Below, piece after piece: positions 1 through 64,000 of a stretch of 64,000 nt of DNA. The position numbers and the translations under genes were made by a program. The notes under the pieces were generated by a model. That model saw only the letters and a list, made by a program, of their open reading frames with translations. It was not told the DNA's origin and searched no databases. Position 1 is the first letter of the stretch. Every line of letters starts with the position of its first letter. Source of the stretch: Oscillatoriales cyanobacterium (GTDB lineage Bacteria; Cyanobacteriota; Cyanobacteriia; Cyanobacteriales; Microcoleaceae); NCBI GenBank assembly GCA_004292955.1, contig RDXX01000037.1, positions 62,001 through 126,000 of the forward strand, in the 5' to 3' direction.

Positions 1-243
1 TCTTTCTTTGTTTCTGGGAATTACGCAAAGTCTAAGAAACCGGTTTCTGAGAAAATATCTGCTGGGTAGCAAAACATTTCGAGAGAAACCGGGTTTCTTT
101 TAATTATGCAAAGTCTCAGAAACCGGGTTTCTGAGAAAATATCTATTGGATGGCAAAACATTTCTAGAGCAACGGGCTTTCGGCTAACTATCCATCAGGT
201 TAAGAAACCCGACTCTAATATCAAATTCAAAACAATAATAGAA

Positions 244-351
244 CTAATTGCGTTTAACAGAAGGCGGATTGGTGAAACGCAACCAAGTTGCTAAAGTAGC
301 TACGGCGAAAACTGAAGCCAAGCCGAACGTCAAGAAAGTTTCAAAGGCTGA
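244..351 (-). CDS. small single-TM protein (MSAFETFLTFGLASVFAVATLATWLRFTNPPSVKRN)
   Basis: 36-aa segment of ORF 244..432 starting at an internal Met, with one hydrophobic helix; family not recognised. Confidence 0.35.
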   Translation of the reverse strand, partial: SAFETFLTFGLASVFAVATLATWLRFTNPPSVKRN

Positions 352-490
352 CATAATACTGTTCCTCTTTATTTGAGCGATCGAGTAAATCTTTTCCTTT
401 TTCTTTATATCAGCCTCAATCAATTTCTTCAACCTGTCCGGACATAAAGTATTTACTACTTTACAATGTAAAATATTTCTTTACAAAAAG

Positions 491-1129
491 TTACAGTCTT
501 CCCAGATTACTCATAATATCGAGCAATTCCTGAGGCCGTTCAATCAAAAAATCGGGATTGTGTGCAGCCAAAACTTCCTGAGAATTAAAACCCCAACTTA
601 CCGAAATTACCTTAATACCAGTTTTTCTAGCAGCATCTATATCTCGGATTTCATCTCCTACATACACGACTTCTTCAGGATTTATATGCTCTTTTTTCAG
701 CCATTTATTAATAACTTTATGTTTGCCAAAAGTTGAACCCGAGTAAATAAAGCTGAAAGTGTTTTGCAACCCGTTGATTTCTAGCAAGGCTAAGACATTC
801 TCTTGGGAATTAGAGGTGATAATCCCCAATTGAAAGCCAAGGTTTTTTAACTCTAGCAAAACTTCTTTAATTCCCGCAAATAATTCAATTTTAGGAATTT
901 CACTGCGTAACTCTGCTTTCAATTTTCTAATCAGCAGCGGGAATTTGAAGATAGAAATGCCAGAATACCGGAGGATTTGCCAAGAAGTTAAGTTGCTTAA
1001 TTGAGCGAGTTCATCTTTTGTCGCAGACTTAAAGCCGAATTCTGCTGACAAACGGTTGGTGATGTTCAGAAGAATATCGATTGTATCTGCTAAAGTACCG
1101 TCAAAATCAAAAATAATTACTTTGGTCAT
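491..1129 (-). CDS. HAD-superfamily hydrolase (phosphoglycolate phosphatase-like)
   Basis: N-terminal FDFDGTLADT, central TSNS, C-terminal VGDEIRDIDAARKTGI motifs. Confidence 0.85.
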   Translation of the reverse strand: MTKVIIFDFDGTLADTIDILLNITNRLSAEFGFKSATKDELAQLSNLTSWQILRYSGISIFKFPLLIRKLKAELRSEIPKIELFAGIKEVLLELKNLGFQLGIITSNSQENVLALLEINGLQNTFSFIYSGSTFGKHKVINKWLKKEHINPEEVVYVGDEIRDIDAARKTGIKVISVSWGFNSQEVLAAHNPDFLIERPQELLDIMSNLGRL

Positions 1130-1207
1130 TGGGGAAGATTAAATCACGAGGGGGAAATCTCTTCTATATTACTCATTGCCTTTTGATTGTTAACGCAAAA
1201 AAAAGAT

Positions 1208-1278
1208 AGCAACGGCGGGAATCGCACCCGCATCTCCCGGTATACTCCAGGGAATTCTACCATTTAAACTACGTTGCT
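1208..1278 (-). tRNA. tRNA-like gene with a non-canonical anticodon arm (identity uncertain)
   Basis: Reverse complement AGCAACG TA GTTTAAATGGTAGAAT ... GCGGGTGCGATTCCCGC CGTTGCT: perfect 7-bp acceptor and 5-bp T stem, D arm present; anticodon arm CCCTG GAGTATA CCGGG has a T/C mismatch and no U33; T-run directly downstream. Confidence 0.6.
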
Positions 1279-1455
1279 GGTGGCAGCGAACCGAATCAAA
1301 CGGTTGTCTCTCGCCTTGACAAGCGAATTTCTGGATGTGGTACCCGCCACGTGATTTATCCGTGGAATCAATCCCAAATCGAAAATCTAAAATCCTCTCT
1401 TCCCCCGAATTTATCCGTGGGGTCGCCTCTAAAAGAGCTACGCTGCCCCATTGCA
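1279..1455 (-). ncRNA. tRNA-like or structured RNA with interrupted body and genomically encoded CCA
   Basis: Reverse complement starts GGCAGCGTAGCTC and ends AACCGTTTGATTCGGTTCGCTGCCACCA: complementary GGCAGCG/CGCTGCC ends, T-arm-like stem-loop, CCA; TATAAT just upstream of the start. Confidence 0.4.
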
Positions 1456-1710
1456 TTATACATTTTAAATGCAACTATTTGAGAATTGCCAAGCTGACAA
1501 ACTCTAGACATAAATAACTATCAAGTAGGGTGTGTCAGTTGCGATAATTGTTATTTCCTGCCAACCATCTCAAAACTGACGCACCATTTTTTCTTGGTAG
1601 GTTCGTTTGCAGACATCGATTTTAAAAGAAGGAAGTTCGGCAACGAGCAATGTACGGGATGTAACGGATGTCAGAAAGAAGGAAAAAAAGACTGAAACTA
1701 CTGACAACTA

Positions 1711-2694
1711 TCAACTGTCAACTGTCAACTGACTATTAATTTGATTTGCTTTCGCATTCCGCCGCAACATTTCGGGTTTAATTCGCCGCAGCGCCGAAGC
1801 TGTAAATCGGCGGTTCCATTCTTCATCGGAAATCTCCGCTAATTCTGCAAGTGTCGGTGCTATGTTTTCAGGATAAGGCTCAAATTCTGCAACATCCGTT
1901 GGTTTGGCAAATCGCTGATTCCAGGGACAAACATCTTGACAAATGTCGCAACCTGCTACCCAACCTTGTAAATTAGATGCAATTTCGTCGGGCAGTTTTT
2001 CGGCTCGATTCTCGATCGTATGATAAGCTATGCACCGATCGGCATTCACGACAAAAGGCTCAGTAATTGCCCCCGTCGGACAGGCCTCAATGCAGCGAGT
2101 GCAAGTACCGCAATGTTCGGTGTGTGGCGCATCCGGCTCTAACTCGATATTAGTCAAAATTTCGCCCAAAAACACCCAAGAACCGTATTCTCGCGAAATT
2201 ACATTACCATTTTTAGCCATCCAGCCAATCCCCGCCCGCTGGGCCCACACTTTATCCTGAACCGGCCCGGTATCAGCATAATACCGTGCTTCAATTCCTT
2301 CGCCTTGCGATCGCACCCAATTTGCTAACAGCTTCAGTTTTTTGTGCAAAATTTTGTGGTAATCCCGCCCCCAGCCGTAGCGAGAGATTTTAGCATACTC
2401 TCTGACTGCATCGTCCCCCCCCTCCAACGGGGGATTCTCGGGGCGTTGGTGAGGCGTGTAGTAATTGAGGGCGACACATATTAATGACTGCACATCTGGC
2501 ACGAGCGATCGAATATCCAGCCGTTTCGGGTTAGCCATCCATGCCATATCCGCCTGATAACCCTTGTCCAGCCAAGCCTGCAATCTTTGTTTTTCTCGAT
2601 CGACATCTGCGTCTGCTGAGGCGATCCCGACTTTGTGAAATCCCAACTCTAGGCCTTTTTGCTTAATGCGATCGCTATTAATTGTTATTTTCAT
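1711..2694 (-). CDS. queG: epoxyqueuosine reductase QueG
   Basis: CGTCTRCIEACPTGAI and CDICQDVCPWNQRF Fe-S motifs, typical N-terminus; start chosen at the internal Met (MKITINSDRIKQKG). Confidence 0.92.
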   Translation of the reverse strand: MKITINSDRIKQKGLELGFHKVGIASADADVDREKQRLQAWLDKGYQADMAWMANPKRLDIRSLVPDVQSLICVALNYYTPHQRPENPPLEGGDDAVREYAKISRYGWGRDYHKILHKKLKLLANWVRSQGEGIEARYYADTGPVQDKVWAQRAGIGWMAKNGNVISREYGSWVFLGEILTNIELEPDAPHTEHCGTCTRCIEACPTGAITEPFVVNADRCIAYHTIENRAEKLPDEIASNLQGWVAGCDICQDVCPWNQRFAKPTDVAEFEPYPENIAPTLAELAEISDEEWNRRFTASALRRIKPEMLRRNAKANQINSQLTVDS

Positions 2695-2905
2695 CGGATA
2701 AAAAACCATATCACAAAATGGGCTATAAGTCTATTAATATTTAGACTGATTTTACGACAGAATTCATAATACTTTCACAATCTTTATATTTATAAATTTG
2801 AACTGTAATTTGTCAAAAACGTTACATAATTTTAATTAAGGGAGAATTCGATTCGCACATCTCAAGTACGGAAATCAAACCTACAGCGAATCCCACAGTA
2901 TAAAC

Positions 2906-3868
2906 ATGGCAGTTAGCATTCAATCAGCTCAATCTATTTTCTCGAACACCGAGATTGCTAGTGCTGTTCCGGCCACCACGGACTCGTTCTACAAACTCAG
3001 CGTTGAAGACCAACTCGCACTGCTCTGGTATGCTTACACGGAAATGGGCATTTCCATTACCGCAGCAGCCCCCGGAGTAGCCAGCATGGCGCTGGTTGAA
3101 GGCGTCCTGGGCGAAATCAAACAGATGTCGCCGGCTGCTCAAAGCAAAACCATGTTTGACCTAGCCAGCAACGCCGACACCACCATCGGCCGGATTTACA
3201 CTTCATTGCGCGTCAATACTAAACTCGGTTTCTGGTACGAGTTGGGACAGTTGATGAAACAGGGCGCTGTCGCTCCCATCCCTGCTGGCTATCAAATGTC
3301 TCCCGAAGCAACCCAAGTCCTTGAAACCATCAAGAAGCTCGATCCGGGTCAACAAATTACTGTACTTCGCAACACCGTAGTTCACATGGGCTACGATCCC
3401 GATTTCAGCCAAGAATACGGCAAACGCTCTGCTCCTCGCAGCACTCCAACCGCTGTAGCAGAGCGGGTGAAAACCCAGATTGAGGGTATCAGCGAGCAAA
3501 CTGTGCTCAGCTACATCGACAACATGAACGCCTTCGACTTCACCCCAGCCGTCGGTTTATTTGCTGAAGACGGTGCTCTCCAACCGCCTTTCCAAAAGCC
3601 GATCGTCGGTCGCGAAGCTATCCTCAACTATATGCGGGAAGAGTGCATCGGCCTGAAAATGCTGCCCGAGCGAGGTGTGTCGGAGCCTGCTGAAGATGGC
3701 TACCGCCAAGTGAAAGTCACGGGTAAAGTCGAAACTCCTTGGTTCGGCGCCAATGTGGGTATGAACATCGCGTGGCGGTTTATGCTCGATCCTCAAGGTC
3801 AAATTTTCTTTGTGGCGATCGACTTGTTGGCTTCTCCTAAGGAATTGATGAATTTGATGCGCAAATAG
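2906..3868 (+). CDS. ocp: orange carotenoid protein
   Basis: Full-length two-domain OCP: NTD ...EDQLALLWYAYTEMG..., CTD ...GALQPPFQKPIVGREAIL...TPWFGANVGMNIAWRF...FVAIDLLASPKEL. Confidence 0.97.
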   Translation: MAVSIQSAQSIFSNTEIASAVPATTDSFYKLSVEDQLALLWYAYTEMGISITAAAPGVASMALVEGVLGEIKQMSPAAQSKTMFDLASNADTTIGRIYTSLRVNTKLGFWYELGQLMKQGAVAPIPAGYQMSPEATQVLETIKKLDPGQQITVLRNTVVHMGYDPDFSQEYGKRSAPRSTPTAVAERVKTQIEGISEQTVLSYIDNMNAFDFTPAVGLFAEDGALQPPFQKPIVGREAILNYMREECIGLKMLPERGVSEPAEDGYRQVKVTGKVETPWFGANVGMNIAWRFMLDPQGQIFFVAIDLLASPKELMNLMRK

Positions 3869-4208
3869 CATCTTCTTGTTTAACAAAGACTCTACAGCAA
3901 CCCAGATGCCACGAGGTGTCTGGGTTTAGTTGATTTGAGATTTGAGATTTTTCGATTTTTGATTTGAGATTTGAAGGATTCAAGGATTGGGAATGGCTGA
4001 TGGCATAAGGGTTTGCGACTTGCCTACAGTTGCATTATTTTTGGTAACTGGTACAATTTCGGTCGATCGGCCTCAAAGCTCCAGGAGGCGCATAGCATTA
4101 TTGATTTTTTTTAGATAAAATTTATGACCCTAGCTATATCTTTTGATGGATTTGCTGTGACCAAGAGAATGATTACATTAGATTCATTCATCTCCAATCA
4201 TTTCTTAT

Positions 4209-4640
4209 ATGACCGCCACAACTCGACCTATTTTAACTCGCTCTATAAATATCGTCGGTCTCACAAAGCCTGCGCTAGAGCAATATTTTGAAACTTTTAA
4301 CGCGGGCGATTTTGAAGCGACCGCTAATTTGTTTGCTGAGGACGGGGTTCTGCACGCGCCCTTTGAAGAGCCAATTATCGGCAAAAGCTCGATCGCCCGT
4401 TATCTAAAAACAGAAGCGCCAGGAATGCATCTCGAACCCCAGCAAAGTGCAAGCAAAATTTTAGAAGATGGCACAGTTGAAATTCAGGTCAGCGGCCGGG
4501 TGCAAACTCCCGCATTTGGTATTAATGTCGGATGGGTTTTTCTGCTCAATTTTCAGCAAGAAATTCTTTCTGTTACCGTCAAACTCTTAGCGTCTCCCCA
4601 AGAATTGCTGACTCTGCGACCTAAGAAATTCGGTTCTTAA
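4209..4640 (+). CDS. OCP C-terminal domain homologue (CTDH-like, NTF2 fold)
   Basis: Similar to OCP CTD: LFAEDGVLHAPFEEPIIG...VQTPAFGINVGWVFLL...VKLLASPQELL. Confidence 0.85.
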   Translation: MTATTRPILTRSINIVGLTKPALEQYFETFNAGDFEATANLFAEDGVLHAPFEEPIIGKSSIARYLKTEAPGMHLEPQQSASKILEDGTVEIQVSGRVQTPAFGINVGWVFLLNFQQEILSVTVKLLASPQELLTLRPKKFGS

Positions 4641-5218
4641 TATAGGAATTATCCAGGGAGTGAGGCACAAATTGGTAATTGGTAATTGCCAAGAAAGCGA
4701 CCGCAATGAAATTGTTTTATAGTGAGGAATAACCTCATCTCCAGAGGGAGCATCCCAATGAATGCAAAAAAGCAATTTTTTTACAGTGCTATCCCCGAAA
4801 AGCGAGTGTTGAATATATCGCTCTTCGGGGACAGCACTATAAAATCAAAACTGAGAGGCTCCCATCTATCTAAGCATAGCCAACGCTATAGAAAGCCGAT
4901 TTTTTCAGTATTTATCAGCCCGCAACAGTACCTAGAGCAACCGCAGCCGACAGCTAAAACGTTGTTATGTTATACGATTTATAAAAAGTATTGGTACATA
5001 ATTGTTGGGGATGAGTAAAACGAGGAGTTGTTTGCTTAACTCGCGATAGAGGTGCGTCGCTACTCTAAAAGTCGCTTTTCTTTACGGATTTTTAATAGCG
5101 ACGCACCCTACAGCTACTGTTGCTTGTTTCTTCTTAATTCTTTCTTCTTCCTTCGGCTCTACAATCTTAGAGTCTGGTTAGAGAGGGACGAGATTGCAAG
5201 AAAAAGTGGCTGTCACCG

Positions 5219-5364
5219 CACGGTGCGACAGACAACCACTAGAATCAAAAACATTGTCAATCACTAATGACTAATGACTAATGACTAAACGGTGCGACAG
5301 ACAACCACTAGAATCAAAAACATTGTCAATCACTAATGACTAATGACTAATGACTAATGACTAA
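5219..5364. repeat. two tandem copies of a ~68-bp unit plus TAATGAC heptamers
   Basis: acggtgcgacagacaaccactagaatcaaaaacattgtcaatcactaatgacta... appears twice in succession. Confidence 0.9.
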
Positions 5365-5787
5365 TTAAGATTTTTCCGGCAAACTCGCTTCCAACTTCAG
5401 ACAGTTACGACCGTCTAATTGCAAAGTGTAGTCCACCCGATCCATAAGTCGGCTCATAATCAGCCAGCCATAGCCACTTTCTTGTTTAGCTTCCGGCCTC
5501 GGGGGACTGTAAGTATCCATTTCGTAACCTTTACCGTAATCCCAAATTTCTAAACCAATATCCCGATTTTTTAAATTCAAGCGAATTAAAACTGGCAGAT
5601 TGGGTTGATCTTTGTGAGCATGGCGGATCACGTTAGAATAGGCTTCTGCTAACACCAAGCGCAAACGATTCGACTGACGCGGCCAATCGACGTGCTCTCC
5701 TAGCTCAACTTCCAAACTGCTCAGCAACCAATTTTCAACTATTGTTAAAAACCGCAAGTCGCTTGGCACATGAAGCTCAGTATTCAT
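5365..5787 (-). CDS. anti-sigma-factor-type ATP-binding protein (RsbW/HATPase_c)
   Basis: LRLVLAEAYSNVIRHAHKD, IWDYGKGYE, ESGYGWLIMSRLMD. Confidence 0.85.
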   Translation of the reverse strand: MNTELHVPSDLRFLTIVENWLLSSLEVELGEHVDWPRQSNRLRLVLAEAYSNVIRHAHKDQPNLPVLIRLNLKNRDIGLEIWDYGKGYEMDTYSPPRPEAKQESGYGWLIMSRLMDRVDYTLQLDGRNCLKLEASLPEKS

Positions 5788-6662
5788 AAAAAAATCCCGT
5801 AAGTTTGAAAACCCTGTGTCTTCAGACCAGGTTTGACACTCGAGCGGGCTAAAGCCGCTGAGATTCTACTGACAGAATTAGACAAAGGGTGTGACCTAAA
5901 TCTAATCTCGTTACGACCGTCAAGCGCCGTCTACTTAGTCACTCATCGTCAAGCGATAGTTACTAGCTAATGATTGTTGTTTCTAATGCTTTCAGAATCC
6001 ATCACTAAGCCAAGACGCGGTACGCTCGACATCCTGCCATTATTAGCTCTTTTTGTGTTGCCTCTCAATAGGCGTACTAAGTTGCAGGGATTTCTCCGAT
6101 ACTAGGATGTTTCAAGACGTAGATGTTTTTGTTCTTACTCACAATCTAAATTGTATCATACTACGAAGAACACGGGGACTAAAGTCCTCCGCGTCGCTTT
6201 CCTAGGAAGGACTAAAGTCTCTGAGTTTCCCGCATCCCGTATTAGTTTTATGAAACATGACGCACCAAATTTATCTGGCGTTAATATTTGCCGCTACATA
6301 GAGGATACTCAATGGCGGGCGATCGATGCAATACAATTTTTTTGAAAGCCTCGATCGCAAAGCATCAGTTAAAAGTTAGGCATTTACCCCGCCCAAAAAA
6401 CGGATACCGTGCCACTTACCACCGTCGTGGAGAGATCCAAATTTTAGAGGAAAGTTCAAGCTCCCGCGATTGAATGCGAGAGTCAAATCTCAAATCTCAA
6501 ATCTCAAATCGACTGACGCGCTAGTTCTGTAACTTTTGCCGTTAGCGAAGCTTGCAGAAGAGCATCGCCCGCGTTCTCTGTATTAATCTGTAGGCCCTAA
6601 ACTGACGGCTGGAGTTTTTGAGACCCAAAGCCCCCGACTCTTCGTCGGCATGACTGACAGAT

Positions 6663-8336
6663 TCAGAGAACCTCCAGAGAGAGTATGGTTTGGTCGTCTT
6701 CCTGAACGGGATTGTCAGCTCGGATGTAAGCCAACAAATTGTCCAAGTTGAAAGAACCAGGCTCTTGAATCAAAAGTTGCCAAAGCCCTTCTTGTTGTAG
6801 CATAGAACGGGTTTCTTCGCCCCCTGCGACCGCCTTAGTGGTCACGCTAGCTTCAGTAATCCCGTCACTTGTCAGCAGAAATACATCTCCTGACTTTAAT
6901 TCGATCGCACCAGCTTTACCTTTCCAGACTGGCAATATCCCCAAGGGAATACCGCGAGCTTTGAGGAAATTCGGCTCTGCTGGCGTTGCACCGCTAGCTG
7001 CTTGAGCTTTCACCTCTGAGTTAGACCAAACGATCGGATAAATGTGACCAGCATTAGCAAAAGCCAGGTGTCCTGTTGACGGAGTGTAACGAGCTACAAC
7101 CATTGTAATAAAATGGTTGTTGCCGATCAGATCGTCAGCCATACTGCTGTTCATATTCTGCATCACTCTCTCGGGTTCGGGAGAAACTTCTTGAGAAAGT
7201 TCGCGCCGCATCACCGAAATCGCGCTAGCCATAAATAGAGCAGCCGGAACACCCTTACCGGAAACATCTCCCACAGCTATCCAAATATCCCCTTGAGAGT
7301 GGACGTAGACCTCAAAAAAGTCGCCGCCAACTTCCCGCGCGGGATAGCAACAAGCTTGCACCCTGACAGTTTCAAAATCCGGCCAACTTTGGCGCAACAA
7401 GTTTGTTTGGATTTGGCGGGCCACCTCCAACTCGTTTTGCATCTGATTGGCTAAATCCAGAGTGCGCTGATAGAGCTTAGCTTGAGACAGGGCGAGAGCA
7501 GCTTGAGCTGCTACACCTTCTATTAACTCTATCTCTTCTCCCGACCAAGGGTTAGTGCCACCTTGCTGACACAGGGCTAGTACCGCCAGCAAGTCTTGCT
7601 GATAAGTTAGGGGCACAGCAATCTCAACCGAGTTACCGTCAGCCCCACTGTTGGCGCTGACTTGAGTTTGGCGGCTGGCTACGGCTTGAACCAGCAAATT
7701 TTCATCAAAAGAAAAGCTGCTAGGTTCGGCGTTTTGGGCTTGGTAGGGAAAGGTACTGGGTAATAGTCGATCGACCTCTACCGGCCGCAGCATACAATAG
7801 TTGGCCTCAAAAGTTTGACCTACGGTTTGAACAATAGTTTGTACCATACTAGAGTAATCTAGCGACCCGCGAATCACGCCCATCACCTCATTAAACAGAG
7901 ATTCCTTGCGTAAAGCGCGGCGCAGTGCAACGCTGCGCTGCTTGTAGTATTTGTAAGTTTCTGACGCTTGATTGATAACTGATTTGAGCTCTTCAGGATT
8001 CCACGGTTTGGTGATGTACTTGAAAACTTGACCTGCATTAATTGCTTCTACCAAGTCTTCAACATCGGTGTATCCTGTCAGCAGAATCCGAATCGTATCA
8101 GGAAAGCGATCGACTGTTTTCCCCAAGAACTCGGTACCATTCATTTCTGGCATCCGCTGGTCAGATATAATCACCGCCATCTCGCCCTGTTCGTCTAGAA
8201 CGGACAGGGCGCTGAGGGCGCTATCTGCTTTGTAAACCTGAAAATCGCGTCGAAACGTCCGGTACAGCAAATCCAAGTTGTCGGGTTCGTCATCGACTAC
8301 CATTAGTTTCAGTTTGCTTCCATCTCCCCGACTCAT
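6663..8336 (-). CDS. response regulator-GAF-PP2C (SpoIIE/RsbU-type) phosphatase
   Basis: REC domain (VVDDEPDNLDLL...ISDQRMPEMNG...YITKPW), then GAF-like region, then SpoIIE motifs (GGDFFEVY, VGDVSGKGVPAALFMA). Confidence 0.93.
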   Translation of the reverse strand: MSRGDGSKLKLMVVDDEPDNLDLLYRTFRRDFQVYKADSALSALSVLDEQGEMAVIISDQRMPEMNGTEFLGKTVDRFPDTIRILLTGYTDVEDLVEAINAGQVFKYITKPWNPEELKSVINQASETYKYYKQRSVALRRALRKESLFNEVMGVIRGSLDYSSMVQTIVQTVGQTFEANYCMLRPVEVDRLLPSTFPYQAQNAEPSSFSFDENLLVQAVASRQTQVSANSGADGNSVEIAVPLTYQQDLLAVLALCQQGGTNPWSGEEIELIEGVAAQAALALSQAKLYQRTLDLANQMQNELEVARQIQTNLLRQSWPDFETVRVQACCYPAREVGGDFFEVYVHSQGDIWIAVGDVSGKGVPAALFMASAISVMRRELSQEVSPEPERVMQNMNSSMADDLIGNNHFITMVVARYTPSTGHLAFANAGHIYPIVWSNSEVKAQAASGATPAEPNFLKARGIPLGILPVWKGKAGAIELKSGDVFLLTSDGITEASVTTKAVAGGEETRSMLQQEGLWQLLIQEPGSFNLDNLLAYIRADNPVQEDDQTILSLEVL

Positions 8337-8607
8337 GCTATTCCCTACTCCTAGGCGAATTAATCAGGTCTAAAACTAGCTTGTCAAGTACCCTTGGCTG
8401 ATTGGGCCGAGCCGAATCAGGATCAGGGGTTCGGGTTTCATAGGTCAGTGCCATGTTAGTGATACCACAAGGAAGTTCGGAACTTGCATCCGGTCGCGGC
8501 CTGACCAGAAAGAATTGGTTTAAAGCCCCAAGGTTGAGCGGGAGAAATTAAAATCAGACTATTCATTACTCCAATCCTCGGACTTCCTTCTTAGAGGTCG
8601 CCCTCAA

Positions 8608-8639
8608 CTGTCAACTGTCAACTGTCAACTGTCAACTGA
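8608..8639. repeat. TCAACTG heptamer short tandem repeat
   Basis: tcaactgtcaactgtcaactgtcaactg. Confidence 0.9.
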
Positions 8640-8690
8640 ACAGACCTCGCCGCCTTTGAGAGCTCGTCCTTTATTCCCGTTACAGCCGAA

Positions 8691-9593
8691 TCAAGTTAAT
8701 TTTTCTGCCAGTCTGAGCTTAGCAGAACGAGAGCGGGGATTTCTAGCTAGTTCGTCGGATTGTGGCACGATCGGCTTTTTTGTCAGTACCTGCAAACACT
8801 CTGTTGCTCTCAACTGGTGCTTGACCGGCCTGTCTTCGAGACTGTGAAAAGTAATAATTCCAATTCTCCCACCGGGTTTTAACCATTTAGGCGCTTGGTT
8901 GAGGAAAGTGTCTAAAGACGCTAGTTCGGAGTTGACAGCTATTCTCAAAGCTTGGAAAGTGCGGGTGGCGGGATGGATTCTACCGTTGCGCTGCTTGGGT
9001 GGGAAGGTAGAGGCGATCGCACCTGCGAGCTCTGTAGTAGTTTCAAAAGGACGCGATTGCACAATCCGCCTCGCGATGCGCCGCGACAGTCGTTCCTCGC
9101 CGTACCTGTAAATAATATCTGCTAGTTTAACTTCTTCCCAGTGATTGATAATCTCTTCTGCGGTCAAAGATTGCTGCTGGTTCATACGCATATCTAGTTG
9201 AGCTGGATGGCGAAAACTAAAGCCTCGTTCCGGTGTATCGAACTGAGCAGAGCTAACGCCCAAGTCTGCTATAATACCATCAAATTTGGCATCAGGAGAC
9301 TGATATTGGGCAAAATTGCCGTGCCAAAACTCGACGGGCGAGTTGGCAAATCGGGATTGGCAAAAACGGATGGCTTCTGTATCGCGATCGATCGCCACCA
9401 CCGTCACATCAGGGGCCGCCGCCAAAATCAAACTCGTGTGTCCGCCGCCCCCAAGCGTCGCATCCAAATAGCGCCCGCCGGCACGCACAGCTAAACCCGC
9501 AATTAACTCACTTCCCAAAACAGGAACGTGATAGGTGTCAACACTGACATCCGATCCAGGGGTATCCTTTTCAGATAGCTCGATATCCTTCAT
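8691..9593 (-). CDS. rsmH: 16S rRNA (cytosine(1402)-N(4))-methyltransferase RsmH
   Basis: [51 protein letters not shown]. Confidence 0.95.
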
Positions 9594-9627
9594 AATCTAT
9601 AAAAGTGAAACAAAAATCAACAATAGT

Positions 9628-9690
9628 CAGTTGTCAGTTGTCAGTTGTCAGTTGTCAGTTGTCAGTTGTCAGTTGTCAGTTGTCAGTTGT
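9628..9690. repeat. TCAGTTG heptamer short tandem repeat
   Basis: successive tcagttg units between rsmH and ndhH. Confidence 0.95.
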
Positions 9691-9821
9691 TCTCAGTTCC
9701 TAGTTAGAAAGTTTTTTTGCTAATGAGCAATGACCTGTTTGAGCAATTACCACTGACCAATGCCCAATGCCCAATGACCAATTACCAATGACCAATTACC
9801 TATTACCAATTACCTATTATT

Positions 9822-11006
9822 ATGTCAAGAATTGAGACTAGAACTGAACCAATGGTGCTCAACATGGGCCCGCACCACCCATCCATGCACGGCGTACTCC
9901 GGTTAATTGTCACCCTGGACGGCGAAGACGTAGTGGACTGCGAGCCTGTTTTGGGCTATCTACACCGCGGCATGGAAAAAATTGCCGAAAACCGCACCAA
10001 CGTGATGTACGTCCCCTACGTGAGCCGCTGGGACTACGCTGCGGGGATGTTTAACGAAGCGGTGACAGTCAATGCGCCGGAAAAGTTAGCGAATATAGCT
10101 GTCCCCAAACGGGCGAGTTACATTCGGGTAATCATGCTGGAGTTGAACCGGATTGCTAACCACTTGATGTGGGTGGGGCCGTTTTTGGCAGACGTGGGCG
10201 CGCAAACTCCCTTTTTCTACACTATGCGCGATCGCGAACCAATTCTCGACTTGTGGGAAGCAGCCACCGGCTACCGCATGGTAAACAACAACTACTTCCG
10301 CATCGGCGGAGTCGCAGCAGATTTACCCTACGGTTGGGTAGACAAATGCGAAGATTTCTGCGATTACTTCCTTCCCAAAATTGACGAATACGAACGTTTA
10401 ATTACCAACAATCCGATCTTCCGCCGCCGGATTGAAGGACTGGGTACGATTTCCCGCGCCGAAGCGATTAACTGGGGACTATCGGGCCCCATGTTGCGCG
10501 GTTCCGGTGTGAATTGGGATTTGCGGAAAGTTGACCATTACGAATGTTACGACGACTTCGACTGGGAAGTTTGCACCGAAGCTGCGGGCGATTGTTTAGC
10601 CCGCTACTTAGTCCGAATTCGGGAAATGCGCGAGTCAGTTAAAATCCTCTATCAAGCCTTGAAAGCACTCCCCGGCGGCCCTTACGAAAACTTGGAAGCC
10701 AAGCGCTTAGAAAGCGGGCCAAAATCTGAGTGGAACAGTTTCGACTATCAGTTTATTGGCAAAAAAGTAGCGCCAACTTTCAAGATTCCTAAGGGCGAAC
10801 ATTACGTGCGTGTTGAAAGCGGCAAGGGTGAGTTGGGAATCTATATTATCGGCGATGACAGCGTGTTTCCTTGGCGCTGGAAGATTCGCGCTGCGGATTT
10901 CAATAATTTGCAGATTTTGCCCCACATCGTGCGCGGTGTAAAGATTGCGGACTTGGTGGCGATTCTGGGCAGTATCGATATTATCATGGGTTCTGTCGAT
11001 CGCTAG
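9822..11006 (+). CDS. ndhH: NAD(P)H-quinone oxidoreductase subunit H
   Basis: [41 protein letters not shown]-terminal [17 protein letters not shown]. Confidence 0.98.
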
Positions 11007-11100
11007 ATGAAAAAGGGCGATCGTATTTTTGGGCTATTTGCTAAAAAGTGCGATCTCCCTTTTTTTGAATCCTCGATCGGCTACTATAAACTATGGAATC

Positions 11101-11772
11101 TCAACAATAAAAATCATAGCTAAAAATTACTTGAGATCCGCACTGCGTGCAAATATACTCACTAATATCCTCATCTACTCTTAACCAGCGCAAGTTTGTG
11201 CTGTTGCAGTAGGGGCAATACTGAGTGACAGATAAACTTTCAGTGGGGATACACTGCCATTTTGGTAAATTAACAGCTACCTCTGACTCTAGGGAAGTTA
11301 ATGTATTAACAGGTAAACTCCATACCCTATCTAGTAATTCATTGACTTTGAAACTTAATTCATTAACATTTTCAACCCACAAATAGCCGCAGCGGACAGC
11401 ACGACAGATCGAAACGTTTCTCTCTTCTTCAATAAATATAGAGTTTCCCTTGGGATCGATCGCCTCGCATTTCCACAATGTTAATACTATAGGAACTTCT
11501 TGTGCGTAATTCACTATCAAAGCCGGGATATCGTTTAGTTGATGTTCTGTAAAACAAGCCACCCATATATCGCCGGCAATTCTCTTGCATCTTTCTAAAG
11601 AAACGCAATTTTTTAACAAATTATCGAAGGCGATGATATCTTTGTCTACTTCATCGTGACCTAAGTAATTATTGCGTCTTTTTGTGTCTGCAAGATCGAA
11701 GATAACTAAATAAGCTGGTAATAATAACTCGCTTGAATTTTTGAACTCTTCTAAACAAGACTCTCTCGACAT
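11101..11772 (-). CDS. hypothetical protein with C-terminal zinc ribbon
   Basis: CPYCNSTNLRWL...YICTQCGSQ; N-terminal segment YLVIFDLADTKRRNNYLG resembles a degenerate cyclase/GGDEF-like fold. Confidence 0.6.
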   Translation of the reverse strand: MSRESCLEEFKNSSELLLPAYLVIFDLADTKRRNNYLGHDEVDKDIIAFDNLLKNCVSLERCKRIAGDIWVACFTEHQLNDIPALIVNYAQEVPIVLTLWKCEAIDPKGNSIFIEEERNVSICRAVRCGYLWVENVNELSFKVNELLDRVWSLPVNTLTSLESEVAVNLPKWQCIPTESLSVTQYCPYCNSTNLRWLRVDEDISEYICTQCGSQVIFSYDFYC

Positions 11773-12019
11773 ACAGAAGGATTATATTTAAAAGCTAAGG
11801 CTAGCTTATCACAGCGAGCGAAAATTGCCAATCTCAAATCTCAATTTTGCGATCGGCGTCAAAATGATATAATAAATTTTGAAAAATAGAGATGTTACAG
11901 AATGAATGCCAAATTTATGAACATCAAAATTTCTCTCTTTTCTCTTCCTCTGTGTCCTCTGCGCCCTCTGCGGTTAAAAAATCTTTATTTCCTCAATAAA
12001 ATAACATCAACTATAAACT

Positions 12020-13234
12020 ATGACAGTCCAGCAATTAGATATTAACGATAGCAACCCCGAACTCTGCGCTTTAATCAGCGAAAGAATTGCCGCCAGTCCC
12101 CAGCAGCGCATTACCTTTGCGGAATATATGGACTTGGCACTATATCACCCGCAGTATGGTTACTATAATGGCGATCGACCGAACATCGGCAAACAAGGCG
12201 ATTTTATCACGTCGCCTCATTGGAGCGCAGATTTTGCTGAGGTTTTGGGCGAGCAATTTGTGGAAATGTGGCAAATTCTCGGCAAACCTCATCATTTTAC
12301 TATAGTAGAAATGGGTGCGGGGCGGGGAACCTTTGCCACACATTTACTGCAATACCTGCAACGACAACATCCCGATTTATTTAAAATATTAGAATACATT
12401 ATTGTTGAGATTTCCCCTGTACAGCAAGCGGTGCAGCAGCAAAACTTAGCTGAATTTAAAATAGTCAAGTGGTGCAAGTGGGATGAAATAGCTAATAACT
12501 CGATTGTCGGATGCTTCTTTTCTAACGAGTTAGTAGATGCTTTTCCAGTCCATCAATTTATCATCGAACAAGGGCAACTTCGGGAAATTTACGTTACCGC
12601 AAACGAAGAAAAAAACGAACAATCTGGAAGCAAGTTTATTGAAGTAGTAGGCGAGCTTTCAAATCCTAAGATTGCCGAATATTTTGATTTAGTAGGAATT
12701 GATTTATCGGCAAGTGTCTATGGGGATGGTTATCGCAGTGAAGTTAATTTAGCAGCTTTAGAGTGGATAAAAACAGTTGCAGAAAAATTGCAGCGCGGTT
12801 ATTTGTTGACAATTGATTACGGCCATCCGGCGCACCGATATTACAATCCGAGACGCACAGAGGGAACGCTGCAATGTTATTACCGCCACCGCTATCACAG
12901 CAATCCTTATATTAATGTGGGGTGGCAGGATTTAACGGCCCACGCTGATTTTACGGCGCTGGAAAAACAAGGTGAATTGTGCGGTTTGGAGATGATGGGT
13001 TTTACTCAGCAGGCTTGGTTTTTGATGGTGTTGGGTGTGGGCGATAGAATTGCTTCTCTATCTGCAAATGATGCACAAGTATTGGATTTGGCAACATTTT
13101 TACGCAGGCGGGAAGCGCTGTATCAATTGATCGATCAGATGGGTTTGGGGGGGTTTGGGGTTTTGGTGCAGTGTAAGGGGCTGAGTGAGGAGGAGAAAGG
13201 GGAAAAGCTTAAAGGCTTGAGAGTGCCAGATTAG
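12020..13234 (+). CDS. class I SAM-dependent methyltransferase (MidA/NDUFAF7, DUF185-like)
   Basis: GYYNGDRPNIGKQGDFITSPHWSADFAEVLGEQ, VEMGAGRGTFA, SNELVDAFPVHQF. Confidence 0.9.
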   Translation: MTVQQLDINDSNPELCALISERIAASPQQRITFAEYMDLALYHPQYGYYNGDRPNIGKQGDFITSPHWSADFAEVLGEQFVEMWQILGKPHHFTIVEMGAGRGTFATHLLQYLQRQHPDLFKILEYIIVEISPVQQAVQQQNLAEFKIVKWCKWDEIANNSIVGCFFSNELVDAFPVHQFIIEQGQLREIYVTANEEKNEQSGSKFIEVVGELSNPKIAEYFDLVGIDLSASVYGDGYRSEVNLAALEWIKTVAEKLQRGYLLTIDYGHPAHRYYNPRRTEGTLQCYYRHRYHSNPYINVGWQDLTAHADFTALEKQGELCGLEMMGFTQQAWFLMVLGVGDRIASLSANDAQVLDLATFLRRREALYQLIDQMGLGGFGVLVQCKGLSEEEKGEKLKGLRVPD

Positions 13235-13291
13235 TTATTTAGATGAGTTTTTAAAGTTGATATTTGGGGAGAATCTCAGTTTTGCATTTAC

Positions 13292-13349
13292 AGTGCGAGC
13301 GTCCCCGCTCGCGTGCTTGTACAAGCACGCGAGCGGGGACGCTCGCACT
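13292..13349. repeat. 58-bp perfect palindrome
   Basis: agtgcgagcgtccccgctcgcgtgcttgt / acaagcacgcgagcggggacgctcgcact, no spacer. Confidence 0.97.
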
Positions 13350-13573
13350 ACCATAAAAAATGCTTCTTGCACAGTCAACTAATACTGTTTTATAATTCTC
13401 GGAGAATCGACCTTAACAACCTCGGAGCGACGTGAAAAAAAACTTCCCAAAAGCCTCAGCTTGTTGCTGAGGCTCGCGAATTAAATAACTTACAAATTTA
13501 ATTGTTATTGTGGGACGGGCGGGACACACCACAAACTTCTGTAAATTATTTAATTCACTATCCTGAGTAATTT

Positions 13574-14191
13574 CTAGTCGATCGCAAGGCCGTATTTCTG
13601 TGCGGAGTCGAGAGAAACGTCTGGAAGATTGAGCAGCAGTTTATCCCATGTACTGTGATTTTGTAAAGCCTCTACAACTACTCGTAGCGGCTCAGATAAA
13701 ATGGTTTGAAAGTCTGCTTCTTCAGGAAACTGAATTTTAAATGCTAATTGCTCTTGAGGAGGTGTGAATTGAGCATTAACATTGTCGCGATTTCCTCTTG
13801 CATCAATGCGATACCAGCCTACTTTGGGTAAGTAAACTGCATTGAAACCGTGCAAGGTGTAGGGCGCACCTTTGTCATCAAAGCTCAATCTTTGGTAGCA
13901 AAAACCTGCGGGAATGTTGTTGGCCCTCAGCAATGCTGCTAATAGGTGACTTTTGGCAAAACAATAACCTGTTTTGTGCTTTAGTACATCGGATGCTCGA
14001 CAGGTGACGGGATTCATCTGATAGTCGTAGCTGTGGCGAATTTCGTCTCTAACCCACTCAAAACTAGATTGGGCGATCGCCTCTGATGTATGATGTTGTG
14101 ATGCTATCTTGTTCGCGAGTGCTAAAATTGCGGGATGATCGCGATCTATAATGTCAGTCGCTGCTAAATAGGTTTTGATTTCTGGAATCAT
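13574..14191 (-). CDS. transglutaminase-like domain protein
   Basis: TGYCFAKSHLLAALLRANNIPAGFCYQRL...LHGFNAVYLPKVGWYRIDARGN: Cys-His-Asp triad context. Confidence 0.85.
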   Translation of the reverse strand: MIPEIKTYLAATDIIDRDHPAILALANKIASQHHTSEAIAQSSFEWVRDEIRHSYDYQMNPVTCRASDVLKHKTGYCFAKSHLLAALLRANNIPAGFCYQRLSFDDKGAPYTLHGFNAVYLPKVGWYRIDARGNRDNVNAQFTPPQEQLAFKIQFPEEADFQTILSEPLRVVVEALQNHSTWDKLLLNLPDVSLDSAQKYGLAID

Positions 14192-14711
14192 TTTTCTGAT
14201 AGCCTTTCTGCCTGAGAACTGCTACAATCTTCTCATAAACCTGATGATTCTCCCAATCGAAGCAGCAAAAAGTTATGTTTTGAGGAGCGCCGTTTTTTTG
14301 CATTTCTTCGTAGCAGATTTTGACTGCAATCTCACCTGCTAAATCCTTAGGATATTTGTAAATGCCGGTGCTAATGCAAGGAAATGCGATACTCTCGAAC
14401 TTTTGCTCGATCGCGATTTCCATACATTTGCGGTAACATTGGGCTAAGAGTTCGGGTTCTCCGCAGTCGCCTCCTTGCCATACGGGGCCTACGGTGTGGA
14501 TGATGAAGCGCGCAGGTAAGCGATATCCTTTTGTGAGTTTAGCATCCCCGGTTTTGCATCCTCGGAGCGATCGACATTCGTCAACAAGTTCCGGGCCTGC
14601 TGCTTTGTGGATTGCGCCATCTACTCCACCACCTCCAAGCAAACTGGTATTTGCAGCATTGACGATCGCGTCTACTTTCAGTTGTGTGATGTTGCCTAAA
14701 ATAACTTGCAT
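14154..14711 (-). CDS. macro domain (ADP-ribose-binding) protein
   Basis: VDAIVNAANTSLLGGGGVDGAIHKAAG, FIIHTVGPVW, AFPCISTGIYKYP. Confidence 0.93.
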   Translation of the reverse strand: MQVILGNITQLKVDAIVNAANTSLLGGGGVDGAIHKAAGPELVDECRSLRGCKTGDAKLTKGYRLPARFIIHTVGPVWQGGDCGEPELLAQCYRKCMEIAIEQKFESIAFPCISTGIYKYPKDLAGEIAVKICYEEMQKNGAPQNITFCCFDWENHQVYEKIVAVLRQKGYQKNDSRNQNLFSSD

Positions 14712-14796
14712 AAAAATAATTAAGCTTTAAAAGTCCATACCTATAATGATACAGAGAGAGTGGGTGCGATCGCAAAATGAACAATTTGGAATCGCA

Positions 14797-15654
14797 TCAA
14801 ATCCCAGATTCAGTACAAGCTAGATTCAAATCATCAATCAACCCCAATCGTTGCGCCCAGTCTGTTAAGTAACCCCGATCCAAATGCTCAGATTGGACTT
14901 TCAGAATTCCCAAAACATCATTCCATTGTTTTTGAGACTTAGATTGTTGCCGCCAGAGCAGTTTTGCCAACACAATATCTTCAGGAGAAGCAATCCAAAA
15001 TTGTTCTACACCAGCTTCGTCAAGGGCTTCTAGTCGTCGCCTTGTCATTTTTGAGCGATCGAACTCAGTATCAGAATTCAGCACGATATCGGCGTTTAAT
15101 ACGGAAGTCATGTGAGTGACACTCAACACCATCCCTCTGCCCTTTTGAATATCTTCTACCGAACCTGGAGGGCAGTAAAAACCAGCCGTTTCTAGTGCTT
15201 CAACTAATCGAAAAATATTGTCCCGGAGTAATTCAATTACTAAATCTAAATCCCGTGTCGTTCTAGGATCGCCATAGACAGAAGCGGCAACGCCTCCTGT
15301 AATATAATAAGGAATAGATAATGTTTGAAAAATTGGGTGCAACAGTCGGGCGATGTGGCTGGGGTCTTGCGTCCACATAGAGGGTTCACTGGTGGGGGTT
15401 AAAATTGGCAGCCATTTGCTACGTAAGATCGATCGGGCAAATCGCTCTTTGTAAGTTGAGGGACAAGCTTTTTTCATGCCGCGCAAGCTAACAGTTTTTG
15501 CCCAACGATTTAATTTTACCCCTATTTGCCAGCGTTGGGAATTGGTGAGTTGTCGCAGTAGGTAGAAATCAATTGCATCAGCTTCAGGAGTTTTATCATC
15601 TGACTGGGGACGATATCCAGGTTTGATGGATATTTTCGGTATGGATTGAATCAT
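14797..15654 (-). CDS. nucleotidyltransferase-fold protein
   Basis: YYITGGVAASVYGDPRTTRDLDLVIE. Confidence 0.75.
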   Translation of the reverse strand: MIQSIPKISIKPGYRPQSDDKTPEADAIDFYLLRQLTNSQRWQIGVKLNRWAKTVSLRGMKKACPSTYKERFARSILRSKWLPILTPTSEPSMWTQDPSHIARLLHPIFQTLSIPYYITGGVAASVYGDPRTTRDLDLVIELLRDNIFRLVEALETAGFYCPPGSVEDIQKGRGMVLSVTHMTSVLNADIVLNSDTEFDRSKMTRRRLEALDEAGVEQFWIASPEDIVLAKLLWRQQSKSQKQWNDVLGILKVQSEHLDRGYLTDWAQRLGLIDDLNLACTESGI

Positions 15655-15736
15655 TTTGCTTGTTGATTTCCCTAGTTCTATACATGATATCAGTTAACAA
15701 GTCTAACCACATAATTGCCGTATTCTTGATGATCAA

Positions 15737-16093
15737 CTACTCATCAAGAATCATATTTTCAAACAAAATAGGTTCAATTCTCTTCAAGACTTCTTTAACT
15801 AAATCTTCTGGACATTCACCGATCGAACTTGCTTGCCTTGCGCGATAATCTTGCATAACGTAGTTGATCTGTCATAATTACACCTGTCACCGCTTCACCT
15901 TCTGGAATGGGAACATAAAACGGATTTTTTCGTTGTGTGGTGCTAATCGGACAGACAAACACAAACCCCATTTTTTGGTTAAATTTAGTTTGACTCACAA
16001 CCAGTGCAGGTCGAGTACCCATTTGTTCGTGTCCGGCTTGAGGATCGAAATTGAGGCGAATAAAATGACCTCGTTCGGGGATGTAGTTTACCA
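15737..16093 (-). pseudogene. mazF: MazF-family toxin, frameshifted
   Basis: VNYIPERGHFIRLNFDPQAGHEQMGTRPALVVSQ...VIMTDQLR in one frame; C-terminal DYRARQASSIGECPEDLVKEVLKRIEPILF continues in a second frame after one extra nt near 15855. Confidence 0.8.
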
Positions 16094-16336
16094 AACTTCT
16101 TCTCCTTCTGGTTTCCCCCAAGAGATTTCTTCGCTGGGTTCTATTTCGCCTGCCAATAGTTCATCTAGGGTATATTTGGAAATTTTCTGATTTACAGGTT
16201 CTATGACCATTTTTCCATTTTCTATACTGCAAATTACGGAATCATCTGCTTTCAGATTGAACAATTTTACAATATAGTCTGGTATTGGCAAAGCTAAGGA
16301 ATTACCCAAGTTGCTGAGGTGTATTTTTGCTGTCAT
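16088..16336 (-). CDS. mazE: MazE/AbrB-type antitoxin
   Basis: IHLSNLGNSLALPIPDYIVKLFNL; ends at the start of the mazF-like gene. Confidence 0.85.
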   Translation of the reverse strand: MTAKIHLSNLGNSLALPIPDYIVKLFNLKADDSVICSIENGKMVIEPVNQKISKYTLDELLAGEIEPSEEISWGKPEGEEVW

Positions 16337-16404
16337 ACATTTGCGATTTTAATGCTCAGGTTTATCTATTATAACCGCTAGATAAGGTTGGGCGCGATCG
16401 GGCG

Positions 16405-16518
16405 CAGGGGTTCAGAAACCGGGTTTCTTCGTAAAATCTCGTGGGGAGGCGTCAATTGTCGCAGAAACCCGGTTTCTTGGATTTCGCGGGGGGACTCAGA
16501 AACGGGGTTTCTTCACAA
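16405..16518. repeat. REP palindromes AGAAACC(G/C)GGTTTCT, 3 copies, one degenerate
   Basis: tcagaaaccgggtttctt ... gcagaaacccggtttcttgg ... tcagaaacggggtttctt. Confidence 0.9.
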
Positions 16519-16531
16519 ACCTAGTCAACTA

Positions 16532-16756
16532 TTAAAGTTGAAACAAGGGGAGGGTTTGTCCGGTAATTGCCTCATGGAAGCCTTGCTGAATCCCTTCGAG
16601 GACTGTTTCAATGGGGTCATCATCAGGATCGATGTCAGTATCTTCCGGTACTAAAACAATAATCCTAACGTGGCTGTGGTTGGCAAAAGCAAGGGGGCGA
16701 TCGATACAAAGCATTCCTCGATCGTCAATTTTTCCAGTAGTTTCAATCGCTTTCAT
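16532..16756 (-). CDS. small antitoxin-like protein
   Basis: MKAIETTGKIDDRGMLCIDRPLAFANHSHVRIIVLVPE, resembles small cyanobacterial antitoxins; no partner toxin next to it. Confidence 0.5.
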   Translation of the reverse strand: MKAIETTGKIDDRGMLCIDRPLAFANHSHVRIIVLVPEDTDIDPDDDPIETVLEGIQQGFHEAITGQTLPLFQL

Positions 16757-16778
16757 AATATCAGAAACTCGATACAGT

Positions 16779-17079
16779 TCACTCAGAGAATAAATCTTCT
16801 AAATCTCGGTAGCCGCTAACAACCCGCAGAACTTCAATTCCTGCTTCGATCGCACTGTAGAAAATTAGGTAATCATCGATCGGAAAACTCCGTACATTTT
16901 CCATTAACTCATCCCGATTGCGTCCCAGAAGGAGGAAACTTCGAGAGAGTTTGACACTTATTGTTAATTCTGTCCAGAAAGCTTTCTGCTGCATCAAAAC
17001 CGCTGCGATCGGCAATATAGTCCATAATGTTTTCTATATCCCGACTTGCCGGAACTGTAAATCTACAAATCTGATTCAT
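16779..17079 (-). pseudogene. parE: ParE/RelE-type toxin, frameshifted
   Basis: MNQICRFTVPASRDIENIMDYIADRSGFDAAESFLDRINNKCQTLSKFPPSG then frame change to GRNRDELMENVRSFPIDDYLIFYSAIEAGIEVLRVVSGYRDLEDLF; total length 3n+1. Confidence 0.85.
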
Positions 17080-17334
17080 CTATCTGCTTGCGTGCGTGCG
17101 ACGTTGTTGCAGCTTTAAGCGCAAACTCCGAAACATATCTTCAGCATTAATTACTTCACTTCGATCGGCCGCATCCATTCCCAGACGAATTTCTTGCTGG
17201 AGTTCTTTGAAGCGTCCTTTATAAATATGCTCCCATTTATCTGACTGCAAGAGTTTGATGAAAGCTAAGACTTCTTGTTGCTGGTCTGGCGATAAGACCT
17301 TCACATTTTCCAAAATGGCTTGTTCGACGGTCAT
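17080..17334 (-). CDS. antitoxin partner of the ParE-like gene
   Basis: MTVEQAILENVKVLSPDQQQEVLAFIKLLQ...GMDAADRSEVINAEDMFRSLR; stop codon abuts toxin ATG. Confidence 0.75.
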   Translation of the reverse strand: MTVEQAILENVKVLSPDQQQEVLAFIKLLQSDKWEHIYKGRFKELQQEIRLGMDAADRSEVINAEDMFRSLRLKLQQRRTHASR

Positions 17335-17714
17335 AATTATCCCTTTTTTTTGATTGTTATTCTACAATCTAGTAACAACATTATATCGCACGGGTGGCTT
17401 GACAGCAATTCAGGGGTGAGTTCAATTGCGATCGGTTGTCGATCGCTCAATTAAATCGCAAATAACTTCCAGGTAGCGTCGCAACTGCTACAGTATTTCC
17501 CAACAAATCGAAAAACTAAATGATTAATAAAATAGTCAATTTGACTCATCTCATCTAGATTAATCTATTTTTATGCTATCGTCTGATTTTATTAAAGAGT
17601 AGCTCACCGACTTGTGCTACCGTCTAGGGGTTGCGATTGGCTTCCCTGGTGTCGCAGGCGATCGCGAGCCGGAAAAAATCCCATCCTCTTATCCCACATT
17701 CCCAATCCTCCATT

Positions 17715-19268
17715 ATGATAGCTAAAAACTCTCCCACAATTGGACTGATTGAACCTCCAGCAACGGGACTCTATGATGCAGAAGGTAAAAATTGGACTTC
17801 TTTATACAGACATCGTTCCTTAATCAGCAAGCAAGTTTTGATTCCTGACTTGCAAGCAGGAGGATTTGATGCCCGATTGGTCAACCTCAGAGACGACAAT
17901 TATAGTGAAGAATTTGGGGAAATTGTCTGGAAAGGGATGACCCTGCGGAAAACTTACGTTGGGGGCAAAATTGCTGCCCTAGATCCCCAGGCCTTCGATG
18001 CTTGGGGCATTACAGTGAATTTCTCCCAAGACCGTCAAGTCACTTGTATGGTGATTGAGCATCTGGCTAAGGGAGGTCGTCCCATTGTCGTTGGTGGGTC
18101 GGATGCTTTCGCTGAACCGCACCACTACTTGAAGGCTGGCGCAGCAGCAGTCGTTCAGGATAAATCTGGGGCAGCGAATTGGGCTATTTTTGACTATGTA
18201 CTGGGAAAAACCCCACGAGAAGAACTCACGGGTGTCATTCTCGCAGATGGTAGACAGTATCCCAGGAAGGCTAAAGCCAAAAGTCCAGAGGAGTGGGCAC
18301 TACCATCGGTGGAAGTGGCGCGGGAGTGTTTAGGGACACTGCCCAATGTCCAGGGAACTGTTCCAGTAGGTTCGTTGGTAGCTGACATTGGTTGCGATCG
18401 CACCTGCGATTTTTGCATGACACCTACCTACGGCACTGGCTTTCGGAGAATGTCTCCTGAAACATCCCTCAAATGGTTGGCGATTCAGAAAGAAGCGGGG
18501 GCTCGATCGATCAATATCGGTTCCGATCAATTCCTCGCCCGTGGACTCTTTCCTGAGGGGCGACAAGAGATCCTCGACATTACCAATGGTGCGCGGGAGA
18601 TGGGAATAACTCTGATGTGGCCCAATGGTTTAGAACTGAGGAAAACAACTCTCGGCGCTGGGCGTAACTATGAAAGCAGCGACCTCAGACCTGACGAAGA
18701 ACTGATTGAAGCACTGTTTGGCTGGGACGGCAAAGTCGGTTGTCCTTTGGCTTATATCCCTGCCGAACGTCCCGTTTTTGGACGAGAAGCTTACAAGAAG
18801 CTCCTTCCTTGGCAAGAGCATTGTACCTTGATGAAATCTGTGGTCAGAACTGGTGTACCTGTGATTGCTTATGGGATCATTATCGGGCTACCCGACGATG
18901 ACCATGAGGACTTGTTACTTCTTGAGGAAGCCATCTCAGAATTGGTCGATGAACTGGTAGAGATTAACCCGCAATTGGAATTTCAGACTTCGTGCTACAG
19001 CATTATTCCCTTGCCCGGAACTCCGCAATCTTATGACTTACGGAAATCAGGAATGCTACAGTTTGAAGACCCCTGTCTTTGGGGGGTATGGACAACGACT
19101 TCCAATACTAAGCACCTTACCTACGAGCAGGTTTCCGATTGGCAAATTCGTCTATCTAAGATTCGGAGATCTCCGTCTGAATTTACCAACTATAACGGCG
19201 AATATTCAGCGATGGTTAGTGACGCTTCCTCCGACGACTCAAAGGTTGTGTTGGCAAATTTGAACTAA
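17715..19268 (+). CDS. cobalamin-binding-type radical SAM protein
   Basis: GCDRTCDFCMTPTYG (CxxxCxxC) plus N-terminal B12-binding-like region; start placed at the internal Met (MIAKNSPTIGLIEPP). Confidence 0.85.
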   Translation: MIAKNSPTIGLIEPPATGLYDAEGKNWTSLYRHRSLISKQVLIPDLQAGGFDARLVNLRDDNYSEEFGEIVWKGMTLRKTYVGGKIAALDPQAFDAWGITVNFSQDRQVTCMVIEHLAKGGRPIVVGGSDAFAEPHHYLKAGAAAVVQDKSGAANWAIFDYVLGKTPREELTGVILADGRQYPRKAKAKSPEEWALPSVEVARECLGTLPNVQGTVPVGSLVADIGCDRTCDFCMTPTYGTGFRRMSPETSLKWLAIQKEAGARSINIGSDQFLARGLFPEGRQEILDITNGAREMGITLMWPNGLELRKTTLGAGRNYESSDLRPDEELIEALFGWDGKVGCPLAYIPAERPVFGREAYKKLLPWQEHCTLMKSVVRTGVPVIAYGIIIGLPDDDHEDLLLLEEAISELVDELVEINPQLEFQTSCYSIIPLPGTPQSYDLRKSGMLQFEDPCLWGVWTTTSNTKHLTYEQVSDWQIRLSKIRRSPSEFTNYNGEYSAMVSDASSDDSKVVLANLN

Positions 19269-19459
19269 ACACCGCTCGTGGGAGATTACATCGGCGAATT
19301 TGCGAGCGAGGATGAAGAAAATGAAGAGGAATCTGAGGTATAATCAATGCCTTTTTGACGCTTAGCAGAACGCTCGATTTCCCAAGGTACAAGCGATCGC
19401 CCCAAACCCGGTTTCTCGGATTAGCGTGCGGGTTTCAGAAACCGGGTTTCTGTGACAAT

Positions 19460-19660
19460 TCAAATTGCGGGCGATCGCAAATAACTTCCAGGTAGCGTCG
19501 CAACTGCTACAGTATTTCCCAACAGATCGAAGAACTCAACGCTATAACCTATTTCTAGTCCTTCAATGTGATGCTGTTCGACCACTGTACCGATATCGCC
19601 GGTATCAAGTCCTTCTTCTGGAATGTTGCACAGCAAGATGACATCTGAATAAAGTTTCAT
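19460..19660 (-). CDS. DUF4926-family small protein, copy 1
   Basis: SDVILLCNIPEEGLDTGDIGTVVEQHHIEGLEIGYSVEFFDLLGNTVAVATL. Confidence 0.8.
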   Translation of the reverse strand: MKLYSDVILLCNIPEEGLDTGDIGTVVEQHHIEGLEIGYSVEFFDLLGNTVAVATLPGSYLRSPAI

Positions 19661-19666
19661 AAACTG

Positions 19667-20011
19667 CTAGGAAACTACTGCAAAATCGGTGTATTGCCGC
19701 ATTCCAGGCTCGTGAAATGCCAAGACAATATCTTCCTTGGGAACTCCTGCACGCACCAAATCCGTTGCAATCCCATCTTCTGTCCAGTCTTCCTCAATCC
19801 AGAATTTACGATCGCGAATCCGAACATATACAGTCATGCCGGTAATTCGTTCTCCCTTTTGCCAGCCCAGATTCATCCACATATAATGACCGTTTTGTTC
19901 GTCGGTAATTAAGAATGTTTCGATGTCTGGTTGAGGACGGCGATTAGACAATTCTACATACTCGGTTAAAATCCGTTTGATTAGCTTGGGATACTCGGTT
20001 AGTTTATCCAT
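19667..20011 (-). CDS. xisI: XisI-family protein (fdxN element excision controlling factor-like)
   Basis: MDKLTEYPKLIKRIL...RIRDRKFWIEEDWTEDGIATDLVRAGVPKEDIVLAFHEPGMRQYTDFA. Confidence 0.93.
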   Translation of the reverse strand: MDKLTEYPKLIKRILTEYVELSNRRPQPDIETFLITDEQNGHYMWMNLGWQKGERITGMTVYVRIRDRKFWIEEDWTEDGIATDLVRAGVPKEDIVLAFHEPGMRQYTDFAVVS

Positions 20012-20013
20012 TG

Positions 20014-20115
20014 TACTATTTCCTCTACTTCTGTATTGACGACAATTAGCGGAAGTTGATGTCTGTTTACAATTAATTGAATCGCATCTTGAGTGAAGAA
20101 GGTTCTATAGCTGAC
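20014..20115 (-). pseudogene. xisH: 3' remnant of xisH
   Basis: Reverse translation ...YRTFFTQDAIQLIVNRHQLPLIVVNTEVEEIVQWIN matches the XisH C-terminus; N-terminal part missing. Confidence 0.75.
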
Positions 20116-20431
20116 TTGCAACAGGAATTTTTAACTTGACAAGGGCTTTTTGTAGAACACTGGGTTTAACGCTCAACCAAACTTGTTGGCGATCGTCTTT
20201 AGTGTAGCCAATGACAACAGCACCAACAGGCGAATCAATATCGGGATACATTTCTGGTGTCATCGAGCCGGTATCGAGAAAGTCTGAAATTTGAATAAGT
20301 CCTTTTACCTCTGCATCGCCTAGATTGACAAAAACTCCAAAAGGTTTATGAAATTCAATCTTGCCGTATATGAGTTTTCCAAGTGGATACTTGGACTCGA
20401 TCGAGTTCCAAAATTCTTGATTCATAGTCAA
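20105..20431 (-). CDS. S1-like RNA-binding domain protein
   Basis: YPLGKLIYGKIEFHKPFGVFVNLGDAEVKGLIQISDF. Confidence 0.7.
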   Translation of the reverse strand: MTMNQEFWNSIESKYPLGKLIYGKIEFHKPFGVFVNLGDAEVKGLIQISDFLDTGSMTPEMYPDIDSPVGAVVIGYTKDDRQQVWLSVKPSVLQKALVKLKIPVASQL

Positions 20432-20782
20432 CTATTGCTGTTTTAGGATTCTAGGAAACTGATTCAAAATGGGAAAAATATTGTGCGGGATTGCTAGTTC
20501 AATACTTGGGCCGCCCTGATAGAATCTTTCCAGTGGCTTAAATGTTATCTCGTAAGTTTGCTTGTCTATTATCACCTCCAATATTCCTTGCTGGTAATGA
20601 TTGTTATATTCTTCAGCCAGACTTCTCGAATCGGGGGCTGCGAAGTAGCATTTGCCATTTTCGTAGGGTGGATTGTGTGGAAAGTCCGCTGGCTGGAAAC
20701 CATCTTGCAGTAATTTTTGCGCTAACCCTGGTTGGGGAGCTTTATAAATTGTGACTGTCTGAGTAGAATTATCTGATGTCAT
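20432..20782 (-). CDS. hypothetical protein, linked to the S1-domain gene
   Basis: Intact 116-aa ORF abutting the downstream gene. Confidence 0.55.
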   Translation of the reverse strand: MTSDNSTQTVTIYKAPQPGLAQKLLQDGFQPADFPHNPPYENGKCYFAAPDSRSLAEEYNNHYQQGILEVIIDKQTYEITFKPLERFYQGGPSIELAIPHNIFPILNQFPRILKQQ

Positions 20783-20874
20783 CTATCTAGTAACAACATT
20801 ATATCAAACGGGTGGGGCAACAGCAATTCGAGGGTGAGTTCAATTGCGATGGGTTGTGTAGCGGTTGCGATCGC

Positions 20875-21075
20875 TCAATTAAATCGCAAATAACTTCCAG
20901 GTAGCGTCGCAACTGCTACTGTGTTTCCCAACAGATCGAAAAACTCAACGCTATAACGTGTTTCTAGTCCTGCAACGTGATGCTGTTCAACAACTGTACC
21001 GATATCGCCGGGAGAAAGTCCTTCTTCGGGAAAGTTGCATAGTAAGATGACATCTGAAGAAAGTTGATAATTCAT
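20875..21075 (-). CDS. DUF4926-family small protein, copy 2
   Basis: SDVILLCNFPEEGLSPGDIGTVVEQHHVAGLETRYSVEFFDLLGNTVAVATLPGSYLR. Confidence 0.8.
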   Translation of the reverse strand: MNYQLSSDVILLCNFPEEGLSPGDIGTVVEQHHVAGLETRYSVEFFDLLGNTVAVATLPGSYLRFN

Positions 21076-21177
21076 ATTGAAACTTCATTGTAAATCTTGT
21101 CACGGTTCCGATTGACCTTAAGTTGTGGTAATCTAGAATGATTGTAGCCGATCGTTTTAGTCATTTGAGGAGCCACC

Positions 21178-21894
21178 ATGAAAACAATTGGGCTAATTGG
21201 GGGAATGAGTTGGGAATCTTCTATTGAGTATTACCGCATTATTAACGAGGTCACCAAGAGCAAGCTTGGGGGATTGCATTCTGCTAAAAGCGTGATGTAC
21301 TCAGTTGACTTTGCAGAAATCGAGGCTTTGCAACATCAAAGTCGTTGGCAAGAAGCAGCAGGTTTGATGGTTGCAGCAGCACAAAGCCTTGAACGGGCAG
21401 GAGCCGATTTTATCGTTCTCTGTACTAACACAATGCATAAACTTGCGGATGAGATTGAGGCAAATATTCAAGTTCCGTTTCTCCATATTGCGGATACGAC
21501 GGCTGAGAAGATTCAGTCCAGTGGCATTCAAAAGATCGGCTTGTTAGGTACTCGTTTTACGATGGAGCAGGATTTCTATCGAGGGCGACTGGTTGATAAA
21601 TACGGGATAGAGGTGCTCATTCCAAATGATGATGAACGAGAGGTGGTACATCGAGTCATTTATGAAGAACTATGTCTTGGAATTATCAATCCAGAATCGA
21701 GGAAGCAATATATCGAGATTATGAATAGCTTAGTTGAATCCGGTGCAGAAGGCATTATTTTAGGCTGCACAGAGATTGAGTTACTAATTCATACTGGAGA
21801 TGCTATGGTTGGATTGTTTCCGACAACGAGGATTCATGCAGAAGCAGCAGTAGAAAAAGCAACAACTGCGGTACTTATTTGCGATCGCAAATAA
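21178..21894 (+). CDS. aspartate/glutamate racemase family protein
   Basis: MKTIGLIGGMSWESSIEYYRIIN, VLCTNTMH, ILGCTEIELL. Confidence 0.93.
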   Translation: MKTIGLIGGMSWESSIEYYRIINEVTKSKLGGLHSAKSVMYSVDFAEIEALQHQSRWQEAAGLMVAAAQSLERAGADFIVLCTNTMHKLADEIEANIQVPFLHIADTTAEKIQSSGIQKIGLLGTRFTMEQDFYRGRLVDKYGIEVLIPNDDEREVVHRVIYEELCLGIINPESRKQYIEIMNSLVESGAEGIILGCTEIELLIHTGDAMVGLFPTTRIHAEAAVEKATTAVLICDRK

Positions 21895-21975
21895 CTTCCA
21901 GGTAGCGTCGCAACTGCTACAGTGTTTCCCAACAGATCGAAGAATTCAACGTTATTTTGGGGCTGTTGGTAGGGG

Positions 21976-22137
21976 GTGAGAAACCGGGTTTCTTCCTGAA
22001 TCTGGGTGGGGATTCGGAGATTGTCGCAGAAACCCGGTTTCTTGGATTTTGGGGCGATTCGTGGGGAGTTAGAAACCGGGTTTCTTCCTGAATCTGGGTG
22101 GGGATTCGGAGATTGTCGCAGAAACCCGGTTTCTGGG
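21976..22137. repeat. REP/BIME array, 4 REPs
   Basis: agaaaccgggtttct (G centre) alternating with agaaacccggtttct (C centre). Confidence 0.95.
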
Positions 22138-22144
22138 ACTTTGG

Positions 22145-22711
22145 CTATTCTTCAAAGGTTAGATGCTGGATTAATTTATCGCTAGTTAAGTCTTCTAAAA
22201 AGTAGCGATAAGCGTCTGCTGACTGAAATTGCGATCGCACTTCATCTATTTTAGGTAAACTCCCCCGACGCAAATCAATATATTCTTGATAGCTGGAAAA
22301 TTCCCAATCTTCGGCTTTTTTAACTATATTAGCTGAAACTGGGTTTAAGTGAATATAGCGAGTGAGGTGCAATAAATACTCTTCTCTATCTACATGAATT
22401 GCCCCAAACCGTCCCTGAAATAGTGAACCTACCCTTTGATAGCGTTTATTGATAGCTTTAGCATAAGAGAGAGTAAATGTCTGCATCAGTTTGGAAAAAC
22501 GATCAGTTTTCAGGTAAACTAATAAATGATAGTGGTTCGGCATCAAACAATAGGCAATAATATCGACATCATTCGTAACCAGATGGTTTCTTAATTGGCG
22601 TAAAAAATAAATATAGTTTTGTTGTTCAAAAAAAATGAGCTGACGGTTATTACCTCGGTTATAAACATGGTAGTAATTACCCGCTTGTAAGATAACTTCA
22701 CGACGTGGCAT
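22145..22711 (-). mobile_element. REP-associated tyrosine transposase (RAYT, Y1/TnpA_REP)
   Basis: YYHVYNRGNNRQLIFFEQ, IIAYCLMPNHYHLLV (HxH), GSLFQGRFGAI, YIHLNPV. Confidence 0.93.
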
Positions 22712-22749
22712 ATGGCATATCGGTGGGTAGGTGAGGGAACTGGTGGGGG

Positions 22750-23341
22750 GTTAGAAACCGGGTTTCTCACCCAAATCTTGGCATCCTCACCAAGATTATC
22801 GCAGAAACCCGGTTTCTTGGACTAGGCGCGGGGCTCAGAAACCGGGTTTCTTCCTAAATCTTGGTGGGATGCCGAGATTGTCGCAGAAACCCGGTTTCTT
22901 GGATTGTGCGCGGGGGTTCAGAAACCGGGTTTCTCACCCAAATCTTGGCATCCTCACCAAAATTATCGCAGAAACCCGGTTTCTTGGATTGTGCGCGGGG
23001 GCTCAGAAACCGGGTTTCTTTCCTAAATCTTGGTATCTTCACCAAAATTATCGCAGAAACCCGGTTTCTTGGATTGTGCGTGGGGGCTCAGAAACCGGGT
23101 TTCTTCCTAAATCTTGGTGGGGATGCCGAGATTGTCGCAGAAACCCGGTTTCTTGGACTTTGGGGTGATTAGTGGGGGCTCAGAAACCGGGTTTCTTCCT
23201 AAATCTTGGTGGGGATTCCAAGATTGTCGCAGAAACCCGGTTTCTTGGACTTTGGGGTGATTCGTGGGGAGTTAGAAACCGGGTTTCTTCCTAAATCTTG
23301 GTGGGGATGCCAAGATTGTCGCAGAAACCCGGTTTCTTGGA
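22750..23341. repeat. REP/BIME array, 14 REPs in 7 inverted pairs
   Basis: Alternating G-centred and C-centred 15-mers spaced ~35-50 bp; ends directly at the gltS stop codon. Confidence 0.95.
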
Positions 23342-26300
23342 CTAACTTCCACCAATCCGGGCCACATCACGAGCGTTTTCTTCAAATGCAGCCGTCAGCG
23401 CATCATCACCGCTTAAACCCGCAGCGATCGCCCTTTCAATGGCCTGCAACACCCGCTTATAATCCTTCGGCATCACCTTCACAAACACCGGCAACATCCC
23501 ATCCCAATTTGCCAAGACTTTCGCCGCTTTCGCACTTCCAGTCAAATCAAAATGAGTCTGAATCAACTCCCGCAAATCGCTAATTTCCTCAACATCCTCC
23601 AGTTTTTCCAGCGCCACCATCGACATATTGCAGCGAGTTGCAAAATCACCGGCCTCATCCAAAATGTAAGCAACGCCACCACTCATTCCCGCTGCAAAAT
23701 TGCGCCCGGTTTCGCCCAAAACTACAACTTTGCCGCCAGTCATGTACTCGCAACCGTGATCGCCGACACCCTCGACTACTGCGTTAACGCCGGAGTTACG
23801 CACCCCAAAACGTTCCCCAGCCAGCCCTCGGATGAAAACCTCGCCAGATGTCGCTCCGTAAAGCACTACGTTGCCGACAATCACGTTTTCTTCTGCGATG
23901 AAGGTAGAATCTGGCGACGGGTACAGGATGATTTTGCCACCGCTGAGACCCTTGCCCAAATAGTCGTTGGCTTCGCCTTCGAGCTCTAGGGTGACTCCCT
24001 TGGGCACGAATGCGCCAAAGCTTTGTCCAGCGCTGCCTTGGAAGTGTAGGTGCACGGTGTCATCGGGCAAGCCTTCCCAGTGGCGTTTGGTGATTTCGTT
24101 GCCGAGAATTGTGCCGACAACGCGGTTGACGTTGGTAATTGGGAGTTTGGCGCGGACTGGTTCGCCGTGTTCGATCGCACTTTTGCACAAATCCAGCAGT
24201 ACACTAAGGTCGATCGACTTTTCCAACCCGTGATCCTGCGACATCTGACAATAGCGCCCAACATCCGCCCCAACATCCGGCTGATACAGGATGTTGGAGA
24301 AGTCCAAACCCTTGGCCTTCCAGTGTTCCGCCGCTTGTTTCGCTTCCAAAACATCGGTGCGCCCGACCATTTCATTCAGCGTGCGGAAGCCCAATTGCGC
24401 CATGATTTCGCGGACTTCTTGGGCGATGAATGTCATAAAGTTTACCGTGTGTTCAGGATCTCCCGTGAAGTTTTTCCGCAACAGGGGGTCTTGTGTCGCA
24501 ACACCGACGGGGCAAGTGTTCTGGTGGCAAACACGCATCATGATGCAGCCCAATGTTACCAGCGGCGCGGTGGCAAATCCGAATTCCTCAGCGCCAAGCA
24601 AGGCAGCAATTGCTACATCGCGGCCGGTTTTGAGTTGTCCGTCGGTTTCCACGGCAATTCGGCTGCGGAGATTGTTGAGTACCAGGGTTTGGTGAGTTTC
24701 GGCCAATCCCAACTCCCAAGGTAATCCGCAGTGTTTGATCGAAGTTTGGGGTGACGCGCCTGTACCGCCGTCGTAGCCTGAGATCAGCACGACATCGGCG
24801 TGGGCTTTGGCTACACCGGCTGCGATCGTCCCGACTCCCACTTCCGACACTAATTTGACGCTAATCCGCGCTTCCCGGTTGGCATTTTTCAAGTCGTGAA
24901 TCAATTCGGCCAAATCTTCGATCGAATAAATGTCGTGGTGAGGAGGAGGTGAAATCAAGCCGACACCAGGAGTTGAGTGCCGTACCTTGGCAATCCACGG
25001 GTATACTTTTTTACCGGGTAACTGCCCGCCTTCTCCGGGTTTTGCCCCTTGCGCCATCTTGATTTGGAGTTCCTTCGCTTGGGATAAGTACAAGCTGGTA
25101 ACACCGAAACGCCCGGAAGCAACTTGTTTGATCGCACTGTTTTTCGAGTCACCGCGATCGTTTGTCCAAGTATAGCGATCGGGATCTTCGCCACCTTCAC
25201 CAGTGTTCGATTTGCCACCAATGCGGTTCATGGCGACGGCTAAAGATTCGTGGGCTTCTTGGGAAATCGAACCATAACTCATCGCCCCAGTTTTGAAGCG
25301 TTTGATAATAGATTCGATGGGCTCAACTTCCTCAATCGGAATTGATTCTCGCTGCTTGAATTCCAGCAAACCGCGCAGGGTAAAATGCTGTTGACTTTGT
25401 TCGTTAACCAGCCCGGAATACTGTTTGAAAAGTGGATAACTGCCTTCGCGCACGGCTTTTTGCAGGGCGTGAATAGTTTGCGGGCTGAACAAGTGGGCTT
25501 CACCTTCCTTCCGCCATTGATATTCGCCGCCGACATCGAGGGTGTGTCCGCTGGATGGGCGATCGGGGAAGGCGTGAGTATGGCGTAAAATCGCTTCTTG
25601 GGCGATGACTTCGAGGTCTACTCCGGCAATTCGCGATGCTGTCCAAGTGAAGTATTTATCGACTACGGATTTGTTTAAGCCGATCGCCTCAAATATCTGA
25701 GCACCACGGTAACTTTGAATGGTGGAAATCCCAATTTTCGACGCAACCTTAGTCACGCCTTTGGTTGCGGCTTTCACGTAGTTTTTGCAAGCTGTTTTGG
25801 TATCAACATTTACCAGCAAACCTTCGCGGATCGAATCTGCGATCGTCTCAAAAGCCAAATACGGATTGATCGCACCGCAACCATATCCGATTAAAGTCGC
25901 AAAGTGATGAACTTCGCGCGGTTCGCCGGATTCGAGCACGAGCCCCGCCCGCGTGCGCGTACTTTGGCGGATCAAGTGGTGGTGGAGTCCCGCAACTGCT
26001 AGCAATGCTGGAATTGGAGCGTTTTCGGCATCGATTCCCCGATCGCACAAAATGAGAATATTCACCCCAGAGGCGATCGCGCGATCGGCTGCGGCAAAAA
26101 CATCTTCTAAGGCTTGTTCCAAACCTTTTACACCAGTTTTGGGGTCGAATAAAATCGGTATCGTAATCGACTTGAAATTGCCTTGGGAAACGTGTTTGAG
26201 TTTAGCCAATTCTTCATTGCTGAGAATTGGTGTTTTCAACTCAATTAAATGACAACTTTCTGGTTCCGGCTTCAGCAAATTGCGTTCAGATCCAATTGTC

Positions 26301-27949
26301 GTTTCCGCAGAAGTGACAATCTCTTCGCGGATCGAATCAATGGGCGGATTGGTAACTTGAGCAAACAGTTGCTGGAAATATTCGTAAAGCAGTTTTTGCC
26401 TGTTCGACAAAACGGCAAGTGGCGTATCCGCGCCCATCGCGCCGACAGCTTCCACCCCATCTTTTGCCATTGGTGCTAACAGCAACCGCAGTTCTTCAAA
26501 GGTGTAGCCAAAAGCCATTTGCTGCTGCAATAAAGGCACTGGGTTGGCTGCCCCCTTGGGGGGGTTGGGGGGGTTGGCTTCCGTAGCATCTGGAAGTTTG
26601 GCAATCTCGACCATGTGCTTATCAATCCACTCGCGATACGGATGTTCCGAAGCGATTTGATGTTTGATTTCATCGTCAGAAATGATGCGGCCTTCTGCGG
26701 TATTTACCAGGAACATCCGGCCTGGTTGCAAGCGGCCTTTTGAAAGAATTCGTTCCGGTGCGATCGGCAAAACACCCGCTTCCGATGCCATAATTACTAA
26801 GTCATCCTTAGTGATGCAATAACGAGAAGGACGCAAACCATTGCGATCGAGCACAGCCCCGATCGATGTACCATCAGTAAACGCGATCGAAGCAGGCCCA
26901 TCCCAAGGTTCCATCAAACAGGAATGGTATTCGTAGAAAGCCTTTTTCTCATCACTCATCGACTCGTGTGCTGTCCACGGTTCGGGAATCATCATCATGA
27001 TGGCATGAGGCAAAGAACGCCCAGCCAAAGTCAGCAATTCTAAAGCATTATCAAAAATAGTTGAGTCACTACCATCGACATTGATTAAATTGGGGATTTT
27101 CTTTAAATCATCGCCGAATAGTTCCGACTCGAACATTGATTGCCGCGCGTTCATCCAGTTGATGTTGCCGCGCATGGTGTTAATTTCGCCGTTGTGGGCG
27201 ATGTAGCGGTAAGGGTGCGATCGTTCCCAACTTGGAAAAGTATTGGTGCTGAAGCGCGAGTGAACCAGTGCTAGAGCGCTTTCCATGTCGGGGTCGTGTA
27301 GTTCGGGATAATAATCTCCAACTTGCACCGGCATCAACATTCCCTTGTAGACGATCGTCCGGCATGACAGTGTGGAATTATACCAGTATGGGTCTTTGTC
27401 TGTCCTGCGAATCGCATTGTGGGCGCGTTTGCGGATCACGTATAGTTTGCGCTCAAAAGCCGCCTCGTCCATACCTGGGGTGCGGCTGACAAACACTTGC
27501 TGCATAAATGGTTCGCTAGCTTTGGCGGTGTCGCCCAGAGACGAGTTATCTGTGGGGACATCGCGCCAACCGAGCACGGGACATCCTTCTTCGGCGGCGA
27601 TTTCGGCAAAGATGCGTTTGCCATTTTCCCGTTGAGTCCGATCGCGCGATGAGTAAATCGCACCAACACCGTACTCGCCGGCTGCTGGAAGTTCGATGTT
27701 TTCGGCTGCGGCTGCTTTCTTCAGAAACTTGTGGGGCACTTGCATCAAAATGCCCGCGCCGTCTCCGGTATTGGCTTCGCAGCCGCACGCACCCCGATGG
27801 TCAAGATTTAACAGGATTGTCAATGCCTGTTCAACTATTTCGTGGGATTTGTTACCCTTGACGTGTACAATAAATCCGACTCCGCAAGCATCGTGCTCGA
27901 ACTGCGGATCGTACAGCCCTTGTTTTTGTGGCAGTCCGTTGTTGTTCAT
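23342..27949 (-). CDS. gltS: ferredoxin-dependent glutamate synthase
   Basis: 1535 aa; [12 protein letters not shown]-terminal glutaminase; [33 protein letters not shown] synthase domain; C-terminal GXGXG domain. Confidence 0.97.
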
Positions 27950-28236
27950 TTTGATGTATCTCTCAAAGTGGCGAAAAGATTTTGATCTAGAGTAGAGCGT
28001 GGGATGGCGATCGACCTAGTATCCAGGGTAAGCGCACGTTAAATAGTAGCTCAGGATACAGATTAATAAGCCAGATACTGAAGTTAAAGGTGCAATGCTA
28101 AAGGTTTGTGAGATTTCCCCGCTTCGAGGCTGACACAAGGTGACACTCTCTGGGTGTTCCCACCTCTTGGTTCCCGTTATGTCTCAAGGATTTGCGCCCG
28201 CTGTTGAACTGACCACACAGGAGTGCGGTTCCCTTA

Positions 28237-29600
28237 GCGGGACTTAAACAAATTTTAAGCCCAAACAAGGCCTAAACTGGCTTTATAAGCGGAGAATACG
28301 TCCCAATTTTGGTTCAACCATTTCACAAATCTAAAAGATATGGCTGTCCGAAATGCTTCGAGTGCATCATTAAAAGTGTTTAAAGGTTTGTTTGCCCATT
28401 GGCGCCTTAATCCTCCTGTTAAGGTATGCCAGAGAATGAAAGTGTAAGCACAAAACACCATAATGAAATGTCTTTTTAGGCTGATTTCATCTCTGACTTG
28501 ATATTCATTTAAGCCCAACCAGCCCTTGGCTTCCCGATAGAAAACTTCAACCCAATTTATGAGTGAATAAGTTTTTACTATCCACTCCTTTGTCGCTGTT
28601 GATACGTCAACATTACCGATCAAATAATCTATTTCAGTGGCGGTATCGAAAGTTTCTGCATTCATGACGATGGCCATTACTTTCTTACCCGTGCATTTTG
28701 ATAATTCGACGAATTGAATTGCTACCCATACTGTTCTAGGTCGTTCTAAAGAAAGTTGAATTTTTGTGAAAGCCTCTACAGGTAAGGCTTTAGCTAAATT
28801 ATCTACTCGAATCTCTTCTGTTTCATCTACTGTTTTTTGAATTATTACTTTACGATTCTTGGCAAGTCCTCCGATATATTTTAGTTTTCGGTTTTCCAAT
28901 TCTTGTAAAAAACTGGTGTTATTACCATACCCTGCATCCATCAAGACTATTCCTGGTTTATAGCCTCTCGCTAAGGTCTTGTCGATTAAATTTATGGCTA
29001 TTTCTGGCTTCTTTTTGAAGTCTGGGTCATCTTTTCCTTTTGGTAATGAGTCGGCTTTTTTATATAATTCAATATCTAATGGCAGGCTCTTCTTACCATC
29101 ATATAGATGACTGGTAACTACTACTACCCCATTATCAGTTTTTCCGATTTGTCCGATGTATTGTCTGCCTACAGCGTCGGTAAAGTTACCACTTTTTCTA
29201 TGTCCTGAATCATCTATTATCAGGCTAAATCCTCGACTAATCTTGGCGCAAGTTGCACTGATTCATTACGTCTAAGCGACGTTCGTTGAGTTCATTGAAT
29301 GACCAAGGCGCTGTTGTTAAAAAATGATGTAATTTGTGGTAAGTTACTCCGACAGCGTTTTCTGCCATCTGTGACAGGTTTTTTCGTTCGCTTTCTCCCA
29401 ATAATCCCCCTAAATAGTTCCTAAACTCTCGTTTTTGGGCAAGATGACCAAAAATATCGTCAAATCTTTGACACCATCTATCGAAGCAGGGGGGCATCGC
29501 GGCAGGGGTTGTCTCTTTCATGGGTCATTTTTTAACGTTATCTGCTTGCTATGTAAGCATTATAACCTATTTTTATCGTATTTTCTGTTTAAGTCCCGCT
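28237..29600 (-). mobile_element. IS701-like insertion sequence with frameshifted transposase
   Basis: ORFs 29237..29521 and 28255..28944 are successive parts of one DDE transposase; ends carry inverted repeat tagcgggacttaaaca / tgtttaagtcccgcta. Confidence 0.82.
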
Positions 29601-30272
29601 AATGCCCGTCGCGTCTGGATTGCTTTGCTAGAAAAAGAGATTGAGTTTGAATTGGTGTCGATGAAATTAAACGGCGATCAGTTTCAACCAGATTTTTTGG
29701 ATATTAGCCCTTTTCACCACATTCCGGTTTTGGCTGATGGCGATTTTCATTTAATAGAAAGTCTCGCTATGCTTGATTATCTGGAAGCTAAGTATCCGAC
29801 GATCGCACTATTGCCACAGAATGCTCGGGATTTGGCGATCGTCCGCATGGTACAAATGGTAACAGTCAACGAATTGACACCAGCGCTGAGTCCCTTTGTC
29901 CGCCAGACTTTCGGCGGCGCAGGCGAACCGGAGAATCTGGAAAAATCTGCGCTGCAAGTGGCGGCGGTACTCAGATTTTTTGAGGAGTTGTTGGGCGATA
30001 CACCTTTTTTTGGCAGTAACACGATTACCCTGGCGGATGTTGTGGCTGGTGTTTCCGTGCCTTGGCTGCCCGAGTTAGGCTTGTCTTTGGAGGAATACCC
30101 CAAATTGGAGGATTGGTGCGATCGCTTAAATTCCCGCGCTTCTTGGAAAGAAACACAAGCCAGTCCGGAACTGGTGGAAGCTTTTAAAGCGCAGATGAAA
30201 CAGTTGATGAAAGGTAAACAACAGCAGCCTTTAAATGATGAAATTAATGAGCTTAGAAGAGAAGATAAATAA
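29520..30272 (+). CDS. glutathione S-transferase family protein with IS-altered N-terminus
   Basis: SPANARRVWIALLEKEIEFELVSMKLNGDQFQPDFLDISPFHHIPVLADG; upstream codons lie in the IS end. Confidence 0.85.
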   Translation: MGHFLTLSACYVSIITYFYRIFCLSPANARRVWIALLEKEIEFELVSMKLNGDQFQPDFLDISPFHHIPVLADGDFHLIESLAMLDYLEAKYPTIALLPQNARDLAIVRMVQMVTVNELTPALSPFVRQTFGGAGEPENLEKSALQVAAVLRFFEELLGDTPFFGSNTITLADVVAGVSVPWLPELGLSLEEYPKLEDWCDRLNSRASWKETQASPELVEAFKAQMKQLMKGKQQQPLNDEINELRREDK

Positions 30273-30383
30273 GTGGGGGCGGGTTTTTGAGATTGTCAAT
30301 TATTGGCACGTATTGTTGGTGAACCCGCCCCTACAGCAATTATGTCTATTTACCAATGCCCCATGCCCCATACCCCTATCCCC

Positions 30384-31106
30384 ATGAACGACTTAATTTA
30401 CAAATATCCCCCTCTCTTACCCGGCACTTTAATCAAGCGGTACAAACGATTTTTCGCAGAAATCGAACTGGCTTCGGGAGAAATTATCACCGCGCACTGT
30501 CCGAATACTGGCCCGATGACTGGTGTTTTAATTCCCGGCAATCCAGTGCTAGTATCTCCCAGTGACAATCCCAAACGCAAGTTAGCTTATACTTGGGAAT
30601 TAATTAAAGTTTGCGATACTGTACCAACCTGGGTGGGAGTTAATACCGGGCTGCCAAATCGAGTAATTAAATTAGCTTTGGAATTGCGATTGTTTCCTGA
30701 ATTGGGAAATTACAGTTTGATTCAGCCGGAAGTTGTTTACGGAAAAGATAAAAAAAGTCGAGTGGATTTTTGGCTGACTGGTGGGGAAAAACCGATTTTT
30801 GTGGAAGTTAAAAATACAACTTGGGTTAAAGATACATTAGCTTTATTTCCCGATACAGTCACAGAACGGGGACAGAAACATTTAAGAGAATTGATCGAAG
30901 TGGTGCGGCAGGGTTCGAGGGCTGTAATGCTGTATTTTATTAATCGCGGCGATTGTACGGATTTTGCGCCTGGGGATAGTGCCGATCGCATTTACGGACA
31001 ATTGTTCAGACAGGCCATCAGTGAAGGTGTGGAAGTTTTGCCTTGCCGCTTTGACGTAACTCCCGAAGGTGTCCGGTATTTGGGTTTGGCAAAACTGGAT
31101 ATTTGA
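30384..31106 (+). CDS. sfsA: SfsA (sugar fermentation stimulation protein homologue)
   Basis: RYKRFFAEIELASGEIITAHCPNTGPM, FVEVKNTTW, FPDTVTERGQKHLREL. Confidence 0.95.
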   Translation: MNDLIYKYPPLLPGTLIKRYKRFFAEIELASGEIITAHCPNTGPMTGVLIPGNPVLVSPSDNPKRKLAYTWELIKVCDTVPTWVGVNTGLPNRVIKLALELRLFPELGNYSLIQPEVVYGKDKKSRVDFWLTGGEKPIFVEVKNTTWVKDTLALFPDTVTERGQKHLRELIEVVRQGSRAVMLYFINRGDCTDFAPGDSADRIYGQLFRQAISEGVEVLPCRFDVTPEGVRYLGLAKLDI

Positions 31107-31345
31107 CAGTTGACCGCTTGACAGTTTGAGAGCAACCTCTACCTAGAAGGAAGAGGATTGGAGTAATGAATAGTCTGACTTTAATTTCTCCCTCAAATGA
31201 TTCCGGCTTTCAACCAATTCTTTCTGGTAACTGTTGCTTTGAGGATCGAAAATCCGTGAACCGAGTAACTCCCGTCGTCGATGAAAAAGCAAACCGGATC
31301 GATTACCTTTTTTGTTTAGAAACAGGCAAGATGCCCGTTCCACAA

Positions 31346-31454
31346 TATAGCCTTTCTCACAAAGATGAGGTATGACTGACAGCTTACATAACCTCCCAGA
31401 CAAAGAGGGCTCTCTTCCCAACAACGTCCGCGAATCTTTCTGAGAACCACAATA
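31346..31454. mobile_element. MITE-like element, copy A
   Basis: tatagcctttctcacaaagatgaggtatgactgacagcttacataacc ... atctttctgagaaccac, homologous to 47380..47486. Confidence 0.7.
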
Positions 31455-31548
31455 CATGAATTTTCTTGTGGGGAGTAGGGGTTGGGCATCCTGCCCGCGC
31501 CAAAATACAATTTAGATGCGGGACAACTTACTTAAAAAAAGAGGCAAT

Positions 31549-32637
31549 TTAATCTGCCAAATCTGGGAAAACTTCCCGGACGGCCGGATGCACCAGTCGG
31601 TGATTCTGCACGTTCAATCCCTTCGCCAAACTCGGATTCATTTCCAAAGCTTTAATCCCGTTATTTGCCAACTGCAAAACATAAGGCAAAGTGCTGTTAT
31701 TCAAAGCTTGAGTTGCAGTCCAAGGCACTGCACCGGGCATATTTGGTACGCCATAATGCACAACTCCTTCCTCTACATAAGTAGGATTTGTGTGAGAAGT
31801 TACTCGCAAAGTTTCGACACAGCCACCTTGATCGACGGCTACGTCAACAATTACAGAACCGGGCTGCATTTTGGCGACAAATTCGCGCGAAAGTAGCACC
31901 GGAGCTCTTTTTCCTAAGACTAAAACTGCACCGATTAATAAGTCAGCATCGGGAACAACTGCTTCTATTTGCAAAGGACTGCTGTAAAGGTATTCTACTC
32001 TGGAACCGAATAAAGTTTCCAAGTAGGCTAGCCGATCGACATTTACATCTAAAATCTGCACCCTAGCGCCCATTCCGACAGCAATGCGGGCTGCTTCTGT
32101 GCCGACGATTCCGCCGCCCAAAATTACAACTTTGCCCGGTCTTACCCCCGGTACGCCCCCCAAAAGTACGCCTTTGCCGCCTTGCTGTCGTTCCAGAAAC
32201 CGAGCACCGAACTGCACGGCCAAACGCCCTGCAATAATGCTCATCGGGGTTAGCAGGGGCAATTTCCTGTCGGGGAGTTCGACGGTTTCGTAGGCGATAG
32301 CCTGGACTCCGCTGTTGATTAAGTGCTCGGTTAATGTGCGATCGGCTGCCAAGTGCAAATATGTAAATAGCAACTGCTCTTTTTGGATCAGCGGATACTC
32401 AGTAGGTAATGGTTCCTTAACTTTGACAATTAGTTGCCGGTTCCAGACATCTGAAGCCTTCGAGACAATCTTCGCCCCGGCTTCAATGTAGTCCTCATCA
32501 GCAAAACCAGCCCCAGCCCCAGCATTCGTTTCGACGAAAACTGTGTGGCCTTTGTCCGAACAAGCCCGCACGCTGGTGGGACTGAGTCCGACTCGAAACT
32601 CTAAATCCTTGATTTCCTTGGGGACGCCTATTTCCAT
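31549..32637 (-). CDS. ald: alanine dehydrogenase
   Basis: MEIGVPKEIKDLEFRVGLSP, GGGIVGTEAARIAVGMGA, VDVAVDQGGC. Confidence 0.97.
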   Translation of the reverse strand: MEIGVPKEIKDLEFRVGLSPTSVRACSDKGHTVFVETNAGAGAGFADEDYIEAGAKIVSKASDVWNRQLIVKVKEPLPTEYPLIQKEQLLFTYLHLAADRTLTEHLINSGVQAIAYETVELPDRKLPLLTPMSIIAGRLAVQFGARFLERQQGGKGVLLGGVPGVRPGKVVILGGGIVGTEAARIAVGMGARVQILDVNVDRLAYLETLFGSRVEYLYSSPLQIEAVVPDADLLIGAVLVLGKRAPVLLSREFVAKMQPGSVIVDVAVDQGGCVETLRVTSHTNPTYVEEGVVHYGVPNMPGAVPWTATQALNNSTLPYVLQLANNGIKALEMNPSLAKGLNVQNHRLVHPAVREVFPDLAD

Positions 32638-32740
32638 CTATAACCTCAAATTTCAGGCTTATGTCGATCGAATTTAACGCAAAAATCAGCCCTAGCGGGA
32701 CAATACCATTGGAGATTTTAGATTTGGGAATCGGGCTGGG

Positions 32741-33586
32741 CTAGGAGAATATTTGTTTGATTTTCAGCCATTGCGATCGCAATTTCCAAAATTTGTCATT
32801 TTCCATAAGGTCGATCGATCTTTTAGCCTGCTCCAACTCTAACTCAAGCTGCTGCATCCGAGCTTGCGAACTCTGCAATTGGGACTTAACCTCCTGCAAC
32901 TGAATTCGCACCTCCTTTTCCCCAGTATTTTTCTTAATCGCAATATCGTGATAGCCTAGGAACTGAAGCGCCAGAAATACTATTTCCCAGTCATTCGCAA
33001 TACAAAACTCATTAACTGCTTTCGCCACACCGTAAGGCATGATTTCGCATACAGACCAATTCGTATAATCGTTAAAAACCATCATCCCGTCAGATTTCAC
33101 CTTTGTATAACCTCGATTGATATCTTTGCATACACCTTCATAAGAATGATCGGCATCGATGTAAATCCAATCAAAATACTCTTCTGGAAAACCGCCTAAA
33201 ATTGTCGATGAATCACCTTCGTGAAGTTCGACAGTCCCATTTTCTATCCCTGCTTGCAATAGGGGATTTTGTTTGCGATCGATTTCCGCTTTAAATGCCT
33301 CGAAATTACCATCAATTAAATGCAGCTTTTGGGGCTGGGTAATAGCAAGTATTTTCTCGGCAAATCGCCCATATTGAGTGCCAACCTCTGCAACCACACT
33401 ATTTTTAGGTAAACATTCCAATATTTTGATGCGACTTTCAACCAGGCGACAGTTTTTGACATGGCAATTTTGCAGTGTTGGCGAAACAAGTACCAATGGA
33501 TTGTCATTAAAATTATTCCATTTCTCATTATCCCAGCCTTCAGTCGCTGCTAAAAAATTTTGTTTGTATTGCAGAAAGTCAAACAT
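32741..33586 (-). CDS. class I SAM-dependent methyltransferase (Methyltransf_24-like) with C-terminal coiled coil
   Basis: VVAEVGTQYGRFAEKIL, WIYIDADHSYEGVCKDI. Confidence 0.8.
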   Translation of the reverse strand: MFDFLQYKQNFLAATEGWDNEKWNNFNDNPLVLVSPTLQNCHVKNCRLVESRIKILECLPKNSVVAEVGTQYGRFAEKILAITQPQKLHLIDGNFEAFKAEIDRKQNPLLQAGIENGTVELHEGDSSTILGGFPEEYFDWIYIDADHSYEGVCKDINRGYTKVKSDGMMVFNDYTNWSVCEIMPYGVAKAVNEFCIANDWEIVFLALQFLGYHDIAIKKNTGEKEVRIQLQEVKSQLQSSQARMQQLELELEQAKRSIDLMENDKFWKLRSQWLKIKQIFS

Positions 33587-33694
33587 ACGATCGCAAAAGT
33601 AAGAGAACTTTAATTTGAAAGTAAAGACTTCAGTCCTTACTTTTCCTATATCCTATATAATTTAACAGCAACGATTCACCGCGTCTCAAAAAAA

Positions 33695-35290
33695 ATGCCA
33701 CGCATACCTACATTAACATTCGATCGCGGAACGCTCCTACTGCACCCACCGCCCAGAGGCCGAGACTGGGCGGACTTTGCCACGTGGGACGATCGCGTGG
33801 AAAAATTTCGCATTCGAGCAATTCACTACCGCCCGCTGGTAGAATCGCTTCAGGCCGACTGCACTAACTTCACCGACGACGCCCGCGGATACGAACTACT
33901 CGAACTCGTATCCAGCGTGGCAATGCAGCCTTACCCGCACCAACAAGAAGCCCTAGCAGCTTGGCAAGAAGCAGGAAGCCAAGGAGTAGTCGTCCTCCCC
34001 ACGGCTTCGGGCAAAACTTATGTGGCCCAATTAGCCATGCAAGTCACAGGCCGCAGTACATTAGTCGTAGTACCAACTCTCGATTTAATGCACCAGTGGT
34101 ACGCTAATTTGAAAGCAGCTTTTCCCGACATCGAAATTGGATTGTTAGGCGGAGGTTCGCGGGACAAAACGCCAATTTTAGTAGCAACCTACGACAGCGC
34201 CAGCATTCACGCCGAAACCTTGGGAAATAAATACGGCTTGCTGGTGTTTGACGAATGCCACCATTTACCAACGGACTTTTATCGAGTAATATCCGAATAT
34301 GCGATCGCGCCTTTTCGACTCGGACTGACAGCAACACCCGATCGCACAGACGGACGCCACAGCGACTTACACTTCCTCATCGGCCCCACAGTATATAGCA
34401 AAAAACCCGAAGATTTAGCAGGCGACGCCTTAGCCGACCATAAAATAGTGCAAATCATGGTCAAACTGTCAAAAGAAGAAACCGATCGCTACAGCGAAGC
34501 CATGAACATTCGCAACGACTTCCTCAAACAGTCCAACATCAAAATATCCAGCCTCGAAGGATGGAAACAGTTTATCATGGCCAGCGCGCGATCGCCCCTA
34601 GGAAGGCGCGCCATGATTGCCCACCGCCAAGCCAAAGAAATCGCCCTTTGTACCGAAGGCAAATTGCGAATCTTAGCTCAAATTTTAGCCGAACACTCTC
34701 CGCAGCGCACCCTAATCTTCACCGGAGACAACGCCACAGTCTACCGAATTTCCCAAGAATTTCTCATCCCCACAATTACCCACCAAACCCCAGTCAAAGA
34801 AAGGCACGAAATCCTCGATAAATTTCGCAGCGGCGAATACAAAACCCTAGTCGCATCCCACGTTCTCAACGAAGGAGTGGACGTACCCGACGCCAGAATT
34901 GCTATTATACTGTCAGGTACGGGAAGCGAACGCGAATACATCCAAAGATTGGGTCGAGTTTTGCGAAAAAGCAGCGATGTAAATAAACTAGCAATTCTCT
35001 ACGAAGTCGTCACCGAAGACACCACCGAAGAAAGAACATCCCAGCGCCGCCGAGGCGGAATGCAAGTTCACAAACCCCAACCAAAAACACCAATAGAACC
35101 ACCACCAGCAGAATATCCAAAATTAGAAACAGTCAAACCAACACCGATTTACGGAGTCAACCGAGAGACAACCAAAAAAGCAGCAGAAACACCAGCAAAA
35201 TGGGGAGATGATGATGACATTCCCAAGACAACCAAAAAAGCCGCAGAATCACTCGCAAAATGGGGAGATGATGATGACATTCCCTGGTAG
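33695..35290 (+). CDS. XPB/Rad25-like superfamily 2 helicase
   Basis: VVLPTASGKTYVAQLA, FDECHHLP, RLGLTATPDR, SHVLNEGVDVPDARIAIILSGTGSEREYIQRLGRVLR. Confidence 0.93.
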   Translation: MPRIPTLTFDRGTLLLHPPPRGRDWADFATWDDRVEKFRIRAIHYRPLVESLQADCTNFTDDARGYELLELVSSVAMQPYPHQQEALAAWQEAGSQGVVVLPTASGKTYVAQLAMQVTGRSTLVVVPTLDLMHQWYANLKAAFPDIEIGLLGGGSRDKTPILVATYDSASIHAETLGNKYGLLVFDECHHLPTDFYRVISEYAIAPFRLGLTATPDRTDGRHSDLHFLIGPTVYSKKPEDLAGDALADHKIVQIMVKLSKEETDRYSEAMNIRNDFLKQSNIKISSLEGWKQFIMASARSPLGRRAMIAHRQAKEIALCTEGKLRILAQILAEHSPQRTLIFTGDNATVYRISQEFLIPTITHQTPVKERHEILDKFRSGEYKTLVASHVLNEGVDVPDARIAIILSGTGSEREYIQRLGRVLRKSSDVNKLAILYEVVTEDTTEERTSQRRRGGMQVHKPQPKTPIEPPPAEYPKLETVKPTPIYGVNRETTKKAAETPAKWGDDDDIPKTTKKAAESLAKWGDDDDIPW

Positions 35291-35318
35291 CACGCCTAAA
35301 TTATTCCTTCTTCCTTCG

Positions 35319-35386
35319 ATCAACTGTCAACTGTCAACTGTCAACTGTCAACTGTCAACTGTCAACTGTCAACTGTCAACTGTCAA
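35319..35386. repeat. TCAACTG heptamer short tandem repeat abutting the DUF790 gene start
   Basis: ~9 successive tcaactg units ending ...tcaaatgctacc. Confidence 0.97.
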
Positions 35387-36601
35387 ATGCTACCAACCGA
35401 TCTACTAAGCCACCGTCAAAACGGCGAATCAATCATCCCGCTACGCCTCAAGATAGATGCTAAAAACCTAGAAGCAGCTACCGAAACGATCGCCTGCTTC
35501 CAGGAGTCGATCGGCAAAACCCAAGGCGAACTCGACGGACGCTTGCTAGAATTAGAAGGCGACAGCCCCGACTATCGGCTGAAACGGGGATTAGCGCACC
35601 TCCTCAAAGGCGGTTTCTCTACTTTGGAAGTTGTTAGCCCCCTAGAACCATTGGAGTTGAGACAGCGCGTATTTGCCTTGTCAGCGCGATCGACACCCAG
35701 CCCACAATCCACCCAAATAACCCTCGAAACAGTAGCCACAGAGCTCAGCCAAGACTTAAACAGAGAAGTTTTTACCCACGAAATCAAAACAGGTTTATAC
35801 GCCGATTTAAACGAAAACAAAATCCTCACCGAATTTGACGCACCAACACCCGAAAACTTACTTCACAGATACAACCTTTCCCAAGTCCAAGGCATATTTT
35901 ACCGAGCAAGTCAAGTTCAATTAACCGCGCACCGCAACGATCCAGGAGAATACAAACTCCTCTTTCGCTATTTAAAATTATTTCAATTAATGACCTACAT
36001 CGAAGGCGATGCAGACCACGGATTTACCCTCACAATCGACGGCCCCACAAGCTTGTTCAAACCCAGCACCCGCTACGGCTTAGCCCTCGCCAAAATGCTG
36101 CCCGCACTCCTACACGTCACCAAATGGAGTATGCACTCAACTCTGCAAACCAAAGATGCTTTCAGCGGCGTTGTGAAAACAGGTAAATTCACCCTAAATT
36201 CCGACTGCGGTTTAGTCAGCCACTATCCCCCAGGCAAACCCTATGATAGTATGTTAGAAGCAGCATTTGCTGGCAGGTGGGATAGCTTAAAAACCGAGTG
36301 GAAACTCGAACGAGAAGTTGACTTAATCCCAATTCCAGGAAGCGTGATGATTCCCGACTTTCGGTTAGTCCATCCCGACGGACGAGTATTTATATTAGAA
36401 ATAGTCGGCTATTGGCGGCCGGAGTATTTGCAAAAGAAATTTGCTCAAGTACACAAATCTGGATGCGACAACTTGATTTTAGCTATTTCCGAACGGCTGA
36501 ATCTGGAAAAAGCTGGGGTTAATGTAAAAGAAGTTCCTGCAAAAATAGTTTGGTTTAAAGATAAATTGCAGCCAAAATCAGTCCTAGAAATCCTCGAATA
36601 G
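35387..36601 (+). CDS. DUF790 family (Bax1-like) nuclease
   Basis: MLPTDLLSHR start; VMIPDFRLVHPDGRVFILEIVGYWRPEYL: PD-(D/E)XK-like core. Confidence 0.88.
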   Translation: MLPTDLLSHRQNGESIIPLRLKIDAKNLEAATETIACFQESIGKTQGELDGRLLELEGDSPDYRLKRGLAHLLKGGFSTLEVVSPLEPLELRQRVFALSARSTPSPQSTQITLETVATELSQDLNREVFTHEIKTGLYADLNENKILTEFDAPTPENLLHRYNLSQVQGIFYRASQVQLTAHRNDPGEYKLLFRYLKLFQLMTYIEGDADHGFTLTIDGPTSLFKPSTRYGLALAKMLPALLHVTKWSMHSTLQTKDAFSGVVKTGKFTLNSDCGLVSHYPPGKPYDSMLEAAFAGRWDSLKTEWKLEREVDLIPIPGSVMIPDFRLVHPDGRVFILEIVGYWRPEYLQKKFAQVHKSGCDNLILAISERLNLEKAGVNVKEVPAKIVWFKDKLQPKSVLEILE

Positions 36602-36785
36602 TACACCAATCAGTAGCAAACTTCTCTCTCCCTCTCTTCCTCTGCGGCCTCTGCGGCCTCTGCGGTTCAAACCTCTTAAATTAAATTATCCTAAAAGAAC
36701 GATCGCACATTCCAACATTCTAGTAAAATAGAAACATCCCCAAAACCTTGCCACCGCGTAGTCTCACCCCCAAACCAATCAAAAA

Positions 36786-37505
36786 ATGGTAGAAACAAGC
36801 ATTGTCGAAAAAATCAAAAAGCTGTTAGCCCTCGCCACCTCATCCAACGAAAACGAATCAACCGCTGCGGCAGCAAAAGCTTCCGTTTTACTGGCGCAGT
36901 ACAATCTCAGCCTCGCCGATTTAGGCCCCAATCACCAAGAAGAGATCGATCAAAGCGGAGTTGAGACAACATCCAAATTTGTCACTTGGAAAATGATCCT
37001 GTTTTCGGGAATTGCGGAAGCCAACGGTTGTACAGGTATGCGGAACAATTATAGTGGTAGTATGTTTTTGGTGGGAAGCTCTACAAATCTGATTGTTTGC
37101 AAGCACCTGTATGAATATTTGAGTTCTGCGATCGAGAAACGGGCGAAATATCGCAAAGGAAGCGGCCGGGGACTGGCGTATCTGAACGCTTTTCGGGTGG
37201 GATGCGCCACAAGGTTGCGACAAAGGCTGCTGGAACAAAAGCGGGAGATGGAGGAGTCGGGGATTCCGGGCTCGGTTGATACAGCGGCTACTCCTGCTAT
37301 TGTAGTGCGATCGATGTTTGAGAAGAATGAACAGGCGATCGCAGATTATTTAGAAAGCCAAGGAGTTAAAGTCAAAACCCGAGCCGGTGCTCAAATCAGC
37401 AGCGAAGTCGGTTTTAATTCCGGTTATGAAGTAGGCGACAAAATTAGCTTGCAGAAGCAAGTGCAACCGGAAGGAGAACAAAAAAAACTTAATCAATCTC
37501 TGTGA
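36786..37505 (+). CDS. DUF2786 domain protein
   Basis: IVEKIKKLLALATSSNENESTAAAAKASVLLAQYNLSLADL. Confidence 0.85.
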   Translation: MVETSIVEKIKKLLALATSSNENESTAAAAKASVLLAQYNLSLADLGPNHQEEIDQSGVETTSKFVTWKMILFSGIAEANGCTGMRNNYSGSMFLVGSSTNLIVCKHLYEYLSSAIEKRAKYRKGSGRGLAYLNAFRVGCATRLRQRLLEQKREMEESGIPGSVDTAATPAIVVRSMFEKNEQAIADYLESQGVKVKTRAGAQISSEVGFNSGYEVGDKISLQKQVQPEGEQKKLNQSL

Positions 37506-37547
37506 GTTTAACTATAATTTCACAATCAACTTATATTGTTAATTGCT

Positions 37548-38150
37548 ATGCCCTACAGTTCTTTCACCACAATCGGTAAAGTCAAGGAAGCATTTAATCT
37601 AACCACTGTAGAAGCAGTTCGTTTTTTGCCTAACATTGACCCAATTCCCCCTTCTCAAACATTGATTGCTTTTTTGGAAGAAAGCTTACCGTTAGCCTCA
37701 TCTGCAAGCGAAAAAGCTCGTTCAGAAGGAATTATTTATCCTGTCTTGTTAGAAGCGAGACGAATTTTACAGCGACGAGTCAGTTTATTTTCAGGAGAAG
37801 ACTTCACAGTAGATGAATCAATGGGATTAAACGGCGTGTGTGATTTTCTCTTTAGCCGTTCCGAAGAAATTCTAGAAATTGAAGCACCGGCAGTTATCAT
37901 TGTGGAAGCAAAGAAATCTGACATCAGAACAGGATTCGGACAATGTATTGCTGAAATGGTGGCTGCACAAAAATTTAATGAGGCTAAGAAAAAGCCAATT
38001 CCTATCATTTACGGTTCAGTCACCAATGGCACTCAGTGGCGATTTTTGAAACTAGAAGGGCAAACAGTGACAATTGACTTGATTGATTATCCACTGCCTC
38101 CTGTCGATCAAATTTTGGGCTTTTTGGTATGGATGGCACGGGAAATTTAG
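37548..38150 (+). CDS. PD-(D/E)XK nuclease-like hypothetical protein
   Basis: GVCDFLFSRSEEILEIEAPAVIIVEAKKSDIRTGFGQCIAEM. Confidence 0.65.
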   Translation: MPYSSFTTIGKVKEAFNLTTVEAVRFLPNIDPIPPSQTLIAFLEESLPLASSASEKARSEGIIYPVLLEARRILQRRVSLFSGEDFTVDESMGLNGVCDFLFSRSEEILEIEAPAVIIVEAKKSDIRTGFGQCIAEMVAAQKFNEAKKKPIPIIYGSVTNGTQWRFLKLEGQTVTIDLIDYPLPPVDQILGFLVWMAREI

Positions 38151-38261
38151 CTGATTTGATTTGGACTTATGCTACTGCGTCACATCAGGTAGGGTGTATA
38201 ATATAGGTAGCTGCGAATTCAAGTTAATCTATACGGGTAAAAATTTATTTTACAACTTATT

Positions 38262-38459
38262 TTACAACAAGGTTAAAACAGCAATTAAAACAGATAAGTG
38301 GATCATTGCTGAGGCGACATAAAGCTCCCTGTAAACTGGAATGAATTTTTTTGGAGACACTTTAGGAACTGCTTCACCATCTACAAACTCATAATATACG
38401 TCTCCGTCGGGCAACGCTAGAAATTCTTCTAAAGTGAGTTTGGTTCCGATTCCTACCAT
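38262..38459 (-). pseudogene. Uma2-family (DUF820) gene fragment, frameshifted
   Basis: TKLTLEEFLALPDGDVYYEFVDGEAVPKVSPKK then frame change at an A7 tract; +1 frame reads FHSSLQGALCRLSN. Confidence 0.75.
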
Positions 38460-38507
38460 GACTCGTAGCCCTCTCGCTAATTAATTCAAATATCAATTAT
38501 ACAAAAT

Positions 38508-38708
38508 TTCCCAACATTCCTCAAAAAAGACCCGGCGGTTGAAACCGCGGCTACAGAAACAAAACCCGCCTCCGCGGGTTGAAGAATAGGCGGTTAAAAT
38601 TACGTTATTTCCCAACATTCCTCAAAAAAGACCCGGCGGTTGAAACCGCGGCTATACAAACAAAACCCGCCTCCGCGGGTTGAAGAATAGGCGGTTAAAA
38701 TTACGTTT
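38508..38708. repeat. two tandem ~98-bp units containing GGCGGTTGAAACCGCGGCTA
   Basis: tttcccaacattcctcaaaaaagacccggcggttgaaaccgcggctA(c/t)A... repeated almost identically. Confidence 0.95.
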
Positions 38709-38812
38709 TATATTATTCTCTTGAGTCCGCGGAGGCGGACATTGTTTGTGTAGATGCGGTTTCAACCGCCGTCCGATCTTTGTTTGTGTAGACGCGGTTT
38801 CAACCGTACGTC

Positions 38813-39529
38813 TTACTTCACCCAAGCCCGATGAGCCATCAAAGCCGCAAATGGCTGCACTCCCCGCAACTGATTCGACAGCGGCAAATGACCCCTCGGC
38901 GCGCTCAAATCCCAAATAAACTCTTGCGGATACCGCGTCCAATTATTCCCCTTCTTCCAGCCAATTAACGGCCACAACTTATCCCAATTCTTGCCCGAAC
39001 TCAGCCAAATTTCCCGCTGTACCGAAAAGCCAAATTTGTTTTCGGAATGAACTTTCCACAGGGTATTAATTGTTTGTAAATCTGCCATAGGCAAACTTTC
39101 AACTTCCGTAAAATACAACCACTTTCTCGCGGCAGCAGTCTCGCCCGCCAACCCACAAAGTTTGTTTAAAGTCAATAAATCGGCTTCTTGAAATTCCTGT
39201 AGGGCCAATAATTGTTGCAGCGGAGTGTAGTCAATGTTAGAGTCCGATCGCAATTGCACTACTCCAGTCGGAAAATTCGCCTGCAAAAACTCCCTCGCTC
39301 TGGCAGAATCCGCACAATAAAGAATTTGGTAAGCCTTACCCATTACCGCCGTCGGTTCCTCCGACTTGCGCTCTAATAAAAATTCCATCAATACGTCCCA
39401 GCCCGCATCTGCTATGTGTTGTTGCAGCAGTTGCAGTTGAGTTTTCTCTGAACCCGACCTCAACTGTGAGCGGAGTTCGGCTGTATCGGCGGCCGAGTCT
39501 AATGGAGAAGTAGAAATCGAGTCAGTCAT
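38813..39529 (-). CDS. gun4: GUN4 domain protein
   Basis: KVHSENKFGFSVQREIWLSSGKNWDKLWPLIGWKKGNNWTRYPQEFIWDLSAPRGHLPLSNQLRGVQPFAAL. Confidence 0.95.
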   Translation of the reverse strand: MTDSISTSPLDSAADTAELRSQLRSGSEKTQLQLLQQHIADAGWDVLMEFLLERKSEEPTAVMGKAYQILYCADSARAREFLQANFPTGVVQLRSDSNIDYTPLQQLLALQEFQEADLLTLNKLCGLAGETAAARKWLYFTEVESLPMADLQTINTLWKVHSENKFGFSVQREIWLSSGKNWDKLWPLIGWKKGNNWTRYPQEFIWDLSAPRGHLPLSNQLRGVQPFAALMAHRAWVK

Positions 39530-39762
39530 GGGAAACTATCAGCTATCAGCTATCAGCTATCAGCAATTAGCTGAAGCCCTGGTTTTCCTCCATTGTACAA
39601 TGCTACTGACTCCGATTTACTTCTCTGTACTCCGATGGTTGTGCGCTGCACGACGAGCTAACCTCGCCGCGATCGCACATTCCTCGTCAATAGGAGCGAT
39701 CGCAAATAGCTTTACCCTCAGATTTTTGCGATCGCTCCCATGTAAAAGAGTTTTTCTTGAAC

Positions 39763-40386
39763 CTAGTCGTCCACGATGGAAACCCATGCAGAGAACGAAG
39801 GCGGAAAAAAGTTGATGTCATATTCCGAGTCTTCCCACTCTTTCACCCACAGCGGTACAACGCCCGGGCGAGGAGTTTCCGCAAAGATCCGTTCCTTGGA
39901 TTCGATCGAGTGAAATAGCTGTTTCAAAGTATCTCCCCGATCCAAAGCTTCGCTGAGGATGTCGTCCAACTCAGGATCGACCCGTTTGACGCGGTTTTTG
40001 TCCTCTTCAAGCCACAGAAGTTTCAAAGACTTCAGATCCCTCGGACTGAGAATGCTCTTGTAGTACACGCGCTTGAGCGTCGCTACGGGTTCCAACGAGC
40101 GTTCGATCCGGCGAATTTGCTGAACTCGCAGGTAGTGCCATTCCGCTAAACGCTTCCGTTCCGAAGGCGCGAGAGTTTCCTTCCCCGCTGAGTGTTTGTA
40201 GTCATAGTTAATCAAACTGCAAGCCATATTAGCCAGCAGGTGAATTAACTGTTTTTCTTTGGGTGTCGCCTGACGCCGTTCCTGGGTTCTTGTCAATACG
40301 CGCTGTCTGCGGGTAGTTTCGAGAGTATTTTCCATTGGGTTTTTACGAGATGAAATACGATTGTGCCAGATCCGAATCCCGAACAT
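39763..40386 (-). CDS. conserved hypothetical protein
   Basis: Long charged ORF; family not recognised. Confidence 0.6.
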   Translation of the reverse strand: MFGIRIWHNRISSRKNPMENTLETTRRQRVLTRTQERRQATPKEKQLIHLLANMACSLINYDYKHSAGKETLAPSERKRLAEWHYLRVQQIRRIERSLEPVATLKRVYYKSILSPRDLKSLKLLWLEEDKNRVKRVDPELDDILSEALDRGDTLKQLFHSIESKERIFAETPRPGVVPLWVKEWEDSEYDINFFPPSFSAWVSIVDD

Positions 40387-40609
40387 CAGAAGGTAAGGAA
40401 GTTCCTAGGCGGGGAAACTCCACCGACAGACTCGCCTTACCTGTTTATTTTCCCATTCACTTTGTTGAGACTTCAACTCCCCGGATTAGGTGGACTGATA
40501 TTCGGCCCGAGTTTTCACCCCCTTGAGCCAAGGTGGTGGCGACAACAAATACACCACAAACACGATCGCAATCACAACCGCAGCGCCGGCGAACCACTCA
40601 GAGGGCTAA

Positions 40610-40819
40610 TTATTTCCGGCCTTTGCCTGTCTTTACCTCTTCTTGCTCTCCATCTTCATTCGTTCCAGTGTAGTTAATGTCGGGACGACTCTCAAGAGCA
40701 GTCAAACTGCTGGTTGATGAAGATTGTGGGACGATCGCAAAAGCGCTGGCCCTGCTTGTATGGAATAAGCCGATGCCACCGGAGGCAATTACTGCTAATA
40801 CTAAGATGCTGTTTTTCAT
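40610..40819 (-). CDS. small putatively exported protein
   Basis: MKNSILVLAVIASGGIGLFHTSRASAFA signal-like N-terminus inside ORF 40610..41002. Confidence 0.4.
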   Translation of the reverse strand: MKNSILVLAVIASGGIGLFHTSRASAFAIVPQSSSTSSLTALESRPDINYTGTNEDGEQEEVKTGKGRK

Positions 40820-41891
40820 GTTCGATGACCCTGATTTAACGTAGATAGACACCTTTTGGCTAACCCGATCTGTCAGAAGTGGGTTGATGCAATAGCCCAC
40901 TTGTCTTCTGATAAATCTGCCTGCCATAATCAATACAGACAGGCACACCCGAAGAGCGATCGGAAACGCCGGAAGTGACGTGTTACTTATGTCCACGATC
41001 ATCCACCAACCAGATTTTTTTGGGTAGTGGGGCTAAGGCCATCAGGGCGTCGATCCATCAGGGAGTTATGCCATCAGGGTGCTCATCTATCGGGTAGTTA
41101 ATTCATCAGGGCGCATCTTCTACTACAATTAGCCACAAACTTAACTTTAATCGTTGAGCCAGTGGCTAGCAGCGCACTGACAGCGCTTTTAAGAATTAAA
41201 CTTTTTGTGGATTTATCCCCAAAAGTTTGTTCTTAAAAATTCCCCCACGCGAAAGCCGGGGAAGTGTCAGCGGCATGGAATTCCATGCAATCTAAGTCAA
41301 CTAAAAAAAACGCAGATTAACGATATCTCCCACTCAAGCAGTCCTCAGCCAAACGCTGGGGTTTTTTATTGGTAGCAGCCATTCCAGTGCTTTGACTGGA
41401 CGGCATTCGGTAGCCAGCCCCCAAGGCAGAACCTTAGGCAGAACCTTAGGCAGTACCTTAAAGGCGCTGCGGTTATGAGTTTCCCTGGCAACATCATACC
41501 ATCGGGTGAAATTCAAAGTATGATTGTAAAAAAATGTGAACCCAATGGCGTTTGGGCATTTTCAATCCGGTTGAGTAAAAATTCAGATGAGGATGCGAAC
41601 GAGTACAAACAAAAAAGTGCCGGAGTACGATCGCCCTCCTGGCTGGATTTACGGTTGGTTGCAAAGATACGGTAAAGATTGACAATGACAACGCTGAGTT
41701 AGTAGACAATAGAGAAAGAGTCACAAAAATTTCAACCACAGTAACACCAGTTCAAAAAAAGAACGCAACTGTAGGTAAACTCCAAACCCTTATTGAATCA
41801 GTCATTGACCAATCTCAAATCTAAAATAGTATGAGCTGGCAATAATTGCAATTTGTAACTTTTCCATCGCACAGCATAGGGGCGCAGCATC

Positions 41892-44537
41892 TTGATGAAT
41901 TCGCAGATGACAGCAGAAGTCCACTCAACCAACCAATATCAAGTCGGAGGATATTTGCCTGCCGGTGCGCCCACCTATGTCAGGCGATCGGCAGACAGCG
42001 AACTCTACCAAGGACTCAAAGCCGGACAATTCTGCTACGTATTGAGTTCGCCACAAATGGGAAAGTCCAGCCTGCTAGTGCAAACGGCCAAAAGGTTGCA
42101 AGCAGAAGGTACAGCTTTTGCCGCCGTCAACTTGAGAAGCATTAGCACCCCAGAAATTTCCCTGGAAAAGTGGTATGGTGCGATCGTCCACCGCATCGCC
42201 AGCAGCTTGCGCCTCACAAACAGGTTTGATGCCCTCAAGTGGTGGAACGATCGCGAAGTGCTATCGCCGGTGCAGCGATTGGAGATATTTATCGAAAAAG
42301 TTTTGCTCAAGTCACTGCGGCAAAATTTAGTCATTTTGATAGATGACATTGACACCACCAACATCCTCAATTTCAGTACCAGCGATTTTTTTGCCTCAAT
42401 TCGAGGTTGTTATTCTAAGCGGGCAGAGCAACCAGAATACGATCGCCTGAATTTTGCGGTTTTCGGAGTAGCAGCCCCGTCACAATTGATCCGAGATCCA
42501 AGCTGCAACCCTTTTAATATTGGACGACCAATTAATTTAAGTCGATTGCAACTAGACGAAAGTGTGTCACTAACAAAAGGATTGGCACTCAAAGCTTTTC
42601 GTCCCCAAAAAGTGCTCCAAGAAATATTTACTTGGACGGACGGTCAACCTTTTCTGACTCAAAGACTGTGCCAATTGGTGCTTGAATACGGGTCTTTTAT
42701 TGGCAGAAATTGCGAAGCCCAGCAGGTGGAACAACTGCTCAAACACAGAATTATTAAAAATTGGGAAGACTGGGACGAACCCCCACATTTGACAGCAATT
42801 CGCGATCGCATTTTCTACAGCCGCTGCGATCTCACCAAGCTGTTAACGCTGTACCAGAAAATTTTGCAACCGCCCGACCCCAAAAAACCGGAAGAATTGC
42901 CAGGAGTTGCTGTCGATTATTCTCCCGAACAAATCGAATTGCAACTGTCAGGATTGGTGGTCAAATCTCATGGTAAATTAATAGCTGCTAACCTAGTTTA
43001 TCAATCTGTTTTCAATCAGTTTTGGGTGGAAAAAGAACTGGGAAATCTGGCTCCCTACCGCGAGGCCTTGGCAGCATGGCTGGCTTCGGATCGCGAAGAT
43101 AAGTCGCAGTTATTGACGGGGGAAACTTTGCAGTCAGCCTTGGATTGGGCGGCAAACAAACAATTAAGCCAAGAACACTATTGGTTCTTGAATCCCGGAA
43201 CTTTTCAGAAAAAACCGACAGTCGCTGTCGCACAAGTTGTACAAAGCAGCCCAGACATCGGTGCAGAGAGAATTCTCACCCCGCCCTCAGATACTTTTCT
43301 ATCGGGCAGCAACGAACAGGTATTGTACGATCACATCGTCTCCTGCGTCGAACAAGAATCCCCCGCACAGATAATCGAGCGGTTCCGCAAACTATTTATC
43401 GACGGTATGGGCTACCCCGATCGCGAAATAGAAGCAACTTTGTACAATATAATCTCCGTCAAGCGATCGGATCGGGAGTTTAAATATATCATCCACCGCT
43501 GCTGTTACATCCCGATCAACCGCTGGCAATTGCACTCACAGCACAAATTGAGTATTGCAAATTTAGTAGCTTTATTTAAACAGACTTCTCCCCGATTCGG
43601 GATGGAATTTTACATAGTCAAGCGCTTGCAAGAACAAATAGAATTCTTTACTAAAAGTGCAGAATTCCAGACCCTAGAGCGCTTAGTAAAAGCAGTAGAA
43701 CAAGAGCCACAACCGCAGAAACAAGATAGTCATGCTCCTTTGGGCGAATTGATTTGTCGCTATCCTTATTTGTACGGGCATTCTTTGCTGAGCAAGGAGA
43801 GCGTGGAGGAAGACCAGCAAACCATCAAAAAGCTGGAAATTCAAAGACAGCGACTATTTGAAAAAAACTTGTCTCAATATTTAAATTATTTGGTTGAGCC
43901 GAGAAATACAGAAATAGGAATTGTACAGCCGACGCCAAATCCCACACTTTTGAACGATGCGGAATTGCACTTAGCTGTTAGGGAATTTGCCGGGAAAGTA
44001 ACAGACGATCGCAGCCACAAAGAATCGGCTCAATTTTTTTTGAGAGATGCCAGGAAAACTCAATCCTACAGCTCATTTAAAGTGGATTTATATGAATATT
44101 TGATATCATCGGTAGAACCAGAATATGGCGGTCGTCAATTTAATGATAAGTTGTACAAGTACATCAAAAATACATTTCCGGAAAACGACTCGGCGAAATT
44201 AAATAATATATTGTTAGCTCAGACTTGCAACCAGTTATTCAACTTTTTAGTAGTGGAAAATTCCCAACATCCCAACCACTACATTTTTTATGACTTAGTA
44301 TACAACCTCGGGCCCAGCAGGACAATGGGTTTGCTGCTGAAAATATTACTGCTTTCTGGCAAAGTTAAACCTGAGTTGGAAAAGCGATTTTCTATTTTGT
44401 TCAATCACTATGAAGGTAAAGCTTCTGATGAAATTATGTGGTTTATAAAATCATTGGAAAATTTAAATGTGGCCTTAGTGGTAAATTTTGGGAAGACGGA
44501 TTTGTCTTTGGTTAAACAGCATCTTATTTTGAATTGA
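41892..44537 (+). CDS. AAA-like domain ATPase with long C-terminal extension
   Basis: [29 protein letters not shown] (Walker A), [10 protein letters not shown] (Walker B); PF14516-like N-terminal half. Confidence 0.8.
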
Positions 44538-44620
44538 AAGATCAGCATAGCGGTTTACTTCAAGTTCTATCGGGCAAATATCAGTGATATAATAAATTAT
44601 GTTGAGTATACAGCAAAATT

Positions 44621-44959
44621 ATGCCAACCCAAACGCTCACAGATTATTTCAACTTTCTCACTCCCAGCGATATTCGACTGAAAGGGACAAGAATTGGCAT
44701 TGAAACAATTCTTTATGATTACATCGATTGCGGTCGCGCACCTGATGAAATTGCCCAAACTTATCCTTCCCTCACCCTCGAACAAGTTTATGCGACAATT
44801 CTGTATTATCTCCAAAATCAAGAACCTGTGAGTGATTACCTCAAAAATTGGATAGAACACGGTCACAAAATGAGAGAAGAACAGCGCCTTAATCCCCCGC
44901 CTGTTTCTGAAAAGCTCCGCCAACTGAGGGCAGAAAGAAAAGCCAAAATTAGCCCATGA
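44621..44959 (+). CDS. DUF433 antitoxin-like protein
   Basis: DIRLKGTRIGIETILYDYIDCGRAPDEIAQTYPSLTLEQVYATILYYL. Confidence 0.88.
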   Translation: MPTQTLTDYFNFLTPSDIRLKGTRIGIETILYDYIDCGRAPDEIAQTYPSLTLEQVYATILYYLQNQEPVSDYLKNWIEHGHKMREEQRLNPPPVSEKLRQLRAERKAKISP

Positions 44960-45318
44960 ACCTGCAATACCTAATTGATGAAAATGTCAATCCAATTTAT
45001 CCCAATCAAATTAGGCAACGAGAATCAGATATTGCTGTCAAAGTAGTGGGAGAACCGGAAACACCGCCGAAAGGAACTCTCGACCCAGAAATTCTCTACT
45101 GGTGTGAAGATAATAACTGTGTTTTGGTGACAAATAACCGAACTTCTATGCCAGTGCACTTAGCCGAACATATGGCGGTAAATCGTCACATTCCAGGGAT
45201 TTTTATCATCAATCCTAATTTAAGCATTGGCGAAAACCTAGAAGAATTGATTTTAGCGGCTCTGGCATCCCAAGAAAATGAATATCAAGATAGAATTGTT
45301 TTTCTACCTTTCCCTTAG
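44956..45318 (+). CDS. DUF5615 PIN-like protein (putative toxin)
   Basis: [13 protein letters not shown]...[24 protein letters not shown] overlap with the DUF433 gene. Confidence 0.85.
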
Positions 45319-45413
45319 CAGTTATTAATGTATTCGGGAGGAAACGATTTTTTTGCATTAGTCCGATCGCAATTTTAAAAGGCGCGCTACCCTATCGGTG
45401 TACCATTAACTAT

Positions 45414-46037
45414 ATGATCAGCTATCTCAAAGGCACAGTCGCCAATATCGCCAAAGGCAGCAACCGCGTTATTCTGACTCTCGAAGTTAGTGGAATTGGC
45501 TATGACATCCAAATTTTGCCGCGCGTGACTGGCCAATTACCAGCATCCGGCGAAGTCGCCCAAATCTTTACCCACCAGCAAGTTAAGGAAGACCAAATCG
45601 TATTGTACGGTTTTGGCAGCACGGCCGAACGCGATTTGTTTCGGCAGTTGACGAGTGTTAGCGGTGTGGGTGCTCAACTGGCGATCGCCCTTCTTGATAC
45701 TTTAGGAATGCAAGATTTAGTTCAGGCGATCGTCGGCGGTAACACTCGCATCCTCGCCAAAACCCCCGGCGTGGGCACAAAAACCGCCGAACGCCTCGCC
45801 CTGGAACTCAAAAGCAAACTCTCGGAATGGAGACAGGAAGCAGGTTTGACAACTTCCGTGGCCGCCGGAGTCCCCGCAGCGATTCAAGAAGAAGTGGAGA
45901 TGATTTTGCTGGCGATGGGATATACTGCGACGGAAGTCTTGCAAGCGCTGCAAACCCTCAGTCAAGACAGCAACTTGGCAAACAAAGCTAATGCGGATGA
46001 TTGGATTCGTGAGGCGATCGCCTATTTGAGCCGATAA
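45414..46037 (+). CDS. ruvA: Holliday junction branch migration protein RuvA
   Basis: [48 protein letters not shown]. Confidence 0.97.
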
Positions 46038-46331
46038 TCGGCCACCCAATAGACTTCTTGCAAAATTTATGGCTAACACGGGCAAGATGCCCATCCCACA
46101 ATTTTTTTCCTGTGGGATGGGCTGGAATAAACACCATGGAGGGGCGTCCCGCCCATCCGACATTTTTTTTCCTGTGGGATGGGCGGGACGCCCGTCCTAA
46201 GTAGGGCTTGCAATTGAAGTCTTTCAGCTCAAAAAACCAACCCATCCGTGTCGAAAATTTGCTCCTTCACCGTTCCGCTGTGATACTATATGGGATTGTG
46301 ACAAACGTACAAAAAAAACTAAACTCAATTC

Positions 46332-46601
46332 ATGGCTCTTACACAACAGCGCAAACAAGAAATCATGGGCGACTTTCAAACCCATGAAACCGACACAGGC
46401 TCAGCAGATGTCCAAATCGCCATGCTGAGCGATCGCATCAGCAAACTCAGCGCCCACCTGAAAATCAACCAAAAAGACTTCGCCTCCCGGCGCGGTTTGA
46501 TGATGATGATCAGCCGCCGCAAGCGCCTCCTGGCCTACCTGCAAAAGGAAAATGTCGATCGTTACAAAGCATTAATTGCCCGTTTAGGCATTCGCGGCTA
46601 A
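46332..46601 (+). CDS. rpsO: 30S ribosomal protein S15
   Basis: FQTHETDTGSADVQIAMLSDRISKLSAHLK...SRRGLMMMISRRKRLLAYL. Confidence 0.98.
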   Translation: MALTQQRKQEIMGDFQTHETDTGSADVQIAMLSDRISKLSAHLKINQKDFASRRGLMMMISRRKRLLAYLQKENVDRYKALIARLGIRG

Positions 46602-46771
46602 ACACCAAAGCCAAAATTTGCGACAATATTCAAGAATCTTGGACAAACGCCAGCAGGATTTACGCACTGATAACAAATCCGTTTCAAACCGTTGATTAAC
46701 CATCAGAGTTGCGTAAACCCTCGCCAAGATTTCTTTGATAATTGTTCGAGATTTCAGGTTAAACAAAAAAT

Positions 46772-47248
46772 ATGTCCTCCGAACCACCCACCCAGCGCTT
46801 ACCCTTTGAACCGGCCTCAAATCGGAAAAAAACCGCTAAAAAGCCTCCAGAAGCCGAAGCAAATCCAGTCACAGAAGAACCAAAATCAGACAAAAAGCCC
46901 AAAGCCACCAAAAAAACTGGCCCCCAGGCGCAATCCATCCCAGAAGCAGTCAGCAAACGCATGATTTCCCGCATTGCGGTATTCTGCGGCGCCCCCACAC
47001 TCCTGGGAATTTCCACATTTTTTGTGAGTTATTTGATAGTCAGCAAAGGCTGGTTTGACTTGCCCAACACAGCAGTATTATTGGTAAGCATGGGCTGTTT
47101 TGGTCTAGGCGTACTGGGATTAAGCTACGGAGTCCTCTCGGCTTCCTGGGATGAAGAAAATTCAGGAAGCACTCTCGGGTGGGAAGAATTTAATACTAAT
47201 TTTGGACGGATGCGAGAAGCGTGGCGCGATGCGAAATCTAAAAGTTAG
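46772..47248 (+). CDS. PAM68-like photosystem assembly protein
   Basis: Basic N-terminus, two TM helices, LSYGVLSASWDEENSGSTLGWEEFNTNFGRM. Confidence 0.85.
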   Translation: MSSEPPTQRLPFEPASNRKKTAKKPPEAEANPVTEEPKSDKKPKATKKTGPQAQSIPEAVSKRMISRIAVFCGAPTLLGISTFFVSYLIVSKGWFDLPNTAVLLVSMGCFGLGVLGLSYGVLSASWDEENSGSTLGWEEFNTNFGRMREAWRDAKSKS

Positions 47249-47379
47249 TCAGTAGTTATAGAAAACATTCGGTAAGCGGAAAACTCAGAGGCTTCAGCCC
47301 TGAGATGCAAGCGACACGGGCGGTTTTAACCGCCGTGAATCTTTCTTGATTCTTAATATTTAAAATTAGAGAAAGACGC

Positions 47380-47486
47380 TATAGCCTTTCTCAAAAAGGT
47401 GAGGTATGACTGACAGGTTATATAACCACTGAAACCAAGAGGGCTGAAGCCCAACAACGTACCTCATCTTTCTGAGAACCGCTATA
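47380..47486. mobile_element. MITE-like element, copy B
   Basis: TIRs tatagcctttctcaaaaaggtgaggta / tacctcatctttctgagaaccgctata; homologous to copy A. Confidence 0.8.
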
Positions 47487-47512
47487 AGATATAAACAAGG
47501 AGGTGAGCAAGA

Positions 47513-48883
47513 TTGTTGACAAATTACGCTTATAAGTTGCGTCCCAATCAAACGCAAGCATTAAAAATGTCGAACTGGGTAGATATGCTGCGAAGCCTGT
47601 ATAATTGGTGCTTGAATGACAGAATCTGTCAGTACAATCAGCAGTTTATCCAAGGCGATTACTGTGACATTAGAACGAAAGGCGAAGCTTCACCATTGAC
47701 CTGCTTCGTAAGTAAAAGTGGCGCAACTGGAAATCCCTGGAAAAACTCTAAGATTGACAAAGAAGGTAAAGCTAGAAATCCTCGCCGAAGTGCTGGTGAT
47801 ATTCAAATAACAGCATTACCTGAGTTAAAAATAGCTAGACCTTGGTATTCCCAACTAGATTCAACCGTTTTACAACAAAATGTCAAACGCTTAGATATTG
47901 CCTACAAAAACTTCTTTGAAGGTAGAGGATTTCCGAAATTCAAAAATCGGAGTAACTTTACTTCTTTTACCTTCGCAATGGGAGTGAAAATCAAGGGCAA
48001 TAAAATTTACCTACCAAAACTGGGCTGAATGAGGTTTTACAACTCTCGCTCAATCCCAAGTGGTTTTACTATCAAGGCTTGCACAGTTAGAAAACGCCAG
48101 AATGGCTGGTATGTTTCTATTAGAATAGAGGATAAATCTGTACCTGAATACAGCCCCAAAGCTCTCGGCAACAATCCCAAAGTAATCGGTTGCGACTTGG
48201 GACTCACTAAACTGGTTCACCTTTCTGATGGCTACCAAATTGAGAACCCTAGATTTTCAACCAACAAAAAAGCTAAACGCACTCTGAAAATTAGACAGAG
48301 ACGAGTTAACCGCAAAACAAAAGGCAGTAAAAACCGCAAAAAAGCAGTCATCAGAGTTAGCAGATTCCATCAAAAGATTGGTGATAAACGCCAAGCGCAC
48401 CAATGGAAAACTGCGAATTTAATAGTATTTCGTAATATTGATGTAATCGCCTTAGAAGATTTGAACATCTCTGGGATGATGCGTCGATGTAAGGTAAAAA
48501 CTGATGAGGAAACCGGGAGGTTTCTCAAGAATGGGCAATCCAGAAAAAAAGGATTGAATCGCGCTATCTCTGATGCAGGCTGGGGCGACTTAGGATTAAA
48601 GATTGAGTATCTAGCTGCAAAGCAAGGAAAAATCGTAATCAAAGTTAATCCTAAGCACTCTAGCCAAGAATGCAGAAGTTGTGGACACATCGACAAATCA
48701 AATAGAGATGGCGAAAAGTTCATCTGTGTTGAATGTGGCTATCACGAACACGCCGACATTGGCGCTGCCAAAACTATCAGAGATCGAGCATCGAAAATGG
48801 TACGCGGGGACTCCGCGAAACCTGGTGTTGAACACCTAAACGCCCAAAAGATATCAGCACGCACTTGCGTGCAAACGTGCTGA
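47513..48883 (+). mobile_element. tnpB: IS200/IS605-type tnpB with one in-frame TGA
   Basis: ORFs 47513..48028 and 48029..48883 are in the same frame (LPKLG*MRFYNS); RuvC-like CDLGLTKL, ALEDLNI, HADIGAAK; zinc finger CRSCG...CVECG. Confidence 0.9.
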
Positions 48884-48962
48884 GTTTGGGAACCCTAGCA
48901 GTAGGGATATTAAGAATGAAATTTCTTAAGAATCTCAGTCGCTTCAGCGCTGAGAGTGTCAA
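48884..48962 (+). ncRNA. candidate IS605 right end / omega-RNA scaffold tail
   Basis: Serial hairpins after tnpB (ccctagcagtaggg, ttaagaatgaaatttcttaa, ctcagtcgcttcagcgctgag) ending gtgtcaa. Confidence 0.5.
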
Positions 48963-49269
48963 TAGTCATGAATCAATAGCTTTCTTCGTCGGAAGAGGAC
49001 ACGGCAATGCCGTGTCCTGATATTACTTAGACACTACTAATAGTAGTCAGGTGCCCACTTCACACCCTACCAATAGAGTTTATACGTAATTTCTAGTTAA
49101 ATTGACACCAATTCTACGTAAAATTCCCTACAAAATACTATTTAAGTTTTGTGAACAATTGGTTTTTTGCATAAAACTACTTAGTTGAGCTTGATATAAA
49201 TAAAGTAGTCCTCAATAATTTTTGCAGTTGATATCCCCGACAATTTTTGCGAAGTCGGGGAAGCGCTTA

Positions 49270-49806
49270 ATGGGATTGGAAGGAGCCGGGGCAGCCAGTT
49301 ATTTTTCGGCATTTGGCGAATGTTTGTCGGTTCCCGAATTTGTATTTGTTTTTCGTTCCCGCCGTCCGCCAGGGAATCCGGTTAACGCCATGCTTAGCTT
49401 CGGATATCAAATCCTGTGGAATCATTTACTGTGTTTGATTGAACTCCAAGGACTCGATCCGTATCAAGCTTGTTTGCATCAAACTTCCGAACGTCATGCT
49501 GCTTTAGCTTCAGATTTGATAGAAGAGTTTCGTGCTCCGATTATCGATTCTTTGGTGCTGTGGCTGATTAATTCAAAAGTCATGGATGCCACCCTCGACT
49601 TTGTTTACCGCAATAGCGGCTGTTTCTTGAACGATTCCGGCAGAGCAAAATTTCTCCATGCTTTTTTACGGCGTATGGAAGAAGAAATTCAGACTGATTC
49701 GGGCGAAAAACAGCCGCGCTGGGATTTGTTTGTGCAGCAAGTTAAGGCTTACAAGCAGTTTGTTTACAATCCACAAATGCTGTACAAGCCTTATCGAATT
49801 TATTAG
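49270..49806 (+). pseudogene. cas1: Cas1 C-terminal fragment
   Basis: GLEGAGAASYFSAFGECLS...RSRRPPGNPVNAMLSFGYQILWNHL...GLDPYQACLH...; N-terminal domain absent. Confidence 0.88.
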
Positions 49807-49832
49807 ATTTCAAGACTAACAACGTATTTCTG

Positions 49833-49894
49833 TCATTGCGAGGAACGAAGCAATCGCCAGGTTTTGCGATTGCTGAGTGACCCTCGCAATGACA
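49833..49894. repeat. inverted-repeat element between cas1 and cas2
   Basis: tgtcattgcgagg ... cctcgcaatgaca. Confidence 0.8.
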
Positions 49895-49949
49895 TGATGG
49901 CGTTTATTTATTGCGTAATTCCTGACTTTTGGTCAAGCGGAAATTAATC

Positions 49950-50231
49950 ATGCACTTGTACGTTGTTGTCTATGATATTCCTTGTGACAAGCGTCGCAAG
50001 AAAGTTTTTAACTTGCTTTCCGGTTACGGTACTTGGGTGCAATATTCGGTTTTTGAGTGTGCCCTATCTCAGCGTCAATTTGAGGAGTTGCGCGCTCGCC
50101 TGCGGGGACGGGTTAATTTGGATGAAGATAATATCCGTTTTTATGTTTTGTCAACGCGGGCGATCGGGCAGGTGGAAACTTGGGGTTCTGGCCCGCCGGT
50201 GACTCAACCGCCGACTTCGGTCATTGTTTAA
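49950..50231 (+). CDS. cas2: CRISPR-associated endoribonuclease Cas2
   Basis: MHLYVVVYDIPCDKRRKKVFNLLSGYGTWVQYSVFECALSQRQFEELRARL. Confidence 0.95.
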   Translation: MHLYVVVYDIPCDKRRKKVFNLLSGYGTWVQYSVFECALSQRQFEELRARLRGRVNLDEDNIRFYVLSTRAIGQVETWGSGPPVTQPPTSVIV

Positions 50232-50598
50232 AGTATTTTTTTTAACACTTGACAGCCAGAGAAATCTACGTTACTATGGCTCTATTGCTAGATTATGATT
50301 GTAATCCACACAAGCCCATACAAACTTGCCGTGTTAATTACTACCCAAATCTACAGCACCAGTACCTAGAAAATTGAATAGATTAAAGTAGTGTTTTAGC
50401 GCTTCAATCATTTAGCTATCCGACCGCCTCGCTAAATGGCTGAAACACCGATTATCTCGTATAGGCGGCCGTTCACTTGTCCCGTAAGGGTTTCAGCGAT
50501 TTTTGAGAGCTGATTTTCGGCTCTAAGTGAGCTGAGCATCAGAGGTGGTCGGAAACGGCTTCTAGAGCCTTTACTGGGCACGGCTTTCACAACGAGGT

Positions 50599-53542
50599 GT
50601 CGCAATTCACTTTTCCCCGCAAGGGGATTGAAACACTAGAAACGCTGCTGACCTCTAAAAGTACCTATGGTCGCAATTCACTTTTCCCCGCAAGGGGATT
50701 GAAACTGTAGGAGTTTTAGCTTTCCATTTCTTACTCATATATATTGGAAGTCGCAATTCACTTTTCCCCGCAAGGGGATTGAAACAATAAATGTAATACT
50801 ACTAACAGACATAGAATTCTCGTCGCAATTCACTTTTCCCCGCAAGGGGATTGAAACAACTAAATTCCTAAACTTTTCAGAGCAGACTTTAGCAAGTCGC
50901 AATTCACTTTTCCCCGCAAGGGGATTGAAACTGTTCCGGCGCTTTGGCATAGCGCGTTAAGGTCGCGCTCGCGGCGATCGAGTCGCAATTCACTTTTCCC
51001 CGCAAGGGGATTGAAACTTCGCCTCCGGCTGCTTTTCCGCCAGGACCTTGAGGCGTAGTGTCGCAATTCACTTTTCCCCGCAAGGGGATTGAAACTCATC
51101 TGGTATCGAAACACCATTTTCAGTTAGGATTTCAAAAAGTCGCAATTCACTTTTCCCCGCAAGGGGATTGAAACTTTCATGACCTCTATAGATAGAACCC
51201 CTAGAAAAAAGAGTATTGGAGTCGCAATTCACTTTTCCCCGCAAGGGGATTGAAACTAAAAGTAGTAGTCTTTTAGAAGAGAATTTAGTGTCTACTAAAG
51301 TCGCAATTCACTTTTCCCCGCAAGGGGATTGAAACTAAAAAACCTGAACTTTTTTTCTTGGCTTTGGATTGATGTCGCAATTCACTTTTCCCCGCAAGGG
51401 GATTGAAACTGAGCGAAACGTTTCATCGTTCTTCTGCTCATCTCAGGTTGTCGCAATTCACTTTTCCCCGCAAGGGGATTGAAACACCAGTGACAGTAAA
51501 GCCACTAAGTTTCGTGAATTTTGTCGCAATTCACTTTTCCCCGCAAGGGGATTGAAACAGCAAAAGAGTTGCTTTTTTTGTTCCACCTGATTGTGAGTCG
51601 CAATTCACTTTTCCCCGCAAGGGGATTGAAACTTTTGAGTAGGGATAGATTTTTCTAGTACTTGCAATCTGTCGTCGCGTCGCAATTCACTTTTCCCCGC
51701 AAGGGGATTGAAACTTTTTTTGCGTAGATTAATGCGACCTCCTCTAGAAGTCTTCTGTCGCAATTCACTTTTCCCCGCAAGGGGATTGAAACACAAATGA
51801 TATCGTTTTCATCAGAGTATTCTTTCTCTTGTAGTCGCAATTCACTTTTCCCCGCAAGGGGATTGAAACTTAAGGCTAAATTCCATGCTATTAAACCTAT
51901 AATAGCAAGGTCGCAATTCACTTTTCCCCGCAAGGGGATTGAAACTTTTTTCCATCTTCATTTAATCTTGGATCATCAAACCGCAGAGTCCAGTCGCAAT
52001 TCACTTTTCCCCGCAAGGGGATTGAAACATACAGTGAATATTACCTTTAGGATAGGTATCTACCAAGTCGCAATTCACTTTTCCCCGCAAGGGGATTGAA
52101 ACTTTCCTTTGTTTTACTTGTTACACCTAGTATAGCACCTAAGCGTCGCAATTCACTTTTCCCCGCAAGGGGATTGAAACTCTATAAAGAAAAGTCCTAG
52201 CTAATTCGTCACTAATTAAGTCGCAATTCACTTTTCCCCGCAAGGGGATTGAAACGAAGGAGTAGAAGATAGATATGAAACTCACATAACACAAAGTCGC
52301 AATTCACTTTTCCCCGCAAGGGGATTGAAACCAAAAATTGCTTCGAGACCATCAGAAATTTTTGCAGTGTCGCAATTCACTTTTCCCCGCAAGGGGATTG
52401 AAACTTTCCGTACAAATTTCTTTACAACTAGTCACTACTGGAGTGTCGCAATTCACTTTTCCCCGCAAGGGGATTGAAACTCAAACCCTTCTCCGAATAA
52501 TTCAGCAGAAGATGCTATTCGAGTCGCAATTCACTTTTCCCCGCAAGGGGATTGAAACGCTTCGATTCGTTCAAAATTGGAGAAGGGGTGATGGTAATTG
52601 GTCGCAATTCACTTTTCCCCGCAAGGGGATTAAAACTCTAGTAGAGATAGTCTCTCCACTGTTTCTAAAGTCGCAATTCACTTTTCCCCGCAAGGGGATT
52701 GAAACTTAGGAACTTCTAGCTCAAGGTCTTCACAAATAGACTTTGCTAGTGTCGCAATTCACTTTTCCCCGCAAGGGGATTGAAACCTCAATATAGTTCT
52801 CTACTACTTTTAAACTATTATCGTCGCAATTCACTTTTCCCCGCAAGGGGATTGAAACGCGACTTAAGACTGTTAAATGGGCAACTCCTCAGAAGTATAA
52901 GGTAAGTCGCAATTCACTTTTCCCCGCAAGGGGATTGAAACGTCGTCTCGTTGTCCCTTTCTACATTTTGGACATACCGTCGCAATTCACTTTTCCCCGC
53001 AAGGGGATTGAAACAAATTCTTTTTCTGATATATCCGAACTGTAAGCCATATTAAGTCGCAATTCACTTTTCCCCGCAAGGGGATTGAAACTATAACCAC
53101 TTGTTCAGAGTAGCAATAGTCGTTGAAATAAAGTCGCAATTCACTTTTCCCCGCAAGGGGATTGAAACTATAATTGCTTTTGATAGATTTTGTGACCATC
53201 AGAAGTCGCAATTCACTTTTCCCCGCAAGGGGATTGAAACTTCCCCCACCAGTCTTTCTGAGAGCAGTCGATATATTGAGTCGCAATTCACTTTTCCCCG
53301 CAAGGGGATTAAAACCCTCCTACTACTTGCTCAATTGTATCTATCATTTTTTTGTGTCGCAATTCACTTTTCCCCGCAAGGGGATTGAAACTCTGGCTTA
53401 TCTGCACGAGCCAGGCTAATGACTAGGTGGCCGAGTCGCTATTCACTTTTCCCCGCAAGGGGATTGAAACTTGAAACAAGAAGTTTCTTGCTCCCAACTA
53501 CCAGAAGAAAACCTATTCAAGTCGCAATTCACTTTTCCCCGC
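50599..53542 (+). CRISPR. CRISPR array, 38 full 36-nt repeats plus one truncated repeat
   Basis: Repeat GTCGCAATTCACTTTTCCCCGCAAGGGGATTGAAAC; first 50599..50634, last full 53435..53470, truncated copy at 53521. Confidence 0.99.
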
Positions 53543-53725
53543 TGAGTCTCTCGCGCTGAGTCCGAGAAACCGGGTTTCTATGGCAATTGATGTATTTTCA
53601 CGAGATTTTACGCAGAAACCCGGTTTCTGAGTCTCTCGCGCTGAGTCCGAGAAACCGGGTTTCTATGGCAATTGACGTATTTTCACGAGAAGAAACCCGG
53701 TTTCTGAGTCTCTCGCGCTGAGTCC
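53542..53725. repeat. REP/BIME block at the distal end of the CRISPR array
   Basis: ctgagtctctcgcgctgagtccgagaaaccgggtttctatggcaattga... repeated twice, with C-centred partners. Confidence 0.95.
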
Positions 53726-53830
53726 AAAAAAGTCCTTACGACAAACCAGTCGATCGCAATTCCATCTATTTTTCTCACTAAATCCGTGTCATAATTCGTG
53801 TCTTAGCGCAACAGACCAAGGGAAAAAAAT

Positions 53831-54892
53831 ATGATTATTGTCATGAAAGCCGGCACTCCAGCGGCCGAGATCGATCGCCTAGACGAAGAACTCCGCACTA
53901 GCTGGGGTTTGACACCAGAAAAAATCGTCGGGCGTTACAAAACCGTCATGGGTTTAGTCGGCGACACCGTTGAGCTCGAACCGATGCAACTGCGGGAAAT
54001 GAGCACCTGGATTGAGGAAGTGCTGCGGGTGGAAAAACCCTACAAACGCGCTTCTCTGGAATACCGCCAAGGTGAACCCAGCGCCGTAGAAGTTGCTACT
54101 CCTTTGGGAACTGTGACGATCGGCTTAAATCACCCGATCGCAGTTGTAGCAGGCCCTTGCTCGGTCGAAAACGAAGAAATGATTGTCGAAACGGCAATGC
54201 GCGTCAAAGCTGCTGGCGCTCAATTTCTGCGTGGTGGAGCCTACAAACCGAGAACTTCCCCCTACGCTTTCCAAGGCCACGGCGAGAGTGCTTTGGGATT
54301 GCTAGCTGCGGCGCGGGAAGCTAGCGGTTTGGGAATTATTACCGAAGTTATGGATGCGGCCGACTTAAGTGCGATCGTAGAAGTAGCTGACGTGGTACAA
54401 GTCGGCGCGAGAAATATGCAGAATTTCTCACTGTTGAAGAAAGTCGGAGCTCAAGACAAACCAATTTTGCTGAAGCGCGGCATTTCCGCCACCATTGAAG
54501 AATGGTTGATGGCTGCCGAGTATATCATGGCTGCGGGCAATCCCAACGTGATTTTGTGCGAGCGCGGTATTCGTGGCTATGACAGGCAGTATACGCGGAA
54601 TACGCTGGATTTGTCGGCGGTTCCAGTGCTGCGGACTCTGACTCACTTACCGGTGATGGTTGACCCCAGTCACGGCACCGGTTGGGCGCAGTTTGTACCT
54701 TCGATGGCCTTTGCGTCGATCGCCTCCGGTACTGATTCCCTGATGATAGAAGTGCACCCGAATCCGAAAAAAGCTTTGTCTGACGGGCCGCAATCGTTAA
54801 CACCGGATCAGTTCGACAAGTTGATGGAAGAATTGGCTGTAATTGGTAAAGTCATGAAACGTTGGCCGCAACCCGTGCCAGTTTTGGCATAG
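53831..54892 (+). CDS. aroF: 3-deoxy-7-phosphoheptulonate synthase (DAHP synthase)
   Basis: VVAGPCSVENEEMIVETA, FLRGGAYKPRTSPYAFQG, VMVDPSHGTG. Confidence 0.97.
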   Translation: MIIVMKAGTPAAEIDRLDEELRTSWGLTPEKIVGRYKTVMGLVGDTVELEPMQLREMSTWIEEVLRVEKPYKRASLEYRQGEPSAVEVATPLGTVTIGLNHPIAVVAGPCSVENEEMIVETAMRVKAAGAQFLRGGAYKPRTSPYAFQGHGESALGLLAAAREASGLGIITEVMDAADLSAIVEVADVVQVGARNMQNFSLLKKVGAQDKPILLKRGISATIEEWLMAAEYIMAAGNPNVILCERGIRGYDRQYTRNTLDLSAVPVLRTLTHLPVMVDPSHGTGWAQFVPSMAFASIASGTDSLMIEVHPNPKKALSDGPQSLTPDQFDKLMEELAVIGKVMKRWPQPVPVLA

Positions 54893-55011
54893 AAAGATCA
54901 ATCAGTAGGTCATCAAAAACCGTAGTATCTACAAGGTACTATGGTTTTTTGCATTTACGCTCTACTCAGTGAGTTATATCGTGTGGGATCAATTACCCGC
55001 AGTAAGATTAG

Positions 55012-55065
55012 TTCGTAGTGCGGACTTCAGTCCGCTTTCATGGAGCGGACTTCAGTCCGCAGTTT
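55012..55065. repeat. palindromic GGACTTCAGTCC repeat pair
   Basis: gtagtgcggacttcagtccgctttcatggagcggacttcagtccgc. Confidence 0.85.
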
Positions 55066-55311
55066 GCTGTTTTTGTTTGTGATTTTACTGCTAAAATTAA
55101 TGTTGATGTTGTCTGTTTGTAATCTTCTACTATAGCCTTTCTCAAATAAGTCAGGTATGCTCTATACCCCCTATGTCCTATGCCCTATGCCCATGCCTGA
55201 CGATCACCGCACTGTTACTGAGAAAGGCAATATCACGCCAGGTAAATTTAATATGTTTCTCATCAACTTTTTCATGTTTTATTCCTGCAAAACTTGGTCG
55301 TGAACTCTTTA

Positions 55312-55911
55312 TTAAAAATTTAGCACAATAAATACGGAAGAACCCTGTTTTTTAACAGCACGAGCGATTAAAGGTGCTTTCTTTTCTAATCCTTCTAAAT
55401 TAAGTTCATTTTCTCGATACATCCGATACCACTCCTGACGTTGTTCAATCACCCATTCACTATTCTGAAGCTGTAACTTTTTGAGAGTAAATTCTGCTCG
55501 ATCGCGATCGCCAGCAGGAACCGCATCAGTCAAAACCAACTGACAAGAAGGTAGGATAATCTCAAACCAATTATCTTCTACTTCAAACGGATCGAGAATT
55601 TGTCGATCGTAAGTTCCTTTGCAGCTATTTACCCGTTGCAAAGCATAGCGATAGTTTTTCCATTCATAAATCAAATGGCGGTTTTCTGGTTTACTTTTAC
55701 TCAAATAATGATCCACAGTACCCATCCGACTCGGTATGTGCATCACCGAATAACCACAAAGATTGTGGAACTCTTTAGCTAATTGAGGTTTGAAGCTAGA
55801 CCAAAAATCTTTTGGTTCTTTACCGGGATTTTTATCTAACCAATGATTCCCTGCTTTTCGCACCTGTTCCTCAAAATTCGTTGGTTCCGGTGGCGGAGTA
55901 AATCGCATCAT
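55312..55911 (-). CDS. HNH-nuclease-like protein (PtuB/TIGR02646-like)
   Basis: FHNLCGYSVMHIPSRMGTVDHYLSKSKPENRHLIYEWKNYRYALQRVNSCKG; start at MMRFTPPPEP. Confidence 0.65.
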   Translation of the reverse strand: MMRFTPPPEPTNFEEQVRKAGNHWLDKNPGKEPKDFWSSFKPQLAKEFHNLCGYSVMHIPSRMGTVDHYLSKSKPENRHLIYEWKNYRYALQRVNSCKGTYDRQILDPFEVEDNWFEIILPSCQLVLTDAVPAGDRDRAEFTLKKLQLQNSEWVIEQRQEWYRMYRENELNLEGLEKKAPLIARAVKKQGSSVFIVLNF

Positions 55912-55913
55912 CT

Positions 55914-57602
55914 TTACTCTACCTCGGTGCTGACAATCCATCGAGGCCAGAAGCGATCGTGTTCTGGTAAAACTCGCAGGAGTTCCTGATGAATTTGCTC
56001 TTTAGTTCTCAGGTATTCAGGAAAAGTTTCCATGCTGTCTCCTCGCATGAAGGTATATGCTGCATCAATCGCTATTTCTGCTTCGCGAGAACGCGCTTGT
56101 TTTAATCCAAAAATATCGGAAGTTAGCCACCCCACAGCATCCCCATGTTTTGTCCAAGGAACTTGATTAAGAGTTACATCTTTACCATGTAACTCAAACA
56201 AAAATAACTTATCTTGTTCCTCATCAAATTCAGGCTCGATTGAGGCAAGTACAAGAGGAGAATGAGTGGTCGCTATTAACTGAACTTGCATTTCATTTTT
56301 AAGACTTTTAACTACTTCTAATATCGCAGGAAGAATCGATCGTTGCCAAGCTGGATGTAAGTGAGCTTCAACCTCGTCTATTAAAAAGACTATTTGATCG
56401 ATAGGTTCTTTCTGTCGTAACTTAGCTGCTTCGATATGTTCATGCCACGTCCACATTAGTATGTAAGCAAGTCCTAAAATTCGTTTTATTCCTGCTGATG
56501 CATAGATAATAGGCACATTTCCATAAGGAAAATTTAGCGTAGGAATATCACGGGTATCTTCTATAGAAACCCGTGTGGGCTTCCCAGGTTCCATCAATTC
56601 ATCTTCATGAGAAGAAAGTTTTCTAATCATAGAAGAGAATATTTCAAATGTAGACTCTTCTCGCTGTCGTTGCCAATTGACCCAATCGTGAATTAAACCA
56701 TTACATAGAACTTTATTATCGGTTCTTAAGCCATTCCAAAGATGATCGGAAGTAAAGTTATAGATACTGGACTGTTGACGAACCGGGTCAAAAACTGAAA
56801 ATCCACCATCAACACGGACATAAATAATCAAGCTTCTTAACAAGGGAGGTACTCGCAGATTCAGCCATTTCTCATTTGAAAAACTAAAAAGGCTACGATA
56901 TTCCTCAGAATCTCTCTCATGGCTCAACACAGAAGTAATTTCTGGTGTTTTCCCTTCTACCTGTTGAGGCCAAGCAGGTCGATCAACCCAGTTTCCGGTT
57001 AGTCCCCACCAAGCAATATCTAGCAAAAAAGTTTTACCAAGACCATTGTCTCCAGTAAACAAATTGATTCTTTCGCCGAATTCAACATCGAATTCTGGAG
57101 CTGTTCCCACCCATTTTAGGTGAAGTTCTTTCAGCATCTTATGGTGAATAGATCCATCAAATTCTAAGTAGTATTCAGAATCAGATAATTGATACAGACG
57201 GATATAGTCTCTACCATAGGCTTGAAGTGTCTGGCTTGTAACAGGTTCAAATTGTTTCAGGACACCACTTTTTTCTAGCTTGCCTTTAATCCAACGTCCT
57301 AAAATTTTTAAATCATCTTTGGATCTAAAGTTTTTGTGATTTGCTCCTTGAGTTTGGCAATCAAATGTTAAACCATCATCTGTATGAGCGAGAAAATTAC
57401 CTTTTGGATAGATAGGATCGCTTATTGTTTTTGAATCCACAATAAGTTCAACTTCGTACCAATCTCTTGGGATAACTTTACCAGATTTATTCGCGCGCCC
57501 TTTGCCAAAAAAAGTATTGAGATTTGATTGCTGCTGTTTATCAACTCTTGATAATGATATGTCCACATAGGGTGTTTCTGGAGTTATGGTAGGTATGGAC
57601 AT
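55914..57602 (-). CDS. ABC-type AAA ATPase (PtuA/OLD-like)
   Basis: Walker A GDNGLGKTFLLD, Walker B IVFLIDEVEAHLHPAWQ, H-loop LIATTHSPLVLAS. Confidence 0.88.
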   Translation of the reverse strand: MSIPTITPETPYVDISLSRVDKQQQSNLNTFFGKGRANKSGKVIPRDWYEVELIVDSKTISDPIYPKGNFLAHTDDGLTFDCQTQGANHKNFRSKDDLKILGRWIKGKLEKSGVLKQFEPVTSQTLQAYGRDYIRLYQLSDSEYYLEFDGSIHHKMLKELHLKWVGTAPEFDVEFGERINLFTGDNGLGKTFLLDIAWWGLTGNWVDRPAWPQQVEGKTPEITSVLSHERDSEEYRSLFSFSNEKWLNLRVPPLLRSLIIYVRVDGGFSVFDPVRQQSSIYNFTSDHLWNGLRTDNKVLCNGLIHDWVNWQRQREESTFEIFSSMIRKLSSHEDELMEPGKPTRVSIEDTRDIPTLNFPYGNVPIIYASAGIKRILGLAYILMWTWHEHIEAAKLRQKEPIDQIVFLIDEVEAHLHPAWQRSILPAILEVVKSLKNEMQVQLIATTHSPLVLASIEPEFDEEQDKLFLFELHGKDVTLNQVPWTKHGDAVGWLTSDIFGLKQARSREAEIAIDAAYTFMRGDSMETFPEYLRTKEQIHQELLRVLPEHDRFWPRWIVSTEVE

Positions 57603-57619
57603 TAAGTCACCTCACTTGA

Positions 57620-58762
57620 CTAAACATTAATCGTAAATTGTAATTGCTGTTGAGAAGCCTCTGATTCTGCGTGTTCTAATCGTTCTTTAATTGACATTAA
57701 TTGCAATTTTTTATTTAAATTGTATAAATCGATTTTCTGATAATCCTCTTGAAATAAGGGAATCAGTGATTCCACAACTTCAACTATGCCATCGGGCGGA
57801 ACTGCATTGCCAATTTGTCTTCTTACTTCAGTAATAGAACCTTCAAAAACAAAATCATCGGGAAAACTTTGCAACCTTGCTCTTTCCCTATTTGTCAATG
57901 AACGGGGTTCGGGATAATGATATCCCCAAGTACCGCCACCACCACCAGCAATAATTGTAGCACAGGGTTTATCTGGATGAATTCGCCGATAAACGTGGCT
58001 GATCATGCCTTTCACATAGTATGGACTATCTTTGGGAATATCAGTAAAATTCCCTCCCGGTTTGATGCGACTCAAAATTTCAATGGTTCGTGGCTGAATT
58101 TTCTGATGTTCTTGATTATATTTGACTTTTTCGACATTTTTGAGTGCTTGGCCGGCAGTTCGATAAGGATAATTGCGATTTTCACCGTATTTTGGCTGAG
58201 GATGTACAAAGTTAAATCCTGTATCCATGCGAATGCCAACTAATAATACTCTTTGGCGAAATTGGGGGACTCCGTAATCCGCAAAATTGTATAGTTTTGG
58301 TTTGACCAAGTAGCCGGGAGCGATACTTTCAAAGTCGGAAATTATTTGTTTGATTGCTTGATAATTATTGGCGCTTAATAAGCCTTTGACATTTTCTGCT
58401 ACAAAAGCTTTTGGCTGTTTTTTATTAACAAAATCTAGAAAGTATGTGTATAAATTGCCTCTGGTTCCTTCCAGTCCTGGACGTTTCCAAATCATGGAAA
58501 AGTCTTGACAAGGAAATCCTCCTATACATATGTCTGCATCTGGAACTTGGGTAATGTCTATATTTTCTATGCTGTCGTTGACGATGACATTGGCGATATT
58601 TCTGCTGAATGTTTTGCAGGCGTATTTGTTGGAGTCGATCGCCCAAACCACCTCAAATCCGGCTTTGTGGAATGGCAAATCCATGCCGCCACAACCTGAA
58701 AACAATGATATCAGTTGCGGTTTGGTTTTCCAGGCGATCGGCTTGAGACGTTCGATTAACAT
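57620..58762 (-). CDS. DNA (cytosine-5-)-methyltransferase
   Basis: LFSGCGGMDLPFHKAGFE, GGFPCQDFS, AENVKGLL, FRQRVLLVGIR, TNRERARLQSFPDDF, QIGNAVPP. Confidence 0.96.
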   Translation of the reverse strand: MLIERLKPIAWKTKPQLISLFSGCGGMDLPFHKAGFEVVWAIDSNKYACKTFSRNIANVIVNDSIENIDITQVPDADICIGGFPCQDFSMIWKRPGLEGTRGNLYTYFLDFVNKKQPKAFVAENVKGLLSANNYQAIKQIISDFESIAPGYLVKPKLYNFADYGVPQFRQRVLLVGIRMDTGFNFVHPQPKYGENRNYPYRTAGQALKNVEKVKYNQEHQKIQPRTIEILSRIKPGGNFTDIPKDSPYYVKGMISHVYRRIHPDKPCATIIAGGGGGTWGYHYPEPRSLTNRERARLQSFPDDFVFEGSITEVRRQIGNAVPPDGIVEVVESLIPLFQEDYQKIDLYNLNKKLQLMSIKERLEHAESEASQQQLQFTINV

Positions 58763-58858
58763 ATTAGTTCGCAGTAGGACAAGGGCTGGCTGAATGCCGG
58801 CACCACAAGATAGTAATTATACCAAAATATAGTCGAATTCGACTATATTTTGATAATT

Positions 58859-59629
58859 TCATTCTTCATCGTCTAACTCGATCCCAGCTTGACGCAATTT
58901 TTCTGCTAGTCTTTGGGCGCGGACACTTTCGCGATCGGCCCGTTGCCGTTCTTGTTCAGTTCGTTCTTCCGACCACAACAATAACTCGCCTGCTGCATTC
59001 CACCACCTCAGCCAACAGCCTGTTCTCCCTTCGTGGGTTCCTTCCCAAATACCTAAAAATAGGTCTAATCCGGGTATCCAATAACGCCCGTTTTCATCTG
59101 TTTTTTGTAAGTTATAGTGCTCTGATTCCAAAGCATAAACTTCTAAACGAGCTGTTTTCGCTCGAAATATGACGTATCTCGGTACTTTGATTACTTGCTC
59201 ATAAAAAAACCATTTTCCCACCCGTGAGGTAAATTCTACAGAGTATTCTTCTCCGTAGGTTTCTGAGAGAAATTCCATCACGATTTGAGGAATTGTCCCT
59301 TCTGTATGCGGCGTGTAACTGCGGCGAACTTGCGAGACATTTTTGGGATTTACGGGTTTGATGTACATCCAGTCGGGCGCTTTGCAAATAGTTCGCTGTT
59401 CGTCGGTGGCTGCTTCTGGGAAACTTATGCCGGCACAAAGGGCAAAGTTGGAAACTATTAAGGCATCCTGGATTAATTCGGGAAATTCTGTTAGTGGCTG
59501 GCGTAAAGCTGCGGCTAACAATGGTTGGCTTTCATCTTCCACGGGGTCATCTGGTAGTTGGAAATCTTCTGGTAGTAGCGGCCAGGTGATTGTGAGCTTT
59601 GTGGCTGAGTTTTTAGTTGCTACAAACAT
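58859..59629 (-). CDS. Uma2-family endonuclease-like protein (DUF820)
   Basis: Central EFLS..VGKWFFYEQVIKVPRYVIF, C-terminal ERTEQERQRADRESVRAQRLAEKLRQAGIELD tail. Confidence 0.85.
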   Translation of the reverse strand: MFVATKNSATKLTITWPLLPEDFQLPDDPVEDESQPLLAAALRQPLTEFPELIQDALIVSNFALCAGISFPEAATDEQRTICKAPDWMYIKPVNPKNVSQVRRSYTPHTEGTIPQIVMEFLSETYGEEYSVEFTSRVGKWFFYEQVIKVPRYVIFRAKTARLEVYALESEHYNLQKTDENGRYWIPGLDLFLGIWEGTHEGRTGCWLRWWNAAGELLLWSEERTEQERQRADRESVRAQRLAEKLRQAGIELDDEE

Positions 59630-59699
59630 AGTTTATCAGAGGTTAAATGTTTTAATGGTTAAATTATATCTTTTGGTTTTGGGGATTAATGTTAATATT

Positions 59700-59762
59700 G
59701 TTCGTAGTAAGGACTTTAGTCCTTATCTTCAGAGATTGAGGACTAAAGTCCTTACTACGAAC
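59700..59762. repeat. inverted repeat, 24-bp arms
   Basis: gttcgtagtaaggactttagtcct ... aggactaaagtccttactacgaac. Confidence 0.97.
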
Positions 59763-59792
59763 CTTAAGAGTTTACTTTTCGATTCGATCGCC

Positions 59793-61067
59793 CTACGCAG
59801 CTTTTATCTTCTGTTTGAGCTCATCTGTCATGGCTAGCAGTTCAGATTGCCCGATCGCACTTTGTTCGCCACTCGCCAACCACTTCAATTGTACAGTCTC
59901 GCTTTCAGCTTCCGCATCCCCCAAAACCAAACACGCAACTGCACCACTTCTGTCAGCTCTTTTGAACTGTTTCCCGAAAGCACTGCCGCTCAAATCTATC
60001 TCTACACTAAAGCCCGCACTCCGCAATTTTTGAGCCAACAATACCGATTGCTGTTCGGCTTTATCGCCCCGGGATACCAAATAGAAATCCAACTGCGGAA
60101 CGGGCAGAGGTTGCAATTTTTGCAGCAGGATAATCAACCGCTCAACACCCATAGCCCAACCGACTGCTGCCGTATCCGGGCCGCCCAATTCCTTGACTAA
60201 ACCGTCGTAGCGGCCGCCTCCACAAACAGTTGCTTGCGCTCCCAAATCCTCGGAGATAATTTCAAAAGCGGTGTAGGTATAGTAATCTAAACCGCGCACC
60301 AATCTCGGATTTAACTGATAGCTAATTCCTAAACTTGTGAGCATTTGCTGCACTTGCTCAAAGTGATCTCGCGATTCCTCACCCAAATATTCCAAAATGC
60401 TCGGCGCACCAGCAACAATTTCTTGAGTGCGCTGATTTTTGCTGTCCAAAATCCGCAGCGGATTGCGAGTCAAGCGATCTTGGGAATCCGCATCTAATTC
60501 GTCTTTGTACGGTGTAAAATAATCAATCAACGCTTGCCGATAATTTTGTCTGTCTTGCTTATTTCCGACAGAATTGATATCGAGGCGCAAATTTTTTAAG
60601 CCGATCGCTTGCAGGATATCACAGGCGATCGCAATTACCTCGACATCTGCACGGGGATCTGCACTCCCCAATACTTCCACGCCAATTTGAGTGAACTGTC
60701 GCTGTCTGCCTGCTTGGGTGCGTTCGTAGCGAAACATCGGCCCAGTATACCACAGACGCTGCACGTCACCAGCCGCGTACAAACTGTTTTCAATAAAAGC
60801 TCGCACTACTCCGGCGGTGCCTTCTGGGCGCAAAGTAGTCGATCGATCGCCCTTATCTTTAAAAGTGTACATTTCTTTGCCCACAACATCGGTAGCTTCG
60901 CCGATGCCGCGTTCAAATAAAGATGTTTGTTCAAAAATTGGCGTCCGAATTTCTCGATAAGCCGCTTTTTTTAAGATATTTCTAGCGACTTCTTCTATAT
61001 TTTGCCAATATTGAATTTCAGCGGGCAAAATATCCCGCGTTCCCGGTAAAGTTTTAATTGCACTCAT
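59793..61067 (-). CDS. hisS: histidine--tRNA ligase
   Basis: GTRDILPAEIQYW, RPEGTAGVVRA, MFRYERTQAGRQRQFTQIG, LVRGLDYYTYTAFE. Confidence 0.97.
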   Translation of the reverse strand: MSAIKTLPGTRDILPAEIQYWQNIEEVARNILKKAAYREIRTPIFEQTSLFERGIGEATDVVGKEMYTFKDKGDRSTTLRPEGTAGVVRAFIENSLYAAGDVQRLWYTGPMFRYERTQAGRQRQFTQIGVEVLGSADPRADVEVIAIACDILQAIGLKNLRLDINSVGNKQDRQNYRQALIDYFTPYKDELDADSQDRLTRNPLRILDSKNQRTQEIVAGAPSILEYLGEESRDHFEQVQQMLTSLGISYQLNPRLVRGLDYYTYTAFEIISEDLGAQATVCGGGRYDGLVKELGGPDTAAVGWAMGVERLIILLQKLQPLPVPQLDFYLVSRGDKAEQQSVLLAQKLRSAGFSVEIDLSGSAFGKQFKRADRSGAVACLVLGDAEAESETVQLKWLASGEQSAIGQSELLAMTDELKQKIKAA

Positions 61068-61252
61068 TTTTTTAGTCAGTTGTCAGTTGGCAGTTGTCAG
61101 TTGTTGGTTGTTGGTTGTTATTTGTTATTTGTTACTCGTCATTTTTGAGCTGGTGATTTTTATTTGTGACTTCGTATTAATTGCTATTTGGCTCGAATGA
61201 CAAACAACCAATAACAAATAACCAATAACAAATAACTAATAACTAATAACTA

Positions 61253-61552
61253 CTAACTTAATAATTCCCAAGCTCCGTAGCGATCGCCATAATAAGCCAA
61301 AATGCGATCGACCCGCTCGCGGCAGGCCAAATCGAACCCATCAGGATACTGTATCCACAAACCCCCAACTTGGCTGTCGCTGTAATCAAACCGCTGCGAC
61401 TGCTGCGGAATCAAACCGGTTTCCACCCCTTCAACTTGACGCAAATGGGCTGCCACTTCGCGATACACCGCCAGCGGCAATCCCGGGCATTGAATTTGAT
61501 AGCGGAGTTGTTTTTCTTGTGCCGTTTGCATCATTTCTTTGCCTGTCCCCAA
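61253..61552 (-). CDS. conserved hypothetical protein
   Basis: Compact 99-aa ORF next to pedR-like gene. Confidence 0.6.
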   Translation of the reverse strand: MGTGKEMMQTAQEKQLRYQIQCPGLPLAVYREVAAHLRQVEGVETGLIPQQSQRFDYSDSQVGGLWIQYPDGFDLACRERVDRILAYYGDRYGAWELLS

Positions 61553-61565
61553 CCATAACCCCTAT

Positions 61566-61841
61566 TTAAGATACTTCTTTATCGATCGGCCCCGGTAGAG
61601 GGCAGCAGTTAATATTCTCCATACATACCTTCCCCCACTGCAAAGCCCAGCGCACCAGCGAAACTCGATTGTCAGCGGGCGTCTTGTTCAAGATATTGCT
61701 AATGTGGTTGTCAACAGTACGCTTGCTAATCTCTAACTTCTCAGCAATTTTCTCATTGGTCAATCCCGCCGCTACTAACTCTACCACTTGCAATTCTCTG
61801 TCCGACAGGGTGACAGGGGTGCCAGAGACGCTCCCGTTCAT
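61566..61841 (-). CDS. pedR: LuxR-type regulator, PedR-like
   Basis: LSDRELQVVELVAAGLTNEKIAEKLEISKRTVDNHISNILNKT...DNRVSLVRWALQWGKVC. Confidence 0.85.
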   Translation of the reverse strand: MNGSVSGTPVTLSDRELQVVELVAAGLTNEKIAEKLEISKRTVDNHISNILNKTPADNRVSLVRWALQWGKVCMENINCCPLPGPIDKEVS

Positions 61842-62257
61842 AAATTTTTCCTATGTGTGCATATTTACCTATATACAATTCTAGAGGATGAGGGATCTAG
61901 TATGAAGAGAAAATTAAATTGGCCCGGGCACGGGATCACCAACTCGCTTGCAGAATCGCAGCAAGATGTGTAAACCCAGCCTTGCACGTGGGGTAGCGGA
62001 TGCTAGATTTACCTGCGCGCACTGGAAATCCGCGCCCAAAAAACCGCAGATGTTGGCACGTCAAACTACTGATACGCCCGCGCTGTACTTGTGCGTTGAG
62101 CGGGTAACTGCCACTATCAGTAAGTCTGATATTATAGGAGCAGCTATTACAAAATAGCTGGCAATTTTCCCTACTGGGAATCTAGGTAGAGATAATTATT
62201 GACCAGTCTGGTGCTAGTCTAAAATCTAAAATCTAAAATCTAAAATCTAAAATCAAT

Positions 62258-63238
62258 ATGACTTATCCTCGCGTTTTGTGTCTGGGTGAAATTTTATTTG
62301 ATTGTTTAGCAGACAAACCAGGAGTATCTCTAGAAGAGGTAGAATCTTGGACGGCATATGCTGGCGGTGCTCCTGCTAATGTTGCCTGTGCTTTAGCTAA
62401 ATTGGGGACGGCGGTGGGATTTATCGGTGCTGTAGGTGGGGATGAATTGGGGGAGTCTCTGGTGCAGGTATTGCAAGAATCAGGGGTTGATATCGCTGGA
62501 GTGCAACGCCATCCGAGTGCGCCGACGCGGCAAGTTTATGTCTTGCGGAATGAAGCGGGCGATCGATCTTTTGCCGGTTTTGGTAAAATGGATACTGCGG
62601 ATTTTGCCGACACCCGCTTCCAGGCTGCCCAAATACCCGAGGCGCTGTTTGAAAATGCGGAGTTTTTAGTGCTCGGCACTTTAGAATTAGCTTACCCTGA
62701 AAGTCGAGAGGCGATCGCCAGAGCGATCGAACTAGCAGAACGTTACGACGTTAAAATTATACTTGACATCAATTGGCGTCCGGTGTTTTGGCCAAATCCA
62801 GACGAAGCAAAAGCACCCATCATACAACTATTAAAAAAAGTAGATTTTCTTAAGTTATCTGACGACGAAGCCGAATGGTTGTTTGGAACTAGCGACGCTG
62901 GAGCTATTACCTACCGTCTCGATTCTGTAGAAGGCGTTTTGGTGACGGCGGGCGATAAAGGTTGCGGCTATTGTCTCTCGCAAAATGAAGGAAAAATCCC
63001 CGCTTTTGCAGTAGATGTTGAGGATACAACAGGTGCCGGCGACGGGTTTGTTGCTGGTTTTGTGCGGCAGTTGTGCAAGTATGGAATTAAGAATTTAGCA
63101 GATCCAGAAATTGCCCAAAACATTGTAACCTATGCCAGTGCCGTGGGTGCGATGACGGCGATGAAGCATGGGGCAATTGCAGCGCAACCAACTGCGGCTG
63201 AAGTAGAAGCTTTCTTGTATTTGTACAACAAAAATTAG
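62258..63238 (+). CDS. PfkB-family carbohydrate kinase (fructokinase-like)
   Basis: GEILFDCLAD, YAGGAPANVACALAKLG, VEDTTGAGDGFVAGF. Confidence 0.93.
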   Translation: MTYPRVLCLGEILFDCLADKPGVSLEEVESWTAYAGGAPANVACALAKLGTAVGFIGAVGGDELGESLVQVLQESGVDIAGVQRHPSAPTRQVYVLRNEAGDRSFAGFGKMDTADFADTRFQAAQIPEALFENAEFLVLGTLELAYPESREAIARAIELAERYDVKIILDINWRPVFWPNPDEAKAPIIQLLKKVDFLKLSDDEAEWLFGTSDAGAITYRLDSVEGVLVTAGDKGCGYCLSQNEGKIPAFAVDVEDTTGAGDGFVAGFVRQLCKYGIKNLADPEIAQNIVTYASAVGAMTAMKHGAIAAQPTAAEVEAFLYLYNKN

Positions 63239-63254
63239 CACACCAAACCTCTAT

Positions 63255-63314
63255 AGGTTCGTAGTGAGGACTTTAGTCCTCCGAAAGAAGGACTAAAGTC
63301 CTCACTACGAACCT
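63255..63314. repeat. inverted repeat, 26-bp arms
   Basis: aggttcgtagtgaggactttagtcct ... aggactaaagtcctcactacgaacct. Confidence 0.97.
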
Positions 63315-63328
63315 GTTTTATTTTGAGA

Positions 63329-63817
63329 TTAACCGCACATCAAATAATTTATAATTTGGCGGACAATTACCTCTAACGGCTGCGAAGCATCTATAATAAT
63401 TGCATTTTCAGGTTCTTCGAGAGTAGCGAACTGACTTGACAGCAAGTCTGCTTTCATGTAGTGATTTTCGCGAGTTTTTAACCGGGCTGCGAATAGCTCA
63501 AAATCACCTTTGAGATAAACTATTTTCATTCGCTGCTTGTCTCGAAACAGCATTTCGCGGTAAGATGCTTTGAGGCCAGAACAAGCTAACACGACATTTT
63601 TATTTTCCAACAGCCACCTGTCTATTGTACCTTGCAAGTGCAACAGCCAAGGCAGGCGATCGGCATCTTCTAAAGGAATGCCCCGACTCATTTTCTCTAT
63701 GTTTCCTGGCGGGTGAAAATCGTCGGCATCGCTAAAATCCCAATTGAGAGATTCCGCTAGCAACTTGCCAACAGTAGTTTTACCCGAACCGGAGACTCCC
63801 ATCACCATAATAATCAT
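63329..63817 (-). CDS. gntK: gluconokinase
   Basis: MGVSGSGKTTVGKLLAESL, DADDFHPPGNIEKMSRGIPLEDADRLPWL. Confidence 0.95.
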   Translation of the reverse strand: MIIMVMGVSGSGKTTVGKLLAESLNWDFSDADDFHPPGNIEKMSRGIPLEDADRLPWLLHLQGTIDRWLLENKNVVLACSGLKASYREMLFRDKQRMKIVYLKGDFELFAARLKTRENHYMKADLLSSQFATLEEPENAIIIDASQPLEVIVRQIINYLMCG

Positions 63818-64000
63818 CGCGCCCCTTTACCGAATACTTAGGATTCGATCGAGTTGTGCGATCGACAAACCGAGTTTCTCAAGTTTTCCGATCGCTCCTG
63901 CACCAGAAAAACTTCAAGAAACCCAGTCTATTTCTAATTCTAGATCAAATTTCTTCCATAGTCGGTCTAATGAAATTATAAGCCAAAACACCGATAATTC

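Follow-up and report, generated by a model that had tools for sequence, protein, structure and literature searches.

The locus described herein is a new combination of two known kinds of system, Septu and NgoAVII/CglI-type restriction-modification (RM). A C5 DNA methylase gene is followed by a gene whose product joins the B3 domain with which an NgoAVII-type restriction enzyme binds DNA to PtuA, the ATPase of the anti-phage system Septu, and then by the gene for the HNH protein PtuB. We consider it reasonably probable that the locus descends from an NgoAVII/CglI-type RM system in which PtuAB has taken the place of the PLD nuclease and the helicase, and in which self is masked by the methylase. 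Septu would here probably act only on DNA that lacks the host methyl marks, and the B3 domain is real evidence for such methylation-guided action. The features observed directly are the gene order, the domain make-up, the NgoAVII homology of methylase and B3, the exact junction between B3 and PtuA, conservation, and purifying selection. The argument is built on the fixed adjacency of the genes, the shared ancestry of the B3 domains and selection on B3, because co-occurrence alone says little when the methylase is near-universal among the genomes surveyed.

Organization of the locus

The window, by which we mean the whole 64-kb stretch of DNA that was analyzed, sits in the chromosome of a filamentous cyanobacterium (G000:C141), with a 7.29-Mb genome whose closest named relatives are Microcoleus. 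In the open reading frame (ORF) list of the window, three genes run along the minus strand from 58762 to 55312 in the order C5 methylase, ATPase and HNH protein, in agreement with an earlier note on this DNA that had described three same-strand genes with a first gap of 17 nt. The methylase gene (57620..58762, minus strand) encodes 380 aa and the ATPase ORF (55914..57602, minus strand) encodes 562 aa, and the spacer between them (57603..57619, minus strand) holds a ribosome-binding-like AAGTGAGGTGA. For the third ORF (55312..55941, minus strand; 209 aa) there are two candidate starts. The first ATG produces a 28-nt overlap with the ATPase ORF, whereas an internal ATG (MMRF, 55911) lies 2 nt past the ATPase end. 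The internal ATG is the likely start, and several homologues begin at this same point. The description of the third gene as starting right after the second applies from MMRF, but not from the first ATG.

Upstream of the cluster are a Uma2-like gene and a gene that, from its sequence, we take to be HisS. Downstream is what is presumably AroF (DAHP synthase), also named from its sequence, and then a CRISPR array (50597-53580) with approximately 38 repeats (GTCGCAATTCACTTTTCCCCGCAAGGGGATTGAAAC), situated about 2 kb from the cluster. A Cas2-like ORF (49929-50231) adjoins the array.

Identity of PtuA and PtuB

PADLOC assigns residues 156-560 of the ATPase to PtuA (PDLC00307, 7.4e-175) and the HNH protein to PtuB (PDLC00348, 6.6e-72), and the top Foldseek match for an AlphaFold model of the ATPase is E. 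coli PtuAB (8eea, 5e-14). The PtuA module (aa 156-562; 55914..57137, minus strand) retains intact Walker A (GDNGLGKT, 184), Walker B (IVFLIDE, 404) and H-loop (TTHS, 445) motifs. PtuB exhibits a VDH...N...N-K layout, and its HNH residues are invariant among 14 homologues. These findings, which include the PADLOC and Foldseek searches that the earlier note had proposed, bear out its view of an ABC-type ATPase with all three motifs intact and of an HNH-like protein of the PtuB kind. It had also called the ATPase PtuA/OLD-like, of which the PtuA part stands; an OLD- or Gabija-like identity was rejected on account of the much better scores obtained with models and structures of PtuA.

The window proteins resemble those of Septu type I (PtuA and PtuB) in that both are homologous over their full length and have intact active-site motifs, and in that the PtuB gene comes directly after that of PtuA. 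Unlike in Septu type I, PtuA in the window has a sequence-reading B3 domain at its N terminus and adjoins a methylase. There is also a likeness to the type I-A retron (Septu type II), in which PtuAB is subordinate to a sensor or guard module of its own kind (PMC8565338). In contrast to the retron, the guard in the window would be DNA methylation read by B3, with no involvement of a reverse transcriptase. Indeed, no reverse transcriptase is present beside PtuA, whose neighbors are the methylase, the Uma2-like gene, HisS and AroF.

A B3 domain of NgoAVII type fused to PtuA

The ATPase carries an N-terminal B3 DNA-binding domain of the R.NgoAVII type (aa 1-148; 57159..57602, minus strand), which was absent from the earlier note's description of this protein. 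The first ~150 residues match the Pfam family RE_NgoFVII_C, which is B3-like and DNA-binding (PF20731, 2.9e-28), and residues 19-142 correspond to the B3 domain of R.NgoAVII (PDB 4rd5, 4e-34; 4rct, 2e-33). Identity to the NgoAVII B3 is 45-49%. This region is of low confidence in the AlphaFold model, and so the B3 assignment rests on sequence.

The manner in which the fusion is built can be read from its relatives. B3-only and PLD-B3 proteins of the family terminate in YYLEF, followed by a stop, and plain cyanobacterial PtuA begins MLKELH. The window protein reads YYLEF-DGSIHHK-MLKELH. By this comparison, B3-PtuA is two whole proteins joined via the seven residues DGSIHHK (57138..57158, minus strand). 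The same junction, with a slightly varied linker, occurs in all seven genomes that carry the fusion, and an assembly artefact was therefore rejected as its source.

The methylase connects the locus to the same RM systems. As previously noted, it is a complete C5 methyltransferase (Pfam DNA_methylase, 2.7e-77), with all motifs present (FSGCGG 21, GFPCQ 82, AENV 122, QFRQR 167, GNAVPP 318). It is 62% identical over 357 aa to the methylase of the N. gonorrhoeae NgoAVII locus, and 61.5% identical in the target-recognition region. At that locus (L181), the gene for the methylase (374 aa) is followed by those for an R protein of 345 aa and a further protein of 629 aa. M.CglI and M.NgoAVII are likewise 62% identical, and both methylate GCSGC (PMC4267653). 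On the strength of this comparison, GCSGC is the most likely predicted recognition sequence for the window methylase, and likewise for its B3 domain. Avoidance of GCSGC was sought in the 64-kb window, where 116 sites are present vs 112 expected; the sequence is not avoided.

In CglI and NgoAVII, the R protein consists of PLD and B3, cleavage takes place 6-7 nt away from GCCGC, and stimulation of the ATPase comes only or mainly from unmethylated sites (PMC4267653). Such systems, which comprise a C5 methylase, R(PLD-B3) and an SF2 helicase-like ATPase, share with the window a homologous methylase directly before a gene with a homologous B3, and the window trio keeps their three-gene logic of methylase, address and ATPase. 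The window locus differs in that it lacks the PLD nuclease and the helicase-like ATPase and has PtuA (ABC-type, B3-fused) and PtuB (HNH) instead. No PLD-superfamily nuclease domain was matched by Pfam among the window proteins, and the N terminus of B3-PtuA begins at B3. Neither an SF2 helicase-like nor a Z1 ATPase subunit is found at the locus, where PtuB and then AroF come next.

Distribution among relatives

The survey set comprised 62 genomes of the family, in which some loci end at contig ends. The methylase is present in 53 of them, mostly without PtuAB. Intact B3-PtuA and PtuB are located behind it in 7/62 genomes (the window's own, G400, G405, G406, G412, G413 and G417, the PtuB of G417 looking truncated), and the gap between methylase and fusion is 17 nt at every one of these loci. 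The survey turned up no intact fusion that lacked the methylase. With a methylase so nearly universal in this family, however, its adjacency to the fusion is weak evidence of co-dependence.

Behind the methylase in other family genomes are plain PtuA and PtuB without B3 (G399, G402, G403), B3 alone (G411, G418), PLD-B3 or its remnants (G421, G424, G435, G390, G434, G324), what is left of a fusion (G397) and a scrap of PtuA (G199). Three genomes thus have PtuAB beside the methylase in the absence of B3, which indicates that B3 is not indispensable at the locus. At the remaining loci, some of them interrupted by contig ends, nothing recognizable follows the methylase. AroF lies within ~0.3-0.4 kb past the methylase in G407 and G042, and by comparison these two appear to represent the empty site. 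A decaying effector with a retained methylase is seen at L048, L050 and L061.

The methylase lineage of the window is paired with PLD-B3 nucleases in G421 and G424. Outside the family, the same pairing is seen in G520, where an intact PLD-B3 nuclease comes after the methylase (59%; L169), and on plasmids of Mucilaginibacter and Providencia. Plasmids also hold plain PtuAB. The B3-PtuA fusion was found neither on plasmids nor on viral contigs, and the latter include one long PtuA with no methylase in the preceding 906 bases. Other cyanobacterial PtuA proteins of the window type (~60% identity) belong mostly to plain two-gene Septu amid unrelated genes. Since Septu elsewhere is as a rule plain and has no methylase, the link between methylase and Septu is limited to the B3-PtuA branch. 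The three-gene synteny put forward in the earlier note accordingly applies to this branch, in which all seven fusions lie 17 nt behind the methylase, and not beyond it. The note had held that its claim fails if the methylase is not co-conserved with the ATPase-HNH pair; most PtuAB-bearing cyanobacterial genomes do have PtuAB without a methylase, and what survives is the B3 branch.

Methylases related to that of the window also occur in other arrangements. At L173 (3675-5765), L174 (3252-5348), L175 (3208-5259) and L176 (3944-5989), relatives with 55-59% identity are fused to a C-terminal region of ~350 aa, which may be a further restriction module that shares the methylase's site. In family f31 of the same phylum, four loci (L149-L152) from small genomes of 2 Mb encode a C5 methylase paired with a ~325-aa protein of the PLD-B3 type. 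At three of the four there is, on the opposite strand, a gene that we take from its sequence to be Vsr-like.

Selection and phylogeny

In comparisons between the window and its relatives, dN/dS is 0.05-0.21 for B3, 0.16-0.25 for PtuA and 0.08-0.17 for the methylase. PtuB was measured in two copies, which gave 0.17 and 0.37. The fusion is under purifying selection. In a phylogenetic tree, the methylase-adjacent PtuA genes form one well-supported clade that is separate from other Septu PtuA. Both fused and plain PtuA fall within this clade, which is compatible with either order of fusion and B3 loss. Synonymous distances between the window's genome and G412 are unequal along the locus (methylase 0.12, B3 0.30, PtuA 0.68), which points to recombination, or segment exchange, within the operon.

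A second methylase-linked Septu

An N4/N6-type methylase directly precedes a long PtuA (~640 aa) and PtuB at three further loci: L177 (151-3564) in G408, which is of the same genus as the window, L046 (4286-7705), and L060 (4403-7856) in a KSB1 bacterium. As in the window, a methylase stands directly before PtuA and PtuB, and PtuA has an extra N-terminal domain. However, the methylase is of another class and the N-terminal domain is other than B3. This domain (~215 aa) has no Pfam match in the scanned proteins, and its model (pLDDT 63) gave no significant fold match. The link to the N4/N6 methylase is looser, given that long PtuA also occurs in other genomes without an adjacent methylase (L043, L044, L051). 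Separately, PtuA and PtuB of Aeromonas caviae (L186, 589-7981) are flanked by a 1137-aa ORF on one side and a PglZ-like ORF on the other, and are possibly inside a candidate BREX-type cluster.

Possible modes of action

The components would most likely act together in the following way. The C5 methylase would mark GCSGC-like sites across the host genome. The B3 domain, presumably once the address domain of a PLD nuclease and now the N terminus of PtuA, would bind the same site if it is unmethylated, as on incoming DNA. Binding would then position and activate an assembly of PtuA, an oligomeric ATPase, with the PtuB HNH nuclease. Our first choice for the output is that PtuAB would destroy foreign DNA, and our second is that tRNA cutting would shut down the cell. 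The composite proposal is a modification-gated Septu in which unmethylated GCSGC, once read by B3, would turn PtuAB into an active DNase or tRNase and the methylase would be the antidote. It is tentative, and we give it slightly less than an even chance. The earlier suggestion that Septu-like proteins restrict while methylation marks self, now with PtuA and PtuB confirmed, is the best-supported reading, although it holds only for the B3-PtuA branch.

The same B3 sensor might instead control a tRNA-cleaving PtuB, in which case the locus would encode a modification-guarded abortive-infection toxin and not a restriction enzyme. A comparable principle is found in the anticodon nuclease PrrC, for which a type I RM enzyme serves as the guard. 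Two PtuAB pairs destroy tRNA-Tyr: that of retron-Eco7 depletes it, and that of Septu EcB88 cuts it in the variable loop (PMC11555353, PMC13096335). Other PtuAB, however, are reported to cut DNA, namely Septu of E. coli ATCC 25922 and retron Ec83. Furthermore, B3 derives from a DNA-cutting enzyme, and a DNA output fits this restriction ancestry. We regard the tRNA-cleaving alternative as rather unlikely, at perhaps one chance in four.

Another explanation is an incidental fusion, in which an ordinary Septu might have landed behind a resident methylase and be read through from a left-over B3 that adds little, such that Septu works here as it does elsewhere. The plain PtuA and PtuB genes beside the same methylase in G399, G402 and G403 are what this explanation would lead one to expect, as are the near-universal methylase and the commonness of plain Septu. 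Against it, B3 is intact in all seven fusions, is constrained at the dN/dS values given above, and is strongly similar to the DNA-binding B3 of R.NgoAVII. An incidental fusion is therefore improbable, with about one chance in five.

Restriction enzymes with domains that read modified bases do exist. Nevertheless, a type IV-like action in which B3-PtuA attacks methylated foreign DNA is very hard to credit, because the host carries a conserved C5 methylase next door, which would make attack on its own mark suicidal, and because characterized B3 relatives respond to unmethylated sites (PMC4267653).

Implications

In the covered portion of the PADLOC paper, Septu is divided into type I and a type II linked to retrons, and Hma is noted in the vicinity of Septu, but no methylase-Septu system is described there (PMC8565338). 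Among open-access titles and abstracts, the scope to which our search was confined, none describes PtuA with B3 or Septu with a methyltransferase or RM system.

The trigger of stand-alone Septu is not settled in the papers covered here, and in the window a DNA-addressing domain of known origin is joined to PtuA. Because B3 on PtuA stands beside a methylase with a predictable site, the trigger lends itself to a simple test with plasmids, and whether PtuB cuts DNA or tRNA could be read out under a defined on-switch. If the proposed reading is true, Septu would be an effector module that is plugged into varied self/non-self sensors, including retron msDNA, a C5 methylase with B3, and an N4/N6 methylase with another domain. 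The locus, together with relatives that survive at several stages, also illustrates how a restriction module can take another's place behind the same methylase.
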